Positions 1 to 64,000 of a DNA stretch of 64,000 nt are shown here, piece after piece. Location of the stretch: contig NZ_CP119422.1 of assembly GCF_030506285.1 (NCBI RefSeq), forward strand, positions 6,559,501-6,623,500. The letters are read 5' to 3'. The stretch is from Catalinimonas niigatensis. Lineage in GTDB: Bacteria; Bacteroidota; Bacteroidia; Cytophagales; Cyclobacteriaceae. A program made the translations under genes and the position numbers. Positions within the stretch are counted from its first letter, which is position 1. Each line of letters starts with the position of its first letter. The notes beneath the pieces were generated by a model. It searched no databases. It had not been told where the DNA came from and was given only the letters and a program-made list of their open reading frames with translations.

Positions 1-372
1 CGAATCCTCATGAAACTGATCATAGCTCAGCTCAAAGTGAATATATTGGTAGATCAACAAACAAACGCCCATGCCTACTGCCAGGCCTAGGATATTAATT
101 GCTGTATAAAATTTATGCTTGAGTAAAACTCTGGTGCTGATGTTAAAGTAGTGTCGGAACATGGCAGGATGGCTTAGGTTGTATTGAGGAAAAGAGCGAA
201 TGAGGGAAGGTCGGAAAAGGCCTATCACCTGAAAGAAATACATCCACGCAGCAAAACGCTGACTCTCATCAAGATTACGCTGATACATCTCTTCCAGATC
301 TCCTGCAATTTCATTGTAGTAATCTGGATGGCAAAACCATCGGAAGAGGTGGTCGGCGAATCTTTTGATCAT
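1..372 (-). CDS. FtsX/MacB-like ABC transporter permease, N-terminal part (runs off left edge)
   Basis: The first 124 residues of an inner-membrane ABC permease are visible; the rest lies left of the window. Residues 1-70 form the permease prefix domain typical of Bacteroidota FtsX-type permeases (MIKRFADHLFRWFC start, then a GDLEEMYQRN helix). They continue in frame into the membrane part (MFRHYFNIS at about residue 71) and the first transmembrane helix (NILGLAVGMGVCLLIY). The ATG at 372 lies 30 bp after the stop of the upstream permease, so the two genes are tandem paralogues in one operon under the PadR gene at 3026-3364. This intact copy is the template that exposes the frame break in its neighbour. 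The substrate cannot be told; such permeases usually belong to MacB-like export or lipoprotein/peptide systems, and no ATPase is visible here. Confidence 0.85.
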   Translation of the reverse strand, partial: MIKRFADHLFRWFCHPDYYNEIAGDLEEMYQRNLDESQRFAAWMYFFQVIGLFRPSLIRSFPQYNLSHPAMFRHYFNISTRVLLKHKFYTAINILGLAVGMGVCLLIYQYIHFELSYDQFHEDS

Positions 373-402
373 GAGGTTTTATTTCTTTTGCTCATCATCT
401 TA

Positions 403-2820
403 CTACTCATACTTCAAAGTTCTGGCCGGATCAAGGATGGCTACTTTGTAGATCTGATAGCCTACCGTGAGCAAGGCAAAAACTACTACGATACACAGAG
501 CAGCTATGCTTAGCAGCCAGGGGAAATCAATGCGGTAAGCATAGTTTTCCAGCCAGAAATTCATGCTGAAGTAGACTGCCGGAAGACCAATAAGTCCGGC
601 AAAACTCAATAGGATCAGAAAGTCTTTGTAGAAGATACCGATGATGTTAGGCACAGAGGCCCCCAACACTTTTCTCACGCCCACTTCTACCGTGCGCTGC
701 ACCGCCATGAAGGAAGATAAGCCAAACAAACCCAAAGTAGCGATGAAAATAGCCAGGGCGGAGAAGGTTCCGAATATTTCTCCAAAGCGTCTGTCCTGTT
801 CGTAAAGCGCAGCAAAGCGATCATCCAGAAAGGTGTAATCCAGAGGCGTATCCGGAAAGAACTCATTCCAGGTATCGCTCAGGTAAGCCAGGCCTTCCTG
901 ATATTGCTTAGGATTGAGTTTTACCACAGTAGCATAAGATTGATAAGAAGGGAAGTACAGACTAGGTTCAACATCTGATTTTAAGGAAGTTCTGTTAAAA
1001 TCTTTGATAATCCCTATGATCTGAAATTTATCGCTACCCTCTTCTTCACCAATTTGGATTTCTTTATGCAATACACTTTCTGCATTATCAATATTGAATT
1101 TTCTCAAAAATGCCTGATTTGCCATGACCACCATCGTATCTGCAATACGGGTAGGGTCAAAATTTCTTCCTGCCAGTAATTCCATGTTTAGGGTTTCCAG
1201 AAAATGCTCGTCAATATTTTGCCAGTAAGTTGCACCGGCCCGCAAGTCAGTAAGTCCGACGATACGGGTTTTGGTCGTAGTATAATTGATTTCTCCATCC
1301 TCACCTCCGGGAAGGTGAGATGTGCCTCCTACAGTTTCTACAGCTACATGCTTTCGCAGGGCTTCCTTGAAGGATGCTACTTTGGATTGATGGGCATTCC
1401 ATTGTTCACCACCTACATCTGGCAAATAAAAACCTACAACATGATCAGTAGAAAAGCCTAAATCTTTCCCCTGCATGAATTGTAATTGGTGATAGACCGT
1501 AAAAGTGCCGGCAATTAAGACGATGGAAGCTGTAAATTGTACTACCACCAGACCTTTTCTGAGAAGGGTACCGCTTTTGGAATTCCTAAATTTACCTTTG
1601 AGTACAGCTACAGGTTTGAAGCCAGAGAGTACCAATGCTGGATAGAAACCGGAAACCAGGGTGCCAATAATAAAGAATATCAGCAGGCTTTGCAAAAAGG
1701 GTAAGTGGTTCCATACGTGATTGACAATCTCTTTTCCAATCAACTGGTGAAAGAAAGGGAGTAACAATTCTGAAATCAAAAGGGCAAGAATAGCAGCGAT
1801 AAAGTTCACCAACAAAGCCTCCAGCAAAAACTGATTGATGATCTGCAACTTATAGGCTCCTATGACTTTCCTTAATCCTACTTCTTTGGCCCGATTGATT
1901 GCCCTTGCGGTAGAGAGGTTGATATAATTAATCCAGGCAATGATCAGGATAAAGAAAGCAATGATGCGCATAAAGCTTACTGCTTTTTCACTACCGGGAA
2001 TTTCTGCTTCGTACTGAAAGTCAGATTTCAGATGAATATCCTGCACGGGAATAAGATAAAAGAACTCCATGCTTCCTTCTGACAGATACTTTTTTGAGAG
2101 GTTCTCCAACTTGCCGGAAACAGCCGAAAGGCTTGCTTGAGGAACAAGTTTTACAAAGGAGTAATAGTTGCTCAAGTCCCAGTTGTTATAGTCAAAACGG
2201 TCTTTGATGGTTTCATCAGAAAGGAGGATGTCAAACTTATATTGCGTATTCTCAGGCACATCCTCAATCACCCCGGTGATTTTAAATGAACGATTAAAGT
2301 GCCCCAGGACTTCCAGCGTTTCTCCCAGAGGGTTCTGGTCTCCAAAGTAAAATCTGGCTTTGCTTTGAGTCAGAACTAGAGAATTTGGTTCATCAAACAT
2401 TTCATCTGCTGAGCCTTGCAGCACTTGGTAATCAAAGAGTTTTAAAAAATTAGTATCAGCAGTCACTACATGATCCTCCTGCACCACAGACTCTCCATGA
2501 CGAAAGATAAGCCTGCTAAATTTGCGCGTAGTGGTGTATTCTTCTACTTCTGGCAGTTCATCTTTCAATGCTTTGCCTGCAGGATAATACATGGTGGCTT
2601 CCTTGGTCACGACTTCTCCATTGATGATTTGATGGATGGAAAGACGATGAATCTGCTCTGAATCTGAAAAGAAGCTGTCGTAGCTATCTTCAAAGCGAAG
2701 GTACTCACTGATCAGTAAAAAAGAACTTAGCCCTATAGCCAATCCCAGCACATTGATGGTGGTAAAAAGTTTGTGGCGGAGCAGGTTGCGAGTGCTGATT
2801 TTGAAGTAGTTTCTAAACAT
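403..2820 (-). CDS. FtsX/MacB-like ABC transporter permease, membrane part
   Basis: An inner-membrane ABC transporter permease of the MacB/FtsX family with two halves, each a periplasmic MacB-PCD-like region followed by an FtsX block. The start MFRNYFKIS leads into a transmembrane helix (INVLGLAIGLSSFLL). The first FtsX block has the family signature around INLSTARAINRAKEVGLRKVIGA (split here as INLSTARAI then RAKEVGLRKVIGA). The last block has RTVEVGVRKVLGA followed by C-terminal helices. I chose the ATG at 2820, giving 805 residues; a longer reading frame to 2904 would add residues unrelated to the family. Homologues carry a prefix domain fused at this point. Here the prefix lies in another frame (2733-3029), so the gene is frameshifted, translated by re-initiation, or affected by a sequence error. 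Confidence 0.85.
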   Translation of the reverse strand: MFRNYFKISTRNLLRHKLFTTINVLGLAIGLSSFLLISEYLRFEDSYDSFFSDSEQIHRLSIHQIINGEVVTKEATMYYPAGKALKDELPEVEEYTTTRKFSRLIFRHGESVVQEDHVVTADTNFLKLFDYQVLQGSADEMFDEPNSLVLTQSKARFYFGDQNPLGETLEVLGHFNRSFKITGVIEDVPENTQYKFDILLSDETIKDRFDYNNWDLSNYYSFVKLVPQASLSAVSGKLENLSKKYLSEGSMEFFYLIPVQDIHLKSDFQYEAEIPGSEKAVSFMRIIAFFILIIAWINYINLSTARAINRAKEVGLRKVIGAYKLQIINQFLLEALLVNFIAAILALLISELLLPFFHQLIGKEIVNHVWNHLPFLQSLLIFFIIGTLVSGFYPALVLSGFKPVAVLKGKFRNSKSGTLLRKGLVVVQFTASIVLIAGTFTVYHQLQFMQGKDLGFSTDHVVGFYLPDVGGEQWNAHQSKVASFKEALRKHVAVETVGGTSHLPGGEDGEINYTTTKTRIVGLTDLRAGATYWQNIDEHFLETLNMELLAGRNFDPTRIADTMVVMANQAFLRKFNIDNAESVLHKEIQIGEEEGSDKFQIIGIIKDFNRTSLKSDVEPSLYFPSYQSYATVVKLNPKQYQEGLAYLSDTWNEFFPDTPLDYTFLDDRFAALYEQDRRFGEIFGTFSALAIFIATLGLFGLSSFMAVQRTVEVGVRKVLGASVPNIIGIFYKDFLILLSFAGLIGLPAVYFSMNFWLENYAYRIDFPWLLSIAALCIVVVFALLTVGYQIYKVAILDPARTLKYE

Positions 2821-3029
2821 ACAGGATGGATTAAAAGGTGTTGAGGAAAAGAGCGGATAAGGGATGGACGAAACAAACCAAATATTTGAAAGAGATACAT
2901 CCACTGTGCAAAGCGAATCTCATCATCCTGATTTCGCTGATATATTTCTTCCAGATCGCCTACAATTTCATCGTAGTAGTCAGGAAGGCAAAACCATCGG
3001 AAGAGGCGATCAGCCAGGCGTTTGATCAT
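2733..3029 (-). CDS. permease prefix domain fragment, frame-broken from the downstream permease
   Basis: A 98-residue reading frame whose first 65 or so residues (MIKRLADRLFRWFC, then GDLEEIYQRN, then FRPSLIRSFPQ) match the permease prefix domain of the intact paralogue at 1-372. After that it runs into the permease gene in the wrong frame and ends in unrelated sequence. Its ATG overlaps the PadR stop codon (ATGA), which implies translational coupling in one operon. Aligned with the paralogue, one base is missing at about 2821-2822, immediately before the permease ATG. Adding one base restores a single protein of about 875 residues. Annotate it as the 5' part of a frameshifted gene unless resequencing shows otherwise. 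Confidence 0.75.
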   Translation of the reverse strand: MIKRLADRLFRWFCLPDYYDEIVGDLEEIYQRNQDDEIRFAQWMYLFQIFGLFRPSLIRSFPQHLLIHPVCLETTSKSALATCSATNFLPPSMCWDWL

Positions 3030-3364
3030 GAGAATTTGAATTCAAGCGCAAGTTTGGGAATGGACTCCCAGAGTTCTATGCGTATATCTCTGCTCTGCTG
3101 TAGTGCCCTTTTGCCGAAGGCAGTGATGGTATAAAAACGCTTCGGCTTACCACCCCGCTGAGCATTGGCTTCCCCTTCTCTGGATTCCAGGTAGCCTTTT
3201 TTCTCCATCCTTTTTAATGCTGATTGTAAAGCTCCCACACTCACTTTCCGCTGTGCTTTTTCCTCAATGGCATCTTTGATGGCCACCCCATAAGCTTCGT
3301 TGTAGAGTACGCCTACTGTAAGCAATACAATCTCTTCAAATTCACCCAATGGATATGTGTTCAT
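3026..3364 (-). CDS. PadR family transcriptional regulator
   Basis: A 112-residue winged-helix regulator of the PadR family. The N-terminal half has the family pattern (LGEFEEIVLLTVGVL, then AYGVAIKD), with the wing near residues 55-85 (ALQSALKRMEKKGYLESREGE, shortened here to its ends) and the conserved RRFYTIT-like segment as KRFYTITAFGKRAL. The ATG at 3364 is preferred to the longer frame at 3463 because the family starts at MNTYPLGEFEE and the upstream residues look like intergenic sequence. Its stop overlaps the start of the permease prefix frame. In Bacteroidota this PadR plus permease pairing is common, and the regulator probably represses its own operon until a membrane-active ligand is sensed; that is inference. 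Confidence 0.9.
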   Translation of the reverse strand: MNTYPLGEFEEIVLLTVGVLYNEAYGVAIKDAIEEKAQRKVSVGALQSALKRMEKKGYLESREGEANAQRGGKPKRFYTITAFGKRALQQSRDIRIELWESIPKLALEFKFS

Positions 3365-3378
3365 GCAATTTCTTATTT

Positions 3379-3429
3379 GTAGTATTGCAATGAAGTGAAT
3401 TCTAATCCAATTTCCTAATGGTAGTATTG
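3379..3429 (-). promoter_or_regulatory. direct repeat in the PadR promoter region, possible operator
   Basis: On the minus strand the nine-base word CAATACTAC occurs twice upstream of padR, at 3379-3387 and 3421-3429, spaced 42 bp start to start, which is four helical turns. The region is AT-rich and lies between padR and the nucleoside hydrolase gene. Autoregulation by the PadR protein would fit, but PadR sites are more often inverted repeats, so this is a weak call. Confidence 0.3.
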
Positions 3430-3536
3430 AAATTAATTTCTGTTTAGTTGATGATAGGATCAACAGCTAAACTATAAACGCACGCTTAATACATTAGAAT
3501 AATCAGGAATCTCTCAAACAGCCAGTAATCAGTTGC

Positions 3537-4508
3537 TTAGAAAGTTGCGCTGTAAATCCCTATCATCAAAGCATCTATGACTTTGGCGATTTCCACCGGG
3601 TTCATTTTTTCTAGCAGATAAGCCTGCTTGGGCTGATCTTCCTGCACCCATTGGTTGCTGCCATCTTCCGCTACTATACATGAACCTTCATTTTGTAAAT
3701 CCCAATAGTCGTTAGAAGAAGAAAGTGCATAGAGGATTGATGCCTGATCCCAGCTTTGCCTCCCCTCAAAGTTGTTATACAGCTCATAAGCCCTTCTCAC
3801 AGGACTTTCTGCCGGAAGCGACTTCTCTAAATAAGCCCCTCCGGTAATGATTTCGTTGCCAATCTCCCAACCGGCAAATACCACTTCACCCGGCCATTTT
3901 TCTACACAGACCTGGGTGGATTTGGGGTCAGGACGATAAAAATTGGCTTCTTTGCCTTCCGGAAACTGTCCACCCATGCAGGACCACAACGTTACTTTCT
4001 TTTTGACCAAATCTATCCCCGATAGCTTACTGTGCTGATCGGCTTCCGATTCCAGTAAATGCCGTAGGTTAGTCAGGTGACCGATGGTGATGACGATCAC
4101 ACTGGAATCGGGTTGAGATGCCAAAAGCTTACGATACAAATCCGTGGCATCTTCGGCATCCTCATAAGTCTTAAGCGTATGCGGAAATTCCTCAGCAACC
4201 TGCTTAGTGTACTTGGAGAATTCTCTAAGCTGGATTCCTTTTTCTACGCCAATCGGAATATCCGGCCGACCAAAATGATGGTTGATGGCATCCGTACACA
4301 GCGGCGCATGCCGGTCATCGCTGGTGACAATCACTCCCAGCAAATCAATGACCTTGTGATCGGCAAAGGTGTGCAGCATGGCCAGCGCTCCTACATCATC
4401 CACATCAGAATCTATGTCTGTATCTAGTATGACTTTGATGGGCTGGGCAAACGATGAATTTGAAACAATAGAGATAAGACAAAATGCAAAAGAAATGATA
4501 AGCTTCAT
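3537..4508 (-). CDS. exported inosine-uridine preferring nucleoside hydrolase-like protein
   Basis: A 323-residue member of the IunH/nucleoside hydrolase family, which cleaves the N-glycosidic bond of nucleosides to ribose and base using a bound calcium ion. The aspartate cluster DTDIDSDVDD at residues 29-38 is the hallmark calcium and ribose site. A signal peptide is clear (hydrophobic residues 3-17, cleavage near SFAQ), so the enzyme should act in the periplasm or at the surface, unlike the cytosolic E. coli enzymes. It is the last gene of a minus-strand group with NagB-like, PIG-L and Gfo/Idh proteins, separated by 50 bp from the NagB-like gene. Substrate could be a nucleoside or another N-glycoside; the context of amino-sugar enzymes leaves that open. 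Confidence 0.85.
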   Translation of the reverse strand: MKLIISFAFCLISIVSNSSFAQPIKVILDTDIDSDVDDVGALAMLHTFADHKVIDLLGVIVTSDDRHAPLCTDAINHHFGRPDIPIGVEKGIQLREFSKYTKQVAEEFPHTLKTYEDAEDATDLYRKLLASQPDSSVIVITIGHLTNLRHLLESEADQHSKLSGIDLVKKKVTLWSCMGGQFPEGKEANFYRPDPKSTQVCVEKWPGEVVFAGWEIGNEIITGGAYLEKSLPAESPVRRAYELYNNFEGRQSWDQASILYALSSSNDYWDLQNEGSCIVAEDGSNQWVQEDQPKQAYLLEKMNPVEIAKVIDALMIGIYSATF

Positions 4509-4558
4509 GAGGATTTAGTAATTGAAAAAGTTTAGGCTTAAATAAACGGCTTTGCATA

Positions 4559-5488
4559 CTAATGCATTTCAACTGCACAACTGCCGATTCCCTTGCGATA
4601 AAAATTGAACTGCACATTGGGGTGATCTGCCAGCAGCGACATAGGTACCGAAGTATCCTGAATATTTTGGGAAATCATGTATGTGGTAAGCCGCTGACCA
4701 AAGGGATTGTCGTGCAGTCCGGCATGCCAGATGGAAACTTTTTCTGCTTTCCAGGTTTCTACCGGCCCCACCGTAATGGCTTGTGTAGGCACCAATGTAA
4801 TGTTTCCGCCACCGGAAGTACGGGCATTCTGGGCAATGGTGATCGGATGCAAATCTACTACCCGGGTGGCTAGCTTGCGGTATTCCTCCGGCGGCGGTGG
4901 ATTGTCCTGGTACTTTCCTTCTCTTCGGGGTGGATCATTAAACGCCCAGTGCTTGATGTCGCCCTGTCCGCCCTGCATCAAGGCACAATGTACACCTTCC
5001 CAGCTTTTACGGTACGCCTCGGTATCCGCTTTTGGAAAATGCAACTGTGCATCAGGCATCCGCAGTTCTTCACGCATGCGGTTAAAGCACAATTCGCGGT
5101 CTGCTTTCTCAAAAGAAAGAGGATGATCAGCGGAAACTTCTTTCCCATTGATCAGCCACTCATCCATGCCCCAGAAATGCGCAGACTTCAGCGACAAATC
5201 CAGTGCATTGACGATCCTTGCGACCAAAGGTAAGTGCTCGGTAGGACCAATAGGCCCGCAGACTCCGAAAGGATTGTCATCAGTAGATTGCTTCCAGGCG
5301 GTGATGTACTCTAATGCTTCCGCGAGATAAAAATCTTCCAGGGTGTCATAAAAGACTACCTTAAAACCGGGCCGGGAAAGCTGAAGCATCTTTTCAGGAG
5401 TAAGCTGCGCTACTTCCTGGATAAGCGCATCATCCAGTGTAGTATAATCCCACCAGGCAGGAGCAATAGAACTAATTTTTCGGGGCAT
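4559..5488 (-). CDS. glucosamine-6-phosphate deaminase-like protein (NagB family, diverged)
   Basis: A 309-residue NagB/SugarP-isomerase fold protein. Family landmarks visible are the GMDEW segment at 107-111 (NagB has MDEY with its catalytic Asp) and [14 protein letters not shown] at 173-186, which aligns with the NagB active-site loop GxGxDGHIAFNEP. In that loop the ring-opening His (His180) is kept, the Asp is displaced by one position and the Glu is replaced by Asp. NagB converts glucosamine-6-phosphate to fructose-6-phosphate and ammonia; whether this protein deaminates or only isomerises is uncertain. It sits 126 bp downstream of the PIG-L deacetylase gene and likely uses its product. 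No signal peptide is seen, so it is cytosolic. Confidence 0.8.
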
Positions 5489-5523
5489 ATAGGTTATTTT
5501 TTAGTGTTGATGATTATGAGTTG

Positions 5524-5600
5524 GAAGTGGTACCCCACCGGGATGGAAGTGGGAAGATGGAAGTTAACTTCCGACTCCTGTCCCGGTGGGGCACCACTTC
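5524..5600. repeat. intergenic REP-like hairpin element
   Basis: Twenty-base arms at 5524-5543 and 5581-5600 are inverted repeats matching at 19 of 20 positions (core ACCCCACCGGGA / TCCCGGTGGGG). The loop contains a perfect 14-base palindrome, GGAAGTTAACTTCC, at 5559-5572. It fills the gap between the PIG-L and NagB-like genes. The word CTTCCGACTCCTG at 5568-5580 recurs as its complement at 58040-58052, so this looks like a member of a dispersed extragenic repeat family. It could also stabilise mRNA or attenuate readthrough. Confidence 0.65.
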
Positions 5601-5614
5601 TGACTTCTAGCTTC

Positions 5615-6415
5615 TTAATATCCCTTTTCAAGACTTTGTTCATAGGCTACGTTGATTAGGTAATCTTCCCTCAAATCCTGCAAAGGATCGGTTTCCGCGT
5701 CGCAGAAGCCATAGTGCAGATGGCGGCGCCAGCCTTCGGCATAAGTAAACTTTTCTGACATGCGTCCCATCGTCAAAGCCATATCTTCCATGCTTTGCAG
5801 ATAGGAGTTGAGCTTTTGGCTTACATCAAGCCATTGTTGCTGACTCTGGTGTGCTTGTAGTGCTTCCATTTTTATCGCCTGAACAGCAGTGGTATTGACA
5901 AAAGCACCGGGAATAATCTTTCGGCGTAAACTGTCTCTTAACCCATGCGGCATGGCATGGTAGATTGTGCAGTCGTAAGGCTCGGTAGGACGCGCCGGAA
6001 CAGATTCAAAATTGGGCATACCCCGGGCAAAAGCAGCCGTTACAGCCAGCCGACAGGCATTGCAATGGTCTTCCATATAATCTTGCGGTGAATGGGTAAG
6101 CAAAACACTGGGCCTGACCTCACGAATGATAGCTGTCAGTTGGCGAAGCGTTTTCAGTTCATACAGGATTTCCAGATCATCACAGAGGGGGGGATGAAAG
6201 TGGGCACCCAAAATGTCAGCCGCCTGCTTCGCTTCTCGCAGACGGATTTTTTGCGTCATATCAGCATCGTATTCCAGACTGCCACCACTACCGGAAGAGA
6301 GGTTCATGTAATGGATCTCATAGCCTGCTCGCTTGAGAAGTAAGAGTGTTCCGGCCATCATGAACTCAATATCATCAGGATGGGCAGCAATGGCAATCGC
6401 AGTTTTCATCATCAA
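5615..6415 (-). CDS. PIG-L/LmbE family deacetylase
   Basis: A 266-residue zinc-dependent deacetylase of the PIG-L/LmbE family. The AHPDD motif at residues 11-15 supplies two zinc ligands and the catalytic Asp, and DHCNA at 116-120 supplies the third His. Known members remove acetyl groups from GlcNAc-phosphatidylinositol, GlcNAc-inositol of mycothiol and bacillithiol precursors, or chitobiose. No signal peptide is present. The next methionines (6412 and 6409) are equally good starts. The gene lies 4 bp after the Gfo/Idh gene and upstream of the NagB-like gene, so deacetylation of an N-acetyl amino sugar followed by isomerisation or deamination is the likely order of work. Confidence 0.88.
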   Translation of the reverse strand: MMMKTAIAIAAHPDDIEFMMAGTLLLLKRAGYEIHYMNLSSGSGGSLEYDADMTQKIRLREAKQAADILGAHFHPPLCDDLEILYELKTLRQLTAIIREVRPSVLLTHSPQDYMEDHCNACRLAVTAAFARGMPNFESVPARPTEPYDCTIYHAMPHGLRDSLRRKIIPGAFVNTTAVQAIKMEALQAHQSQQQWLDVSQKLNSYLQSMEDMALTMGRMSEKFTYAEGWRRHLHYGFCDAETDPLQDLREDYLINVAYEQSLEKGY

Positions 6416-6419
6416 AACA

Positions 6420-7442
6420 TTAAAGCTTTACGGGTTTGCCTGTCGCTGCCGACTGATCGGCAGCAAACATGATTTCGTGGGTTTTCATGGCATCCTTGAG
6501 GCTTGTAAGCGGCATGTCCATATCATTTTCAAGACACTCAAAAAAAGTATCAAATTGAGATTGGTAAGGATGATCTGTAACATCGCCGGAATCCAGCATT
6601 TTCATGGCCAGCGTACTCCAGGTATTTTTATCCGTGCCCAGCTTCATGGAATGGAATTTATTGTCCAGCAGACTACCTTCGCTGCCGCACAGGTGAGTAT
6701 GAAAATAATAAGGTTGCAGGCAATCTACGATGGAAGCGCACTTCCCGATGCGTCCGCTTTTAAACTTTAAGATGGTGACACTGCTGGTAGGATATTCGTA
6801 GGGTTCAAAATAAGCATTCTTGGATTGGGTATGGTAACTGCTGACTTCAGCTACATCCGTGCCCATACACAGCAGCAATGCGTCCAGGGCATGGCAACCT
6901 GCAGTGAGAAGGGCACTACCGCCTGCGTCTTTGCGGGTATTCCAGCGGTACTGTCCATACCAGGGGCCCAGGCCGTGATAATAATCAATTTCCCCATAGT
7001 GAAGATCGCCGAGTAAACCCTGATCAATGACAGCTTTGGTTGCTATAAACTGGCTGGAATAACGGCATTCAAAGCAGAAACAGGTTCTGACATTCGCTTC
7101 TTTTACAGCCTCCTCTACAGCAAGGCAATCCTCCCACGATAATGACAAAGGTTTTTCAATGATGAGATGCTTGCCTGCCTGGGCTGCTGCGATTGCATGT
7201 GCTTTGTGTTGGTAAGGATAACCGCAAATAGAGACGATATGGATATTTTTATCCGCTAACATCTCTTCCAGCTTTGTATAAGTTTTGATAGGAGAGTCCC
7301 ATGCTGCACTGAGTTCAGCATCGTCCAAAGGGCGGGATGAATAAATAGCAGTAACATGTGCATAAGTGCTGGCATTAATGGCTGCGATGTGCGCAGTGGC
7401 CACCCATCCGTAGCCGATGATTCCCACATTGTATTTTTTCAC
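6420..7442 (-). CDS. Gfo/Idh/MocA family oxidoreductase
   Basis: A 340-residue NAD(P)-dependent sugar dehydrogenase-type protein. The N-terminal Rossmann fold is clear (NVGIIGYGWVATAHI, residues 4-18) and the EKP motif that positions the nicotinamide is in HLIIEKPLSL. The substrate-domain His/Asp pair is in TAGCHALDALL. It is cytosolic. It is the first gene of the minus-strand amino-sugar group, immediately ahead of the PIG-L deacetylase (4 bp) and divergent from an MFS sugar porter. It probably oxidises a hydroxyl of the imported sugar, often C3 in this family. The exact substrate cannot be assigned. Confidence 0.9.
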   Translation of the reverse strand: MKKYNVGIIGYGWVATAHIAAINASTYAHVTAIYSSRPLDDAELSAAWDSPIKTYTKLEEMLADKNIHIVSICGYPYQHKAHAIAAAQAGKHLIIEKPLSLSWEDCLAVEEAVKEANVRTCFCFECRYSSQFIATKAVIDQGLLGDLHYGEIDYYHGLGPWYGQYRWNTRKDAGGSALLTAGCHALDALLLCMGTDVAEVSSYHTQSKNAYFEPYEYPTSSVTILKFKSGRIGKCASIVDCLQPYYFHTHLCGSEGSLLDNKFHSMKLGTDKNTWSTLAMKMLDSGDVTDHPYQSQFDTFFECLENDMDMPLTSLKDAMKTHEIMFAADQSAATGKPVKL

Positions 7443-7792
7443 ATCAGTTGATTTTAGAGTTTTAGGTGAAGTATAAATAAGAATTTATCATGACTTAAGC
7501 CAAAGATTTCCGGATAATGTCTGGCCTGAAGAGTCAGATGCTATAACTTTTCAAGTCAAAGCTTTCAAATGCTTTGGCATATTTATACTCAAAATAAAAT
7601 GATTTGGGAAATTGAAGTACAGTACATTGTTATTTTGAGTATCCGGTTCCACCGGGGATGCCGGAAAAAAATGGGCTGAGTTTTTCCCGGTTCATCATTT
7701 GTCCGGTATAACTCATAGATAGGTTATCTTTTATTTTTAAAGAACTTTACCGTATTTAAGACCCCTACCACAACCTTAAATGATCATCTTAA
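7443..7792. other. divergent intergenic region between Gfo/Idh and MFS genes
   Basis: A 350-bp gap holding the promoters of two divergent sugar-utilisation transcripts. It contains a 13-base perfect inverted repeat (listed separately) and three CCGGTT/CCGGGG-type words between 7642 and 7722. A sequence near the Bacteroidota -7 consensus, TATCTTTT, lies upstream of the MFS gene at about 7728, but without a well-spaced -33 TTG. No coding sequence is supported. Confidence 0.6.
7585..7642. promoter_or_regulatory. long inverted repeat, candidate operator
   Basis: ATACTCAAAATAA at 7585-7597 is perfectly repeated in inverse orientation as TTATTTTGAGTAT at 7630-7642, with a 32-base spacer. The position, midway between two divergent sugar genes, suits a shared operator bound by a dimeric or looping regulator. 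No regulator gene sits beside it. An RNA hairpin leader is the alternative. Confidence 0.5.
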
Positions 7793-9247
7793 ATGAAAGA
7801 TACTACACAATACAACCAACGTTACTTATGGCTGATCAGCCTGACTGCTGCTCTGGGCGGTTTTCTTTTTGGCTACGATTGGGTAGTGATCGGTGGGGCC
7901 AAGCCTTATTACGAACCCTTCTTCAACTTAAATACCCCTGCGCTACAAGGTTGGGGCACCAGTTCGGCCTTAGTAGGTTGTATGGCCGGTGCGCTGGGAT
8001 GTGTTTTCTTAAGTGACAAATATGGACGTAAACGCCTGCTTATTTTTGCAGGTTTTCTCTTTACACTTTCTGCCATAGGTACTGCCTTGGCTTCGGACTT
8101 TAGCTGGTTTAATTTTTATAGAATTGTAGGAGGGGTGGCTATGGGAATCGCTCTGAATCTGTCGCCCATGTACATTTCGGAAATATCGCCGCCCCAGAAA
8201 AGAGGTATGTTTGTCACCATTAATCAACTGTTGGTAATGATTGGGGTTTTGATGGCGCAAGTGGTCAACTGGCGCATCTCTCTTCTGGATACGGCGCTGC
8301 CGGTAGATGCCAGTAATGAAATTATTGCGCAAAGCTGGAGCGGACAGGCCGGATGGCGATGGATGTTTGGCGTTGAAACTATTCCTGCATTCCTGTTTTT
8401 TGTACTCATGTTTTTTGTACCGGAGAGCGTACGCTGGTTGGTAAAAAACGGGCAGGAAGAGAAGGCGGTCAGCGTTTTACATAAGGTAGGAGGAGCAACT
8501 TATGCGGCTCAGCAGGTAAGTGAAGTAAAAGGCACTATTTCCAAAGAGAATCGTGCGCATGTAAATTTCAAGGAACTGCTCAATTCCAGGGTACTCAAAT
8601 TCATAGGATTAGGTGTATTCCTGGCTTTTCTCCAGCAATGGAGCGGGCTAAATGTGGTCATCTATTATGCCTCGGATATCTTCCAGGCTGCCGGTTATAA
8701 TCTCAAAGAAATGATGCTCAACATCGTGGTCATCGGTACGGTCATGGTCTTGTCGGTGGTGGTCACAATGGTGACGGTAGATAAATTAGGCAGAAAAACC
8801 CTTCTGCTCTTTGGTACCTCCTCAATGGCAGTGGTCTATGCCTTGATCGGGTATTGTTTTTATGCCAACTACGGTGGTTTCCTCATTGTATTGCTGGTTT
8901 TGGCTAATGTGATGTTTTACTCTATCACACTCGCTCCGCTTTTGTGGGTGGTATTGTCCGAGATATTTCCCAACCGCATCCGGGGGGCAGCCATGTCCAT
9001 TGCTGCCTTTGCCCACTGGGTGGGTAATTTTACCCTTACATTCAGTTTTCCTACCATCAAAGAGAATCTCGGATGGGCAAATAACTTCTGGCTTTATGGC
9101 GTTATCTGTGCCATAGGATTTGTGGTGCTTTATTTTATCCTGCCCGAAACCAAAGGCAAATCCCTGGAAGAAATTGAGCATGAATTGATAGATGGTAGTC
9201 CAAAAAAAACGGAAGAAGCCAAAGAAAGTATAGGTACGATCGTTTAA
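7793..9247 (+). CDS. MFS sugar porter (SP family)
   Basis: A 484-residue, twelve-helix major facilitator of the sugar porter family, related to XylE/AraE-type proton symporters. Signature elements are GGFLFGYDWVVIGG in helix 1 (residues 22-35), SDKYGRKRLL after helix 2, PESVRWL in the central loop, VDKLGRKTLL after helix 8 and PETKG near the C-terminus. It sits in the inner membrane and should import a mono- or disaccharide. It is divergent from the Gfo/Idh gene and upstream of the SusC/SusD pair, so it probably moves the sugar released or captured by that system into the cytosol. Confidence 0.93.
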   Translation: MKDTTQYNQRYLWLISLTAALGGFLFGYDWVVIGGAKPYYEPFFNLNTPALQGWGTSSALVGCMAGALGCVFLSDKYGRKRLLIFAGFLFTLSAIGTALASDFSWFNFYRIVGGVAMGIALNLSPMYISEISPPQKRGMFVTINQLLVMIGVLMAQVVNWRISLLDTALPVDASNEIIAQSWSGQAGWRWMFGVETIPAFLFFVLMFFVPESVRWLVKNGQEEKAVSVLHKVGGATYAAQQVSEVKGTISKENRAHVNFKELLNSRVLKFIGLGVFLAFLQQWSGLNVVIYYASDIFQAAGYNLKEMMLNIVVIGTVMVLSVVVTMVTVDKLGRKTLLLFGTSSMAVVYALIGYCFYANYGGFLIVLLVLANVMFYSITLAPLLWVVLSEIFPNRIRGAAMSIAAFAHWVGNFTLTFSFPTIKENLGWANNFWLYGVICAIGFVVLYFILPETKGKSLEEIEHELIDGSPKKTEEAKESIGTIV

Positions 9248-9709
9248 TTGAGTCTGTCTTTTTCCTCAACGCATTTAATGTTGTCCTGTGGGTTAGGCTT
9301 CCGTTCATCACAACCGACAGGGATTGGAGTGATACTGCCAAATCTGATCATGAAAAAGACCTTGCCAAGGGTGTCTAGCTGTTTCTGCATTCTCAATGCT
9401 TTCAAAACACAGGTTTACAGGAGCATATTGTATTTGTTTTGAAAGAAAAGGATAAAAGGATTTTTTTAATGAAAGCCTTTGATTGAATCACTTAATAGGA
9501 TTAACGTAAAATATTTAAAATATAGTAATGTTAATACTGAAATTTTGACCAAAATGTAAAATTGAAAAAATAATACACATAAGTTGAAGGTATTTTTTGC
9601 TTAGAGTGCCACTTGATATAAATACTATTCACCAGCGCTGTTTGCCATAATAGATAATGAAAATGGCAAGCTTTCAAGGGTCAACAATAACAACCTAAAA
9701 CTATACATT
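9248..9709. other. intergenic region upstream of the first susC
   Basis: A 462-bp AT-rich gap. It holds a nine-base-pair inverted repeat with one central mismatch around 9284-9320 (CCTGTGGGTT / AACCGACAGG), a perfect 11-base inverted repeat at 9399-9445, and a TATTTTTTG word near 9591 that is one base longer than the usual TAnnTTTG promoter element. The susC promoter is expected in the 3' half. I see no gene in it. Confidence 0.5.
9399..9445. terminator. inverted repeat downstream of the MFS gene, possible terminator
   Basis: CTTTCAAAACA at 9399-9409 is perfectly complementary to TGTTTTGAAAG at 9435-9445. It lies about 150 bp past the MFS stop codon. There is no long T-run directly after the stem, so termination is only one reading; a leader structure for susC is another. 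Confidence 0.4.
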
Positions 9710-12700
9710 ATGTGTAAATCACTACTTTACGGAAAGAGAAGTCTTCTCTTGCTCATGTATTTATGTCTATGCTTTAGCATTAGCGGTTTTGCGCAGGATC
9801 TGGCCGTTCATCAGCCAGCCGAGGAGTCTTTGAAAACTGCTTCTGGCACAAGCCTGACAGATCGGGTACAAGAAAATAAGCTCCTGGTTACTGTGACAGG
9901 TACGGTTACGGATGCTACACTGGGAGAAGCTTTACCCGGGGTCAATGTGTTGGTCAAAGGCAGCAGCACAGGTACAGTGACTGATATTAATGGCAAATAC
10001 AGTCTTAATGTCCCTAATAACGATGACATTCTGGTATTTTCTTCTATCGGCTATATGGCCCAGGAAGTACCGTTGAATGGCAGAACAGTGGTGGACATCG
10101 CATTGTCAGAAGATATACAAAGCCTGGAAGAAATTGTAGTAGTAGGTTATGGTAGCCAACTGAAAAAGGAAATCACCGGATCAGTACAGACGGTAGATGC
10201 TACGGAGCTGAGAGATGTACCGGTATCACAGGTAACTCAAAAACTACAGGGACGTCTGGCCGGAGTCCAGATCAACCAAACTACTGGAAAGCCCGGTCAG
10301 GGCATGAATGTGAGGATACGCGGACAGCTATCTGTATCCGGCGGTAGCGACCCCTTGTACGTAGTAGATGGTTTTCCTATCACAGGTGACATTAGTAACC
10401 TCAACCCTGATGAGATACAGGATATTTCGGTATTGAAGGATGCTGCCTCCACCTCTTTATATGGCTCCCGTGCAGCCAATGGTGTGGTACTCATTACGAC
10501 CAAAAAAGGAAAGGCCGGACAGACCAATGTGAGTTTTAATGCCTTTGCAGGGATACAGGAAGTGCCCGAAAGAGGCAGGCTGGAAATGATGAATGCTGAA
10601 GAGTTTGCCCAGTTTAAAAAGGAGTTTTACGAAGATGCCGGGCAGCCGGTTCCCGAAGTATTCCAGGACCCCTCTCAGTTCAGGGGTAAAAATAACGACT
10701 GGTATGATGCCCTTTTACAAAAAGCACCCATCCAGAGTTATAACCTGACCATTACCTCTAACAAAGAGAAGGTCAATACTGCCATCATCGCCGGAGTATT
10801 TGACCAGCAGGGTGTAGTGCTGAATACCGATTATAAAAGGTATTCGCTGAGGATGAATACCAGTTATGATGTGTCAGATAAAGTACGGCTGGGATTTAAT
10901 ATTGCTCCTTCTTATATCAAAGATAATATCCCCAGAACCGACGGTGATCGGGGTACAGGTATCCTCTTCAATGCTTTGCATACCTGGCCTGTCATGCCCA
11001 TTTATGCTGAAAATGGTGAGTTGACCGATTTTAATAGGTTTCCGGCAGAGACAGGTAACATTTTTGCCTATGCCAACTGGGTAAGATCCGCAGAAGAACT
11101 GATCAACGAAACCAAAGAAGTCAATGTACTGTCTAATGCGTTCATTGAGTTTGAACCCATAGATGGTTTGGTTTTCAGATCTACTTTCAACGCAGAACTG
11201 TATAACTCCAAGTTCTTCTTCTTTAACCCTTCTACCGCTACCAGCAGTATCAATGTGCCGCTGCCTACTACTGCGGTTTCCATTAGACAAAATATGGAAG
11301 ATTTTACCTGGCTGAATGAAAACCTGGTGACTTATTCCAAAAGTTTTGGCGAACATAATTTTGAGTTATTGGGTGGTTTTACCTCGCAAAGGTTCCGCAG
11401 GGATTTGACCCGCATACAGGCTGATACTTACGCCGATGACCGTCTGCCTACCATACAGGGAGCCATTAATCTTAATAGAAACGGGACATTCAGTGGCGTA
11501 GACGAATGGAGTCTGATGTCATATTTATCCCGACTTACCTACAATTACAGAGGGAAATACCTCCTGACTGCTGCTGTACGTTCTGATGGCTCTTCCCGTT
11601 TCGGTTCAGAAAACCGTTGGGGACTTTTCCCATCCGCTTCCTTAGGTTGGGTTATTTCGGATGAGGGCTTTCTTCAGGACCTGCCTGCCATATCATTTGC
11701 CAAAGTCAGAGCCAGCTATGGTATCACCGGTAACAATAACATTGGTAACTATACACAGTATGCGCTGATCAACAATACGGTCAACGCAGTATTTGGTGAT
11801 AATGTAGCACCCGGAGCAGTGGTAACTTCTCTGGCCAATAACAATCTGGGCTGGGAGACGACCAAACAGTTTGATATCGGCATAGACCTTGGTTTATTCA
11901 ACGACCGTATACAACTCATTTACGATTATTATCAGAAAACCACCACCAATCTGCTTTACAGTGTACAGGTGCCTCAGGAGTCGGGATTCTCTAACTTCAA
12001 TGATAATATCGGAGAAATTGATTTCTGGGGACATGAGGTAGCCATCACTTCCGTTAATACTACCGGCAAACTCAGATGGACCACCAGTGCCAATATCTCA
12101 TTCAACAGAAATGAAGTGGTTGCCCTGGCGGATGGTATAGACCGGGTATACGGTACATTTCATATTACCCAGGTGGGTAAGCCCTTTGGGCAGTTTTATG
12201 GACATATTGCGGATGGAGTATACATGAATCAGGAAGATCTTGACAACTCTGCGCAGGTGCCCGGTCGCTCCACGGTGGGTAGTATCAAATTGGTAGATAT
12301 CAATGGTGATGGCGTAATCACCAGGGGAGGAGATAATGACGATCGTGCCATCATGGGCAATCCTTTTCCGGATTTTACCTACGGCATCACCAATAACCTG
12401 CGTTACGGCAATTTTGATTTTAGCATTGTGGGTACCGGTTCTCAGGGTAATGATCTGCTGGTGCGTCACCTGTACAGTACCACCAACCTGGATGGGGTTT
12501 TTAACCTGATGAGAGAAGTCAAATATCGTTTCAGATCACCAGAAAATCCTGGTAAGGGTTTCTTCGGTACTACTGTAGGCGGTGGAAATGTGACCGGTAT
12601 TGAAAGAGACTGGCTCAACAGCCGCTTTGTGACGGATGCATCTTATTTTACCATCAGAAATATTACCCTGGGCTATACTTTTGGTGGTATTGACAAAATC

Positions 12701-12892
12701 TTTAAATCCGCCCGCCTCTATACTTCTATCCAGAATGCCTACATCTTTACCAATTACTGGGGTGGACAAAACCCTGAAATCAGTGTGAATGCTGCGGGAG
12801 ATGGTGATGGTGGTAACCTAAGTCAGGGCGTGGATCTTTCAGGCTATCCGGTGCCGCGTACCTACACCATTGGGGTAAACTTGTCCTTCTAA
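9710..12892 (+). CDS. SusC/RagA family TonB-dependent outer membrane receptor (no STN domain)
   Basis: A 1060-residue TonB-dependent outer membrane transporter. A signal peptide (cleavage near SGFAQ, residue 29) is followed by a carboxypeptidase-regulatory-like domain at about 57-145 (LPGVNVLVKGSSTG), the TonB-box-like region, a plug at about 150-255 (DPLYVVDGFP, SRAANGVVLITTKKG) and a 22-strand barrel ending in an aromatic residue (GVNLSF). With its SusD partner 51 bp downstream it should bind and import an oligosaccharide or related glycan fragment. It lacks the N-terminal STN signalling domain found in the second SusC here, so control is probably by another regulator. Confidence 0.95.
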   Translation: MCKSLLYGKRSLLLLMYLCLCFSISGFAQDLAVHQPAEESLKTASGTSLTDRVQENKLLVTVTGTVTDATLGEALPGVNVLVKGSSTGTVTDINGKYSLNVPNNDDILVFSSIGYMAQEVPLNGRTVVDIALSEDIQSLEEIVVVGYGSQLKKEITGSVQTVDATELRDVPVSQVTQKLQGRLAGVQINQTTGKPGQGMNVRIRGQLSVSGGSDPLYVVDGFPITGDISNLNPDEIQDISVLKDAASTSLYGSRAANGVVLITTKKGKAGQTNVSFNAFAGIQEVPERGRLEMMNAEEFAQFKKEFYEDAGQPVPEVFQDPSQFRGKNNDWYDALLQKAPIQSYNLTITSNKEKVNTAIIAGVFDQQGVVLNTDYKRYSLRMNTSYDVSDKVRLGFNIAPSYIKDNIPRTDGDRGTGILFNALHTWPVMPIYAENGELTDFNRFPAETGNIFAYANWVRSAEELINETKEVNVLSNAFIEFEPIDGLVFRSTFNAELYNSKFFFFNPSTATSSINVPLPTTAVSIRQNMEDFTWLNENLVTYSKSFGEHNFELLGGFTSQRFRRDLTRIQADTYADDRLPTIQGAINLNRNGTFSGVDEWSLMSYLSRLTYNYRGKYLLTAAVRSDGSSRFGSENRWGLFPSASLGWVISDEGFLQDLPAISFAKVRASYGITGNNNIGNYTQYALINNTVNAVFGDNVAPGAVVTSLANNNLGWETTKQFDIGIDLGLFNDRIQLIYDYYQKTTTNLLYSVQVPQESGFSNFNDNIGEIDFWGHEVAITSVNTTGKLRWTTSANISFNRNEVVALADGIDRVYGTFHITQVGKPFGQFYGHIADGVYMNQEDLDNSAQVPGRSTVGSIKLVDINGDGVITRGGDNDDRAIMGNPFPDFTYGITNNLRYGNFDFSIVGTGSQGNDLLVRHLYSTTNLDGVFNLMREVKYRFRSPENPGKGFFGTTVGGGNVTGIERDWLNSRFVTDASYFTIRNITLGYTFGGIDKIFKSARLYTSIQNAYIFTNYWGGQNPEISVNAAGDGDGGNLSQGVDLSGYPVPRTYTIGVNLSF

Positions 12893-12943
12893 AAAGATAA
12901 AATATAACTTTTTTATATTTTGACCACCTTATATATCAATACA

Positions 12944-14440
12944 ATGAAAAAACTAAATATTCTATTCATATTATTAGGATTAGCACTGCCCGCCTGCCAG
13001 GACGATTTTCTATCCATCGTTCCTGAAACCTCTTTGAGCTCGGCTACTTTCTTTACCAAAGAAGCGGATTTTCAACAGGCTGTCAACGGAGCCTATGTGC
13101 CGCTACGGAGTATCGTCAACGACAGGGCCTGGCTTTTGGGTGAGATGCATTCCGACAATACCTACTTTGCCCGTAATCCTCTTTTTGGAGCTACTGAACA
13201 GCAGGAGGATATTGCGGACTTTGCCATTCCCAGTGATGACGGTATCACCACCAATGTACATGTGCTGAACCAGTACCGTCTGGATTATCAGATCATTGCC
13301 CGTACCAATCAGATTTTGTCGCAAATAGACGATGTAGAGTTCAGTGCTGAATCAAAAGCGAACCTGAAAGGCCAGGCATTCTTCCTGAGAGCTTATGCTT
13401 ACTTTGAACTTGTACGTTATTTTGGCAGTGTTCCTTTACACCTGACTCCGGTCACAGTACGCCAGGAAGCCGCATTACCATTGTCTCCAGAAGAAGCTAT
13501 CTATGCCCAGATTGTACAGGATGCGCAGGAAGCCGTTAATTTGTTGCCACCCAAATCTGTGCAGGAAGCAGGAAGGGCAACTTCCGGTGCTGCAAAAACA
13601 CTGCTGGCCAATGTATATATTAACCAGGAAAAATGGGCAGAAGCAGAAGCGCTATTGAGAGAAGTAGTGAATAGCAATGAATACGCTCTGATGGATGATT
13701 ATGCAGATGCTTTTCCCGGTAACTCCAGCAATAAGAACAATATGGAGTCGGTATTTGAAGTACAGTTTCAGGAAGGATCGGCAGGATTGAATGGCAGCTT
13801 TATTTATAATTTTATGCCTCGCCCAATTGCTGCCGAGGAACTGGTATTGATTACCGGAACCTCTAACCCTCAGCCTTTGACTGGAGAGGGAAATAATATT
13901 CCTACGCCCGATATCATTGCGGCTTATGAAGAGGGAGACGAAAGGGAAGAGGCTTCTATAGGATATATTTATCTTGATGGTAGTCCCTGGACTGACGGTG
14001 TGTACCCTTATATCAAAAAATTTGCTGAACCTCATTCTCTACATGGTAATCATGGCATGAACTGGCCTATTTACCGCTACTCTGAAGTCCTGCTATTACT
14101 GGCAGAAGCTCTGGCAGAGCAAGGTGAAACCGGAGAGGCCGAAGGATATCTGCAGCAGGTTCGGGAAAGGGCTGGTTTGGGTGCATATCAGGGCAATCTG
14201 TTGGATGCCATTTACAGAGAAAGAAGGGTGGAACTGGCTTTTGAAAACAAACGCTGGTTTGACCTGGTCAGAACAGGTAGAGCGATGGAGGTAATCACTG
14301 CTTATGGAAATAGAATCAAAGCCAATCCACTGGCTTATTATTATCCTGAAGGAACAGAGCCCAGAGGTAACGCTTTTACCAACATCAGTTTATATTATGC
14401 GCTTCCGGCTGATGAAGCAGATTTGAGTCCACACTTCTAG
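12944..14440 (+). CDS. SusD/RagB family outer membrane lipoprotein
   Basis: A surface nutrient-binding lipoprotein that forms the lid of the SusC channel. I start it at the ATG at 12944, which gives a standard lipoprotein signal with lipobox ALPAC and Cys18; the frame is open 24 bp further upstream. TPR-like helices cover the N-terminal half (FFLRAYAYFELVRYFGSVPL is a typical SusD segment), and the C-terminal SusD signature is RRVELAFENKRWFDL. Length is 498 residues, normal for the family. It follows SusC closely and precedes the DUF4432-cupin-isomerase gene set. Confidence 0.93.
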   Translation: MKKLNILFILLGLALPACQDDFLSIVPETSLSSATFFTKEADFQQAVNGAYVPLRSIVNDRAWLLGEMHSDNTYFARNPLFGATEQQEDIADFAIPSDDGITTNVHVLNQYRLDYQIIARTNQILSQIDDVEFSAESKANLKGQAFFLRAYAYFELVRYFGSVPLHLTPVTVRQEAALPLSPEEAIYAQIVQDAQEAVNLLPPKSVQEAGRATSGAAKTLLANVYINQEKWAEAEALLREVVNSNEYALMDDYADAFPGNSSNKNNMESVFEVQFQEGSAGLNGSFIYNFMPRPIAAEELVLITGTSNPQPLTGEGNNIPTPDIIAAYEEGDEREEASIGYIYLDGSPWTDGVYPYIKKFAEPHSLHGNHGMNWPIYRYSEVLLLLAEALAEQGETGEAEGYLQQVRERAGLGAYQGNLLDAIYRERRVELAFENKRWFDLVRTGRAMEVITAYGNRIKANPLAYYYPEGTEPRGNAFTNISLYYALPADEADLSPHF

Positions 14441-14476
14441 TATTTTATGCAGTAATTGTGTGAAGCAGCATAGTCT

Positions 14477-14524
14477 AAACACACTCATGGAAAGGACAGG
14501 CGCTTTTTCGTGGGTGTGTTTTTG
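14477..14524 (+). terminator. probable rho-independent terminator after susD
   Basis: AACACACTCA at 14478-14487 pairs with TGGGTGTGTT at 14511-14520 (one G-U pair), followed by TTT. It lies 40 bp after the susD stop and would separate the SusCD transcript from the catabolic genes or make a partial stop between them. Confidence 0.65.
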
Positions 14525-14681
14525 AATGAAATGCCTCCTGAAAGAGCAGTGGAAAAGAATAGCAAAAGTGACTGTCAGGGTAAAGATCTACCATGATGGT
14601 ACAGGATACAATCTCCGGGCTTAGTACTTAGGTTTACTATTATCGCGAATTATTTTTTTAATGCGTTGAAAGAAAACAACT

Positions 14682-15746
14682 TTGCTACAACAACCTTGGA
14701 ATGACAAAATATCCAATCCTGCACAAATAGGAGGGATAGAAACTGCTGTACTGGATAATGGTTTAGGTCGGGGAACTCGTTTTGCCTGGATCAATACCGG
14801 AACGGGCTTGCGTTACAAAGTGGTGATTGACCGGGCGATGGACATTGCAGACGCTTTCTATAATCAGCATAGCCTGGCCTGGCTAAGTCATGTGGGTATA
14901 ACTCCACCCCAACCCTTTTCTCTCAAAGGCATAGACTGGATCAAAACCTTTGGAGGTGGTCTGCTGACTACCTGCGGCCTGACACATGTGGGCGGGCCAG
15001 AAGCCGATGAACATGGCGAACGCAGTCTGCACGGGCGCATCAGTAACCTTCCCGCAGAGATAGAATCCATTGTTCAACCTGATCCGCTGGCCGGAAACAT
15101 GGACATGAGCATCAGCGGAAGAATCAAACAGACGCAGGTCTTTGGTCCCAGCCTGGAACTGAAGCGGACAATATCGGGTACCCTGGGAAAAGCTTCCATT
15201 AGGATAAAGGATGAAGTTATCAACCGGGGAAATACACCGGCTCCTCATATGCTGCTCTACCATTTTAACCTGGGCTGGCCTCTGGTGGATGAAGGTTCGC
15301 AACTTCTCTGGCAGGGAGACTGGGAGTCCCGGGAAGGTGAAAGTGCTAAGATTTTCAAAGAAGGTCATGACTTCCGTAGCTGTCCACCCCCTCTGGAGGA
15401 GCATAAAGGTGGAGGAGAAGAAGCGGCTTTTATAAATATCAGCGCTGACAGTTCTGGCGTCAGTACCTGTGGAATACATAATCCACAGCTTGGACTTGCG
15501 CTGGCTCTGCGCTTTCAGAAAAAACAACTGCCCTGGCTCACCAACTGGCAACACTGGGGCAAAGGTGAATATGTGACCGGACTGGAACCTGGTACGAATC
15601 CTCCTATCGGACAAGCAAAAGCCAGGGAAATGGAAACGCTCCTGCATCTGGCCCCCGGTGAAAGCAAAAAATATGCGCTGGAGATTGAAATATTTGACAA
15701 TGAAGAGAGAATTAAAGAATTTATACAACCTTACAACCTAGGATGA
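14682..15746 (+). CDS. DUF4432 family aldose-1-epimerase-like protein
   Basis: A 354-residue galactose mutarotase-like beta-sandwich of the DUF4432 group, which interconverts sugar anomers or acts on an unusual sugar lactone. Visible landmarks are VIDRAMDIADAFY (about 50-62), TFGGGLLTTCGLTHVGGPEA (about 88-107) and LYHFNLGWPLVDEG (about 190-203), the last containing the conserved barrel His. No in-frame ATG precedes the conserved region; the nearest upstream stop is at 14667, so the TTG at 14682 is the likely start. The gene is cytosolic and opens a five- or six-gene set ending with the Gfo/Idh dehydrogenase at 20938, with an 11-bp gap to the next gene. Confidence 0.82.
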   Translation: MLQQPWNDKISNPAQIGGIETAVLDNGLGRGTRFAWINTGTGLRYKVVIDRAMDIADAFYNQHSLAWLSHVGITPPQPFSLKGIDWIKTFGGGLLTTCGLTHVGGPEADEHGERSLHGRISNLPAEIESIVQPDPLAGNMDMSISGRIKQTQVFGPSLELKRTISGTLGKASIRIKDEVINRGNTPAPHMLLYHFNLGWPLVDEGSQLLWQGDWESREGESAKIFKEGHDFRSCPPPLEEHKGGGEEAAFINISADSSGVSTCGIHNPQLGLALALRFQKKQLPWLTNWQHWGKGEYVTGLEPGTNPPIGQAKAREMETLLHLAPGESKKYALEIEIFDNEERIKEFIQPYNLG

Positions 15747-15757
15747 CCTAAAACGAT

Positions 15758-16981
15758 ATGAAAACAATGGAAAAGATGAGCCTGGCTCAAAATGCATTAG
15801 ATCAGGGAAAAGGAATATTACGATTGGCTCCCACCTGGGTGCCTCGTTCATTTTGTGTGCCCGGACGTAGAATCAAGCTGCACCCCGATGATTACTATGT
15901 GCTGGGCGGTCAGCGTGGCGGTATTGACGAACGCTGGTTTTCTTCTACTACCCCTGCCAAAAATGGTCCCCTGACTGGCGAGAATGAAGGGCTGAGCCCG
16001 GTAGTCTTTAAAGACGGAAACAAAGAGGTACAAATTCTACTCAGAGATGCTGTGAGTGAACTTAAAGGTGGACTAATCGGAGAGCGTATCTGGAAAGAGC
16101 ATGAAAGCTGGCCTATGTATTCCAAGTTTTTTGACAATATGGGCCCGCTGCCGCATCATGTGCATCACAATGACGAACATGCCAAGCTGATTGGTCAGCT
16201 AGGTAAGCCGGAAGCCTATTACTTCCCACCTCAGGTTAATAACCATGGTGGAGATTTCCCCTATACTTTTATCGGAATCGCTCCCGGCACCACCAAAGAG
16301 CAGATTCGTGAGTGCCTGGAAAACTTTACCAAAGGTGATAATAAAATCACCAATTTCTCCTCGGCTTATTGTCTGGAACCCGGCACCGGCTGGGATGTGC
16401 CTCCCGGCTTGTTGCATGCTCCCGGTAGTATGTGTACCTACGAGCCTCAGAAAGCCTCCGACGTTTTTGCTATGTACCAGTCGCTGGTCAATGAAGCCAT
16501 CATACCGGAAGAACTCCTGTGGAATGGTACACCCAAAGACAGAATGGGAGACTTTGACCAGCTCATAGAGGTGCTGGACTGGGAACTGAATGTAGACCCT
16601 AATATGATGGCGAATCGTTTTATGCAGCCCATTCCGGTCAGATCCATGGACGAAATGGAGGCCGATGGCTATGTGGAAAAATGGGTATGCTACAAATCCG
16701 ATGCCTTCAGCGCCAAAGAACTGACAGTAATGCCCGGAGCCACCGTGACCATCAAAGACAGTGCGGCTTATGGCATGATCATGATGCAGGGACATGGCAA
16801 AATGGGTGTCTGGGATATTGAAACGCCTTCCCTGATTCGTTATGGACAACTGACCCACGACGAATATTTTGTCAGTGAAAGTGCTGCCAAAGAAGGGGTT
16901 AAAATCGTCAATGCCTCTAAAACAGATCCTATTGTGATGCTCAAACACTTAGGTCCTGGCAATCCTGACTTAAATTTGTAA
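15758..16981 (+). CDS. cupin protein resembling class I phosphomannose isomerase
   Basis: A 407-residue bicupin-like cytosolic protein. The first metal site is suggested by [18 protein letters not shown] (residues 129-146), with the H-x-H and Glu/Gln pattern of cupins. A second histidine lies in [15 protein letters not shown], the position where class I mannose-6-phosphate isomerases have their fourth zinc ligand. A smaller C-terminal cupin (about 295-400) follows. Aldose-ketose isomerisation is the likely role, on an unphosphorylated sugar if the cluster is non-phosphorylative. It lies 11 bp after DUF4432 and 26 bp before a TIM-barrel isomerase. I do not recognise a named gene. Confidence 0.7.
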
Positions 16982-17007
16982 TTTTTCAATTTGTAATTTT
17001 TAATCTC

Positions 17008-18042
17008 ATGAAAGATCATAATTATCCCAAATTACACAATGCTACCTGGCCCGGAATCGTAGGGAAAGGCCCCGACTCAGAGCCAGTCATTCCTTTTGAT
17101 AAAATGCTGGAAATGACCGCGGCCGCTGAGGTAGGCGGTGTCAAATTTGACGGCGTAGACCTTGGCCTGCTTGATCCCCACATCAATGTGGATAGCTCTG
17201 ATGATGAAATCAAAAAACTGGCCGATAAAATTGCCGGCTACAACCTCAAGGTAGGCAGTCTGGTGGCTCCCATCTGGGGTGGTCCTGTCTTAGGCAGCAA
17301 TGAAGACCGCAAAACTTTTGTGGAGTTGGTGCGCAAAGCCTGCCGCTATGGTAAGGTACTGCGTGATCATGGCGTTCGCTCTTATGGCATCATCCGTATT
17401 GATACCGCTTCCAGCCCGGAAGCCTGGACAAAAGACCCTGCCGGTAGTAACAAACTTATTGCCCAGACTTTCCGAGAAGCCTGTGATGTAGCGGCTGATT
17501 TTGACGAAAAGCTGGCGGCAGAAGGCGAAATCTGCTGGGGGGGTATGCACAGCTGGAAAACAATGGTAGATACCCTGGAATCAGTGGATCGTCCGAATAT
17601 AGGTTTTCAGGCCGACATGTCGCATACCCTTTTGTATCTGCTGGGCTACAATCGTCCCGAAGACCGTATCCTTCCCAAAGATTTTGACTGGAGCGACAAG
17701 GCTGCGCTGGAAGATGGACTCAAAACCGTCACCAAAGCCCTGCGTCCCTGGACGATTGACTTCCACGTAGCACAGAACGATGGTACGGTACATGGCACAG
17801 GTTCGCACGATAAAACGGGACGCCACTGTCTGGCTACTGATCCTAACGGTAAGCTGGATATTGCCAAACATGCCGGTTACTGGCTGCGCGATGAAAATGG
17901 AAACCTCACCAAGGCTTTCAAGCACATCTGCTGGGATGGCTGTATGTTTGACAACGACGTCATGATGAAGCAGCAGACCTGGAATGATATTCTGGCTACC
18001 ATGATCAAGGTTCGGGAAGCCCACGGCTGGAAAGAAGCCTAG
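17008..18042 (+). CDS. sugar phosphate isomerase/epimerase-like TIM barrel protein
   Basis: A 344-residue xylose-isomerase-like TIM barrel (AP endonuclease 2 superfamily). Candidate metal ligands are a Glu in [13 protein letters not shown] (about 170-182), Asp and His in [11 protein letters not shown], and His in [10 protein letters not shown], as expected for a divalent-metal isomerase or epimerase. A histidine/glycine-rich loop, [15 protein letters not shown] (about 259-273), is unusual and probably shapes the active site. It is cytosolic. It lies between the cupin and the alpha/beta hydrolase with short spacers, suggesting one operon. The exact reaction (isomerase, epimerase or C-O lyase) is not predictable by reading. 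Confidence 0.8.
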
Positions 18043-18099
18043 TGAGGGCTTTCAGCTAAGCTTTAAATTTTTAGCCAATTCAAACCAAAAAGCATTGCT

Positions 18100-18903
18100 A
18101 TGCCGCACCTTCGTGCCAATGGAATCCAGCTGTATTATGAAGAACGGGGTTCCGGTGATCCTTTATTGCTCATCATGGGCATTACGGCACCGGGATCTGT
18201 CTGGGAAAAACATGTTGCCTACTGGGAACAGCACTATCGCTGTATCCTGGTAGACAATCGGGGCGTAGGCTTTTCGGATAAACCCCAGGGGCCTTATACG
18301 ACGGCTCAGATGGCTGATGATCATGCCGAATTGCTCAAAAGTTTAGGGATTTCAAATGCTGGCGTTGTTGGGGTGTCTATGGGCGGTACCATTGCCCAGC
18401 AACTGGCATTGCGTCATCCGGAAATGGTCAAAACGATGGTGCTGATGTGTCCCTGGGCACGCTGTGACCGCAAAGGAGAAGCTATCTTTAAACACATGAT
18501 GCATGCCAAAGCCCATCTGCGTCCGGAAGATTTCTCCAACTTTGTGCAGTTGCTGATCTACCACAAATCCAGCTGGGATCAGGATAATGTGTACGATGAA
18601 CTGATGCAGGCCCAGCAGGATGCAGCACTTGATCCTTTTCCGCAGCCCTTACATGGACTGGAAGGTCAGGCGCATGCCTGCATATCGCATCATGTGCTGG
18701 CTGATCTGCCGAAAATCAAGCAGCCTTGTCTGGTCATTGGCGGTAGGGAAGATATGTTTGTACCTGCATGGATGGTACGAGAAGTGGCTGAAGCTATTCC
18801 TGGAGCTGAATTACACCTTTATGAAGATGCCGGACATGCTTTTCACTGGGAAAAAATAGAGGATTTCAATCCCAGGGTATTGCACTGGCTCAAAGAACAT
18901 TGA
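18100..18903 (+). CDS. alpha/beta hydrolase, possible lactonase
   Basis: A 267-residue alpha/beta-hydrolase with a complete triad: nucleophile Ser93 in GVSMGG (91-96), Asp218 in GGRED and His246 in GHAFHW. The oxyanion region is LIMGITAPGS. The layout resembles 3-oxoadipate enol-lactonases and related small-ester hydrolases, and no signal peptide is present. In this cluster, between two TIM-barrel isomerases and followed by a sugar dehydrogenase, opening a sugar lactone formed by dehydrogenase action is the attractive role. That role is inferred from context only. Confidence 0.85.
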   Translation: MPHLRANGIQLYYEERGSGDPLLLIMGITAPGSVWEKHVAYWEQHYRCILVDNRGVGFSDKPQGPYTTAQMADDHAELLKSLGISNAGVVGVSMGGTIAQQLALRHPEMVKTMVLMCPWARCDRKGEAIFKHMMHAKAHLRPEDFSNFVQLLIYHKSSWDQDNVYDELMQAQQDAALDPFPQPLHGLEGQAHACISHHVLADLPKIKQPCLVIGGREDMFVPAWMVREVAEAIPGAELHLYEDAGHAFHWEKIEDFNPRVLHWLKEH

Positions 18904-18928
18904 CAAAACATTGACTTAACGATTCCTG

Positions 18929-19744
18929 ATGGAAAAAATAAGAATAGGCTGTGAAACCTATACCTGGCAAATGCCGGGCGAACAATACAAAGATAAACTG
19001 GAGCATATCCTGGAAGTGACCTCCCGTGCCGGTTTTGAAAGCATAGAACCCGACACCAGTTTTATGGGACGTTTTGCTGATCCTGTGCTGATGAAGGAGG
19101 CTTTGCAAAAGTACAAATTGGAACTCTCCGTTTTATGTCTGGCAGAGGATTGGCAAAATCCGCAGGAGACAGAAGGTGAAAAAGCCCGTGCCGAGCAGTG
19201 GATTCAGTTTCTGAAACACTTTCCCGATACCATTTTGCTCCTTGTACAAAAGCCCGGCAAAGACCGGAATAATCTGGAGCAACGTCAGCAAAATCTGCTG
19301 AGTTGTGTGAACAACATAGCCAAAAGAGCCACCGATCAGGGAATCACTTGCTCTTACCATCCCAATTCACCGGCAGGCTCGGTATATCGTACCGAAGAAG
19401 ATTATAAAATACTGCTCAACGGTCTGGACCCTAAGGTGATACGCTATACACCGGATGTAGGACATATTGCCAAAGGGGGCATGGACCCACTCAAAATTAT
19501 CCGTCAGTACCGGGAGCTTGTCAATTGTGTGCATTATAAGGATATGTACCAGGATGGCCGATGGGCAGCGATGGGAGAGGGAGCCATAGATTTTGAAGCT
19601 ATCACCAAGGAATTAAAGAATACAGGATTTGAAGGGTGGATCATTGTAGAAGATGAATGTGACGAAGCCATCATCGATCCTGATAATGTAGCCCTGGCAG
19701 ACGGGGTATATATCAAAAATGTGATGAAGCCCTGGCTTTCATGA
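18929..19744 (+). CDS. sugar phosphate isomerase/epimerase-like TIM barrel protein (second copy)
   Basis: A 271-residue xylose-isomerase-like TIM barrel, shorter than and only distantly similar to the one at 17008. Metal ligand candidates are His in CSYHPNSP, Asp/His in TPDVGHIAKGG, His in CVHYKDMY and Glu in IIVEDECDE, matching the E/D-H-x-E arrangement of the hydroxypyruvate-isomerase/tagatose-epimerase group. Cytosolic. It is 25 bp from the hydrolase gene and 36 bp from the dehydrogenase gene. Gene pairs of such TIM barrels with Gfo/Idh dehydrogenases are known from inositol and 3-keto-glycoside catabolism. Confidence 0.82.
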   Translation: MEKIRIGCETYTWQMPGEQYKDKLEHILEVTSRAGFESIEPDTSFMGRFADPVLMKEALQKYKLELSVLCLAEDWQNPQETEGEKARAEQWIQFLKHFPDTILLLVQKPGKDRNNLEQRQQNLLSCVNNIAKRATDQGITCSYHPNSPAGSVYRTEEDYKILLNGLDPKVIRYTPDVGHIAKGGMDPLKIIRQYRELVNCVHYKDMYQDGRWAAMGEGAIDFEAITKELKNTGFEGWIIVEDECDEAIIDPDNVALADGVYIKNVMKPWLS

Positions 19745-19780
19745 AAAAGAATACAATGTGTAAACCTAAACTAGAAAATC

Positions 19781-20938
19781 ATGAGCAATAAGAAAGAACT
19801 CAGAATAGGCTTAATAGGCAGCGGCCTGATGGCCCGTACCCATTCCAATGGCTATAAACAGGTCAGCCAATTCTTTCCCGAACTGACCCATCGTCCGGTA
19901 CTGAAAGTAGTCTGTGCCCGTACAGAAGATAAAGTAAAAAAGTTTGCCGAGCAGTGGGGCTATGAGTCCTATGAAACCGATTGGAAAGCAGTGATTGCCC
20001 GCGATGATATAGATGCTGTTGACATTTGTACGCCCAACGATACTCACTCGCCCATCGCGATTGCCGCGGCTGAAGCAGGCAAGATGGTGCTGTGTGAGAA
20101 ACCTTTGGCCCGTACTGTTGCGGAGGCCAAACCAATGGTAGCCGCAGTAGAAAAAGCTGGCGTGGCCAATACCGTTTGGTACAACTATCGCCGCGTTCCG
20201 GCAGTTACCCTGATCAAACAGATTGTGGATTCAGGCAAACTGGGCAAGATTTTTCATTACCGTTCCAACTTTCTCCAAGACTGGACCATCAGCCCCGATC
20301 TGCCTCAGGGTGGTGATGCGCTATGGCGTCTGGATGTAGATGCTGCTGGCTCCGGGGTGACCGGCGACCTGCTGGCTCACTGCATAGATACTGCGATGTG
20401 GCTCAACGGAGGCATCAAGGATGTATCGGCCATGACAGAAACTTTCATCAAAGAACGGGTACATCAGGGTACTGGAAAAAAACAGAAGGTAGGGATTGAT
20501 GATGCCTGTATCTTCCACTGCCACTTTGATAACGGTTCATTGGGTTTGTTTGAAGCGACCCGCTACGCACGCGGACACAAAGCGCTTTACACCCTGGAGA
20601 TCAACGGAGAACATGCTTCCCTTCGCTGGGATTTGCACGATATGAACCGTCTGGAATTTTTTGACCATGATGATGAAGGAATCGTGCGGGGTTGGCGTTC
20701 CATTCTGGTAACCGATGGCGACCAGCCATATATGGATAGGTGGTGGATTCCCGGAACTTCTATTGGCTATGAGCATACATTTACGCATCAGGTAGCAGAC
20801 TTTCTCAAGAGCCTGGAAACGGGTGAGCCTTGTCTGCCTAATTTTAGAGATGCCCTGGAGACGCAAAAAGTTTGTGAAGCTGTGATAGACTCAGCCAACT
20901 CAAGAAGCTGGAAAGATACCCAGGTAAAGTGGGAGTAG
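19781..20938 (+). CDS. Gfo/Idh/MocA family oxidoreductase
   Basis: A 385-residue NAD(P)-dependent dehydrogenase. The Rossmann motif is [15 protein letters not shown] (about 9-23), the EKP motif is in [10 protein letters not shown], and the His-x-x-x-Asp catalytic pair is in [11 protein letters not shown]. No leader peptide, so cytosolic. It closes the plus-strand catabolic set; a 746-bp gap follows. In this family the enzyme oxidises a secondary alcohol or the anomeric carbon of a sugar or inositol, so the downstream lactonase/isomerase genes would process the product. It is distinct from the minus-strand Gfo/Idh protein at 6420. Confidence 0.9.
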
Positions 20939-21684
20939 GATGCATTGGATAATATGATGAAGGCAACGTAGAAATATGTTAAGTATGAATATGGCTTGGC
21001 ATATTTCTTTTGCTTTTTTGGGCTAATAAATTTTGTGCAGGCAGATTCATTACACAGAGGGTTAGTAGAAATAAGTAGTTGAGCATAAATGATAAGGTAT
21101 TTTTTTGCTATAAAAGTGCAATAGTTAGCATTTTAGGCCATCCTGGTGAGGTTTGATAAATAAAATTAGCTGGCGTGGCGACGCCCGGAACGGCGTGGGT
21201 CGCTGGTGCTTGAAATGAGTAACCTGACCGGGCTCTGAAGGTATGTTAATGGCCTTCCAATCTCAATAAACTCTTTTGCCCTTTTCTATTTCACACCCAT
21301 CTGTTTATAATGATTACCATCTCAAATTTTTGGCTTTTATATGTGCCAGAATAGTAGTTATTGTAATGGATATATGAGCAATTTTTTTACCTCACAACAT
21401 AATAATACAGCACAGTACAGGATGACGCCACGGCAAAAATTGCCTTTATTTTTATTTTAAAATCAACTTTAAAATGAAAGTTTGTTTTCATGATCTCTCA
21501 AAAATTATAGCATTTGTATTTATTAACTCCAATAAGAAGCCCTATTAATAATATTTACGTCAGATGACTTTCTTTTAAAAAGAGCAGAGAAAACACCTTC
21601 GTTACTTAATATGCACTTTACATACTTCATTCAATATCCCTGTTGTGGTTTTTATTCAAGTTGACTTAATAATACGTTCCTGAA
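20939..21684. other. long non-coding gap before the first ECF sigma gene
   Basis: A 746-bp AT-rich stretch without a supported gene. A compact GC-rich island at about 21169-21235 stands out; it can fold into GCGACGCC/GGC-GTG-GGTCGC around the loop CGGAAC, and is followed by GAAGG...CCTTC at about 21237-21257. The 3' 250 bp should hold the sigma gene promoter. No tRNA, riboswitch or transposase remnant was recognised. Confidence 0.5.
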
Positions 21685-22323
21685 ATGAAAGAACAAGTAT
21701 CAAGTACTACTGAAGAATACTTATGGTTATTATTTAGAGAGGGCAGTGAAAATGCATTCGACCTGATCTATGGAAAAATGTTTCCTGTATTGTTCAATTA
21801 TGGGTACCGCTTGTGTCAGGATGAGGAACAAGTGAAAGACTGCATTCAAAATATTTTTGTGGAAATATGGCAGAAACGTGATCAGGTAAAAGAAGTGCAC
21901 TCTCTTAAGCATTACTTTCTAAAGATCATGAGAAGGAAAATTTTCAAAGAACTGGGTAAAAGAAATGATTCTGCTAAATCAGATTTTATCAATCTTGTAA
22001 AGAAGGAAGAATATCCTCTGGATTCTTCTTTTCCTGGTATGCATGATTTGGACTATAGTGCTTCTTCGGTAAACTCAAACAGAGTAATGGAATTCGTAGG
22101 GAAATTGTCAGATAGAAAAAAGGAAGCAATCCTCCTGAAATTTTATGAGAACCTTACTTATACTGAGATAAGTGAAGTGATGGGGTTAAGAGACCCAAAA
22201 TATGCCCGCCAACTGGTTTACCGCTCGTTGGATGAATTGAGAAAGAATTTGGTACAAGTGCATAACGTCAGTCTGGCGAGCCACACGTTGTTTGTTTTTC
22301 TCCTGCTCTGCTTAATGACATAG
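21685..22323 (+). CDS. ECF-type RNA polymerase sigma-70 factor
   Basis: A 212-residue sigma-70 family factor. Region 2 is at about 10-75 (ENAFDLIYGKMFPVLFNYGY, then DEEQVKDCIQNIFVEIW) and region 4 at about 130-185 (LSDRKKEAILLKFYENLTYTEIS). Unlike most, it ends in a hydrophobic segment (SHTLFVFLLLCLMT). No anti-sigma gene lies next to it; instead a cytochrome c-type propeller protein and a DUF1080 lipoprotein follow. The neighbouring sigma gene at 26318 has the full FecR partner set, so this may be a second input to the same locus. Confidence 0.88.
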   Translation: MKEQVSSTTEEYLWLLFREGSENAFDLIYGKMFPVLFNYGYRLCQDEEQVKDCIQNIFVEIWQKRDQVKEVHSLKHYFLKIMRRKIFKELGKRNDSAKSDFINLVKKEEYPLDSSFPGMHDLDYSASSVNSNRVMEFVGKLSDRKKEAILLKFYENLTYTEISEVMGLRDPKYARQLVYRSLDELRKNLVQVHNVSLASHTLFVFLLLCLMT

Positions 22324-22564
22324 ATAGATGCTGATTTCTTAGAATATGGGTTTCATGATAATCGTCCGGTTTTTTTATAAAAATATTAACATTAATGCGT
22401 AAAGCTTGTGTGGAATGAAAAAGTGAAAAATATTTACAGTGCTTTGAGGGTATTTAGCCTATAACGGCCTACTTACTATTAAATACCATATGCAGGAAAA
22501 AAGCTACAGAAACTTTAGTTTTCCTGTCAAGACGCATTAAAATAAAATCAAATAACAAATCATC

Positions 22565-25276
22565 ATGTATAGAAAATTTACCTCCATGAAGCTGTTGCTT
22601 GCCATCTCGGTTTTAATCCTGATGGGTACATCCTACAGCAGTATCAATACCCAAAAACCTGCGCATGAAAAAGAGGAAAATCCTAAAATTGATAAACTGA
22701 AATTACAGGATGGCTTTCATGCAGAACACTTATATAGCCCATCTGAAAATGAAGAAGGCTCATGGGTAGGTATGACCTTTGACGATCAGGGCAGGCTTAT
22801 TACTTCCGATCAGTACGGCTTCCTGTACCGTATGGAAGTGGCGCCTATCGGCTCCGATTCTCTTACTCCCAAGATTGAAAAGCTGAGGATACAAACCAAA
22901 GATCCGGTAGCTGATTCTGTGATCCAGATGGGCTATGCTCAGGGATTGCTTTGGGCATTCAACAGTCTGTATGTGATGGTCAATCATGAGAGTGATGAGA
23001 AGTTTGATAAGAACAGTGGCCTTTACCGTCTGCAGGACACTGACGGAGATGATCAGTTTGACAAGATCAGTTTGCTCAAAGAACTGGGAGGAGAGCCAGG
23101 AGAGCATGGACCGCATAGTATTGTACTTTCTCCCGATAAGCAGTCACTGTATGTGGTTGCCGGTAACCATACTGATGTGCCTAAAATGGATGCTTACCGC
23201 TTGCCTCCGGTCTGGGACTACGATAATCTTTTTCCTGAAATCAAAGACCCGCGTGGTCATGCCAATGATCGTGAAGCACCCGGTGGGTGGATTGCAAAGA
23301 TAGATCCGCAGGGTGAGCATTGGGAACTGATCAGTGCCGGATACCGCAATCCTTTTGACCTGGCTTTCAATGAAGCAGGTGATTTGTTTACCTATGATTC
23401 AGACATGGAATGGGATTTTGGAATGCCCTGGTACCGCCCTACCCGCATTTGTCATGTGACCAGCGGCAGCGAATATGGCTGGCGTACCGGTAACGGTAAA
23501 TGGCTGCCTGCTTATCCTGATAATTTACCTGCCCTGCTTAACATCGGGCAGGGATCACCTACCAACCTGGTATATGGCGGCAAAAGCCATTTTCCTGACA
23601 AATACCGCAAGGCAATGTATGCCTTTGACTGGAGTTTTGGAATCATCTATTCCATTAATCTACAGCCTGAAGGCGCTTCTTATCATGCCGAAGCGGAAGA
23701 GTTTATCTCAGGTTCGCCCTTGCCCTTAACCGATGGAGTGATCGGCCCGGATGGTGCGCTGTACTTTCTTACAGGCGGACGTAGATTGGAGTCAGACCTT
23801 TACCGGATATATCATGACGATTACAACAGTAACTTTATTGCTGAGATGCCTGCTGCTACCGGAAAAACAGAAGAGCAAAAAATCAGGGAGCAACTGGAGC
23901 AGTATCATACCGGAAAGAAAGCAGGAGCTATTGATTTTGCCTGGCCTTATCTAAATCATGAGGACCGTTTTATCCGTTATGCTGCCCGTATCGCAGTAGA
24001 ACATCAGCCTCTAAACCAATGGAAAGACCGGGCTTTGAATGAAAAAGACCCTCAAATTAAAACCCAGGCCATCATCGCGTTGGCACGTCATGGTAAGAAA
24101 TCTCTGAATAGCCCTATGCTTAAGTCTCTAATGGGCATTGATTATGGCCAACTAGCCGATGCGGAAAAGGTAGATCTTCTGCGTGCTTTTGAACTCGTGC
24201 TTTTCAGGCAGGGAACGCCCAATGCCGATGTAAAGGCAAAACTCATCGCCTATCTTGATGCACATTATCCTGCGGAAGACAATACCATCAATAGATCACT
24301 AAGCAAGCTTATGGTAGCACTGGATGCGCCTCAGGTTGTATCCAAGACACTGGCCATTCTGGAAAATGCAGAAGATGATGATCAGTCAGGAGGAGAAACG
24401 GTCACCGCCTCTTCTGATTTGATCCTCCGCAATCCTCAATACGGGCTGGATATTGCCGGAATGCTGGCCAAAGTACCTCCTGCCCAGCAAACATATTATG
24501 CCACCGTACTGAGTGAAGCCAAAGCAGGCTGGACACCTGAGCTACGTGAAGAATACTTTAAGTGGTATTATGATGCTTTTAACTACAAAGGAGGTAGAAG
24601 TTATATCGGATTTGTGGATAAAGCACGTCAGGCAGCCTTGAGCCATGTGCCAAAAGATAAACACGATTACTACAATACCCTCTCTGGAGACTCCCTGCTG
24701 AGCAGCAATGGAAATGACCTGGCTGATGTACCCCAGCCAGAAGGCCCGGGAAGAAAGTGGACCGTAGAAGAAGCGCTGCCTTTCATGGATAGCCTGAGTG
24801 CTCAGAATCTTGAGCGGGGTAAATCTCTTTTTGCGGCTACTTTATGTTTGTCATGTCATACCATGAAAGGTGAAGGAGGCGCAGTTGGCCCTGATCTGAC
24901 TCAGCTTGGCAATCGTTTTACGCCTAAAGACATACTGGAAGCGACGATTGAGCCTAATGAAGTGATCTCTGATCAATATGCAGCCACTGTATTTTCTATG
25001 AAAGATGGAAAATCAATATTGGGCAGGCTGACCAATGAAGATGAAAACAATTATTATATTTCTCAAAACCCTTTTGCACCGCAAAACCTGAGGGAAATTC
25101 CTAAAAGCGAAGTGGTAAGTACCAAAACTTCAGAGGTTTCCGTGATGCTGCCTGGCCTGGTCAACAGGTTAAATCCTGAAGAACTCAAAGATCTGATGGC
25201 TTACCTGATCTCTGCGGGCAATGAAAACCATGAAGTGTACAAGGCATCAGAAAAGTCTGATAATGGTAAGGAATAA
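22565..25276 (+). CDS. PVC-type heme-binding propeller/HEAT/cytochrome c protein
   Basis: A 903-residue exported protein with the architecture known mainly from Planctomycetes and Verrucomicrobia. An N-terminal signal segment (MKLLLAISVLILMG) is followed by a beta-propeller similar to PQQ-independent sugar dehydrogenases at about 45-425. HEAT-like repeats lie at about 440-640 (RFIRYAARIAVEHQPL), and a C-terminal c-type cytochrome domain at about 750-890 has the heme site CLSCH at 761-765. A distal Met ligand is likely in the segment after GAVGPDLTQLGNRF. It probably oxidises a carbohydrate or alcohol in the periplasm and passes electrons to the respiratory chain. The start may be the second methionine, eight codons in. 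Confidence 0.88.
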   Translation: MYRKFTSMKLLLAISVLILMGTSYSSINTQKPAHEKEENPKIDKLKLQDGFHAEHLYSPSENEEGSWVGMTFDDQGRLITSDQYGFLYRMEVAPIGSDSLTPKIEKLRIQTKDPVADSVIQMGYAQGLLWAFNSLYVMVNHESDEKFDKNSGLYRLQDTDGDDQFDKISLLKELGGEPGEHGPHSIVLSPDKQSLYVVAGNHTDVPKMDAYRLPPVWDYDNLFPEIKDPRGHANDREAPGGWIAKIDPQGEHWELISAGYRNPFDLAFNEAGDLFTYDSDMEWDFGMPWYRPTRICHVTSGSEYGWRTGNGKWLPAYPDNLPALLNIGQGSPTNLVYGGKSHFPDKYRKAMYAFDWSFGIIYSINLQPEGASYHAEAEEFISGSPLPLTDGVIGPDGALYFLTGGRRLESDLYRIYHDDYNSNFIAEMPAATGKTEEQKIREQLEQYHTGKKAGAIDFAWPYLNHEDRFIRYAARIAVEHQPLNQWKDRALNEKDPQIKTQAIIALARHGKKSLNSPMLKSLMGIDYGQLADAEKVDLLRAFELVLFRQGTPNADVKAKLIAYLDAHYPAEDNTINRSLSKLMVALDAPQVVSKTLAILENAEDDDQSGGETVTASSDLILRNPQYGLDIAGMLAKVPPAQQTYYATVLSEAKAGWTPELREEYFKWYYDAFNYKGGRSYIGFVDKARQAALSHVPKDKHDYYNTLSGDSLLSSNGNDLADVPQPEGPGRKWTVEEALPFMDSLSAQNLERGKSLFAATLCLSCHTMKGEGGAVGPDLTQLGNRFTPKDILEATIEPNEVISDQYAATVFSMKDGKSILGRLTNEDENNYYISQNPFAPQNLREIPKSEVVSTKTSEVSVMLPGLVNRLNPEELKDLMAYLISAGNENHEVYKASEKSDNGKE

Positions 25277-25323
25277 AACCCTTGTGCTTGCCGGATTTTA
25301 AGATTTCATACGAGTGCAGTTTT

Positions 25324-25365
25324 AGATCTTCCCGACCTGATTTTCTCAGGAAGGGAAGATCTTTA
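25324..25365 (+). terminator. rho-independent terminator-like hairpin after the cytochrome gene
   Basis: AGATCTTCCC at 25324-25333 pairs perfectly with GGGAAGATCT at 25353-25362, and a nested perfect stem CCTGA/TCAGG sits inside. A short T-run follows. It lies about 50 bp after the stop codon and would limit readthrough into the DUF1080 gene. Confidence 0.75.
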
Positions 25366-25380
25366 ATAAGAAAATATCAG

Positions 25381-25397
25381 ACCGGAATACTTCCGGT
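25381..25397 (+). promoter_or_regulatory. short perfect hairpin upstream of DUF1080 gene
   Basis: ACCGGAA-TAC-TTCCGGT is a seven-base-pair perfect inverted repeat starting 16 bp after the preceding terminator stem and ending 38 bp before the DUF1080 ATG. Its place suggests a 5' leader structure or an operator rather than a second terminator. Confidence 0.35.
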
Positions 25398-25435
25398 TTG
25401 AACGAGGATAAACGAATTGATTAACAAGCTTGAAC

Positions 25436-26233
25436 ATGGTAACAAAAAGCAGTTTTAAAATAATCCAGTGGGCCATCGTACTTTTTACCTGGGTAATGAG
25501 CAGTTGTAATGCACAGAGCACAAATAAACAACAAGAAACTAATCCCTCCGATGAAGAGGGTTTTATAGAAATATTTGATGGTGAAACCCTGGAGGGCTGG
25601 GAAGGAGACCCCAACTACTGGAGGGTAGAAAATGGCAATCTGGTAGGTGAGATTACCCCGGATAAACCTCTGGAGACTAATTCTTTTATTATCTGGCGTG
25701 GAGGAGAGCCAGCAGACTTTGAGCTGAAAACAGAATTCCGCATCAGCGAAAAAGGGAACAGTGGCATCAACTATCGTAGTGAACAACTGGATACCATTCC
25801 TTATGCCTTAAGAGGATATCAGGCCGATATAGATGGCATGAACCGCTATACCGGACAGAATTATGAAGAGCGAAAGCGTACCACCCTGGCCTATCGCGGT
25901 CAGAAAACGGCGATCAATACCCAGGATAATCCAGAAGAAGCGGGTTCATTAAGAGCCAATGTAAAAAATAATGCCTGGAGCCATATGGAAGTGACCGAAT
26001 CACTGGGAGACACAGAGGCACTGAAGGCTAAAATTAAGAGTGAAGGTTGGAATGAATGTCATTTAATCATTAAGGGCAACCGCCTGCAGCACTATATCAA
26101 TGGTGTACTGATGAGCGATGTCACCGATAACGACACTGTAAACCGGAAAATGAGTGGCCTATTGGGTGTGCAGGTACATGTAGGCCCACCCATGATGGTA
26201 GAATACAGAAATATACGACTGAAAGAATTGTAA
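25436..26233 (+). CDS. DUF1080 lipoprotein, 3-keto-disaccharide hydrolase family
   Basis: A lipoprotein of the DUF1080 family (Pfam 3-keto-disaccharide hydrolase), a concanavalin-like beta-sandwich. A lipobox at VMSSC (Cys24) anchors it to a membrane. The family opening is FIEIFDGETLEGWEGD (about 41-56), and GNSGINYRSEQ and GYQADIDGMNRYTGQNYEER are the conserved substrate-face segments. I use the ATG at 25436 rather than the TTG six bases upstream. Characterised relatives cleave glycosides oxidised at C3. Together with the cytochrome/propeller protein upstream this suggests periplasmic oxidation then cleavage of a glycan. Confidence 0.9.
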   Translation: MVTKSSFKIIQWAIVLFTWVMSSCNAQSTNKQQETNPSDEEGFIEIFDGETLEGWEGDPNYWRVENGNLVGEITPDKPLETNSFIIWRGGEPADFELKTEFRISEKGNSGINYRSEQLDTIPYALRGYQADIDGMNRYTGQNYEERKRTTLAYRGQKTAINTQDNPEEAGSLRANVKNNAWSHMEVTESLGDTEALKAKIKSEGWNECHLIIKGNRLQHYINGVLMSDVTDNDTVNRKMSGLLGVQVHVGPPMMVEYRNIRLKEL

Positions 26234-26234
26234 G

Positions 26235-26312
26235 AAGCGGGAAGCTGTGAGGTGGAAGATAGAAACATTTCATCCTTTCAACTTCAGGCTTCCAACTTCC
26301 ATCCTGATCCTT
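26235..26312. repeat. GGAAG/CTTCC-rich intergenic repeat between DUF1080 and sigma genes
   Basis: The 78 bp between the DUF1080 stop and the sigma ATG are rich in GGAAG-type words on the left and CTTCC-type words on the right (GGAAGCTGTGAGGTGGAAG, then GGCTTCCAACTTCC), giving an imperfect inverted repeat. The same word style occurs at 5524-5600, around 27115-27150 and at 58038-58092. It appears to be a degenerate member of the same dispersed element. Confidence 0.45.
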
Positions 26313-26317
26313 TTCCC

Positions 26318-27013
26318 ATGAATGAAAAACAAGTAGATTTTCGGCACTATGGTGAACGAATAGAAGGAGAGGGGAATATCAAACCGCCCAGGCTCCCGGA
26401 TAACTACAGCAGACAATCCGAGGCTGCCATCTGGAAAGCTTTCAGAAATGGTGAGGAGGACGCTTTGGTATACATTTATGAAGAGTATGCGAATAAGATG
26501 TATCGCTATGGCTGCCAGTTTAGCCCAAAAAGAGAACTGGTGAGCGACAGTATACAGGAGTTATTTACCGAGATCATCAGCAATAGGCATAAGCTGGGCG
26601 ACACTTCCTCAATCAAATTTTACCTCTTTAAATCCCTGCGCAGGAAAATATTTCGTGCATTAAAGAAGGAAAAAATCTTTATAAGCGTAGACGAGGCAAT
26701 GAAGCATGCGGATTTTAATATCCTGGAAGATTCAAGCCTCAAGTTTATGTACCAGGAATTTAGCGATCAGCAGAAAGTCATTATCGCTGCTGAGTGTAAT
26801 AAATTGCCTGCCAAACAAAAGGAGGCGCTTCTGCTCTACTTCTATGAAGGGATGAGTTATAAGGAAATTGCCGAAACCATAGGCATGAGTCGTACCAAAT
26901 CTGCCCGTGCCCTCATCTACCGTGCTATTGATTCTATGTCCAAATTCCTGCAACCTTATAAGGATGTGCTTTATCCTTTGTGGCCGTTTCTGATTGCCAG
27001 CGCTCTTGTATAA
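26318..27013 (+). CDS. ECF-type RNA polymerase sigma-70 factor (SusCD-linked)
   Basis: A sigma-70 family factor of 231 residues from the ATG at 26318. The frame is open to 26252, but those codons come from an intergenic repeat, so I reject the longer start. Region 2 spans about 40-110 (GEEDALVYIYEEYANKMYRYG, here quoted as GEEDALVYIYEEYANKMYRY) and region 4 about 155-205 (LPAKQKEALLLYFYEGMSYK). The C-terminus is hydrophobic (LYPLWPFLIASALV), like that of the factor at 21685. The downstream FecR, STN-SusC and SusD genes make this a cell-surface signalling sigma factor for that uptake system. Confidence 0.9.
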   Translation: MNEKQVDFRHYGERIEGEGNIKPPRLPDNYSRQSEAAIWKAFRNGEEDALVYIYEEYANKMYRYGCQFSPKRELVSDSIQELFTEIISNRHKLGDTSSIKFYLFKSLRRKIFRALKKEKIFISVDEAMKHADFNILEDSSLKFMYQEFSDQQKVIIAAECNKLPAKQKEALLLYFYEGMSYKEIAETIGMSRTKSARALIYRAIDSMSKFLQPYKDVLYPLWPFLIASALV

Positions 27014-27326
27014 GTGGTCAAACTGTTCTGAACAACTTGCTGACTATCCCCCAATCTCATCAAATCCATAGCTAAGGGTATACAAGCCATTGCATTGCTA
27101 TTTTCCGTTCTATGCGCTGTCTTCTAACTTCCGCTTTTTAGCTTCTTTGCTCTTTTCAATTCAGCTTCATTGCTACTTTTCTTGCCGATTTCATCATATC
27201 GTCCTAATTATTCTGATAAAGTGTGAATATTAGTGTATAAGAACAGAAATATTTTACAAAAAATTAAAAATACTATGGTCATTTCTGCTTTTCGCGCCTA
27301 TCTATCAATAGAACAAGCGAAAATTC
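27014..27326. other. gap between sigma and fecR genes
   Basis: A 313-bp stretch with no gene. The middle (about 27110-27180) is pyrimidine-rich with CTTCTAACTTCCGC and AGCTTC words of the dispersed repeat style. The last 100 bp are AT-rich and probably carry the fecR promoter, likely read by the upstream sigma factor, although I cannot name a matching -35/-10 pair. Confidence 0.4.
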
Positions 27327-28373
27327 ATGAGAAAGGCCAGGAAAGAGATACATGATTTTCTAAAAGACGAGAACTTCGTATCGTGGGTGCGCCATCCTGA
27401 CGCAGGGGCTGATGCGTATTGGGAAGACTGGATACGCAAGCATCCGGATCAGGTAAAGGAAGTAAAACTAGCCAGAGAACTGATATTGGGCTTTCAGTAC
27501 CAGCATACATTTAACCTGCCTCAGGCTAGCTATGATCATATGCTGAATATGCTAAGGGCAAAGCAACACAGCAAAGTTTATGAAGAAAAAAAGGAAAAAA
27601 GTTGGTGGATACGTGTAGCGGCCAGCCTACTGTTGCTCATGCTGGGAGGTATGTCTGCCTGGTATATTACCCAGCCTGAAGAAGTGCATGACAAAGAACC
27701 GGTTTCCTTAGTAGTAAAGCGTACTCAGAAAGGAGAAAAACTCACAGTAAAGTTACCCGATGGTACGATGGTAAAGCTCAACTCAAATAGCATTCTGGTC
27801 TTTCCCGCAGCATTTGATACGTACAAACGCTATGTGAAACTGGAGGGAGAAGCATTTTTTGATGTCGTCAAAGATGCAGATAGACCTTTTACGATCATGA
27901 GTGATCATGTGCAAACCAAAGTGCTGGGTACTTCATTCAATGTGAGAGCTTATGACGATGAGGCAGATTTGTTGGTAGCGGTAGTCAGTGGTGAAGTGAG
28001 TGTCAAAGGGAAAGAATCAGAAGCGGTTTTGTTGTCACCCAATGAGGTGGGCTATTACTATAAAACAGATAGCAGCCTGTCGATGAGGCAACAGGATGTG
28101 AGTGATCTCATTGCCTGGCGGCACAACATTCTGATTTTTGATGAAGATCCGGCAGAAGAAGTCTGGAAGAAACTGGAAAACTGGTACGGAGTCCACATCA
28201 TCGTAGAAGACAGGCAAAACATTGTAGGAAGGTATAGCGGCCGGTTTTACAATGAGTCTTTGGAAAGAGTGCTGGATGGTATAAGCTATGCTTCAGAGTT
28301 TACTTATGAAATTCAGGAAAATAAAAATGTAACCATTAAAGCATTGCCTATGAAACAGTCAAAAGCCAGTTAA
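27327..28373 (+). CDS. FecR family anti-sigma factor
   Basis: A 348-residue single-pass inner-membrane regulator. The cytoplasmic N-terminal domain (about 1-85) binds the sigma factor; a transmembrane helix lies at about 93-112 (RVAASLLLLMLGGMSAWYI). The periplasmic FecR domain at about 120-225 (KLPDGTMVKLNSNS, YVKLEGEAFFDVVKD, VLGTSFNVRAY) is followed by a DUF4974-type domain at about 265-340. It should receive the signal from the STN domain of the SusC encoded 79 bp downstream and release the sigma factor from 26318. Confidence 0.93.
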   Translation: MRKARKEIHDFLKDENFVSWVRHPDAGADAYWEDWIRKHPDQVKEVKLARELILGFQYQHTFNLPQASYDHMLNMLRAKQHSKVYEEKKEKSWWIRVAASLLLLMLGGMSAWYITQPEEVHDKEPVSLVVKRTQKGEKLTVKLPDGTMVKLNSNSILVFPAAFDTYKRYVKLEGEAFFDVVKDADRPFTIMSDHVQTKVLGTSFNVRAYDDEADLLVAVVSGEVSVKGKESEAVLLSPNEVGYYYKTDSSLSMRQQDVSDLIAWRHNILIFDEDPAEEVWKKLENWYGVHIIVEDRQNIVGRYSGRFYNESLERVLDGISYASEFTYEIQENKNVTIKALPMKQSKAS

Positions 28374-28452
28374 ATGCCATTTCAAACAAAAGAAATTCAT
28401 TTTATGAAGCAAATTTTACGCACAAACTACGCTCAACCTGAAAACTAAAATC

Positions 28453-31400
28453 ATGAAAAAAAGACCGCAAAAGACATTGCTATGGATGTCAAAGCTCATG
28501 CTGTACAGCCTGCTAATTCAGCCTTTTCTGATAGAACTGCTGTATGCAACGGATGGACACGGACAAGACAATCAAAGTGTATATGAAATACATATTTCTT
28601 TGAACAAGGAAAACTATCAACTGGGAGAAGTGCTGAAAGAGATTGAAGGAAAGACAGGTTTCCTCTTTACCTACGATGACGCTAAAGTAAGCCTGTCCAG
28701 TAATGTATGGCTTGAAAAGAAAGAATCCTCTTTGGGTAATCTTCTGGTGGAATTGTCAAAATTAGAAAATATTAAATTCAAAAGGATAGGAAGAAATATC
28801 CACATTTCCCGGAAAAACAAAGCGGAAGCTTCAATCCTGGAGCAGGTATTGGTTATACAGCCTACACTGATGGTATCAGGTAAAGTAACCTCATTATTAG
28901 AAGGCGCGAGTTTACCCGGAGTGAATGTGTTGGTAAAAGGCAGCAGCACGGGAACCGTAACTGATATTGAGGGTAACTATACCATCAATGTACCCAATGC
29001 TAATGATACACTGATATTTTCCTCTATAGGCTATACGCTGGAGGAGGTGCCGGTAAATGGAAGGTCTGTGGTGAATGTGGCGCTTACAGAGGATATTCAA
29101 AGTCTGACCGAAGTGGTCGTTATGGGTTATGGATCACAGCGGAGAGCAGACATTACCTCAGCGGTATCGGTGGTGAGTATGGAAAATATCGGGGATATAC
29201 CTGTCACCAACCCTTCCCGTCTGTTACAGGGACAAGCCGCAGGCGTGCTGGTAAGGCAAAATAATGGTAGGCCGGGACAGGAATTGGAGGTACAGGTGCG
29301 GGGATTAGGTTCACTGGGTGCGGGAAGTAAACCTCTTTATGTCATTGATGGCTTTCCGGTAGGCACATCTATCGGCCAGCATCTCAATCCTAATGATATA
29401 GAGAGCATGACGGTACTGAAAGATGCAGCTTCCACAGCTATTTATGGAGCCAGAGGTTCTAATGGGGTTATTCTGATCACTACAAAATCAGCAAAAGCAG
29501 GTGAAGTAAATGTCAATTTTACCGCTAATTATGGGGTATCTAATATTCCTGATTCAAGAAGAACAAAGATGATGAATGGGGTAGAATTCGCCCAGTTTAA
29601 AAAGGAAAGCTTTATGGATAGAATCAGGTATTATGAGGGTAGAGAACCTGCCCTTGAAGAAGTACCCGAAGAATTCCGTTTCCCCGAGCAAACCCAATAT
29701 TCTACGGATTGGTTTGAAGAACTTACCAACAGTACTGCAGCTTTTCAGAATTACAACGTGACTTTGTCAGCAGGAAAAGGAGACATCAGGACCCTGCTTT
29801 CTGTAGGTTATCTGAACCAGGAGGGAACAGTGATCAACACCAATTTTGAGCGCTTTAATATCAGGGCCAATATAGACGGCAAAGTCAATGACTTTCTTAC
29901 CCTAGGATGGAATATTGCAGGCTCTCGTACTAACGATCTCTTTGCCAATACCGATGGGCGGGATGCACTCATAGGCCGCGCTTTGTGGTTAGATCCCCGA
30001 TACCCGGTGTATAATGAGGATGGAAGCTACAATGATTACATTGGCGGAACCGGCGGTGTTTTCGGTTCGGCCAACATCATTCAGGAAATGAATGAGGTAG
30101 AAAGAAATCGGGATGCAAACAATGTATTGACCAATGGCTATGTGGAGCTTTCTTTTTTGAAGAATTTCAAATTCAGATCCTCGGTAAACGTTAATCTGAC
30201 GAGTGAAAGATATAAGGAGTTCAGGCCATCTACTATAGCGGGTGGGGGATTCAACCAGCCACCTCCCAGAGAAGCAGCCCTATGGGAAGATGCCAGTGAG
30301 ACGCTTAACCTGGCTGCTGATCAACTTTTAACTTATTCAAGAGAGCTGGGGCTTCATCGTTTTGAGGCTTTGCTGGGCTATTCTGCCCAGGAGGAGACCT
30401 GGAAATACCTGAGAGGTAATGGGAATGAATTCGCTAATGATCTCGTCCCATATTTGGGTTCAGCCATCAGGTTAGATGCAACTTCAGCAGAACAAAGCTG
30501 GAGCCTGCTGGCCTCCTTTGCCAGGGTAAACTACTCCTTCAAAGACAAATACCTGGTATCGGCTTCCTATCGCCGTGAAGGGAGTTCCCGCTTTGGTGCC
30601 AATAACAAATGGGGTAACTTCCCCGCTGTATCCGTAGGCTGGAGGCTTTCTGAAGAGTCATTTATGCCTGATTTTAGCTGGTTAACAGATCTAAAACTGC
30701 GGGCAAGCTACGGCGTAACGGGTAACAATGATATCGGTAACTATGTCAGCCTGGCTAATCTGGTGCCCCAAAACTACATTTTGGGTGGTAACATTGCCAA
30801 TGGACAGACCATCGCATCTTTTCCCAATGCGAACCTGGGATGGGAACAATCCAATCAGATAGATATTGGAATGGACTTAGCTTTGTTTGAAAACAAAATG
30901 GTGTTTACTGCCGAGTACTATGAAAGGATCACCAACGATATGTTGTTACCCATAGAAGTACCGGTGATTTCAGGATTTCAAACCACTTTTGATAACATTG
31001 GCAAAGTAGAAAACAAGGGAATTGAACTGGCGCTTGATTACAGGACCAGCGTGAATCAATTCAATTTTCGGAGCAATTTCAATATATCATTCAACAGAAA
31101 TAAAGTACTGGAAATTTTTGGTGAAAATGATGCTATCTGGAACGGTGGTTTTTATGGTACTTACAATGTTTCACAGCCTGGTCGGCCAATTGGTATGCTT
31201 ACTGGTTTCAAAATGGTAGGCATATTTGATACTGAAGAGGAGATTGATGCATGGCCCACCCAGGATGGCGCGATTCCCGGTACGTACAAATACCTGGATA
31301 CCAATAATGATGGTGTGATTACTTATGATCAGCTGGATATGGTGGAAATTGGTAATCCGCATCCCGACTTCATGTGGGGATTGACGCTGGCAGGAGATTT

Positions 31401-31845
31401 TAGAGGGTTTGACATCAATATCCTGTTTACTGGTGCCCAGAATTATGACGTATATAGAAACATAGAGGCTACTACCCTGAATATGGATGGGGTGTTTAAC
31501 ATTCTGGCAGAAGGTAAAAACCGTTGGAGATCAGCAGAAAACCCCGGTAATGGATGGATCGCTACCACCAACACCTGGAAATGGCAGCGTGAATCCAACT
31601 CCCGCTACATATACGACGCCAGCCACCTATGGATGAAGAATGTGAGCCTGGGCTATACCTTAGCTCAAAGCTCCTTGTTACCCGGTGCCCGCTTCTTTTT
31701 CAGTGCAGAAAATTTACTCCTGGTCACAAATTACCCCGGTAACAACCCGGAAGTAAACCAGGCTGGAGGCACAAATCCTGGTAGAGATGATGAAACTTAT
31801 CCCGTTCCTCGGGTATTTACGCTGGGCACCAACATCAGATTTTAA
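28453..31845 (+). CDS. SusC/RagA TonB-dependent receptor with STN signalling domain
   Basis: A 1130-residue outer membrane receptor and transducer. A leader is followed by a secretin/TonB N-terminal (STN) domain at about 45-120 (LNKENYQLGEVLKEIEGKTG, LEKKESSLGNLLVELSK). Next come a carboxypeptidase-regulatory-like domain at about 140-225 (LPGVNVLVKGSSTGTVTDIE), a plug at about 235-345 (KPLYVIDGFPVG, GSNGVILITTKSAKAG) and a long barrel ending TNIRF. STN binds FecR in the periplasm when substrate loads, so this receptor both imports and signals. Its regulatory-domain core is almost identical in protein sequence to that of the first SusC. Confidence 0.95.
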   Translation: MKKRPQKTLLWMSKLMLYSLLIQPFLIELLYATDGHGQDNQSVYEIHISLNKENYQLGEVLKEIEGKTGFLFTYDDAKVSLSSNVWLEKKESSLGNLLVELSKLENIKFKRIGRNIHISRKNKAEASILEQVLVIQPTLMVSGKVTSLLEGASLPGVNVLVKGSSTGTVTDIEGNYTINVPNANDTLIFSSIGYTLEEVPVNGRSVVNVALTEDIQSLTEVVVMGYGSQRRADITSAVSVVSMENIGDIPVTNPSRLLQGQAAGVLVRQNNGRPGQELEVQVRGLGSLGAGSKPLYVIDGFPVGTSIGQHLNPNDIESMTVLKDAASTAIYGARGSNGVILITTKSAKAGEVNVNFTANYGVSNIPDSRRTKMMNGVEFAQFKKESFMDRIRYYEGREPALEEVPEEFRFPEQTQYSTDWFEELTNSTAAFQNYNVTLSAGKGDIRTLLSVGYLNQEGTVINTNFERFNIRANIDGKVNDFLTLGWNIAGSRTNDLFANTDGRDALIGRALWLDPRYPVYNEDGSYNDYIGGTGGVFGSANIIQEMNEVERNRDANNVLTNGYVELSFLKNFKFRSSVNVNLTSERYKEFRPSTIAGGGFNQPPPREAALWEDASETLNLAADQLLTYSRELGLHRFEALLGYSAQEETWKYLRGNGNEFANDLVPYLGSAIRLDATSAEQSWSLLASFARVNYSFKDKYLVSASYRREGSSRFGANNKWGNFPAVSVGWRLSEESFMPDFSWLTDLKLRASYGVTGNNDIGNYVSLANLVPQNYILGGNIANGQTIASFPNANLGWEQSNQIDIGMDLALFENKMVFTAEYYERITNDMLLPIEVPVISGFQTTFDNIGKVENKGIELALDYRTSVNQFNFRSNFNISFNRNKVLEIFGENDAIWNGGFYGTYNVSQPGRPIGMLTGFKMVGIFDTEEEIDAWPTQDGAIPGTYKYLDTNNDGVITYDQLDMVEIGNPHPDFMWGLTLAGDFRGFDINILFTGAQNYDVYRNIEATTLNMDGVFNILAEGKNRWRSAENPGNGWIATTNTWKWQRESNSRYIYDASHLWMKNVSLGYTLAQSSLLPGARFFFSAENLLLVTNYPGNNPEVNQAGGTNPGRDDETYPVPRVFTLGTNIRF

Positions 31846-31862
31846 TTCTAACCTATAGAGAG

Positions 31863-33368
31863 ATGAGAAAGAAATATATATACATACCCTTCTTCATGGG
31901 ATTTCTGGTCCTGTTTTCATGTAGTGAAGATTTTCTGGATAAAAGTGATCCTACCGTTTTGGTAGCCAGTACTTTTTATCAGAATGCTACCCAGGTAGAG
32001 CAGGCTGTGAACGGCGTATACGGGCAGTTACAACCTGTGATCAGCAACCAGTGGCAATACAATGAGTTTATTACGGACAACACCACGCTTCACTTTAACC
32101 AGGGAAACCGTGGACAAGGCCCTTCACTTGAGGCTTTGGAGTTCTGGCAAATCAACTCCTCCACCGGTAATATTGCCAACTTGTACAATTCAATATATGG
32201 TAATATGGTCAATATCAATACCACATTGGCCAGGCTGGAGAATGCTACTATTGATACGGATTTAAAAAACCGTTTTGAGGGGGAATTGAAATTTGTCAGG
32301 GCTTACTACTATTTTCATCTGGTGCAGTATTTTGGCGATGTTATCATCATTACCGAGCCTCTTCAATCACCTTCAGATGCCTATGCCTATGCCAGAGAGC
32401 CGGCAGAAAACGTTTATCAACTGGTGATTGATGATTTAAACTTTGCTGTGGATGCCCTTCCTGCAAGCTATGAAGGCAATAATGTAGGCCGGGCTACCAA
32501 AGGGGCTGCTTTGTCTTTGCTGGGTAAAGTGTACCTTACCCGAAAAGACTATGGACAGGCGGTAAGCACCCTCACTCAGGTGCTTCCTTTAGGTTATTCT
32601 CTACTGCCCAATTATGCCGATGTGTTTGATCCTCAAAATAAAAATCATGCTGAATCTATTTTTGACATACAGTTTCAGGGAGATAACCAGCTGGGAGAAG
32701 GAAGTCGTTTTATTTATGTGTTTGCTCCCCGCGAATCCAGAGGGGCAGTGATTGACTTGCCTGGCCAGGATGGGGAAGGGTGGAACATTCCTTCACTGGA
32801 TATGATGGCTGCTTATGAAGAAGGTGATCTTCGCAAAGCCGCCTCTTTAAATGAGGGATATACCAATCTGGAAGGAGAATGGGTGCCGGTTCCCTATATT
32901 ATCAAATACCATCATCCGCACTCTATTCCCCAGGTGACCAATGATAACTGGCCGGTCATCAGATATGCCGATGTGCTGCTCATGCTTGCCGAAGCCATCA
33001 ATGAGCAATCAGGACCTACAGAAGAGGCTTACGGATATCTTAATCAGATAAGGGAACGTGCCGATCTCGACCCAATAAGCGGACTGAACAAGGAAAGCTT
33101 TCGTACTGCAGTGCTTCAGGAACGAAGAGTAGAATTGGCTTTTGAAAATCATCGCTGGTTTGATTTGAAGCGCACCATGACCACGGATGAACTAGTGACA
33201 TTCTTAAATGCTTATGGAGCAAAGGAAATAAGCAACCCGACGACCAGCCGCGAAGGTATTCCATTTTCCGGTGGTGATTTTCAGTTTGAAGCCTATGAAG
33301 CATTGTTCCCGATTCCTGCAGACCAGCTAAGGATCAATGACCAACTCAGGCAAAACCCTGGATATTGA
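31863..33368 (+). CDS. SusD/RagB family outer membrane lipoprotein
   Basis: A 501-residue surface glycan-binding lipoprotein with lipobox VLFSC (Cys20). Typical SusD segments are LKFVRAYYYFHLVQYFGDVI and, near the C-terminus, RRVELAFENHRWFDLKRT. It lies 17 bp after the STN-SusC gene and pairs with it. The pair probably imports the substrate or product of the DUF1080 and cytochrome proteins. Confidence 0.94.
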   Translation: MRKKYIYIPFFMGFLVLFSCSEDFLDKSDPTVLVASTFYQNATQVEQAVNGVYGQLQPVISNQWQYNEFITDNTTLHFNQGNRGQGPSLEALEFWQINSSTGNIANLYNSIYGNMVNINTTLARLENATIDTDLKNRFEGELKFVRAYYYFHLVQYFGDVIIITEPLQSPSDAYAYAREPAENVYQLVIDDLNFAVDALPASYEGNNVGRATKGAALSLLGKVYLTRKDYGQAVSTLTQVLPLGYSLLPNYADVFDPQNKNHAESIFDIQFQGDNQLGEGSRFIYVFAPRESRGAVIDLPGQDGEGWNIPSLDMMAAYEEGDLRKAASLNEGYTNLEGEWVPVPYIIKYHHPHSIPQVTNDNWPVIRYADVLLMLAEAINEQSGPTEEAYGYLNQIRERADLDPISGLNKESFRTAVLQERRVELAFENHRWFDLKRTMTTDELVTFLNAYGAKEISNPTTSREGIPFSGGDFQFEAYEALFPIPADQLRINDQLRQNPGY

Positions 33369-33538
33369 GACAAAATAGAATGCTAAGAAATAGTTGAGTC
33401 AAAGCAAAGAACAGTGTGGCTTGGAAGGGTGCTTTCAGCCATGCTGTTCATGTTTAAGTAAATGATATTTAGCTTTTGGTTATTTTTCTTGCTTATGTTT
33501 CAAGGAATGATTTTGTTATAAGATAAGTTGATAGATAC

Positions 33539-36403
33539 ATGGAAGAAAGTTCTTTTTTTTGGATTTCAGCATTTTCAGGCAGGTTACACCCGCTTATCGT
33601 TCATTTTCCAATTGGCTTGATCGTGGCTGCATTTTTTCTGGAGTTGTTAACCATCAATGGCAAGAGGCCGGGCTTGAGAGAAGGCGTCAACTGGCTGGTA
33701 TACCTGGGCACTTTGAGTGCGTTTGTAGCGGCAATTCTGGGGTTGCTATTGTACCAGGTAGATGACTATCAGGGTTCACTGGTTGAGAATCACCTGATAT
33801 TTGGTGCTTTAACTACTGTACTGGGCGTACTCACCGTCTGGCAGTTGAGAAGGTTACAAAAAAACGGTTATCAAAATTTCATCTATTACCGTGCGTTGCT
33901 GACCCTAACCGTTGTTAGTCTTGCTGTAGCAGGGCATCTGGGAGGTAGTCTTACCCATGGCGAAGATTTTTTGAGCAGTACCCTGCCTTGGAATAATGAT
34001 GGCTATGATGAGGGCAAAGCCAGTGAACTGATGGCAGAGTTGGCCGTTGCTTCTCAAAATGCCTCCTTGTCGCCTGACCAACAGGATAGGCTTAATCTGG
34101 AAGTGCGTGCGATCTTTGCACACAATTGTTACCAATGCCATAGTGAGCTCAAGCAAAAAGGAGAACTGGTGCTGGAGACTGAGGAGGGAGTGATGAAAGG
34201 TGGGGAATCCGGTAAAATCCTGATTAAAGGAGATGCCAAAAATAGCGAAATTATTCGCCGTCTGGAGTTACCTAGAGATCATGAGGAATCTATGCCAGGT
34301 AAGGGAAAAGCGCTGAGTAAAGAGGAAATCAAGTTGATTAGTCTGTGGATTGATGAGGGAGCGCACTGGGCAGATGAATCGCTCAAAGTTTTTCCTGAAG
34401 CTGAGCTGGCACTTTCCAAGCCAAAACTACCTGCTGGAACAGATAAAAAAGCACATCCGGTAGACCGGCTGATGACCGCTTATTTTGAAGAAAAAGGGCA
34501 GGAAATGCCTCAGGTAGTAGATGATAATACATTTATCCGCAGAGCCTATCTGGACGTTATAGGTTTGCTTCCCACACCGGAACAAATAGAAGCTTTTGAG
34601 CAAAATACTGCTCCTGATAAACGGGATAAACTGGTGGCAACATTGTTAAATGATAATCAGAACTATACCCAGCACTGGCTCAGTTTCTGGAATGATTTGC
34701 TGAGAAATGATTATTCAGGCACCGGATTTATAACCGGAGGTCGCAAACAGATTACCGATTGGCTGTACCATTCCCTTTTGGAAAATAAGCCCTATAACCA
34801 AATTGTCAAAGAATTGACCAATCCTACCGAAGCATCGGAAGGTTTTATCAAAGGCATAGAATGGCGGGGGGTAGTCAACGCCAGCCAGCGTACTGAAATG
34901 CAGGCAGCTCAGAATATCTCTCAGTCTCTGTTGGGCGTGAACCTGAAATGTGCTTCCTGTCACAATAGCTTTGTCAGTAACGTTACGCTGGATCAGGCTT
35001 ACGGATTTGCCAATATTTTTTCTGATTCAACCCTTGAAATTTACCGCTGTGACCAGCCTACCGGCAAAATGTCCAAAGTATCTTTTCTTTACGAAGAGCT
35101 GGGTTCTGTGGAAGCTGAAACCATCAAAGAAAAACTGAAACTACTTTCGGAAGTGATGGTAAAACCAGAAAATGGCAGATTGTATCGGACGATCACCAAT
35201 CGTCTTTGGGGACGTCTGATGGGTAGAGGTATTGTGGAGCCTGTTGACGAGATGGACAATACACCCTGGAACGCTGAACTGCTGGATTGGCTGGCTGCTG
35301 ATTTTATAGAAAATGACTATGATCTGAAGCATTTATTGACAAGGATCATGACCTCCAAAACCTATCAGTTGCCTTCAGCTAACTATGCCAGTCTGGAAGA
35401 GCTGAAGTCAGAAAAATATGTATTTACCGGTCCTGCCAGGAGGAGGCTGAGTGCCGAACAGTTTGCAGATGCGGTTAGCCAGGTCGTTGCTCCTGTATAC
35501 TATGCTACAGCCTATGATCCTGAGCCTGACGCTATCCCTGGCTCCTGGATTTGGGCCAGGGAAATTGAGCTGGAACGGGACGTGTTACCCAAGCCAGGAA
35601 AGCGATTTTTTCGCTATGAGTTCAATGTTCCCTCTGGCAAAAAGATCACTGCTGCCGATGCTTTGATTACAGTAGACCATGCTTTTACATTATATGTCAA
35701 TGGAAAAGAAGCTGCTGAGGGTAGCAATTGGCGAAAAGTAAAATCGCTGAAAATCAATGATTTGTTGCAGACAGGTCCTAATGTAATCGCCGTAGCTGGT
35801 GAAAATGAAGGAAACATTCCCAACCCTGCCGGTCTGTTGTTCAGCCTGAGATTAACCTATGAAGATGGTACCCAGGATTATGTGTATTCTAATGAAGATT
35901 GGAAAGTAGCCAATACTCAACCTGAGGGAAACTGGACATCACTCAATTTTGATGACATTGCCTGGGAACCGGTGAAGATATATAAGGCTGATCATTGGGG
36001 AAAACTGATCAGTTTTACCTTTGATCAGGAGGATGAACTAAACTTTGCCCGTGCTTCTATGGTCGCTCTTGACCCATTTCTGAAAGCACTGGGGCGTCCT
36101 ACCCGCGAAAATGTGGCGACCTCCCGTGACAACCAAGCTACTTTGCTACAGGCATTGGAACTGACCAATGGAGTATTCTTTGACAATGTGCTGAAAGAAG
36201 GCGCAAGCTCATGGCTGGAGCAATATGGACAGGACAGTCAAACGATGGCCAATCAACTTTACCTGAAATCCTTTGGCCGTAAGCCCAATGAAAAAGAGCA
36301 GGACTTAATCGTAGAAGCTTTAGGGCCAAAACCAGGAGTGAAGGAAGTGCAGGACCTGCTGTGGGCTACTGTGCTTCTGCCAGAATTTCAATTCATTTAC
36401 TAA
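33539..36403 (+). CDS. DUF2231/cytochrome c/DUF1549/DUF1553 membrane protein with an inserted beta-sandwich
   Basis: A 954-residue Planctomycetes-type protein. The N-terminus (about 10-145) is a DUF2231-like four-helix membrane domain. A heme motif CYQCH at 197-201 begins the planctomycete cytochrome c domain (to about 275). DUF1549 follows at about 300-510 and includes a second CxxCH (CASCH at 471-475). DUF1553 begins at about 540 (TITNRLWGRLMGRGIVEPVD). At about 665-815 a jelly-roll-like beta-sandwich (FTLYVNGKEAAEG, NVIAVAGENEG) interrupts DUF1553, whose end (LARASMVALDPFLKALGRPT-like) resumes afterwards. Likely a membrane-bound periplasmic redox protein. It overlaps the frame of, and is coupled with, the DUF1501 gene 11 bp downstream. 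Confidence 0.85.
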   Translation: MEESSFFWISAFSGRLHPLIVHFPIGLIVAAFFLELLTINGKRPGLREGVNWLVYLGTLSAFVAAILGLLLYQVDDYQGSLVENHLIFGALTTVLGVLTVWQLRRLQKNGYQNFIYYRALLTLTVVSLAVAGHLGGSLTHGEDFLSSTLPWNNDGYDEGKASELMAELAVASQNASLSPDQQDRLNLEVRAIFAHNCYQCHSELKQKGELVLETEEGVMKGGESGKILIKGDAKNSEIIRRLELPRDHEESMPGKGKALSKEEIKLISLWIDEGAHWADESLKVFPEAELALSKPKLPAGTDKKAHPVDRLMTAYFEEKGQEMPQVVDDNTFIRRAYLDVIGLLPTPEQIEAFEQNTAPDKRDKLVATLLNDNQNYTQHWLSFWNDLLRNDYSGTGFITGGRKQITDWLYHSLLENKPYNQIVKELTNPTEASEGFIKGIEWRGVVNASQRTEMQAAQNISQSLLGVNLKCASCHNSFVSNVTLDQAYGFANIFSDSTLEIYRCDQPTGKMSKVSFLYEELGSVEAETIKEKLKLLSEVMVKPENGRLYRTITNRLWGRLMGRGIVEPVDEMDNTPWNAELLDWLAADFIENDYDLKHLLTRIMTSKTYQLPSANYASLEELKSEKYVFTGPARRRLSAEQFADAVSQVVAPVYYATAYDPEPDAIPGSWIWAREIELERDVLPKPGKRFFRYEFNVPSGKKITAADALITVDHAFTLYVNGKEAAEGSNWRKVKSLKINDLLQTGPNVIAVAGENEGNIPNPAGLLFSLRLTYEDGTQDYVYSNEDWKVANTQPEGNWTSLNFDDIAWEPVKIYKADHWGKLISFTFDQEDELNFARASMVALDPFLKALGRPTRENVATSRDNQATLLQALELTNGVFFDNVLKEGASSWLEQYGQDSQTMANQLYLKSFGRKPNEKEQDLIVEALGPKPGVKEVQDLLWATVLLPEFQFIY

Positions 36404-36414
36404 ATACTTATCAG

Positions 36415-37851
36415 ATGCATCATCAGGATACCGATCATATACGCAGAGATTTTCTCAGGAAGATGGGAGCAGCCAGTCTGGCAGCCATGTCGGTTGGCCT
36501 TCCTACCAGCAGTTTTTTGAGCTCATGCAGCTCATCCCCCAAAATGGATTCCTCCATAGATACCGTCATCCTGCTTTGGATGGCAGGGGGCATGGCGCAT
36601 ACCGAAACCTTTGACCCTAAAGCCTATGCGCCTTATGAGAAAGGTCTGGACAGCAAACGGGTTTTGAGTACCTTTCCCAAGATTCCTACTGCGGTGGATG
36701 ATCTCTTTTTTTCTGAAGGACTGGAAAATATCGGTAGTGTGATGGACAAAGGGGCAATCATACGCTCCTACCGGGCTGCTGACCTGGGTCATATCCTGCA
36801 TACCCGGCATCAGTATCACTGGCATACCTGTTATGAGCCTCCCCAGTCTGTACAGCCTCCTCACATAGGCGCATGGATTGCCAAAGAAAAGGGAGCGGTC
36901 AATCCGGTGATTCCTCCCTTCATCAGCATGGGTCAAAGGTTTACCGTAGGTGAAGGGGAAGAGCTGAAAGCTTTTCATTCAGCAGGTTTTCTGGGCAGTG
37001 AGTTTGGTCCTTTCCTTATCCCTGACCCATCCAGCGGCCTGGATAGCGTAAGGCCACCTCAGGGCATGACCACCAAGCGTTTTGAGGGAAGAAATCAATT
37101 ATATGAGGAACTGGTAAAACGTAGCCCGCTGCAAGATCATGGCAGTGGCTACCAAAAAGAATCTTTGAAACGCTCTATGGAGCAGGCCTATCGTTTGTTG
37201 AATTCTCCTGAAGCCAAGGCTTTTGATCTGAGCCAGGAGTCCAAAGAAGTATATGACACTTACAATACCGGTAGGTTTGGCCAAGGCTGCCTGCTGGCCA
37301 AACGCTTGGCGATGCAGGGAGCCAGATTCATCGGCGTATCTACTGAGTATGAGCCTTTTTTGGGATGGGATACCCATGAAAATGGTCATACCCGCGCCAA
37401 GAAGATGAAAGAGTTGATTGATCGGCCAGTAGCCCAACTGATCAAAGACCTGGATGAGAGCGGCCATCTGGATCGCACTTTGGTAGTGCTGGCCAGCGAG
37501 TTTAGCCGTGATGCCATACTGGAGGGGCGTCCCGGTGAGAAAGTACTGGATCAGGTGGACCAGCCTGACCAGATCAATGACATGAAATTCTACGGCATGC
37601 ACCGTCATTTTACTGACGGATGTTCTCTGTTGATGTGGGGTGGAGGGATCAAAAAAGGTTTGGTGTACGGTAAAACAGCCGATGAGCGTCCCTGTGCTTC
37701 TACTGAAAAAACAGTAGTGATCAGTCAGATTCATCAAACGATTTATCATATGCTGGGCATGCCGCCGGAAACGCATTACACCATAGAAGGCAGACCTTTC
37801 TATACTACTCCTGACGGAAGTGGTGAAGCGGTTCTGGATTTACTGGCTTAA
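36415..37851 (+). CDS. DUF1501 protein with Tat-type leader
   Basis: A 478-residue protein of the DUF1501 (sulfatase/alkaline-phosphatase-like) family, the standard partner of DUF1549/DUF1553 proteins. I place the start at 36415 because it gives a twin-arginine leader, RRDFLRKMGAASLAAMSVGL, at about 8-27 and follows the upstream stop by 11 bp; the longer frame would overlap. Metal and active-site candidates are WMAGGMAHTETFDPK, GHILHTRHQYHWHTCYEPP and DTHENGHTRAKKMKE. Family members occur next to periplasmic cytochromes and are thought to act with them, but no reaction is established to my knowledge. Tat export suggests folding with a metal in the cytoplasm. Confidence 0.88.
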   Translation: MHHQDTDHIRRDFLRKMGAASLAAMSVGLPTSSFLSSCSSSPKMDSSIDTVILLWMAGGMAHTETFDPKAYAPYEKGLDSKRVLSTFPKIPTAVDDLFFSEGLENIGSVMDKGAIIRSYRAADLGHILHTRHQYHWHTCYEPPQSVQPPHIGAWIAKEKGAVNPVIPPFISMGQRFTVGEGEELKAFHSAGFLGSEFGPFLIPDPSSGLDSVRPPQGMTTKRFEGRNQLYEELVKRSPLQDHGSGYQKESLKRSMEQAYRLLNSPEAKAFDLSQESKEVYDTYNTGRFGQGCLLAKRLAMQGARFIGVSTEYEPFLGWDTHENGHTRAKKMKELIDRPVAQLIKDLDESGHLDRTLVVLASEFSRDAILEGRPGEKVLDQVDQPDQINDMKFYGMHRHFTDGCSLLMWGGGIKKGLVYGKTADERPCASTEKTVVISQIHQTIYHMLGMPPETHYTIEGRPFYTTPDGSGEAVLDLLA

Positions 37852-37862
37852 TAAGGGAAAAA

Positions 37863-37900
37863 CAGCCTCATTTTTCAGTCTATCAGAAAAAACGAGGCTG
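37863..37900. terminator. bidirectional terminator between convergent genes
   Basis: CAGCCTC at 37863-37869 pairs with GAGGCTG at 37894-37900, with T-rich sequence inside the left side and A-rich inside the right, so the stem extends. It lies between the DUF1501 stop and the stop of the opposite gene. Confidence 0.75.
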
Positions 37901-37910
37901 ATCAGTTAAC

Positions 37911-38561
37911 CTAAGTATGCCGGATAAACCATTCCTTGCTCATGGTGGCAATTTTGTCCAGTATAACAGGCTCCAGGAAATTTTTGTCGCTATCTTGTAA
38001 GAGTTCCAGTTTTGTTTCAGCCTGGATATGAGGCAGGGCTTTTTCGTTAAATGTCACCATCGGATTATCCTTATGGCCTGCTATGAGCAGGAGTGGTGTG
38101 CGTATTTTTTTCAACTCTTCCATCGCCAGATCAGGTCTGCCATTTAGAGAGACGATCGCATAGATATTAATTTCCTGAAGCGATACTGCTTTCAGTACAG
38201 CAGCTACGCCGGTATTATAGCCAAACACGCCTATGTTTAAGTGCTCGGTTTGAGGATTCAGGCTTGCCCATTTGCACACATCACCGATACGCTCCGCCAG
38301 ATGGTTGATATTGAGCGTGTTGGGTTGATTTGCCACTTCATCGGAAGTAAGCAGATCTACCAGCAGCGTAGCAAATCCTTCTCTTTGCAGGATCTGTGCT
38401 ACATGTACATTTCTGGAGTCATGCTGCCCTTTGCCCTGGTCATCCACAAAAATGATGAGGGCATGGCTATTTTTAGGGATCATCAGTGTGCCTCCCAATA
38501 CACTTTGTTGGGAACTGATGTGAATGCTATCGTTAAAGTCTATTTCTCTTTCCATAATCAT
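37911..38561 (-). CDS. dienelactone-hydrolase-like alpha/beta fold protein lacking the triad
   Basis: A 216-residue alpha/beta-hydrolase fold protein of the kind often fused to or next to phosphoribosyltransferases. The nucleophile elbow reads GYNTG at 114-118, so the Ser/Cys is replaced by Asn116. The acid Asp165 is kept in AGHKDNPMV. The usual His before the FEEP-like motif is Lys193 (DKNFLEP). Two of three catalytic residues are therefore gone, and the protein is probably a binding or regulatory pseudoenzyme. It follows the PRTase gene by 20 bp. Starts at 38561 and 38555 are equally plausible. Confidence 0.8.
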   Translation of the reverse strand: MIMEREIDFNDSIHISSQQSVLGGTLMIPKNSHALIIFVDDQGKGQHDSRNVHVAQILQREGFATLLVDLLTSDEVANQPNTLNINHLAERIGDVCKWASLNPQTEHLNIGVFGYNTGVAAVLKAVSLQEINIYAIVSLNGRPDLAMEELKKIRTPLLLIAGHKDNPMVTFNEKALPHIQAETKLELLQDSDKNFLEPVILDKIATMSKEWFIRHT

Positions 38562-38581
38562 TAAGTTTAAAAAGTAATCAT

Positions 38582-39190
38582 TCAGTCATTTAACAAAACA
38601 AACACTTCATCGTCATTTAGCTGGTGAAATTCATCATAAAACTGTCCAATCGCCGAAAAATTTTTAGGAGTTTCCAGCACAATGAGTTCATCCGCTTCCT
38701 GTGCAATCTTTTTTGCTACTGAGGGAGGCGCTAGCGGTACGGCAACCACTATTTTATCAGGATGCTGTTCTTTTATCAATCGTATAGTAGCCAGCATGGT
38801 ACTTCCGGTAGCAATACCATCATCTACCAGTATGGCGGTGGCTCCACTCAGTGAGATGCTTTTTCTTTTTCCGCTATACTTTTCATAGCGTTCACGAAGG
38901 AGCTGGCGTACTTCTCTCACTTTTTCATTGAAATATTTTTCAGGAATATTCAAATTACAGATAGCTACTTCAGACTCCATGCTTACTGCGCCTATAGCCA
39001 ACTCAGCATTTTCCGGGTGGCCTATTTTCTTGGTCATGGCTACATCCATCGGAGCTTCCAGTTGATCTGCAATGATTTTTCCCAGTACCACTCCGCCTCG
39101 TGGTATAGCGATTACGACCGGGTGCTGGTTCTTTAAATGGATGAGCTTTTGGCTCAGTAGCCGGGCAGCTTCTTCACGGTTAGCAAACAT
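38582..39190 (-). CDS. phosphoribosyltransferase domain protein
   Basis: A 202-residue type I phosphoribosyltransferase fold protein. The PRPP-binding loop is intact: AILVDDGIATGSTM (about 119-132), with the acidic pair and TGST. An N-terminal IPRGGVVLG segment is also typical. It is the first gene of a two-gene minus-strand unit with the degenerate hydrolase. In many bacteria these two domains occur as one fused protein, so a shared function (possibly nucleotide-related stress response) is likely, though the base substrate is unknown. Confidence 0.88.
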   Translation of the reverse strand: MFANREEAARLLSQKLIHLKNQHPVVIAIPRGGVVLGKIIADQLEAPMDVAMTKKIGHPENAELAIGAVSMESEVAICNLNIPEKYFNEKVREVRQLLRERYEKYSGKRKSISLSGATAILVDDGIATGSTMLATIRLIKEQHPDKIVVAVPLAPPSVAKKIAQEADELIVLETPKNFSAIGQFYDEFHQLNDDEVFVLLND

Positions 39191-39323
39191 AACTTTAAAA
39201 AATGATGAAATAATAGCTCAAAAAAATTAGTACTGTATTGTTTATATATTACAAGAATGGAGTGAGATAAGTTTACAAAATCATGAATTGCTACTACATT
39301 GGGCTAAAAATAGCCAAATCAAC

Positions 39324-39611
39324 ATGCAGCATCACATTCAGCAGGAAGAAAGAGAAAGCAAGGGAGCCTTCTTCATAGAAGTGGAAGGCAAGCGTCAGGC
39401 CGAAATGACTTATAGCAAAGCAGGCACCTCTATGATCATCATTGACCACACCGATGTAAGCGACGACTTGAGGGGAACAGGAGCAGGACAGGCAATGGTA
39501 AAAGCCGCTGTGCTATGGGCCAGGGAAAATAAGATCCGGATTATGCCATTATGCCCTTTTGCCAATTCAGTCTTTAAGAAGAATCCCTCATATCAGGATG
39601 TGCTGAAATGA
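39324..39611 (+). CDS. small GNAT-type N-acetyltransferase
   Basis: A 95-residue YjdJ-type acetyltransferase, the short GNAT form. The acetyl-CoA binding segment is LRGTGAGQAMVKAAVLWARE (about 49-68). The C-terminal IMPLCPFANSVFKKNP with conserved Cys and Phe is typical. I use the ATG at 39324, since the frame upstream to 39288 encodes residues not found in this family. Substrate is unknown. It is divergent from the PRTase gene and convergent with the MFS gene. Confidence 0.85.
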   Translation: MQHHIQQEERESKGAFFIEVEGKRQAEMTYSKAGTSMIIIDHTDVSDDLRGTGAGQAMVKAAVLWARENKIRIMPLCPFANSVFKKNPSYQDVLK

Positions 39612-39699
39612 GATTGCCTGATCATTTTAACCCTCAGGTTTTCAAGCCCTCACCAGATGTAAGCAATCGTTCAATATCTGAGCAGATGAATCGTTGCAC

Positions 39700-40929
39700 T
39701 CAAACTGCCATCTTTCGTTGTCTGTCAGTAGCTCTAATGCCTATCCAACTCATAGCTGTAATGAGGGCAATGATCAGGATAGAGACTACCAAGGTAGCAT
39801 CAGGGCTGTTCTCCAGGCCAAAACCTATGATCAGCGGACCCAGGGCAGATGCCAGGATCATCAGCGTAGCGGTCATACTTTTAATAGCTCCCAGATGGCG
39901 CACTCCGTAGATTTCTGCCCACAGAGAAGCGCTGGTGAGTCCGCTCAGACTGGCGGTAATCCCTGCCAGGATCATGTACATCATCGCCAGCCAGGGATGC
40001 TGTCCCAGCAAAAGCACGCCCAGACCCAAGGCGATAGGAAGAAGATAGAAGATAAATACATTACGGGAGGAAAAACGGTCAATCAAGCTACCAGCAATGA
40101 AGTTGGTGCTGATGCGGGCAATGCCAAAACCTACAAAACAACTGGCCATCCATTGCATGGTCCAACCGTTTGCATCTGCCAGCAGATTCTGATGAATGAA
40201 CATACCGGTGATAAACAGCGGCAGAAAAATCAATCCTGGCAAAAGCATATAAAACCTCCAGTCGCGCAGCACTTCTTTTCGGGAAGCGTCCTGCCGCACG
40301 TGGACATCTGTCTTAGAAGGTTTTTTTTCTTCAGGTACATACTGAAAAGGATTATTGCTTTTGACCAGCATGATCGCTGTGGGTACAAAAATAACAAAGG
40401 TGGCCAGGCCAAGGATCTGCCAGGTAGCCGGCCAGCCAAAGCCATGAATAAGGTAAATGATAATGACGGGCATAAAGGACTCTGCAATAGGTAAGCCCAT
40501 GCTGGACAGGGACAATGCTTTTCCTCTGGTCAGGTCAAAATAACGGGCAATGGAGGTAGAACCAATCAGTACCATCATACCCTGACCAAAGAAACGGAGG
40601 CAGAGCAAACCAAAGAAAAGGATGATAGTATTGCTGGCGAAGGAAGTAAGCAGACAGGCCAATGACAATCCTACACCTACCATAAGGCTGATGTTCCTTA
40701 AGCGAAAGCGGTCAATCAGCTTACCGGCTTGTGGTAGTACAAAGGCACTGCTGATGGTAGCAAATCCATAGATCAAACTGAAAGAGCTATTGGTAACAGA
40801 CAGGCTATCTACAAAGTAGGGGACAAAAGTACTGATCAAAAAAGTCTGCCCCATGCAGGAAAAAAAATAGTGTAGCATCCCGTAGCCCAGGTAATTGGGA
40901 TAGCTACGCGCCAAACGTATGTAATTCAT
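39700..40929 (-). CDS. MFS transporter
   Basis: A 409-residue twelve-helix major facilitator. Hydrophobic helices alternate with short loops; a central loop at about 195-225 is charged and cytoplasmic. The loop-2/3 type motif is GKLIDRFRLRNIS, repeated in the second half as GSLIDRFSSRNVF. It resembles monocarboxylate or oxalate/formate-type MFS proteins more than sugar porters. No adjacent catabolic gene indicates its substrate. Inner membrane. Confidence 0.88.
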   Translation of the reverse strand: MNYIRLARSYPNYLGYGMLHYFFSCMGQTFLISTFVPYFVDSLSVTNSSFSLIYGFATISSAFVLPQAGKLIDRFRLRNISLMVGVGLSLACLLTSFASNTIILFFGLLCLRFFGQGMMVLIGSTSIARYFDLTRGKALSLSSMGLPIAESFMPVIIIYLIHGFGWPATWQILGLATFVIFVPTAIMLVKSNNPFQYVPEEKKPSKTDVHVRQDASRKEVLRDWRFYMLLPGLIFLPLFITGMFIHQNLLADANGWTMQWMASCFVGFGIARISTNFIAGSLIDRFSSRNVFIFYLLPIALGLGVLLLGQHPWLAMMYMILAGITASLSGLTSASLWAEIYGVRHLGAIKSMTATLMILASALGPLIIGFGLENSPDATLVVSILIIALITAMSWIGIRATDRQRKMAV

Positions 40930-41019
40930 AAGTTCTTCTTGAGGTTTTGGCGAAGGTAATACTTATAGAAAACAAATAAGCCTCAGCCTACCCTTTTAGT
41001 TCATGTTTCTACTCTTTTG

Positions 41020-41487
41020 TTAAGAGATTTGCAATATTTTATGTGTTTTGTTTTGAAAAGTAGCAGAATCTCCTGCTTTTTTTTCTTTCAAAGCTAAACC
41101 CAGAGGAGTGTTGATGGAAATAGCATAAAATTCTTTTCCGTCTATCAGTAAACGTCCGGCACTGATGGCAATGTAGAGGTTAAGATGGTTGGTAATGACC
41201 AGCGCCCCTTTGTCCACTACCTGATTGGTGTGCTCCGGCCGAATCATCTTCAACGTTTGCTGTTCGTTGAGAATTTCCTTGAGCTGATGGCTAAGCTTTT
41301 CAGTCTCCAGCTGCATCATGGCTCTGCCGGTTTCATGCTTGTCACCGGCGCTGCTCTTGGTTTCTTGGTTAGCAGCCTCCTGCGCTTCTGCTAAAGCAGT
41401 CTGTACATCGCTGAGTCTCCGTTCCAGACTGGCTTCACAGGCAGCATACAGTTTTTGCTTCAATGGAAATATATCTCCCTTATTCAT
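41020..41487 (-). CDS. GreA/GreB-like transcription factor domain protein
   Basis: A 155-residue protein with an N-terminal coiled coil (about 10-85, with the tip around AGDKHETGRAM) and a C-terminal FKBP-like GreA/GreB domain (about 95-150, GALVITNHLNLYIAISAG, PLGLALKEKKAGD). Gre factors bind the RNA polymerase secondary channel and stimulate transcript cleavage through acidic tip residues. The tip here has Asp and Glu but is shorter and differently spaced, so it may be a Gre-like regulator rather than a true cleavage factor. Relatives in Bacteroidota are often mislabelled 3-oxoacyl-ACP synthase. Confidence 0.78.
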   Translation of the reverse strand: MNKGDIFPLKQKLYAACEASLERRLSDVQTALAEAQEAANQETKSSAGDKHETGRAMMQLETEKLSHQLKEILNEQQTLKMIRPEHTNQVVDKGALVITNHLNLYIAISAGRLLIDGKEFYAISINTPLGLALKEKKAGDSATFQNKTHKILQIS

Positions 41488-41756
41488 GGGTTTCTATTAT
41501 GTTTAGTTTATCAATACTCATGGCTTGGTCTTATGTTTTGCCAGAGGTATTGAATTTGTAAAAGTAAAAATTATGCAGCCCTTCTCTTCCTGTTTATGTC
41601 TCCTGACCATCCGCTGCCAGACTGGTATGTGACAGATAGGAGGTGTTTTTAATATAAATATTAAGGATATAGCAAGGCTGGGGTAATGAGTTCATCTCTT
41701 TTTTGTGCCATTTTACCTATATTGTTAGCCATTAGCAACCTTCAAAATTATAGAAA

Positions 41757-42923
41757 ATGCACTCTCTCAGATTATCCTGCCTCCTGTGCCTGCTGCTTTT
41801 TTTTGGTGTTTCATGTAAACAGGAACTTTATGATCATGCCCCGGATGTATATGTGGAAGACAATCGCTTTAAAGTAGTAGGATATCTGAGTGCCGGAAGC
41901 TTTGAAATCATAGATCAGATTGAATTACAAAGACTCACTCATCTCAACCTTGCCTTTGGAAATCCTGATGCTCAGGGTGAACTGGTATTCAGCCGGGGCA
42001 AAGATATTAGCGAAGTAGTGGAGAAAGCACATGCTGCCGGAGTGAAGGTATTGCTCTCTCTGGCGGGTGGTGGTGGTTTGGAAGAAGAGAAACCCTACTG
42101 GAAAAAAGCATTGCTGGATGAAAACCGGGCTGCTTTTATTGAAAAGATCATGGCTTATGTGGAAAAACACAATCTGGATGGGGTGGATGTAGACATAGAA
42201 GGAAATCTTATGCCTACCGTTGGTGAAACCTATACTCCCTTTGTACTGGATTTGAAGAAAGCTTTGCATAGCCAGGGGAAAGCCATTACCGCAGCTTTGC
42301 CCGGTGCCTGGCTGCATGAGGATATGAGTCAGGAGGCGCTTGAAGCCTATGACTTTATCAATATCATGGTTTACGATGATACCGGCCCTTGGAATCCTGA
42401 CAAGTCCGGCCCGCATTCTACTTATGAGTTTGCAGAAAGATCCATAGCTTTTTGGCTGGAGCAAAAAAAAATCCCTGCTGAGCGTTTGGTGTTGGGGATG
42501 CCCTTTTACGGATATGATTTTGATGTCATAGGCTCTAAAAGATACAGCGAGATCGTCAGTGCAAATCCTGCTGATGCCTACCGGGATGAGATTGATCTTC
42601 TGTATTATAATGGTTTGCCTACGATCGTAAAGAAAACCCAGTTGGCGATGGAAAAAGTCAATGGTGTGATGTTCTGGGAATTAGGACAGGATGCTTTCAA
42701 TGACTTATCTCTGCTCAGAGCAGTGGATCAGATGCTCAAAGCAGGTGATTGTGCAGGAGGAAGTACCGCTACCTATTTTGCAGATATGGATGCAGATGGA
42801 TACGGGGATCTAAGCAAACCCATACAGGCCTGTACTTCGCCGGAGGGATATGTGTCCAACAGGCAGGATTGTGATGACAGCGATGCGGCTATCCTTGATT
42901 GTATGGAAGGGGAGGATGAATAA
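41757..42923 (+). CDS. GH18 family lipoprotein with MopE-like C-terminal motif
   Basis: A 388-residue surface or periplasmic glycosidase-like lipoprotein. Lipobox FGVSC puts the lipidated residue at Cys20. The GH18 catalytic motif DGVDVDIE is complete at 141-148, with Glu148 the proton donor, and the barrel segments LLSLAGGGG and MVYDDTGPWNP are present. GH18 enzymes hydrolyse chitin or the chitobiose core of N-glycans. After the barrel, residues 335-380 form an aspartate-rich stretch (DMDADGYGD, QDCDDSDAAI) like the MopE metal-binding motif, ending in an acidic tail. No other chitin genes are adjacent. Confidence 0.88.
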   Translation: MHSLRLSCLLCLLLFFGVSCKQELYDHAPDVYVEDNRFKVVGYLSAGSFEIIDQIELQRLTHLNLAFGNPDAQGELVFSRGKDISEVVEKAHAAGVKVLLSLAGGGGLEEEKPYWKKALLDENRAAFIEKIMAYVEKHNLDGVDVDIEGNLMPTVGETYTPFVLDLKKALHSQGKAITAALPGAWLHEDMSQEALEAYDFINIMVYDDTGPWNPDKSGPHSTYEFAERSIAFWLEQKKIPAERLVLGMPFYGYDFDVIGSKRYSEIVSANPADAYRDEIDLLYYNGLPTIVKKTQLAMEKVNGVMFWELGQDAFNDLSLLRAVDQMLKAGDCAGGSTATYFADMDADGYGDLSKPIQACTSPEGYVSNRQDCDDSDAAILDCMEGEDE

Positions 42924-43020
42924 GTTTTTCATATAGAAGGAGGTATCGGGCTTTTGTAAATTGTATACAATCTGCTACATTTCCTGTCTGGTACAATCAG
43001 CATACATAACACCGCTCCTC

Positions 43021-43563
43021 ATGGGAAAACAGCTTGAAAAGCTATCTCCGGAATTAGAAAAATTTATCCAAAAGCAAAATATCTTTTTTGTAGCCACGGC
43101 TATGTCCGATGGACGGGTCAACCTCTCACCCAAAGGAATGGATACATTCAGAGTACTGGACTCCAAGCGGGTGATGTGGCTCAACCTGACAGGTAGTGGC
43201 AATGAAACCGCCGCACATCTTAAAGAAAGTAATCGCATTACCGTGATGTTTTGTGCTTTTGAAGGTAAGCCGCTCATCCTGAGGTTATACGGGACTGCCA
43301 AAACGTACCATCCCCGGGATGAAGAATGGGGTCTGTATATTCATTTGTTTCCTGATCTTGCCGGAAGCAGGCAGCTGATAGATATCCATGTAGAACTGGT
43401 ACAAACTTCCTGCGGCATGGCCGTACCTTTTATGGAATATCAGGGTGAAAGGGAAGAACTCAAATTCTGGGCAGAGAAAAAGGGTGAAGCGCGTTTGAAA
43501 GAATACTGGAAAGAAAAAAATACCAGCAGCCTGGATGGTCAGCCCACTGGCATATTGGAGTAG
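43021..43563 (+). CDS. pyridoxamine 5'-phosphate oxidase family protein
   Basis: A 180-residue split-barrel flavin-binding fold protein. The N-terminal segment IFFVATAMSDGRVNLSPKGM (about 20-39) and NETAAHLKESNRITVMFCAF (about 61-80) are typical of PNPOx-like enzymes. I use the ATG at 43021; the longer frame starting at 42961 includes intergenic sequence. The true PNPOx activity is unlikely at this length and sequence; F420- or FMN-dependent reduction, or haem-related functions, are alternatives. It is 15 bp ahead of the DinB gene. Confidence 0.85.
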   Translation: MGKQLEKLSPELEKFIQKQNIFFVATAMSDGRVNLSPKGMDTFRVLDSKRVMWLNLTGSGNETAAHLKESNRITVMFCAFEGKPLILRLYGTAKTYHPRDEEWGLYIHLFPDLAGSRQLIDIHVELVQTSCGMAVPFMEYQGEREELKFWAEKKGEARLKEYWKEKNTSSLDGQPTGILE

Positions 43564-43578
43564 ATAAGCTTGTTGAAT

Positions 43579-44049
43579 ATGCGTGCTCTTCTAAACAGTC
43601 AATATGCTTGGGTACAGGCATCAAGAGAGGTGCTCCTTCAGTATTGTGCCAGCCTGTCAGAAGAAGACTTTCTGTCGGAGCATAGTGTTTTTGGAAGAGG
43701 AAGCATCAGAAATTTACTGGTTCACATCGCTAATACCTACGAATTCTGGATAGGCAAACAAGCGCTTAACAGGCCTATAGACTTCACGGATTATTCCTCA
43801 GTAAAAAATGTCCATCAGGCAGTCATACTCTTTACGACCGTTGACAAGCTAATGGATGAGTTTCTCAATTCGTTAGAGAATGATCCCTGTGCTGAAATAG
43901 CGATTACCCTAAATGAGCGCACCCAAAGTGTAAGCACGCTAAAGCTATTTACTCATGTACTTACCCACGAATTTCATCATAAAGGGCAAATTCTCTCCTT
44001 AAGCAGACAACTGGGCTACATTCCGGTGGATACGGACATTGTACGATGA
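43579..44049 (+). CDS. DinB family protein
   Basis: A 156-residue four-helix-bundle protein of the DinB/YfiT family. The metal-binding histidines are visible in NLLVHIANTYEFWIG (helix 2) and THVLTHEFHHKGQI (helix 4), the typical H...HxxxH pattern. Functions include thiol-dependent transferases. I use the ATG at 43579; an upstream TTG is less likely. Close spacing to the PNPOx-fold gene suggests one transcript. Confidence 0.85.
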   Translation: MRALLNSQYAWVQASREVLLQYCASLSEEDFLSEHSVFGRGSIRNLLVHIANTYEFWIGKQALNRPIDFTDYSSVKNVHQAVILFTTVDKLMDEFLNSLENDPCAEIAITLNERTQSVSTLKLFTHVLTHEFHHKGQILSLSRQLGYIPVDTDIVR

Positions 44050-44209
44050 AAATCTACCTGCATTCTGTTTTCTCTTTAAATTTTTATTCCTCATTCATTA
44101 CTGATAAAAATCATAATCGCTGATGATGTCTGTCATAGCCAGCCAGGTTAAGACTGCATAACTTGAGGTATACTTCATCAACCACTAAACCTGTAAAAAG
44201 GAACAGATT

Positions 44210-44779
44210 ATGAAAAATCTCCTGATCTTCGCCATGTTATTTTCCTTCCATGCGCTGCTAGCCCAAGACCGCCTGAGTTGGGAGATACGTCCTGATATTG
44301 CTTTTGCAACACAGGATCTGGGCGATGCTGATCTCGGCCTCGGATTAGGTTTTGAAGGAACCATCGCTTATCGCTTTATGCCTCATCTATCAGCTTATGC
44401 AGGATGGGGTTGGCAGCAGTTCTCTGCCAATCAATCTTTTGCCGGAGCAGATGTGGATATTGAAGAAACTGGTTATACTTTTGGCTTACAATTCTTGCAT
44501 CCCCTGGGCGCATCTCCTCTGTCTTACTTTGTGCGGGGAGGCGGTATATTTAACCATATTGAAATTGAAAATGATGAAGGAGATATCACTGCTGACTCAG
44601 GGCATGGAATGGGATGGCAGGCTGAAGTAGGTCTGGCAGTGCCAATTAGTGAACACTGGAATCTGCTGCCAGGCTTGCGCTATCGGGCGCTGTCTCGTGA
44701 TATGGAAGCAGGAAATATCAGCACCGCTGTAGACCTGAACTACCTTTCTATTGGTGTAGGCATTTCCAGATTGTTCTGA
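44210..44779 (+). CDS. outer membrane beta-barrel protein
   Basis: A 189-residue exported protein with signal peptide (LLIFAMLFSFHALLAQ) and about eight amphipathic beta strands ending in an aromatic residue (GVGISRLF), as in OmpA-/OmpX-like small porins. Strand-rich segments such as LGFEGTIAYRFMPHLSAYAGWGW are evident (longer runs omitted). It is a single gene ending at a strong bidirectional terminator. Specific function is unknown. Confidence 0.8.
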   Translation: MKNLLIFAMLFSFHALLAQDRLSWEIRPDIAFATQDLGDADLGLGLGFEGTIAYRFMPHLSAYAGWGWQQFSANQSFAGADVDIEETGYTFGLQFLHPLGASPLSYFVRGGGIFNHIEIENDEGDITADSGHGMGWQAEVGLAVPISEHWNLLPGLRYRALSRDMEAGNISTAVDLNYLSIGVGISRLF

Positions 44780-44788
44780 TAAAAAAAT

Positions 44789-44828
44789 GGCTTTGATACC
44801 AGCATACACTGTTTTTGGTATCAAAGCC
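44789..44828. terminator. strong bidirectional terminator
   Basis: GGCTTTGATACCA at 44789-44801 and TGGTATCAAAGCC at 44816-44828 form a perfect 13-base-pair stem. A-rich sequence precedes it and T-/A-rich sequence follows, so it can stop transcripts from both convergent genes. Confidence 0.88.
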
Positions 44829-44868
44829 AAATATAAAAATGATCAGCTGTAACTGATTCTCAAATTTA

Positions 44869-45420
44869 CTAATTCATGGAATTTTGCTCGCCTGCTTTTC
44901 TCTGATAAATCTCCTGCAATTTCTGCTGTAGGCTGGGGTCCTGATTGACAGCCATCGCTATTTCCTGATAACGCTCAATACTTACCCCTTCTTCTTCTAT
45001 TTTAGTCTGCACTTCTTCACGTAACTGACTGTCAATTTCAGAAAGGTCTTCGTTGATTTCGTTAAAGTTTTGCAGCTCTTCACTGGAAAAGGCAGTTGAA
45101 TCTCCCTGTTGCTGAGATTGTGCTATTTCCTGAAATTTTTCAACCGCCATACCTTTTTCTTCTACTTTGGCAATCATTTCCTGCTGTGCCTGTTGCTGCA
45201 TGGGCTGCAATTGCATATCTATATCCACAAACTTTTCTAATTCTTCCTCACTGATATTGCTTGCCTGGGGACTTTGCTCCATTTGCAGATCATCCATTTC
45301 AGGAGCCTGCTGCATATCCTGTGTAGCATCACCTTCCTGTGCGCTATCTTTGCCGCTTTCCTGACACCCTACAAATATGAAAAGAGCTAAAGGTGCAATC
45401 CAAAATCTTAATGACTTCAT
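44869..45420 (-). CDS. DUF4168-like lipoprotein
   Basis: A 183-residue lipoprotein with lipobox FVGC (Cys19), followed by an acidic, Gln-rich low-complexity linker (about 25-55). Two helical repeats at about 60-107 and 113-168 each match the DUF4168 pattern (start L-x-x-F, then I-x-x-x-x-x-x-x-x-x-E, then a EEKGM/EEEGV turn, then Y/F-Q-E-I-A). I start it at 45420 because this gives a clear leader. Periplasmic, membrane-anchored and predicted helical. Function of the family is unknown. Confidence 0.8.
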   Translation of the reverse strand: MKSLRFWIAPLALFIFVGCQESGKDSAQEGDATQDMQQAPEMDDLQMEQSPQASNISEEELEKFVDIDMQLQPMQQQAQQEMIAKVEEKGMAVEKFQEIAQSQQQGDSTAFSSEELQNFNEINEDLSEIDSQLREEVQTKIEEEGVSIERYQEIAMAVNQDPSLQQKLQEIYQRKAGEQNSMN

Positions 45421-45806
45421 AACGTTTTTTTTGGTTTTTAATAAAAAGTACAAACCCCTAATGCACAAAAAAAGTTTGGCGCTCAGGGTTTTAGCTTAAA
45501 ATGAGTAAATGAAGGTAAAGTTGATTTATGGATCAAAATATTAACTTATCTAGCTTTTCTCAGGATAATTCACCAAATCAAAAAATAATAAGGATATATA
45601 GTGATACTCAAATGAAGACAAAAGAAATAAGGACTTTGTGGTACGTAGTTGATTTTGAAAGTTTGTAGACAACTTATGGGATTAATTAGAAACCAATCCC
45701 TATAATGAAGGAACTCAACTGTTAATGAAGGAACTCAACTGTAGCAGAAATCTGGTATGGAGGTACAGAAACAAGCCCATCAGTTTCAAGGCCAGCTATT
45801 TTTTAA
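45421..45806. other. AT-rich gap with a tandem duplication
   Basis: A 386-bp stretch between two minus-strand genes. Its only clear structure is a perfect 20-bp tandem duplication at 45703-45742. The upstream part should hold the promoter of the DUF4168 gene. No coding region is supported. Confidence 0.5.
45703..45742. repeat. perfect 20-bp tandem duplication
   Basis: TAATGAAGGAACTCAACTGT occurs twice without spacer, at 45703-45722 and 45723-45742. Two copies only; it is neither a CRISPR nor a long satellite. It may be a slippage duplication or a pair of protein sites near the 3' end of the AraC gene. Confidence 0.85.
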
Positions 45807-46772
45807 TCAAATGTACCTCCTGAGGTGGGTAGGAGTGTCTCCATACCACTTCCTGAAAGTATGCACAAAAGCTGCTGGTTCGGAATAGCCCAGAATATAG
45901 CTGATATCGCCGATAGAATAGCTTTTATGTTGCAGCAGAAGCATAGAGATTTCTTTCTTTAATTCATCTGACAGTTGTCGGAAAGTGACTTTTTCCCTGG
46001 CCAGGATGCGCTGAAAAGTTCTGGGGGTAAGATGGAAACTATCTGCAATTTCTTCAAGCCCGGGGAGTTCAGGTTTGGCCTTGTGCAAAGCAGCAATCTT
46101 TACCTGACTCATAAAACTATCCTTTTTCTTTAACGTCTGAATGAGTTTGAGGTATTGAGGAATGAGAAAATCCAGATGTTTGTCGTGATAGCTTTTCAGA
46201 GCGGCTTTAAGGTCTAAGCCCGAAAAGCTGAGTGTGAAAACTTCTCCATACATAAAAGGCTCAGGATAAGCTGAAGTATAAAAGGGAGAAGTCATGTGCA
46301 TAGGAAAACGATCACGGCTCATCATCCTGAGTTCACGAGAGATGATCACCAGCAGGCATTCCAGGAGCTGCCGGTTCAAAGTATGCTGCTTATTGCTGAT
46401 GTTAGCTGAGATGGTATTCTGCTGCTCACCGAGATGGGTGGTGATTTGTACCAATGGTAAAGTAGCCTGTACAAAATCCTTCAGATAATGAATCGCTTCT
46501 TCTATGGTGGTACATTGCAAAGAAATCTGATAAATCAGGCCTAATGCCTGTAGCTTTAGAAAACTACCCATCCTGATCCCCAGATGCTCATCTTCCAGGG
46601 AAGACATTATACGTTCCAGGATCAGATAATAATCTTCCTCATTCACCGTAGCTTCTGCCGCCGATAGATCCACTTCCTGCAGAGACGTACCTTGTGTCAG
46701 ACTTTCTAACTTCAATCCTCTGGCCTGTGCATAATCCAGGAGAGAATATAAGTGAATAGCAAGGATTTTCAT
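45807..46772 (-). CDS. AraC family transcriptional regulator
   Basis: A 321-residue regulator from the ATG at 46772. The N-terminal two thirds match the arabinose-binding-like effector domain (PF12625-type), and the C-terminal AraC HTH lies at about 235-318 (LEEIADSFHLTPRTFQRIL, SYILGYSEPAAFVHTFRKW, the latter the classic second-helix segment). It is divergent from a small membrane-protein gene with a shared 70-bp promoter gap, so it may control that gene in response to a small hydrophobic ligand. Confidence 0.9.
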   Translation of the reverse strand: MKILAIHLYSLLDYAQARGLKLESLTQGTSLQEVDLSAAEATVNEEDYYLILERIMSSLEDEHLGIRMGSFLKLQALGLIYQISLQCTTIEEAIHYLKDFVQATLPLVQITTHLGEQQNTISANISNKQHTLNRQLLECLLVIISRELRMMSRDRFPMHMTSPFYTSAYPEPFMYGEVFTLSFSGLDLKAALKSYHDKHLDFLIPQYLKLIQTLKKKDSFMSQVKIAALHKAKPELPGLEEIADSFHLTPRTFQRILAREKVTFRQLSDELKKEISMLLLQHKSYSIGDISYILGYSEPAAFVHTFRKWYGDTPTHLRRYI

Positions 46773-46791
46773 TTTGTCGTAAAATATCAAT

Positions 46792-46819
46792 TTGCTCTGA
46801 AAAGCTCCCCATAACTTTA
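46792..46819 (+). promoter_or_regulatory. candidate Bacteroidota-type promoter for the 46842 gene
   Basis: TTG at 46792-46794 and TAACTTTA at 46812-46819 are spaced by 17 bases. The second element matches the TAnnTTTG -7 consensus at seven of eight positions, 22 bp upstream of the ATG at 46842. Confidence 0.4.
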
Positions 46820-46841
46820 CTTAAAATTAAACGAAACAGTT

Positions 46842-47225
46842 ATGGAAACACTTAAAAAAGTTCTTTTGATCAATGCAGTAAGTTCGGCAGCATGTGGTAT
46901 TTTGCTGGCAGTAATGCCCACCAAAATGGCTGAATTATTTGAGGTAAGCCAGGCCTGGCCTTTTATCGCAACAGGAATCTTCCTGATTGTTTTTGCAGAT
47001 GTCGTACTCTATGCTTTTTTCAGGAAATCACCGGGAAGAGGTCTGATCAAATCCATTATTTATCTGGACATTAGCTGGGTGATGATTAGCCTGTTGATTG
47101 TTGTACTGGCGCTATTCAATCTTTCTACCCTGGGCTACCTGCTCATCAGTGGAGTGGCTTTGTGGGTAGCATTGATGGCCTATTTACAAAACTCGGGATT
47201 AAAGAAAATGCAGCTTACCCAATAA
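46842..47225 (+). CDS. small four-helix membrane protein of unknown function
   Basis: A 127-residue inner-membrane protein. Four hydrophobic segments can be read: residues about 7-27, 39-57, 69-92 and 96-113. No motif that I recognise beyond general similarity to small DoxX-like or integral membrane proteins. It is divergent from the AraC regulator and ends at a clear terminator, so it is a monocistronic target candidate of that regulator. Confidence 0.75.
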   Translation: METLKKVLLINAVSSAACGILLAVMPTKMAELFEVSQAWPFIATGIFLIVFADVVLYAFFRKSPGRGLIKSIIYLDISWVMISLLIVVLALFNLSTLGYLLISGVALWVALMAYLQNSGLKKMQLTQ

Positions 47226-47251
47226 AGATAGTCCTTAAAAAATCTTGTTGC

Positions 47252-47285
47252 AGCGCCAGGTGTCATGGATGCCTGGCGCTTTTGT
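47252..47285 (+). terminator. rho-independent terminator
   Basis: AGCGCCAGG at 47252-47260 pairs perfectly with CCTGGCGCT at 47272-47280, followed by TTTTG. It lies 27 bp after the stop codon of the small membrane protein gene. Confidence 0.9.
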
Positions 47286-47443
47286 TTATGAGCTTTACAC
47301 CTACTATTTGTTGCTCCCTATAAACCTGGGCAAGTTCTAAAATTTCTTTAGGCCGAAGTTACTAAATTTAGGGAGCTACTCATTATATTTCCTGCTTGTA
47401 TTTTGTACGCATTTTTCACTATTCAAAGTAGCATGACTGACTT

Positions 47444-47812
47444 ATGAAAGGGCTTCTTACCATCGGACTTTTAATTTTATCCAATGCTTTTATGACTTTG
47501 GCCTGGTATGGGCACCTTAAGTTTAGCGAACTCAAATGGTTTAGCAAATTAGGACTGGTCTCAATCATTCTGGTCAGTTGGGGGATTGCCTTTTTTGAGT
47601 ATTGTTTTCAAGTGCCTGCCAACCGGATCGGATTCAAAGAACATGGAGGTCCTTTCTCCCTGCTTGAGTTAAAAGTGTTACAAGAAGTCATCACCTTAGT
47701 CATCTTTACTATATTTGCTTTACTCGTTTTTAAAAATGAAACCTTCCGCTGGAACCATGTCGTTGGCTTCGTATTTTTGGTGCTGGCCGTATTTTTTATA
47801 TTCAAAAAATAA
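47444..47812 (+). CDS. DMT family protein (DUF486)
   Basis: A 122-residue inner-membrane protein of the DUF486 branch of the drug/metabolite transporter superfamily. Four helices and the family segments SNAFMTLAWYGHLKF, SWGIAFFEYCFQVPANRIG and FSLLELKVLQEVITL are evident. Substrate unknown. It is a single gene followed by a short hairpin. Confidence 0.9.
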   Translation: MKGLLTIGLLILSNAFMTLAWYGHLKFSELKWFSKLGLVSIILVSWGIAFFEYCFQVPANRIGFKEHGGPFSLLELKVLQEVITLVIFTIFALLVFKNETFRWNHVVGFVFLVLAVFFIFKK

Positions 47813-47813
47813 A

Positions 47814-47827
47814 GCGGGCTTTCCCGC
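47814..47827 (+). terminator. short hairpin after the DUF486 gene
   Basis: GCGGG at 47814-47818 pairs with CCCGC at 47823-47827 around a CTTT loop, followed by ATTT. It begins 2 bp after the stop codon. The stem is short, so termination is possible but weak. Confidence 0.5.
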
Positions 47828-47947
47828 ATTTCCAGCAAATGCCGCTGATCTTCCAAGTTTTTTTGCTTACGACAGCTAAAATGCTTTTTTTTATCCCTTG
47901 TCAGTACTTACACTGAATCGTTCATAGCGTATTCTCAGACTTACTAT

Positions 47948-48391
47948 ATGCTTTCAAAAAAAGCCAAATACGGAATTAATGCTCTGGTCTATCTGGCCAA
48001 AAAATACGAGCAGGGCCCTTTACTTATCGGAGATATTGCTACGCATGAGAACATTCCAAAAAAATTTCTGGAAGCTATTTTACTGGATCTTAAAAACGTT
48101 GGAATTCTTGGCAGCAAAAAAGGCAGGGGAGGAGGATACTACCTCATTAAGTCACCGGATGAAGTAAATATGGCTGATGTCGTCAGGCTGTTTGATGGAG
48201 CGATTGCTTTTCTGCCCTGTGTTACCCATCGCTATTACGAACGCTGTGAAGAGTGCAAGGACGAAAAAACCTGCGGCATCAGGAGCCTGTTCAAAGAAGT
48301 ACGCGACCAAACTGTAGAAATGCTGAAAAACAATACCCTTTCAGACATCATTGCCCGTGAGCAGGCAATCATTGAACAGGAAGATATCTGA
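47948..48391 (+). CDS. Rrf2 family transcriptional regulator
   Basis: A 147-residue winged-helix regulator. The DNA-binding half is typical (LSKKAKYGINALVYLAKK, then IPKKFLEAILLDLKNVGI, then SKKGRGGGYYL). Four cysteines at 91, 100, 103 and 109 (FLPC...ERCEECKDEKTC) could bind an Fe-S cluster, as in IscR-type sensors, or sense thiols as in CymR-type proteins. It sits directly upstream of the palindrome, tiny ORF and SLC13 permease, which are its probable targets. Confidence 0.92.
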   Translation: MLSKKAKYGINALVYLAKKYEQGPLLIGDIATHENIPKKFLEAILLDLKNVGILGSKKGRGGGYYLIKSPDEVNMADVVRLFDGAIAFLPCVTHRYYERCEECKDEKTCGIRSLFKEVRDQTVEMLKNNTLSDIIAREQAIIEQEDI

Positions 48392-48421
48392 AAGATGAAA
48401 TTTTTTATTTTTAAACTCTAG

Positions 48422-48450
48422 TTGGTTTATAGAGTTTATGCATATATTTG
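48422..48450 (+). promoter_or_regulatory. Bacteroidota-type promoter upstream of the SLC13 transcript
   Basis: TTG at 48422-48424 and TATATTTG at 48443-48450 are spaced by 18 bases; the second is an exact TAnnTTTG -7 element. Transcription would start at about 48456, inside the palindrome listed next. Confidence 0.75.
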
Positions 48451-48453
48451 TAT

Positions 48454-48476
48454 AAGTCTACAAAATTTGTAGGCTT
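48454..48476 (+). promoter_or_regulatory. palindromic operator candidate overlapping the transcription start
   Basis: AAGTCTACAAA / TTTGTAGGCTT around a central A: 11-base arms matching at 10 of 11 positions, with a perfect seven-base core CTACAAA-A-TTTGTAG. Position just after the -7 element means a bound repressor would block initiation. The adjacent Rrf2 gene makes its product the best candidate binder. Confidence 0.6.
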
Positions 48477-48496
48477 TACTTATTTATACCAAAATC

Positions 48497-48580
48497 ATGC
48501 ACAATTTCTTCAGCACAGTCCATTGGTATGAGGATGGGCTTCCCGCTCCTTCTCTTGCTTCTATTCAACTCTTAAATTGA
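48497..48580 (+). CDS. 27-residue leader ORF upstream of the SLC13 permease
   Basis: An ATG at 48497 opens a 27-codon frame ending in TGA at 48578-48580, seven bases before the permease ATG at 48588. The peptide begins MHNFFSTVHWYEDGL and ends in a Leu/Ile-rich tail (SIQLLN). It lies after a promoter and operator and before the transporter, so it is well placed for translational coupling or attenuation. It has no leader-peptide-type run of one amino acid and no cysteine. Short length means it may be chance. Confidence 0.4.
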   Translation: MHNFFSTVHWYEDGLPAPSLASIQLLN

Positions 48581-48587
48581 TTCTTAC

Positions 48588-50381
48588 ATGACTGCTGATG
48601 CTGTTATTGTACTCATTATTTTGGTTACAGCCATTGTCTTATTTGTAACCGAATATCTTTCGGTAGACCTGGTAGCCGTACTCATTCTGCTTTCCCTGAC
48701 CTTTACCGGAGTGATCACTGCACAGGAAAGTGTAGAGGGCTTTAGCAATTCTGCCACCGTGACCGTAGCCGCCATGTTTGTGCTGAGTGCAGCATTGCTT
48801 AAGACAGGGGCACTCCAAATGGTGAGTATCCAACTGGCTGCCCTCTTCCAGCGGAATTATAAGCTGGGACTGATGGTGATGATGGTGACCATTGCTACTG
48901 TTTCGGCATTTATCAACAATACGCCCGTGGTGGCCGTGATGATTCCCATTGCTATTCAGGTAGCCCGAGCGGCCAATGTACCTCCTTCCAAACTGTTAAT
49001 GCCGGTTTCTTTCGCCTCTATCTTCGGCGGAACCTGTACACTATTGGGTACTTCAACCAACGTAGTAGTGAGTGGAGTCATGGAGAAGAGTGGGCTAGGA
49101 CCAATGGACATGTTTCAGATGACACCTATGGGACTTATCTTTCTGGCGGTGGGAATCTTATTTATGATGAGTGTGGGTTATCGCCTCTTACCGCATCGGA
49201 ATAGTTCAGAGAATTTAAACGAAAAATTTGGTATACAGGACTATGTGACGGAAATAGAGCTGCTGGAGGGAGCTCCTTCAGTGGGCAAAAGGATCATGGA
49301 TTCGCCATTGATTAAAGAACTGGGCATGGACGTGATTGAAGTGAACAGAGATGGAAATGCCTTCGTCTTACCCCAGGGAGATATGATGCTGCAATCACAT
49401 GATCGGCTGAAAGTACGCTGTGATGTAGAGAAGATTAAATCGCTCAAAGACAAGGAACAGTTTGCCAACCGTCCTACCATGACCATCGGTGAAGACGGGC
49501 TCACCCTGCGAGATATGGCATTGGTAGAAATTGTGATTCCCAATGGGTCTGAGTTTGAAGGAAAAACACTGAAACAACTGGACTTTCGCCGCTCTTTTCG
49601 CGCTATTCCTTTGGCCATCAAACATCGGGAAGAAGTGATCCATGCTAACCTGTACCAGGTAGAATTACAAGCCGGAGATATATTGCTGGCAGAAGTGAAA
49701 AAACACCATATTCCCAATCTGAAGAAACAGTTCGGCGGTTCTAAACCACCTTTTATCCTGCTTTCTGAAAATGGGCTAACCGACTTTGACAAGCGTAAGT
49801 TTATCATCACACTAGTCACGCTGGTGGGCGTATTTACCGTTGCAACTCTAAATCTACTCCCGATTATGAGTTGTGCCATTGCCGGAGCTGTTGTGTTGGT
49901 ACTTATGCGCTGCATCAGACTGGATGAAGTGTACGAAGCTATAGAATGGAAAGTGATCTTCTTACTGGCAGGCGCTTTGTCGCTGGGGGTGGCAATGGAG
50001 AAAAGCGGGCTTGCCAATGTGATTGCTCATTCGTTGGTAAGTAACCTGGGACAGTGGGGGCCCATAGCCATCGTATCGGGATTGTATCTGGTGACCTCTT
50101 TGTTGACCGAAGTAATGTCAAACAATGCTACTGCAGCGCTGCTGGCGCCTATTGCCATTGTGACTGCCCAATCTTTAGGATTAAGTCCGATTCCTTTTCT
50201 CATGGCCATTACCTTTGCGGCCTCAGCCAGCTTTATGACGCCAGTAGGTTATCAGACCAACACCATGATCTATTCGGCAGGGCAGTATAAATTTCTTGAT
50301 TTTATCAAAGTGGGAAGCTGGCTCAACTTATTGTTCTGGATACTGGCTACCATACTGATTCCAATGATATTTCCTTTTTAG
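48588..50381 (+). CDS. SLC13 family permease with TrkA-C domains
   Basis: A 597-residue inner-membrane carrier of the divalent anion/Na+ symporter type. The membrane halves lie at about 1-205 and 395-597, with the family motifs NNTPVVAVMIPIA and FGGTCTLLGTSTNVV in the first half and SNNATAALLAPIAIV and SFMTPVGYQTNTMIY in the second. Two TrkA-C (RCK-C) ligand-binding domains fill about 215-375. In Bacteroidota such carriers often move sulfate or dicarboxylates. The upstream Rrf2 regulator with four cysteines favours sulfur or redox control; substrate is inferred. Confidence 0.92.
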   Translation: MTADAVIVLIILVTAIVLFVTEYLSVDLVAVLILLSLTFTGVITAQESVEGFSNSATVTVAAMFVLSAALLKTGALQMVSIQLAALFQRNYKLGLMVMMVTIATVSAFINNTPVVAVMIPIAIQVARAANVPPSKLLMPVSFASIFGGTCTLLGTSTNVVVSGVMEKSGLGPMDMFQMTPMGLIFLAVGILFMMSVGYRLLPHRNSSENLNEKFGIQDYVTEIELLEGAPSVGKRIMDSPLIKELGMDVIEVNRDGNAFVLPQGDMMLQSHDRLKVRCDVEKIKSLKDKEQFANRPTMTIGEDGLTLRDMALVEIVIPNGSEFEGKTLKQLDFRRSFRAIPLAIKHREEVIHANLYQVELQAGDILLAEVKKHHIPNLKKQFGGSKPPFILLSENGLTDFDKRKFIITLVTLVGVFTVATLNLLPIMSCAIAGAVVLVLMRCIRLDEVYEAIEWKVIFLLAGALSLGVAMEKSGLANVIAHSLVSNLGQWGPIAIVSGLYLVTSLLTEVMSNNATAALLAPIAIVTAQSLGLSPIPFLMAITFAASASFMTPVGYQTNTMIYSAGQYKFLDFIKVGSWLNLLFWILATILIPMIFPF

Positions 50382-50459
50382 AAAATGTACGCAAGGCTAC
50401 TAACCTAAGACAAAAACCAGCGTATGTTTAGCCAATAAGGCCAATCCTAATTTATAGTC

Positions 50460-51074
50460 ATGTATACTCCAAAACACTATTCCATCACTGATCAGGAGGA
50501 AATTCTTTTCTTTATCCGGCGATTTAACTTTGGAACCATCATTACTTCCAGGGAAAACATACCTATGGCTACCCACCTGCCTTTTATTGTCTCCAAAAGA
50601 GAAAGTAAACTGATACTGATTTCGCACTTTGCCAGGGCCAATCCGCATTGGCAGGAAATCACTGCCCATCAAAATCTGGTGATTTTTAGCGAACCACACG
50701 CCTATGTTTCTCCCGGCTTTTATGATAAAAAGCAGAATGTACCTACCTGGAATTATATCTCAGTACATGCTTATGGACAGGCTAAAATTATCGAGGAACA
50801 GGAAGAAAGCCTGCGGATACTGGAAAATATGATTGATAGCTTTGAAGCAGCCTATAAAGCGCAGTGGAACACTCTGGACATGGGTTATAAACTCAGGATG
50901 CTGAAAGGTATCGTAGCTTTTGAAATAGAGGTTACAGAACTACAGGCCAAAGGAAAATTGAGTCAGAACAAAACGGAAGCAGAGAGGCAAAGAATTACAG
51001 CCTCTTTCTCTCAAAGTGGAAGCGAGAACGAAAGACTAATAGCTGAATATATGCAGAAAATGAACAATGTGTAG
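50460..51074 (+). CDS. FMN-binding PaiB-like negative transcriptional regulator
   Basis: A 204-residue PaiB family protein with a split-barrel flavin fold. Family segments are MYTPKHYSITDQEEILFFI at the N-terminus, THLPFIVSKRE, SHFARANPHW and PTWNYISVHAYGQAKI. PaiB in Bacillus represses sporulation and protease genes, but homologues elsewhere may be enzymes. The C-terminus (about 145-200) contains the IVAFEIEVTELQAKGKLSQN segment. Monocistronic. Confidence 0.9.
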   Translation: MYTPKHYSITDQEEILFFIRRFNFGTIITSRENIPMATHLPFIVSKRESKLILISHFARANPHWQEITAHQNLVIFSEPHAYVSPGFYDKKQNVPTWNYISVHAYGQAKIIEEQEESLRILENMIDSFEAAYKAQWNTLDMGYKLRMLKGIVAFEIEVTELQAKGKLSQNKTEAERQRITASFSQSGSENERLIAEYMQKMNNV

Positions 51075-51221
51075 CATTGCTTTTCTTACTTATCTGATAT
51101 AACTCTTTCTATGTTACTTTTTATCTCTTAGCGATGAACCTAATCTCTGTTTTGTAGAATAAAACCTCAGATTGTGCAGCTATTATTGCCGTAATACACA
51201 ATTAGTAATTTCTGCTAATTT

Positions 51222-51248
51222 TTCAGCGTTTTTTAATAAAACGCTGAA
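51222..51248. promoter_or_regulatory. strong hairpin between paiB-like and small exported protein genes
   Basis: TTCAGCGTTTT at 51222-51232 and AAAACGCTGAA at 51238-51248 form an 11-base-pair perfect stem with a five-base loop. It is 150 bp after the upstream stop and 100 bp before the next start. Terminator for the PaiB-like gene or a 5' leader structure are both possible. Confidence 0.55.
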
Positions 51249-51350
51249 TTACAAATACTTAAGATGATTTTTAATCCTTTGGCACGGTTCTTTTATAAGG
51301 AGTTGATGTACTTAAAACTTAATTTTTTGAACATAAAAATTTTTTTAGAT

Positions 51351-51680
51351 ATGAAACGTAAAATCATTGCTGTAACAGCACTAGCCACTTTTTCATTTGC
51401 AAGTATCGGAGCAAACGCGATTCCGGTAAACTATGGAAACGATGAAGCTGTAGTGGTCAAAGTAAAGGATGAACGTAAGGAAATCAAGTACGAAGAACTT
51501 CCTGAAGAAGTGAAGAATGCATTTGAGGAATCTCAGTACGGAGAGTGGGAAGTATCTAAAGTGGAAGAAGTAGAAATGGAAGCGGAAGCACAGGCAGAAA
51601 AAAAGTACGAATTAACCATTACCGATGGTTCGCAATCAGGAATTCTGGCCTTTGACGAAAGCGGTAAAATGGTACAATAA
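51351..51680 (+). CDS. small acidic exported protein, PepSY-like
   Basis: A 109-residue protein with a signal peptide (KRKIIAVTALATFSFASIGANA), then a soluble acidic domain. The segment IKYEELPEEVKNAFEES and the later KYELTITDGSQSGILAFDES resemble PepSY-like repeats found in small Bacteroidota periplasmic proteins. The frame is open to 51264 but the signal peptide fixes the start at 51351. Function unknown. A good terminator follows. Confidence 0.75.
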   Translation: MKRKIIAVTALATFSFASIGANAIPVNYGNDEAVVVKVKDERKEIKYEELPEEVKNAFEESQYGEWEVSKVEEVEMEAEAQAEKKYELTITDGSQSGILAFDESGKMVQ

Positions 51681-51723
51681 TATTTTCATATAGGTTTTCA
51701 TGAGTCTATCAGACTCAATGAAC

Positions 51724-51755
51724 AAAACCTGCTCCTTCTTGGTGCAGGTTTTTTG
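51724..51755 (+). terminator. rho-independent terminator
   Basis: AAAACCTGC at 51724-51732 pairs with GCAGGTTTT at 51744-51752 and the T-run continues to 51754. It ends the transcript of the small exported protein. Confidence 0.88.
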
Positions 51756-51838
51756 TGTTTTATGATCAGACAATTCCTAACTTTACTTTGCGTTCAAGAG
51801 CAATTTCAGTTTCTAAAATTATCCCTAAACCCATCCCC

Positions 51839-52372
51839 ATGAGAAATATCGTGTATTATGTAGCCTCCTCTTTGGATGGCTATATTTCAGGGCCAGAGGA
51901 AGATATCAGTATGTATGTGTCAGAAGGCTCAGGAGTTGAGCAATACCTCAAAGACCTGCAATCCTTTGATACCGTGATCATGGGACGTCGGACCTATGAG
52001 TTTGGGTATAAGTTTGGGCTCAAGCCAGGTCAACCTGCTTATCCACATATGGAACACCATATCTTTTCTGAAAATATGCAACTGGAAACCCCCGACCCCA
52101 AAGTGCATGTACATCCGCGATCACTGGACATTATCAGGCATTTGAAAAAAAAAGAAGGTACAGACATCTACCTTTGTGGAGGCGGTGTTTTCGCCGGTTG
52201 GCTGCTGGAGAATGAACTTATAGATTATCTAATCATAAAATTGAGTCCTATTATATTGGGTAGTGGTATTCAACTTTTTGGAGGGGTTAAAAAACAGACT
52301 CAAAATGAACTGATTGACACCCAAACCTATGATCATGGACTAATTATGCTCACGTACAGAATCGGATACTAA
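51839..52372 (+). CDS. dihydrofolate reductase family protein (RibD C-terminal type)
   Basis: A 177-residue DHFR-fold reductase. Segments NIVYYVASSLDGYIS at the N-terminus, TVIMGRRTYEFG, and DIYLCGGGVFAGWLL with IILGSGIQLFGG near the end are typical of the RibD-C/DHFR-like family. NADPH-dependent reduction of a pterin-like or other substrate is likely. I use the ATG at 51839; the longer frame to 51755 has no family similarity. Confidence 0.9.
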   Translation: MRNIVYYVASSLDGYISGPEEDISMYVSEGSGVEQYLKDLQSFDTVIMGRRTYEFGYKFGLKPGQPAYPHMEHHIFSENMQLETPDPKVHVHPRSLDIIRHLKKKEGTDIYLCGGGVFAGWLLENELIDYLIIKLSPIILGSGIQLFGGVKKQTQNELIDTQTYDHGLIMLTYRIGY

Positions 52373-52506
52373 GATAAACTGTGCTTTTGGGCTACGTTTA
52401 TTTTTAAAATGGAGGTGAATAAGTCTTCATTTTCTTCTAATCCTTTGAGTTCTAAGGATAAATTCACAAATTGTTTTGTGCAATCGTTTGTATAAAAAAA
52501 TCAATC

Positions 52507-53889
52507 ATGAAAGACAACCGAAGAACCTTTATCAAAAAAGCGGCGCTGGGCACTACCGGCATCACATTGGGAGCCTCCTCTTTCGCTTTTAGCGCCAAGA
52601 GCTACAATTCTATTCTGGGAGCCAACGACCGTATCAATATGTGTGTGATCGGAACGAGAGGACAAGGTTTTGGCCATCTCAAACGCTGGGCTAGCATGGC
52701 GGAGTCAGAAAATGTACATGTCAAAACCATCTGCGATGTAGACGAAAACCTCTGGGCAGAACGTGTAACAGCCGTTGAAGAGATACAGGGCAAAAAACCC
52801 GGTACAGAAGTAGACATGCGTAAAGTGTTTGATGACAAAGACATCCATGCAGTATCCATCGCTACCCCAAATCATTGGCATGCGCTGGCTACCATTTGGG
52901 CCGTACAGGCTGGCAAAGATGTGTATGTAGAAAAACCTTGCTCACATAATGTATTTGAAGGCAGAAAAATGATTGACGCAGCCAGAAAGTACAATAGAGT
53001 AGTGCAGGTAGGCTTCCAGAACCGTTCCATAGAGAATGTACGTAAGGCCATGCAGTTTTTACACAATGGCGGTATTGGTGACGTATATATGGCCAAAGGA
53101 CTGTGTTACAAACCCCGTGATTCTTTCGGTATTGCAGCAAACAGTGAACCGCCACAAGGCTTCCACTATGACCTGTGGTTAGGACCCGCACCCATGCGTC
53201 CTTACAACGAAAAGAAAAGTCATTATAACTGGCACTGGCACTGGGATACTGGCAATGGCGATATTGGTAACCAAGGTCCTCATCAGTTTGACGTAGCCCG
53301 CTGGGGAATGAATAAAAATGAGCATCCGGTCAAAGTGTCTTCTTCAGGAGGATATTATAAGTACACCAAAGAGCAATGCAGTCAGGAGACTGCCAACACG
53401 CAAACCGCTGTTCTGGAATATGCCGACGGAAAGATTCTTCAATTTGAAGTACGCGGCTTGTCTACCGGTGGAGAAGCGCCTATGGGCATCAAAATTGGTA
53501 ATCTTTTCTATGGCACCGAAGGCTGGATGGAAGTAGATGGTGGCAACTGGAAAACCTATATGGGTCCTAACAATGAGCCTGGTCCCAGCTCAGAAAGCCA
53601 GGGAGAAGCTACCGATCAGGTAGTAGATTATCTCGCCGCTCCGGGTGGTGGTGGACATTATTCCAACTTCATTGCGGCTGTACGCTCCGGCAACAAATCA
53701 GATCTGACCTGCGATATTGAGGAAGGTTATCATTCTACTGTACTTCCCTTGTTGTCTAACATCTCTTATCGCCTGGGCAGAAATCTGGAGTTTGATGGTA
53801 AAAAAGAGAAGTTTGTCAAAGACGCTGAAGCTGATAAAATGCTTAGTCGTGAGTACAGAAAGCCCTATGTGGTTGAGAACAATGTGTAA
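52507..53889 (+). CDS. Gfo/Idh/MocA family oxidoreductase with Tat-type leader
   Basis: A 460-residue exported member of the family. The leader has NRRTFIKKAALGTTG at about residues 4-18, a twin-arginine motif. The Rossmann segment is INMCVIGTRGQGFGHL (about 43-58), the EKP motif is VYVEKPCSHN, and QGPHQFDVARWGM gives the catalytic His and Asp. A periplasmic sugar or glycoside oxidoreductase exported with its cofactor bound is the usual reading, as for glucose-fructose oxidoreductase and GH109-type enzymes. Single gene, ended by a terminator. Confidence 0.9.
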   Translation: MKDNRRTFIKKAALGTTGITLGASSFAFSAKSYNSILGANDRINMCVIGTRGQGFGHLKRWASMAESENVHVKTICDVDENLWAERVTAVEEIQGKKPGTEVDMRKVFDDKDIHAVSIATPNHWHALATIWAVQAGKDVYVEKPCSHNVFEGRKMIDAARKYNRVVQVGFQNRSIENVRKAMQFLHNGGIGDVYMAKGLCYKPRDSFGIAANSEPPQGFHYDLWLGPAPMRPYNEKKSHYNWHWHWDTGNGDIGNQGPHQFDVARWGMNKNEHPVKVSSSGGYYKYTKEQCSQETANTQTAVLEYADGKILQFEVRGLSTGGEAPMGIKIGNLFYGTEGWMEVDGGNWKTYMGPNNEPGPSSESQGEATDQVVDYLAAPGGGGHYSNFIAAVRSGNKSDLTCDIEEGYHSTVLPLLSNISYRLGRNLEFDGKKEKFVKDAEADKMLSREYRKPYVVENNV

Positions 53890-53917
53890 ATTTTAATCAC
53901 ATTATAAAATGAGTGAA

Positions 53918-53957
53918 AGCGGATGCTGGCGATGAAAAGCCTTATCCGCTTTTTTTA
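53918..53957 (+). terminator. rho-independent terminator
   Basis: AGCGGAT at 53918-53924 pairs with ATCCGCT at 53944-53950, followed by a seven-base T-run. It lies about 30 bp after the stop codon of the Tat-leader oxidoreductase. Confidence 0.8.
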
Positions 53958-54111
53958 TGTGCTTTTGTATGAAACCTGCATAGCTCAAGCCCTCATACCT
54001 TCGTCCATGAGTGCTTTAATACAGCAACTCCTCTTCTCCGATTAATTGATTTTCCTGGCGGAAAATAGGCATTCTATGCTTACATTTAAGAATTCACCTA
54101 ACCTAATCATC

Positions 54112-56097
54112 ATGAGAGTATTCTGGATAAGCATGGGTATGCTATTTTTTTCATGCAGTACCCTATTGGCTCAGGACTGGAAGATTGTAACCGAACCTGC
54201 TGCGCTGACTTTGGACGTAGAAAAAACCGCGCAAATCAAGGCTAAAGTAGTAGATGCTGATGGCAAAGAAGTTTCCGGGCAGGAAATCTTTTTCTATTCC
54301 CGCAAAGGTAAGGCGGTAGAAGTAGATACTACTGGCTTGGTGACTGCCCACCTGCCTGGCGAACATAAACTGATTGTGATTGCCCCTCCCAAAAATGGTG
54401 GAAAGCCCATCCGCCTGGACTATCCGGTAAAAGTCAATTTTCCGCCCATCAGTGAGATCAAAGTAGAAGAGATTCCTGCTGAAATTTATGCAGGCACCAC
54501 ATTGCCTTTGCAGGTAACCGTGATGGATGAGATGGATCTGGTAAGAGAAGAAGTACAACTTAAAACGACAAGTACTGATCCTGCTGTGGCTTCCGCTGAT
54601 CCTTACCTGAACCTGAAGGCGCATAAGCCTGGCAAAACTACGGTCACAGTGACCAATGGTGAGGTTGAAAACAAACTTGATGTCAATGTGATTCCTTTTC
54701 CAGCTAAGGAAGTGAAGCTGGAAGGAGATAGGGAAGAAGCCCGCACCGGCGATGTGTTTCATTTTACTGCCAAAGTAGTGGACGATGAAGGTAATGAAAT
54801 CAGCGATGCGCCAGTTACGTATTCCTTTCAGGGAAAAGCGGATGATGTGTCTTCCAGCGCTTCCGGACTGATCAAACAGGATGGACGATTTGTAGCCGAT
54901 GTGGCTGGTATGTATACCATCATGGCGGCTTCCGGACCCTATGTAGCGCAGCAAACTATTAAGATCGTTCCCCGTGAAGTAGACCGTAAAATAGAACTGG
55001 TAGGTAAAGGATCAGTAGATGACAAACATACTTCCGACTTCTGGGTATGGGAAGGTGTAGATGGCCGTGACTATGCAGTGACCGGTACCTGGGGTGCTGA
55101 TGGCAAAGCTTATTTTTGGGATGTTACCAACCCTGCTGCCATTGAGCGCATTGACAGTATTCAGGTAGATGCCCGCACCGTGAATGATGTGAAAGTATCG
55201 GAAGATGGAAAGATTTGTATCATCAGCCGGGAGGGAGCTTCCAACCGCAAGAATGGCATCGTCATCATTGACGTCACCAATCCACGTGAAGCAGAAGTCA
55301 TTTCTACCTTTACCGAAAACCTGACAGGTGGAGTGCATAACCTTTACATCTACCAAAATCATGTCTATGCCCTGAGCGCCGGACAGAAATATTATGTGAT
55401 TAATATTGATGACCCTAAACAACCCAGGATCGTCAGCAAGTTTGAATTGGAAACTCCTGCCCATTCCATCCACGATGTATGGGTACAGGATGGCATCGCC
55501 TATTCCTCCAACTGGTCAGATGGTATTCAGCTGGTAGATGTGGGCAATGGCATTGCTGGTGGCTCACCGGAAAATCCTAAACAATTTGCCAGCTATGCTT
55601 ATCCCAGCGGTGCTAACCATGCTACTTTCCCCTTCAAGAGCAAGTCTACTGACAAGTTTTATGTGATTGGCGGCGATGAAATCTTTCCTTACGGACTGGA
55701 TGTCAACAAAGAAAACATGGCAGCAGGCTTCCTGCACTTTATTGACTTTAGTGATCTGGAAAATCCTGATGAGATTGCACGTTTTGAAGTACCCAATGCG
55801 GGTTCACACAATTACTGGGTAGATGAAGAAAATGAACTACTTTATGCTTCCTTTTACAATGGCGGAGTGCGTGTGGTAGACATCAGCGGCGAACTGATGG
55901 GCGATTTGTACAAGCAGGGCAGAGAGATTGCCTGGATCATTCCCAGTGATCCTGATGGCTATATTCCCAATGCACCATTTACCTGGGGTGCACAGCCTTA
56001 CAAAGGACATATTTTCTACTCCGATTGGAACAGCGGCCTCTGGGCAGCCAAACTGGAGCCAGAAACACCAGAAGAAACCCGGTTGGAAAGCCGTTAA
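54112..56097 (+). CDS. Ig-like and LVIVD-repeat exported protein
   Basis: A 661-residue exported protein. After a leader (cleavage near LLAQ) residues about 22-300 form three or so bacterial Ig-like beta domains (LDVEKTAQIKAKVVDADGKEV type repeats). Residues about 310-655 contain LVIVD repeats that build a beta-propeller (VIIDVTNPREAEVIST, VINIDDPKQPRIVSK, QLVDVGNG, HFIDFSDLENPDEIA). No catalytic motif is recognised; a surface or periplasmic binding role is likely. It is 158 bp upstream of another propeller protein with a leader, so they may be co-transcribed. Confidence 0.82.
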   Translation: MRVFWISMGMLFFSCSTLLAQDWKIVTEPAALTLDVEKTAQIKAKVVDADGKEVSGQEIFFYSRKGKAVEVDTTGLVTAHLPGEHKLIVIAPPKNGGKPIRLDYPVKVNFPPISEIKVEEIPAEIYAGTTLPLQVTVMDEMDLVREEVQLKTTSTDPAVASADPYLNLKAHKPGKTTVTVTNGEVENKLDVNVIPFPAKEVKLEGDREEARTGDVFHFTAKVVDDEGNEISDAPVTYSFQGKADDVSSSASGLIKQDGRFVADVAGMYTIMAASGPYVAQQTIKIVPREVDRKIELVGKGSVDDKHTSDFWVWEGVDGRDYAVTGTWGADGKAYFWDVTNPAAIERIDSIQVDARTVNDVKVSEDGKICIISREGASNRKNGIVIIDVTNPREAEVISTFTENLTGGVHNLYIYQNHVYALSAGQKYYVINIDDPKQPRIVSKFELETPAHSIHDVWVQDGIAYSSNWSDGIQLVDVGNGIAGGSPENPKQFASYAYPSGANHATFPFKSKSTDKFYVIGGDEIFPYGLDVNKENMAAGFLHFIDFSDLENPDEIARFEVPNAGSHNYWVDEENELLYASFYNGGVRVVDISGELMGDLYKQGREIAWIIPSDPDGYIPNAPFTWGAQPYKGHIFYSDWNSGLWAAKLEPETPEETRLESR

Positions 56098-56145
56098 ACT
56101 AAAAGCCCCCTCCTCAGTTCAACTGCCGAGGGACTCAATTTTCCC

Positions 56146-56176
56146 CTTCAGAGTCACTCGTAAGAGGACTCTGAAG
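56146..56176. terminator. inverted repeat between the two propeller genes
   Basis: CTTCAGAGTC at 56146-56155 and GACTCTGAAG at 56167-56176 are a perfect 10-base-pair stem. A second weaker pair, CAGATT/AATCTG, follows at about 56194-56218. There is no T-run, so partial termination or mRNA processing between the two genes is more likely than a full stop. Confidence 0.5.
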
Positions 56177-56255
56177 TAAAGCAATACTTCATCCTCAGAT
56201 TTACCTGCTAGGCAATCTGAAGTTTTGGAAGCCTAATACATAAAAGCGAAATAGC

Positions 56256-57410
56256 ATGAAAAAGATATGGATAAGTAGTGCATTTATTCTGTTCAGCCTG
56301 CTGAATGTGCAGGCGCAGGATTATTATATCTACGTTGCTGCGGAGTCGGAAGATGAAGTGTCACTGATCAAATTTGACGGAGAGAAAGCAGAAACGATCA
56401 AAAATATTCCGGTAGGCGTATGGCCGGCGGAGATAGAAGGGCCGCACGGTATCACAGTGGCTCCCGACGGTAAGCATTGGTATTTGTCCATGGCTCATGG
56501 CAATCCTTTTGGTTACCTCTATAAATTTGAAACTGGTAGCGATGAAAAAGTAGGAGAAACGACCTTGGGATTGTTTCCTGCCTCCATGCAAATCTCTCCG
56601 GCAAACGGATTGCTCTTTGTCGTTAACTTTAACCTGCACGGAGATATGGTTCCTTCCACTATTTCGGTCGTAGATCCGGAAAGTATGAGTGAACTCAAGC
56701 AGGTAACCGTAGGCACCATGCCGCATGGTTCGCGTATCACCCCCGATGGTATGCACCAGTATTCGGTAGGCATGATGTCGGGTGAGCTTTTTGAGATCAA
56801 CACCATGACTTTGGAAGTATCCCGCATTCTTAACCTGGATACCAACGAAGCCATTGATCCTGAAATGGATGATGCCCATGCCATACATGAAGACCACAGC
56901 CAGCACAACATGGGAGGAAATACGATGGCATCCATGAGTGAGATGGGGGCTACTATGGAGCATCATCATTCGGCAACCAAGCCTACCTGGGTAATGCCTC
57001 ATCCAAATAAGAAGCTGGCTTACGTAACTGGCAATGGATCAGATGAGATACTGGAAGTAGACCTGGAGCAGTGGAAAATAGTAGATCGCTTCAAAGGAGG
57101 AAAAGGGCCTTATAACCTGGAAATCTCACCTGATGGTAGTAAACTGGTTGTGAGCTACAAGAGCGATGGCAGCACGGGTATCTGGGATTTGAAAAAGAAA
57201 AAAGAGATTGCTCGCATAGAAAACCTCCGCAAAGTAACCCACGGCGTAGCCATCTCTCCCGACAATAAATATGCTTTCATCTCGGTAGAAGGCATTGGCG
57301 GTGAGCCCGGCACCATGGAAGTGATTGACCTGAAAAAAGGCAAGCGGGTCACCTATGCCGAACTGGGCAAGCAAGCCGGTGGCATCGCTTTCTGGAAGAT
57401 GGAAGAGTAG
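56256..57410 (+). CDS. YncE-like beta-propeller protein with a His/Met-rich insertion
   Basis: A 384-residue exported beta-propeller (signal peptide ending near VQAQ). Blades carry the PDGKHWYLS, SPANGLLFVVNF, TPDGMHQYSVG, SPDGSKLVVSY and SPDNKYAFISVEG repeats typical of YncE/cytochrome-D1-like propellers. An insertion at about 204-238 contains eight His and six Met, with HEDHSQHNMGG and MEHHHSATK, which is a plausible copper or other soft-metal site. Function unknown; periplasmic. Linked to the LVIVD protein upstream. Confidence 0.85.
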   Translation: MKKIWISSAFILFSLLNVQAQDYYIYVAAESEDEVSLIKFDGEKAETIKNIPVGVWPAEIEGPHGITVAPDGKHWYLSMAHGNPFGYLYKFETGSDEKVGETTLGLFPASMQISPANGLLFVVNFNLHGDMVPSTISVVDPESMSELKQVTVGTMPHGSRITPDGMHQYSVGMMSGELFEINTMTLEVSRILNLDTNEAIDPEMDDAHAIHEDHSQHNMGGNTMASMSEMGATMEHHHSATKPTWVMPHPNKKLAYVTGNGSDEILEVDLEQWKIVDRFKGGKGPYNLEISPDGSKLVVSYKSDGSTGIWDLKKKKEIARIENLRKVTHGVAISPDNKYAFISVEGIGGEPGTMEVIDLKKGKRVTYAELGKQAGGIAFWKMEE

Positions 57411-57439
57411 AGGAAAAGTCTAAATTAAAACTTAAAAAG

Positions 57440-58030
57440 ATGGATTTACATCAGTACGTACTCAGAGGGAAGGTTATTCATCAGATGACGGATGATGAAT
57501 TCTACCAGTTTTGTACAGACAATCCCGAACTTAGATTAGAGCGCAACGAACATCAGGAAATCATCATTATGTCACCTACCGGAACGACTTCAGGATTTAA
57601 CAGTAGTGAATGTTTTGGACAATTGTATCTTTGGAACAAACAAACTAAACTGGGAAAGACCTTTGACTCCTCTACTGGTTTTCTACTGCCAGATGGTTCG
57701 GTACGTTCTCCCGATGCCGCCTGGGTTTCTAACACCCAGTGGAAACAGCTTACTGCCGAGCAGAAGAAGAAGTTTGCTCCCCTCTGTCCTGTCTTTGTCA
57801 TAGAAGTTAAATCTGAGTCAGACAATTTGACTGATCTACAGAAAAAAATGCAGATGTGGATCAGCAATGGCTGCCTGCTGGCTTTCCTCATTGATCCTGA
57901 ATTGAAGCAATCATTTATTTACGCCAAAAATACTGCAGTGGAACAGATTAGAGGATTTGACAAGCAATTGTCAGGTGGTACCGTACTTCCCGGTTTTGAA
58001 CTGGACCTTTCCGAATTGGAGGAGGTATAA
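57440..58030 (+). CDS. Uma2 family restriction endonuclease-like protein
   Basis: A 196-residue PD-(D/E)XK-fold protein of the Uma2/DUF820 family. The catalytic core is SPDAAWV (about 94-100) and PVFVIEVKSESDNLTDLQKK (about 114-133), with Asp and Glu-x-Lys in place. Such proteins are common and multi-copy in Cytophagales and cyanobacteria; their biological role is not established. It lies 29 bp after the propeller gene and could be co-transcribed. Confidence 0.9.
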   Translation: MDLHQYVLRGKVIHQMTDDEFYQFCTDNPELRLERNEHQEIIIMSPTGTTSGFNSSECFGQLYLWNKQTKLGKTFDSSTGFLLPDGSVRSPDAAWVSNTQWKQLTAEQKKKFAPLCPVFVIEVKSESDNLTDLQKKMQMWISNGCLLAFLIDPELKQSFIYAKNTAVEQIRGFDKQLSGGTVLPGFELDLSELEEV

Positions 58031-58037
58031 GCTGGAT

Positions 58038-58092
58038 GTCAGGAGTCGGAAGACAGAAGAAAACTTTCAGCTTCGTGCTACCGTCTCCTGAC
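58038..58092. repeat. dispersed GGAAG-type intergenic repeat
   Basis: GTCAGGAG at 58038-58045 pairs with CTCCTGAC at 58085-58092, and the arms extend imperfectly to about 22 bases (17 matches). The word CAGGAGTCGGAAG at 58040-58052 is the complement of CTTCCGACTCCTG at 5568-5580. Same family as the element at 5524-5600. Confidence 0.55.
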
Positions 58093-58111
58093 CATTAAAC
58101 GTTAAAATTCA

Positions 58112-59119
58112 ATGCGCAATACTTTTGCTTTAAGTTATTTACTTTTCATATCAGCCAGTCTCACTATCCTCTTCTTATCCGGTTGCCAAACACCAGAGAG
58201 TACTGCGTCCGCTTCGGTATTGTCGGGAAAAGTGATTTGTGTGGATGCTGGTCATGGAGGAACTGCCGCTACTGATTCGTATAGGGTAGGAGCAGGAGGG
58301 GAGAGGGAGGAGTGGATCAACCTGCGGGTAGCCCGGGATCTCAAAAAACTACTGGAAGCAGAAGGGGCCAGGGTACTGATGACACGCAGCAAAGACACCC
58401 ATGTAGACTTGCAGGCCAGGGCTATGCTGGCGGTAGATCAAAAGGCTGATGTCTTCCTTTCCATCCACCACAATGCTACTGCCGATACATCAGTTAATTT
58501 TCCCATCATTTACTACCATGCCAATGCTTCGGAAAATAAAGCCAGTGTACAACTGGCTCAACTGGTAGGACAGCAATTGCTGCAAGCACTTTTCCCTCAG
58601 GACACCCTCATCAGCATTGCCTCAGACCATACCATCTTCCCGAAGGGTGGTACTGCTGTATTGCGGCATAGCTACGGCATTCCCGGCATCATCGGTGAGG
58701 CTTCTTTTTTTACAAATCCTTCTGAAGAAGAGCAGTTGAGGCAGGAAAGTTATAACCAACAGGAGGCTCAGGCTTATCTGCAATCGCTAATCACTTTCTT
58801 TGGTCAGGAGATTCCCACCATTGAAGAAAAATACAGCCGTATTCAACTACCACCATTTGCAGTCTTGCAGGAAGCGGAACGTATGCACCCCACCGCTCGC
58901 CTTTGGTTACAAGACTATCAGCAGGGTAAGGCGCTTTACGATGAGCATCAATTGGATACTGCTTATCAACTCCTGACCCGCTCTGCCCGCAGCTTTCCTG
59001 ATTCCTATGTGGCCGGAGAAGCGCATCTTCTACGTGCGGAAATCTTAGCAGTTCAAGATAGCCTGGAAGCCGCCACTGCTACCTTTCAGCGAGTGAAGGA
59101 ATATTATGTTGGTTTGTGA
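58112..59119 (+). CDS. N-acetylmuramoyl-L-alanine amidase (Amidase_3) lipoprotein
   Basis: A 335-residue lipoprotein with lipobox LSGC (Cys25). The zinc amidase domain spans about 38-235: VDAGHGG with the first His, REEWINL with the Glu, IHHNA with the second His, and GEASFF with the catalytic Glu. It cleaves the bond between MurNAc and L-Ala of peptidoglycan. The C-terminal 100 residues are helical and TPR-like (HLLRAEILAVQDSLEAATAT), perhaps for partner binding. Periplasmic face of the outer membrane. Confidence 0.92.
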   Translation: MRNTFALSYLLFISASLTILFLSGCQTPESTASASVLSGKVICVDAGHGGTAATDSYRVGAGGEREEWINLRVARDLKKLLEAEGARVLMTRSKDTHVDLQARAMLAVDQKADVFLSIHHNATADTSVNFPIIYYHANASENKASVQLAQLVGQQLLQALFPQDTLISIASDHTIFPKGGTAVLRHSYGIPGIIGEASFFTNPSEEEQLRQESYNQQEAQAYLQSLITFFGQEIPTIEEKYSRIQLPPFAVLQEAERMHPTARLWLQDYQQGKALYDEHQLDTAYQLLTRSARSFPDSYVAGEAHLLRAEILAVQDSLEAATATFQRVKEYYVGL

Positions 59120-59248
59120 TGGAGACTGAATTTGCGTATTAAATCCATTCCATTTTAGAAAAGACGTAGATTGAACCCTTGCTCTTTATCAAAAAAACAA
59201 ATCGCTAAACTCAGCAAATATCGGGTGGGTATCGGGCAAATTGTCTAC

Positions 59249-59256
59249 TACCTTTG
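59249..59256 (+). promoter_or_regulatory. candidate -7 element for the alkylation-repair genes
   Basis: TACCTTTG is an exact TAnnTTTG match, 24 bp upstream of the ATG at 59281. I do not see a TTG at the ideal -33 distance, so it may be a weak or activator-dependent promoter. Confidence 0.45.
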
Positions 59257-59280
59257 TCTTATCAACGATTAAAAAGAAAT

Positions 59281-60132
59281 ATGGAAACGCAGACAGATAT
59301 TCACTTTTACCGGATTGCCGAAGCCATTGAGTACATTCAGCGCAACTTCAAAGCACAGCCTCAACTGGATGAGGTGGCTGAACAGATACACTTGAGCTCA
59401 TATCACTTTCAGCGATTGTTTACCGAATGGGCAGGCGTGAGTCCCAAGAAATTTTTGCAGTACATTACCCTGGCATATGCCAAAAAAATGCTGAAAGAGC
59501 AACAGGCTACACTGTTTGAAACTGCGCTGGACTCAGGGCTTTCCGGCACAGGACGCCTGCATGATCTGTTCATCAACATAGAAGGCATGACGCCCGGTGA
59601 ATACAAAAAGGGTGGTGAAGCCCTTTCCATCAACTACAGCTTTGCCGAATGTCCCTTTGGTACGCTGCTGGTGGCCTCTACCGCAAAAGGGATTTGCCAC
59701 ATTGCCTTTGCCGATGATGCGCAGGAAGCATTGAGCGAATTGAAGGCCATGTTTCCGAATGCACACTATCAACAGATGGTGGATATGCAGCAGCAGAATG
59801 TGCTTTACATCTTTACCCACGACTGGAACCAACTGCACCAGATCAAGCTGCATTTGAAAGGAACAGATTTTCAGCTCAAGGTGTGGGAAACGCTACTCAA
59901 GATTCCCAAAGGTCAGCTGGCTTCTTATGGCAGCATAGCCAAACAGATCAGTCGCCCGAAAGCTTCCCGGGCAGTAGGCACCGCCATCGGCGATAATCCG
60001 GTAGCTTATCTTATTCCCTGCCATCGGGTGATCCAGTCCAGTGGCGTATTTGGAGGCTACCATTGGGGGAGTGTGCGCAAAACCGCCATGATCGGCTGGG
60101 AAGCAGCACAGACAGATCAGTTCAATGTATAA
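59281..60132 (+). CDS. AraC-type HTH and methylated-DNA-protein-cysteine methyltransferase fusion
   Basis: A 283-residue protein, like Ada without its N-terminal zinc domain. An AraC HTH at about 8-100 (LDEVAEQIHLSSYHFQRLF) is followed by an MGMT domain at about 115-275. The acceptor site is Cys247 in IPCHRV; the asparagine and tyrosine hinge regions are also as expected. It repairs O6-alkylguanine by suicide transfer and may regulate repair genes. I use the ATG at 59281; the upstream ATG at 59254 adds only unsupported residues. It is followed by the Ada-type zinc protein and AlkB. Confidence 0.93.
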   Translation: METQTDIHFYRIAEAIEYIQRNFKAQPQLDEVAEQIHLSSYHFQRLFTEWAGVSPKKFLQYITLAYAKKMLKEQQATLFETALDSGLSGTGRLHDLFINIEGMTPGEYKKGGEALSINYSFAECPFGTLLVASTAKGICHIAFADDAQEALSELKAMFPNAHYQQMVDMQQQNVLYIFTHDWNQLHQIKLHLKGTDFQLKVWETLLKIPKGQLASYGSIAKQISRPKASRAVGTAIGDNPVAYLIPCHRVIQSSGVFGGYHWGSVRKTAMIGWEAAQTDQFNV

Positions 60133-60171
60133 CAATCTCCATGTTTTGCGGGTGAAAACGAAAATCAGAAA

Positions 60172-60417
60172 ATGATAAGACATCATGAAATACCTGATCT
60201 TGCCCTCAGAAGGTTGATCAAAGAAAAAAAGATTGGCTGGGGAGGTAACTTCAAGCTGAAAATCTATGGGACCCTGAACTGTAAGTCGGGCAAGCGGTTG
60301 AAGAAAGAAACCAGGGTCTTTTTTTTCTCAGACCTGGAAGCTGTGAAAGAAGGTTATCGCCCCTGTGGACATTGTTTGAAAGAAGCATACAAAAACTGGA
60401 AAAATGGACTTGTTTAA
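60172..60417 (+). CDS. Ada-type zinc-binding domain protein with the nucleophile replaced
   Basis: An 81-residue stand-alone domain resembling the zinc site of Ada. Ada's IFCRPSC aligns with IYGTLNC at 31-37, so the methyl-accepting Cys is Gly33, while structural cysteines Cys37, Cys65 and Cys68 (GYRPCGHC) remain. The RVFFFSDLEAVKEGYRPC segment is a good match to Ada. It cannot accept a methyl group at the usual position and may act as a DNA- or protein-binding adaptor. Its last codons overlap the AlkB gene by 14 bp, so the two are translated together. Confidence 0.85.
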   Translation: MIRHHEIPDLALRRLIKEKKIGWGGNFKLKIYGTLNCKSGKRLKKETRVFFFSDLEAVKEGYRPCGHCLKEAYKNWKNGLV

Positions 60418-61012
60418 TCAGGATAAGCTTAGCAATCTCCTGCCACATGATGGAATCGTCAATTACCATGGCACCATTCTACAACCGGAAGAGGCCGATG
60501 ATTATTTTGAGCGATTACTGCATTGTATTGCCTGGAAAAATGATGAAGCCGTGATGTTTGGCAAACATATCATCACCAAAAGAAAAGTGGCCTGGTATGG
60601 AGACGAAGCGTATGCTTACACTTATTCCAATGCCACCAAGCAGGCGCTGCCCTGGACGGATGAACTGCTTAAGCTCAGGCAAAGCGTTGAAATCCATAGT
60701 GGCACCACATTCAATTCCTGTCTGCTGAATTTGTACCATGATGGAGAAGAGGGCATGGCCTGGCACAGTGATGATGAAAAGATGCTGGAAAAAGACGGCA
60801 GCATCGCCTCGCTCAGCCTGGGTGCTGAAAGAAAATTTGCTTTCAAACATAAAGAAAGTAAACAAACGATCTCTCTGCTCCTGGAACATGGCAGCCTCCT
60901 GATGATGAAAGGGACCACCCAGACCAACTGGCTGCACCGTTTACCTCCCACCAAAAAAGTCAGGCGACCCCGAATCAACCTCACTTTCAGGAGGATGTGT
61001 GAAGAGAGGTAG
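60404..61012 (+). CDS. alkB: AlkB-family 2-oxoglutarate/Fe(II) dioxygenase
   Basis: A 202-residue demethylase that repairs 1-methyladenine and 3-methylcytosine. Iron ligands His121 and Asp123 are in WHSDDE and His178 is in NWLHRLP; 2-oxoglutarate contacts are in RPRINLTFR (Arg190 and Arg196). The nucleotide recognition lid begins near GKHIITKRKVAWYGDEAYAY. It overlaps the Ada-type zinc gene and forms a compact alkylation-repair operon with the MGMT fusion gene. The sequence groups with the shorter ALKBH2-like type. Confidence 0.92.
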   Translation: MDLFNQDKLSNLLPHDGIVNYHGTILQPEEADDYFERLLHCIAWKNDEAVMFGKHIITKRKVAWYGDEAYAYTYSNATKQALPWTDELLKLRQSVEIHSGTTFNSCLLNLYHDGEEGMAWHSDDEKMLEKDGSIASLSLGAERKFAFKHKESKQTISLLLEHGSLLMMKGTTQTNWLHRLPPTKKVRRPRINLTFRRMCEER

Positions 61013-61227
61013 TTTAAAAACCTATGTGAATGGATATGAAGTATAACTGGACTAATAATGAAGTCCAAACAAACAATATTTATGAGTGAATAAGCAGGAA
61101 GGTCAAAACTTTATGCTTCACCTAAACTTATGACTCACATTCAAAAAATGATTCTCAGCATAAAATTGCTATATTGTACGGACTACTTATACGACCAAAA
61201 ACGACTATACCTAAACAGTCTTTCCTC

Positions 61228-62589
61228 ATGGAAAAAAGAGCCTTTCTCAAAACTACTTCTGCTACTGTGATTGGCAGTTTATTGACCCCATTGATCTCCT
61301 GTAATACACCTCAAGAACAACAAACTGTGAGCCAAGAAGCAAGAAAAAACTGGGCAGGCAACCTGACCTACAGCACCGATCAGTTGTATGAACCTGCATC
61401 CGTAGAAGAAGCACAGGAAATGGTAAAAAGTCTGGATAAGGTAAAAGCCTTAGGCACAAGGCATTGCTTCAACAACATCGCCGATAGTAAGGTAAATCAG
61501 CTGTCTTTACAAAAACTGACTCAAATTAGTATAGATGAAGATGCCAACACTGTCACAGTAGATGCAGGCGTGAATTACGGTCTGTTATCTCCTTATCTTC
61601 ATGAGAGAGGCTACGCCCTGCATAACCTGGCTTCCTTACCCCATATTTCGGTAGCAGGAGCCTGTGCTACTGCTACGCACGGATCCGGGGTAAACAATGG
61701 TAATCTGCCTTCTGCGGTCAAGGCTATAGAGTTTATCAGTGCGAACGGAGAACTGGTTAAACTATCCCGTGAAGCGGATGGAGACAAATTCAATGGGGCA
61801 GTGGTTAATCTGGGTGCGCTGGGGGTAGTGACCCACCTTACGCTAGATATACAGCCTACTTTTAAGATGCGCCAGGAGGTATACCTTTCTTTACCAGTGG
61901 CTCAGTTAGAGGAACACTTTGATGAGATTATGTCTGCTGGTTATAGCGTCAGCCTGTTTACCGATTGGAAGACAGATCAGGTGAATCAGGTTTGGATCAA
62001 ACGAAAAGTAGATGATACGAAAGGCGATGCCGAGGCTGAATTTTATGGTGCCCGGCTTGCCGATAGGGATGTACATCCTATCATTGAAATATCTGCTGAA
62101 AACTGTACCCAACAAATGGGGATTGCCGGTCCCTGGTACGAACGTATGCCTCATTTTCGCATGGATTTTACACCCAGCAGTGGAACAGAGTTACAGGCTG
62201 AATATTTTGTACCTCGTCAGCATGCCGTAGCTGCTTTTCAGGCTGTGCAAACTTTGAAAGATCAGATCGCACCACTGTTGATGATTTCCGAAATCCGCAC
62301 CATCGCTGCCGATGATTTTTGGATGAGCCCCTGCTACCAACAGGACTCAGTGGCTTTTCACTTTACCTGTGAGCAGGATTGGGAAAATTTGCAGCATCTT
62401 CTTCCCAAAATAGAAGAAGCACTTCAGCCTTATGGCGTGCGTCCCCACTGGGGAAAGATGTTTACCATGTCGCCCGATCGCCTGGCCTCACTTTACCCAA
62501 AACTGACTGAGTTCAGAAATCTGGTGAAAGAATACGATCCACAGGGCAAATTCAGCAATGCTTATTTACAGCGGAATATTCTGGTGTAA
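61228..62589 (+). CDS. FAD-binding alditol/sugar-lactone oxidase-like protein
   Basis: A 453-residue flavoprotein of the VAO/BVMO type (alditol oxidase, L-gulonolactone and D-arabinonolactone oxidases). The FAD domain has RHCFNNIADS, with His79 at the position of the covalent 8-alpha-histidyl FAD link, and HISVAGACATATHGSG at about 144-159. The C-terminal half has the substrate lid ending HWGKMF and DPQGKFSNAYL. The N-terminus has a leader-like MEKRAFLKTTSATVIGSL with a lipobox-like SC, so it is probably exported. Oxidises an alditol or aldonolactone with O2. Confidence 0.9.
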   Translation: MEKRAFLKTTSATVIGSLLTPLISCNTPQEQQTVSQEARKNWAGNLTYSTDQLYEPASVEEAQEMVKSLDKVKALGTRHCFNNIADSKVNQLSLQKLTQISIDEDANTVTVDAGVNYGLLSPYLHERGYALHNLASLPHISVAGACATATHGSGVNNGNLPSAVKAIEFISANGELVKLSREADGDKFNGAVVNLGALGVVTHLTLDIQPTFKMRQEVYLSLPVAQLEEHFDEIMSAGYSVSLFTDWKTDQVNQVWIKRKVDDTKGDAEAEFYGARLADRDVHPIIEISAENCTQQMGIAGPWYERMPHFRMDFTPSSGTELQAEYFVPRQHAVAAFQAVQTLKDQIAPLLMISEIRTIAADDFWMSPCYQQDSVAFHFTCEQDWENLQHLLPKIEEALQPYGVRPHWGKMFTMSPDRLASLYPKLTEFRNLVKEYDPQGKFSNAYLQRNILV

Positions 62590-62763
62590 GGAGATAAGCA
62601 GACAGCAATACTCTAAAGGCAATGCAGAAAAACAACTCAAATACTGTCCGGGATGGCTCTATCCCTGATTTACTCTTTGGGGAATAAAATTGCAGTGGGA
62701 AATCCAGATATTTAAGAAACGGAACTTTAAGTTGTATAAATAGCAAAGTTCATATCAGTATAT

Positions 62764-63540
62764 TCAAACTGCCAACACTTCCAAAGCTGCTTCGCTTAGC
62801 CTTGTTCTGGTTTCAGGAAGTAGGTAGCGACTTTGGTCAATCTGCTGAGGCTGGTCGCGGCGGCAGAAATAGCTATGAACCGCCCGCCTGACCTGATCAG
62901 TATGGTTGGTGGTTCCTCCATGCCAGGTGTGGGAGTTAAAAATCACAACTGTACCGGCAGGTTCTTCTATGATAATTTCCTCAGGATGGCTAGCCAGCGG
63001 GTCCTCCAACTCATCCTGAGGCAGCATACCGTTTTTATGAGTCCCTGCCACCAGACGGGTAGCCCCATTGGCTGCCGAGAAATCATCCAGCAACCAGATA
63101 GAATTACAAACTTTATAGTCTCCCGGAGCTACTGTTTCATGCCAGTCTACGTGTAGCTTCTGCTGTCCATAGCCGGGCAGGGCGCCCCGATAGTTAAGAG
63201 AAGAAAGCTTAAGTTCTTGTCTCAGGACATGGGCTACGCCGGCTAACACCCGGGGATGGGTAAAGAATAACTCAAAAGTAGGATCTTTATTGACCAGGTC
63301 GGCTAGACGTTCAGCCCCCTCTTCCTTGGGATGTCGGATGTACTTGGAATCAAAGAGCTCAAAACCTGCCCGTTCGCCTTCCTGTTCCAACAGATGGGCT
63401 ATGGTCTCACGGATTTGCTGGAGCTGATTATCGGAGAGAAGCTTGCCCAGAGAGAGGTAGCCATTTTCATCCAGAAAATGTTTTTCATCGTTGCTAAGGG
63501 TATCCGGACGGACACCGAGTTGATTCAGGTAGTTATTCAT
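62764..63540 (-). CDS. phytanoyl-CoA dioxygenase family protein
   Basis: A 258-residue Fe(II)/2-oxoglutarate dioxygenase. The iron site is His and Asp in KLHVDWHETV and His in FNSHTWHGGTT; an Arg for 2-oxoglutarate follows in RRAVHSYF. Bacterial members hydroxylate varied small molecules, including lipids and secondary metabolites, so the name is only a fold label. No leader. Convergent with the alditol-oxidase gene and divergent from the CNNM gene. Confidence 0.87.
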   Translation of the reverse strand: MNNYLNQLGVRPDTLSNDEKHFLDENGYLSLGKLLSDNQLQQIRETIAHLLEQEGERAGFELFDSKYIRHPKEEGAERLADLVNKDPTFELFFTHPRVLAGVAHVLRQELKLSSLNYRGALPGYGQQKLHVDWHETVAPGDYKVCNSIWLLDDFSAANGATRLVAGTHKNGMLPQDELEDPLASHPEEIIIEEPAGTVVIFNSHTWHGGTTNHTDQVRRAVHSYFCRRDQPQQIDQSRYLLPETRTRLSEAALEVLAV

Positions 63541-63638
63541 GGAATTTAGGTTGTTATCTTAGGGTACTATAATATTACATTAGCGCTGAGATTACAAGCT
63601 TTCAGCATCCTGCTAATATCAGGATAAGAATGATAAAG

Positions 63639-63646
63639 TATATTTG
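63639..63646 (+). promoter_or_regulatory. candidate -7 element upstream of the CNNM gene
   Basis: TATATTTG is an exact TAnnTTTG match on the plus strand, 117 bp upstream of the CNNM ATG. No TTG is at the ideal -33 spacing. It lies between divergent genes. Confidence 0.3.
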
Positions 63647-63763
63647 CATTGGTTATAGAAGAGGCAACATAGATTTTAACCGATACAAAAATACCGCGAC
63701 ACCTTTAAACATTCATTAGCTATCTCTCTTTTACTTATACAAAAATTAATAGTACCTTTTGAC

Positions 63764-64000
63764 ATGACCATATTACTAGGATTTTTTCTCCTGTCCATCA
63801 TTTTTTCATTTCTCTGTTCTGTATGGGAAGCAGTATTGTTAAGCGTCACTCCCTCTTACATCAAACGCAAAGAACAGGAAGCACCTGCCACCGGAAAACT
63901 GCTGGCGGAACTTAAGGATGATATTGACAAACCTTTGTCAGCCATTCTTACACTTAATACCATTGCCCATACTGTAGGGGCCATTGGGGTAGGGGCACAG
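63764..64000 (+). CDS. CNNM/DUF21 family transmembrane protein (runs off right edge)
   Basis: The first 79 residues of an inner-membrane protein of the CNNM/CorC-associated DUF21 family. The first helix is FFLLSIIFSFLCSVWEAVLLS, shown here only from FFLLSIIF to AVLLS, followed by TPSYIKRKEQE and PLSAILTLNTIAHTVGAIGVGA, which are typical of the DUF21 core. The remaining helices, CBS domains and the transporter-associated domain lie outside the window. Members transport magnesium or are called hemolysin-like. Confidence 0.87.
   Translation, partial: MTILLGFFLLSIIFSFLCSVWEAVLLSVTPSYIKRKEQEAPATGKLLAELKDDIDKPLSAILTLNTIAHTVGAIGVGAQ

Follow-up and report, generated by a model that had tools for sequence, protein, structure and literature searches.

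The short region between an Rrf2-family regulator gene and an SLC13 permease gene in Catalinimonas niigatensis carries two copies of one palindrome with a promoter element between them, and we consider it likely that these form a two-operator arrangement through which the Rrf2 protein controls a sulfur-uptake permease, with a mini-ORF in the permease leader uninvolved. Sequence comparison across genomes points clearly to the operators, to the geometry of the promoter and to their links with this Rrf2 clade and with sulfur genes. Positions are those of the window, the whole 64,000-nucleotide stretch of DNA analyzed; the features are collected in the table.

Features of the rrf2-permease region and of two further operator-bearing genes in the same genome
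Feature	Position	Strand	Remarks
Rrf2-family putative repressor, 147 aa, proposed owner of the operators	47948-48391	+	Cys 91/100/103/109; PF02082
Operator P1, AACTCTA-N9-TAGAGTT	48414-48436	.	covers the -33 TTG; 17.9 bits
-33 TTG	48422-48424	+	inside P1; 18 bases then -7 box
-7 box TATATTTG (TAnnTTTG)	48443-48450	+	Bacteroidota primary-sigma promoter; 6/6 consensus positions
Operator P2, 23-bp palindrome AAGTCTACAAAATTTGTAGGCTT	48454-48476	.	over the expected start; 25.1 bits
Mini-ORF, 27 codons + TGA, judged incidental	48497-48580	+	7 bases (48581-48587), then permease ATG
DASS/SLC13 permease, 597 aa, probable sulfate importer	48588-50381	+	Pfam CitMHS, Na_sulph_symp, two TrkA_C
Periplasmic-binding-protein-like gene, TonB receptor next	L087:7001-8332 (G000:C1:5833000-5834331)		two operators, 25.4 and 17.5 bits; long leader
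DUF2490 outer-membrane-like protein	L178:6476-7273 (G000:C1:3323475)		operator, 17.5 bits, 57 bp upstream of start

The Rrf2 stop codon and the permease ATG are separated by 196 bases, within which the -7 box sits between the two operators, themselves 40 bp apart. P2 begins 3 bases past the box and has one mismatched pair in 11; the -7 numbering T-12 to G-5 given in the available part of PMC6847099 puts the transcription start near 48455, within P2. Much of this had been described in the first-pass annotation, and its exact -7 box with an 18-base spacer to a TTG (48422-48450) and its near-perfect 23-bp palindrome at the expected start are both borne out, the latter lying beyond chance when scored by matrix. 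The second operator, P1, is missing from that annotation. A generic sigma-70 scan gave no site at this promoter, and no operator was found 5' of rrf2 in the window that would point to autoregulation (best -7.6 bits).

Comparison of the DNA behind Rrf2 relatives revealed a conserved palindrome, AnTCTA-N9-TAGAnT, directly past the Rrf2 stop codon and just ahead of a -7 box. P1 occupies the place of the relatives' single operator, and P2 is built from identical half-sites at an identical spacing. A symmetric matrix was built solely from sites of 80 Rrf2 relatives in other genomes, and the window was then scored; two of these loci, L089 and L154, are apparently contigs of two genomes already compared. 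The form of the motif seed was picked after the window had been inspected, which counts against our preferred explanation. When all positions of the 64-kb window are ranked, P2 comes first with 25.1 bits, P1 second with 17.9 and the third site reaches 7.4, and both P2 and P1 have the YCTA-N9-TAGR palindrome of this clade above background. An operator of at least 10 bits lies at most 250 bp past the Rrf2 stop in 50 of the 80 loci, compared to 1 of 240 shuffled regions, and widening the region to 350 bp raises the count to 52. A -7 box with at least five of six consensus positions follows 33 of 54 operators at N5-11, the corresponding figure for random places being 102 of 1600. Counting against the operator are the 28 of 80 loci with no site, which include L150 and L152, where sulfite reductase is next, and L121, with a PiT permease; several Pedobacter sites, moreover, score low, at 11-15 bits, and could be fortuitous. 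On these comparisons P2 is probably a real Rrf2 operator and the operator pair is well supported, and the earlier proposal of an Rrf2 control region with the palindrome as operator gains support from its recurrence behind orthologous Rrf2 genes.

Several simpler patterns and isolated sites were considered and set aside. The palindrome-only pattern CTACNAANTTNGTAG is not enriched genome-wide (24 against 27 in controls) because P2 is just one form of the operator, and a looser 23-base pattern with one mismatch allowed is also unenriched genome-wide (227 against 364 in controls); this lack of enrichment counts against our preferred explanation. A pattern of the -7 box plus operator, applied across 59 relatives, returned largely background, though true sites were included. 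Sites within coding sequences in L179 (23.1 bits), L180 (16.9 bits) and L062 (17.7 bits) were discounted as probably fortuitous. L066 was treated likewise: it fits the box pattern, yet by matrix nothing in the 15 kb around it (L088) exceeds 7.1 bits.

Evidence that the paired arrangement is not confined to the window comes from scanning every retrieved locus for an operator pair that encloses a box, which turned up the same sandwich once more, in genome G039. In each of the two, 29 bases separate the -7 box from the point where the first operator starts; the operator spacing is 40 in the window and 42 in G039. The G039 sandwich precedes a periplasmic-binding-protein gene, whose relative in the window genome also carries two operators. 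L028 has one further operator pair, arranged differently. Most relatives have a single operator followed by a very short leader, with at most 38 nt from operator to ATG in 8 of 10 other operator-plus-permease loci; P2 and 111 further bases fill this position in the window. As a separate observation, flavobacterial DUF2061-cys operons in L141, L149 and L165 have two operators roughly 70-80 bp apart.

The genes behind the operator are mostly sulfur genes, which suggests that the operator marks a sulfur-supply regulon. Among the 51 loci with an operator, the first same-strand gene encodes a 1-Cys peroxiredoxin in 11, an SLC13 permease in 8, DUF2061 in 7, a sulfite/nitrite reductase in 5, DUF2490 in 5 and a PAPS reductase in 1, with a binding protein, TauE and cysteine dioxygenase as single cases. 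Six of the seven DUF2061 genes lead into genes for CysD or CysH, two more loci have the permease in second place after DUF2490, and the genes next to the operator include a sulfate-assimilation operon and ABC or PiT uptake genes. First genes are scattered in the 22 loci without an operator (NIR_SIR in 2, DUF2490 in 1), and seven of the 80 loci have no first gene on the Rrf2 strand. The idea that sulfur status governs sulfate uptake, put forward when the region was first annotated, is thus supported by the genes behind the operator.

Two records titled Desulfuromonadales and Geobacteraceae (L143 and L145) have a related Rrf2 gene and an operator-like site of 15.8 and 18.9 bits, respectively; the next gene in L143 encodes a solute-binding protein, and the gene sizes there are of the ABC type. 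Horizontal transfer is a possible explanation for these occurrences outside Bacteroidota. Sulfate and chromate are chemical mimics, and in L077 (G016:C7) the Rrf2 gene is followed by chromate-resistance-type genes, presumably ChrB and ChrA from their sequence, with a DUF2490-like gene between those two.

Within C. niigatensis itself, operators stand before the SLC13 permease, before a binding-protein and TonB-receptor pair, and before a DUF2490 gene. The binding-protein pair is possibly an outer-membrane route of sulfur uptake; relatives in G016 and G039 likewise show two operator-like sites. In other genomes the operator is followed by DUF2490 and then by an SLC13 or PiT permease. Operators also occur at both binding-protein relatives of 55-58% identity (2/2) and at all three DUF2490 relatives of 39-45% (3/3), whereas more distant relatives of either are mostly without one. 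Counting against our preferred explanation, cysDNC, cysH and sulfite reductase in this genome have no operator, the best score being 8.9 bits, within another gene; the regulator here therefore seems to control uptake, not reduction. Also unfavorable is the same-genus genome G001, which retains the Rrf2 protein at 93% and has neither operator nor permease beside it. Set against window positions 47948-52000, this locus (L069) keeps the downstream PepSY and reductase genes and has no permease or FMN-binding gene, and the difference is gain or loss of the permease/FMN-binding pair. At 46842-47225 the window has a 127-aa ORF for which Pfam and NCBIfam gave no match.

The assignment of the permease to sulfate follows from its membership of this regulon. 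Its membrane region is recognized by Pfam above cut-off (CitMHS 277.6 bits, Na_sulph_symp 74.4 bits), it has two TrkA_C stretches, as do SAC1/SLT-like proteins, and other genomes have relatives at 54-61% placed after the same operator. We think it unlikely that the permease carries another anion, such as dicarboxylate, phosphate or molybdate, with the operator linked to it by neighborhood only. Such a substrate would fit the NCBIfam DASS score, which falls short of its cut-off (159.8 against 198.6), and the top Pfam match, CitMHS, with its citrate association. Set against these, the same operator appears to drive sulfate assimilation genes in other genomes, and the available part of PMC8780407 reports that SAC1 proteins and bacterial relatives of theirs have two TrkA-C domains.

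The mini-ORF requires separate consideration. The first-pass annotation had it ending seven bases before the permease ATG; that position stands, but a functional role is not supported. A closed ORF with an ATG start and 27 or more codons turns up in 6.1% of 4000 dinucleotide-shuffled versions of the 137-nt leader, and 16 of 322 real segments of that length outside ORFs contain one as well, a chance frequency of about 5-6%. Carried out across related genomes, the comparison that the annotation had proposed found the mini-ORF conserved in none of 10 comparable operator-plus-permease loci; these have no closed ATG ORF of at least 8 codons before the permease (0/10), two have GTG/TTG ORFs of 10 and 15 codons, and the entire leader is at most 38 nt in 8 of them. 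No similar DNA was found among 58 relatives. The mini-ORF has no Cys codon and uses Met solely as start, so that the regulated amino acid of a leader peptide is missing. That it nonetheless serves as leader peptide or translational coupler for the permease is very improbable, even though its end lies so close to the permease ATG and it has A at -3 and -6, positions that favor initiation in Flavobacterium according to the available part of PMC6847099. The permease start has A at -12 and -13. The two reading frames may be coupled, though nothing calls for coupling; the mini-ORF appears to play no part and looks like chance.

The regulator belongs to the Rrf2 superfamily (PF02082, 114.8 bits against a cut-off of 30). 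The four cysteines pointed out at first annotation are present, invariant in 18 aligned relatives, and their C-x8-C-x2-C-x5-C pattern is conserved in 78 of 80 loci. C91, C103 and C109 do not vary across an alignment of 41 sequences, three distant paralogues among them, while C100 lies in a stretch of about five inserted residues absent from those paralogues. C91, C103 and C109 form the cysteine triple of Fe-S Rrf2 regulators and, by the IscR/NsrR pattern, we take them to be the cluster-binding place. Because the IscR-type triple and C100 are both kept, an Fe-S cluster, perhaps held by the four cysteines, is the sensor we favor and would provide the sensing step. This pattern would allow a cluster with four cysteine ligands, and zinc or thiol chemistry may operate at the cysteines. 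Counting against an Fe-S sensor, structure and sequence are both nearest to CymR, which senses without a cluster: the AF2 model (mean pLDDT 90.6) has its best structural match in B. subtilis CymR, 2y75, with TM 0.76 by query at about 30% identity, followed by RsrR, IscR and NsrR. Neither NCBIfam equivalog is reached, with 76.6 bits against a cut-off of 195 for CymR and 68.9 against 207.55 for IscR.

In the mechanism we propose, a dimer of the upstream-encoded Rrf2 protein would bind the tandem operators, P1 over the -33 element and spacer and P2 over the transcription start. This would block RNA polymerase at the enclosed -7 box, repressing rather than activating the permease, which would be off under good sulfur supply. 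A drop in reduced sulfur, or in a derived Fe-S or thiol signal, would release the repressor, and the permease would then import sulfate.

Different readings of the same parts have to be weighed against this one. The switch may respond mainly to oxidative or thiol stress, with oxidation of the four cysteines driving the repressor off and a rise in sulfate uptake and peroxiredoxin serving to rebuild thiols. We hold this to be somewhat doubtful, although 1-Cys peroxiredoxin heads the count of first genes after the operator (11/51) and, in the available part of PMC9338935, oxidation of a surface cysteine abolishes DNA binding by S. aureus CymR; most other targets are plain sulfate uptake or assimilation genes, and the cysteine pattern contains the IscR-type triple. 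It is distinctly unlikely that P2 acts as RNA, with transcripts starting inside it and a 5'-terminal hairpin that stabilizes the message or tunes translation. The expected transcript is predicted to form a hairpin in its first 21 nt, and folding of the leader is better than that of shuffled versions (z -2.1), but any palindrome at a start site gives rise to such a hairpin, and in relatives the motif is located before the start site and would therefore act as DNA. An Rfam search of the region gave a microRNA as sole match, below threshold and taken as chance.

Two-operator control by the Rrf2 protein, our preferred explanation, has consequences beyond this locus. Together, the motif, its small set of targets and the conserved cysteine loop amount to one testable candidate for a Bacteroidota sulfur regulator, and the link between operator and regulon gives reason to call the SLC13 permease a sulfate importer. 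We raise tentatively the wider possibility that this four-cysteine Rrf2 clade is the main sulfur-supply regulator of Bacteroidota, holding an Fe-S cluster by its four cysteines and acting on uptake promoters sandwiched between operators. The open-access literature searched names no sulfur regulator for Bacteroidota, and the titles and abstract openings covered there contain no description of a sulfur regulon for this Rrf2 protein. The regulatory region is thus of a recognizable kind, and what appears new, among that literature, is the regulon.

Comparison with known systems places each component in context. The promoter shares with the Bacteroidota primary-sigma promoter (-33 TTTG / -7 TAnnTTTG) the -7 box at 6/6 positions, the TTG and the 18-base spacer, and differs in being tightly framed by two operators. 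With the SAC1/SLT-type SLC13 sulfate transporters the permease has in common the SLC13 transmembrane region and two TrkA-C domains; unlike them, it lies under the NCBIfam DASS cut-off, and we infer its transport of sulfate. CymR, the master repressor of cysteine metabolism in Bacillales, forms a complex with CysK as cysteine sensor, and it shares with our protein the Rrf2 fold and a sulfur regulon. This clade differs from CymR, described in the available part of PMC9338935 as binding no Fe-S cluster, in its conserved four-cysteine loop as well as in its targets and phylum. The Fe-S-sensing regulators IscR, NsrR and RirA have the same three cysteines, which are common also to other Rrf2 paralogues of these bacteria, whereas the C. 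niigatensis protein is set apart by a five-residue insert with a fourth Cys and by an operator beside sulfate genes.
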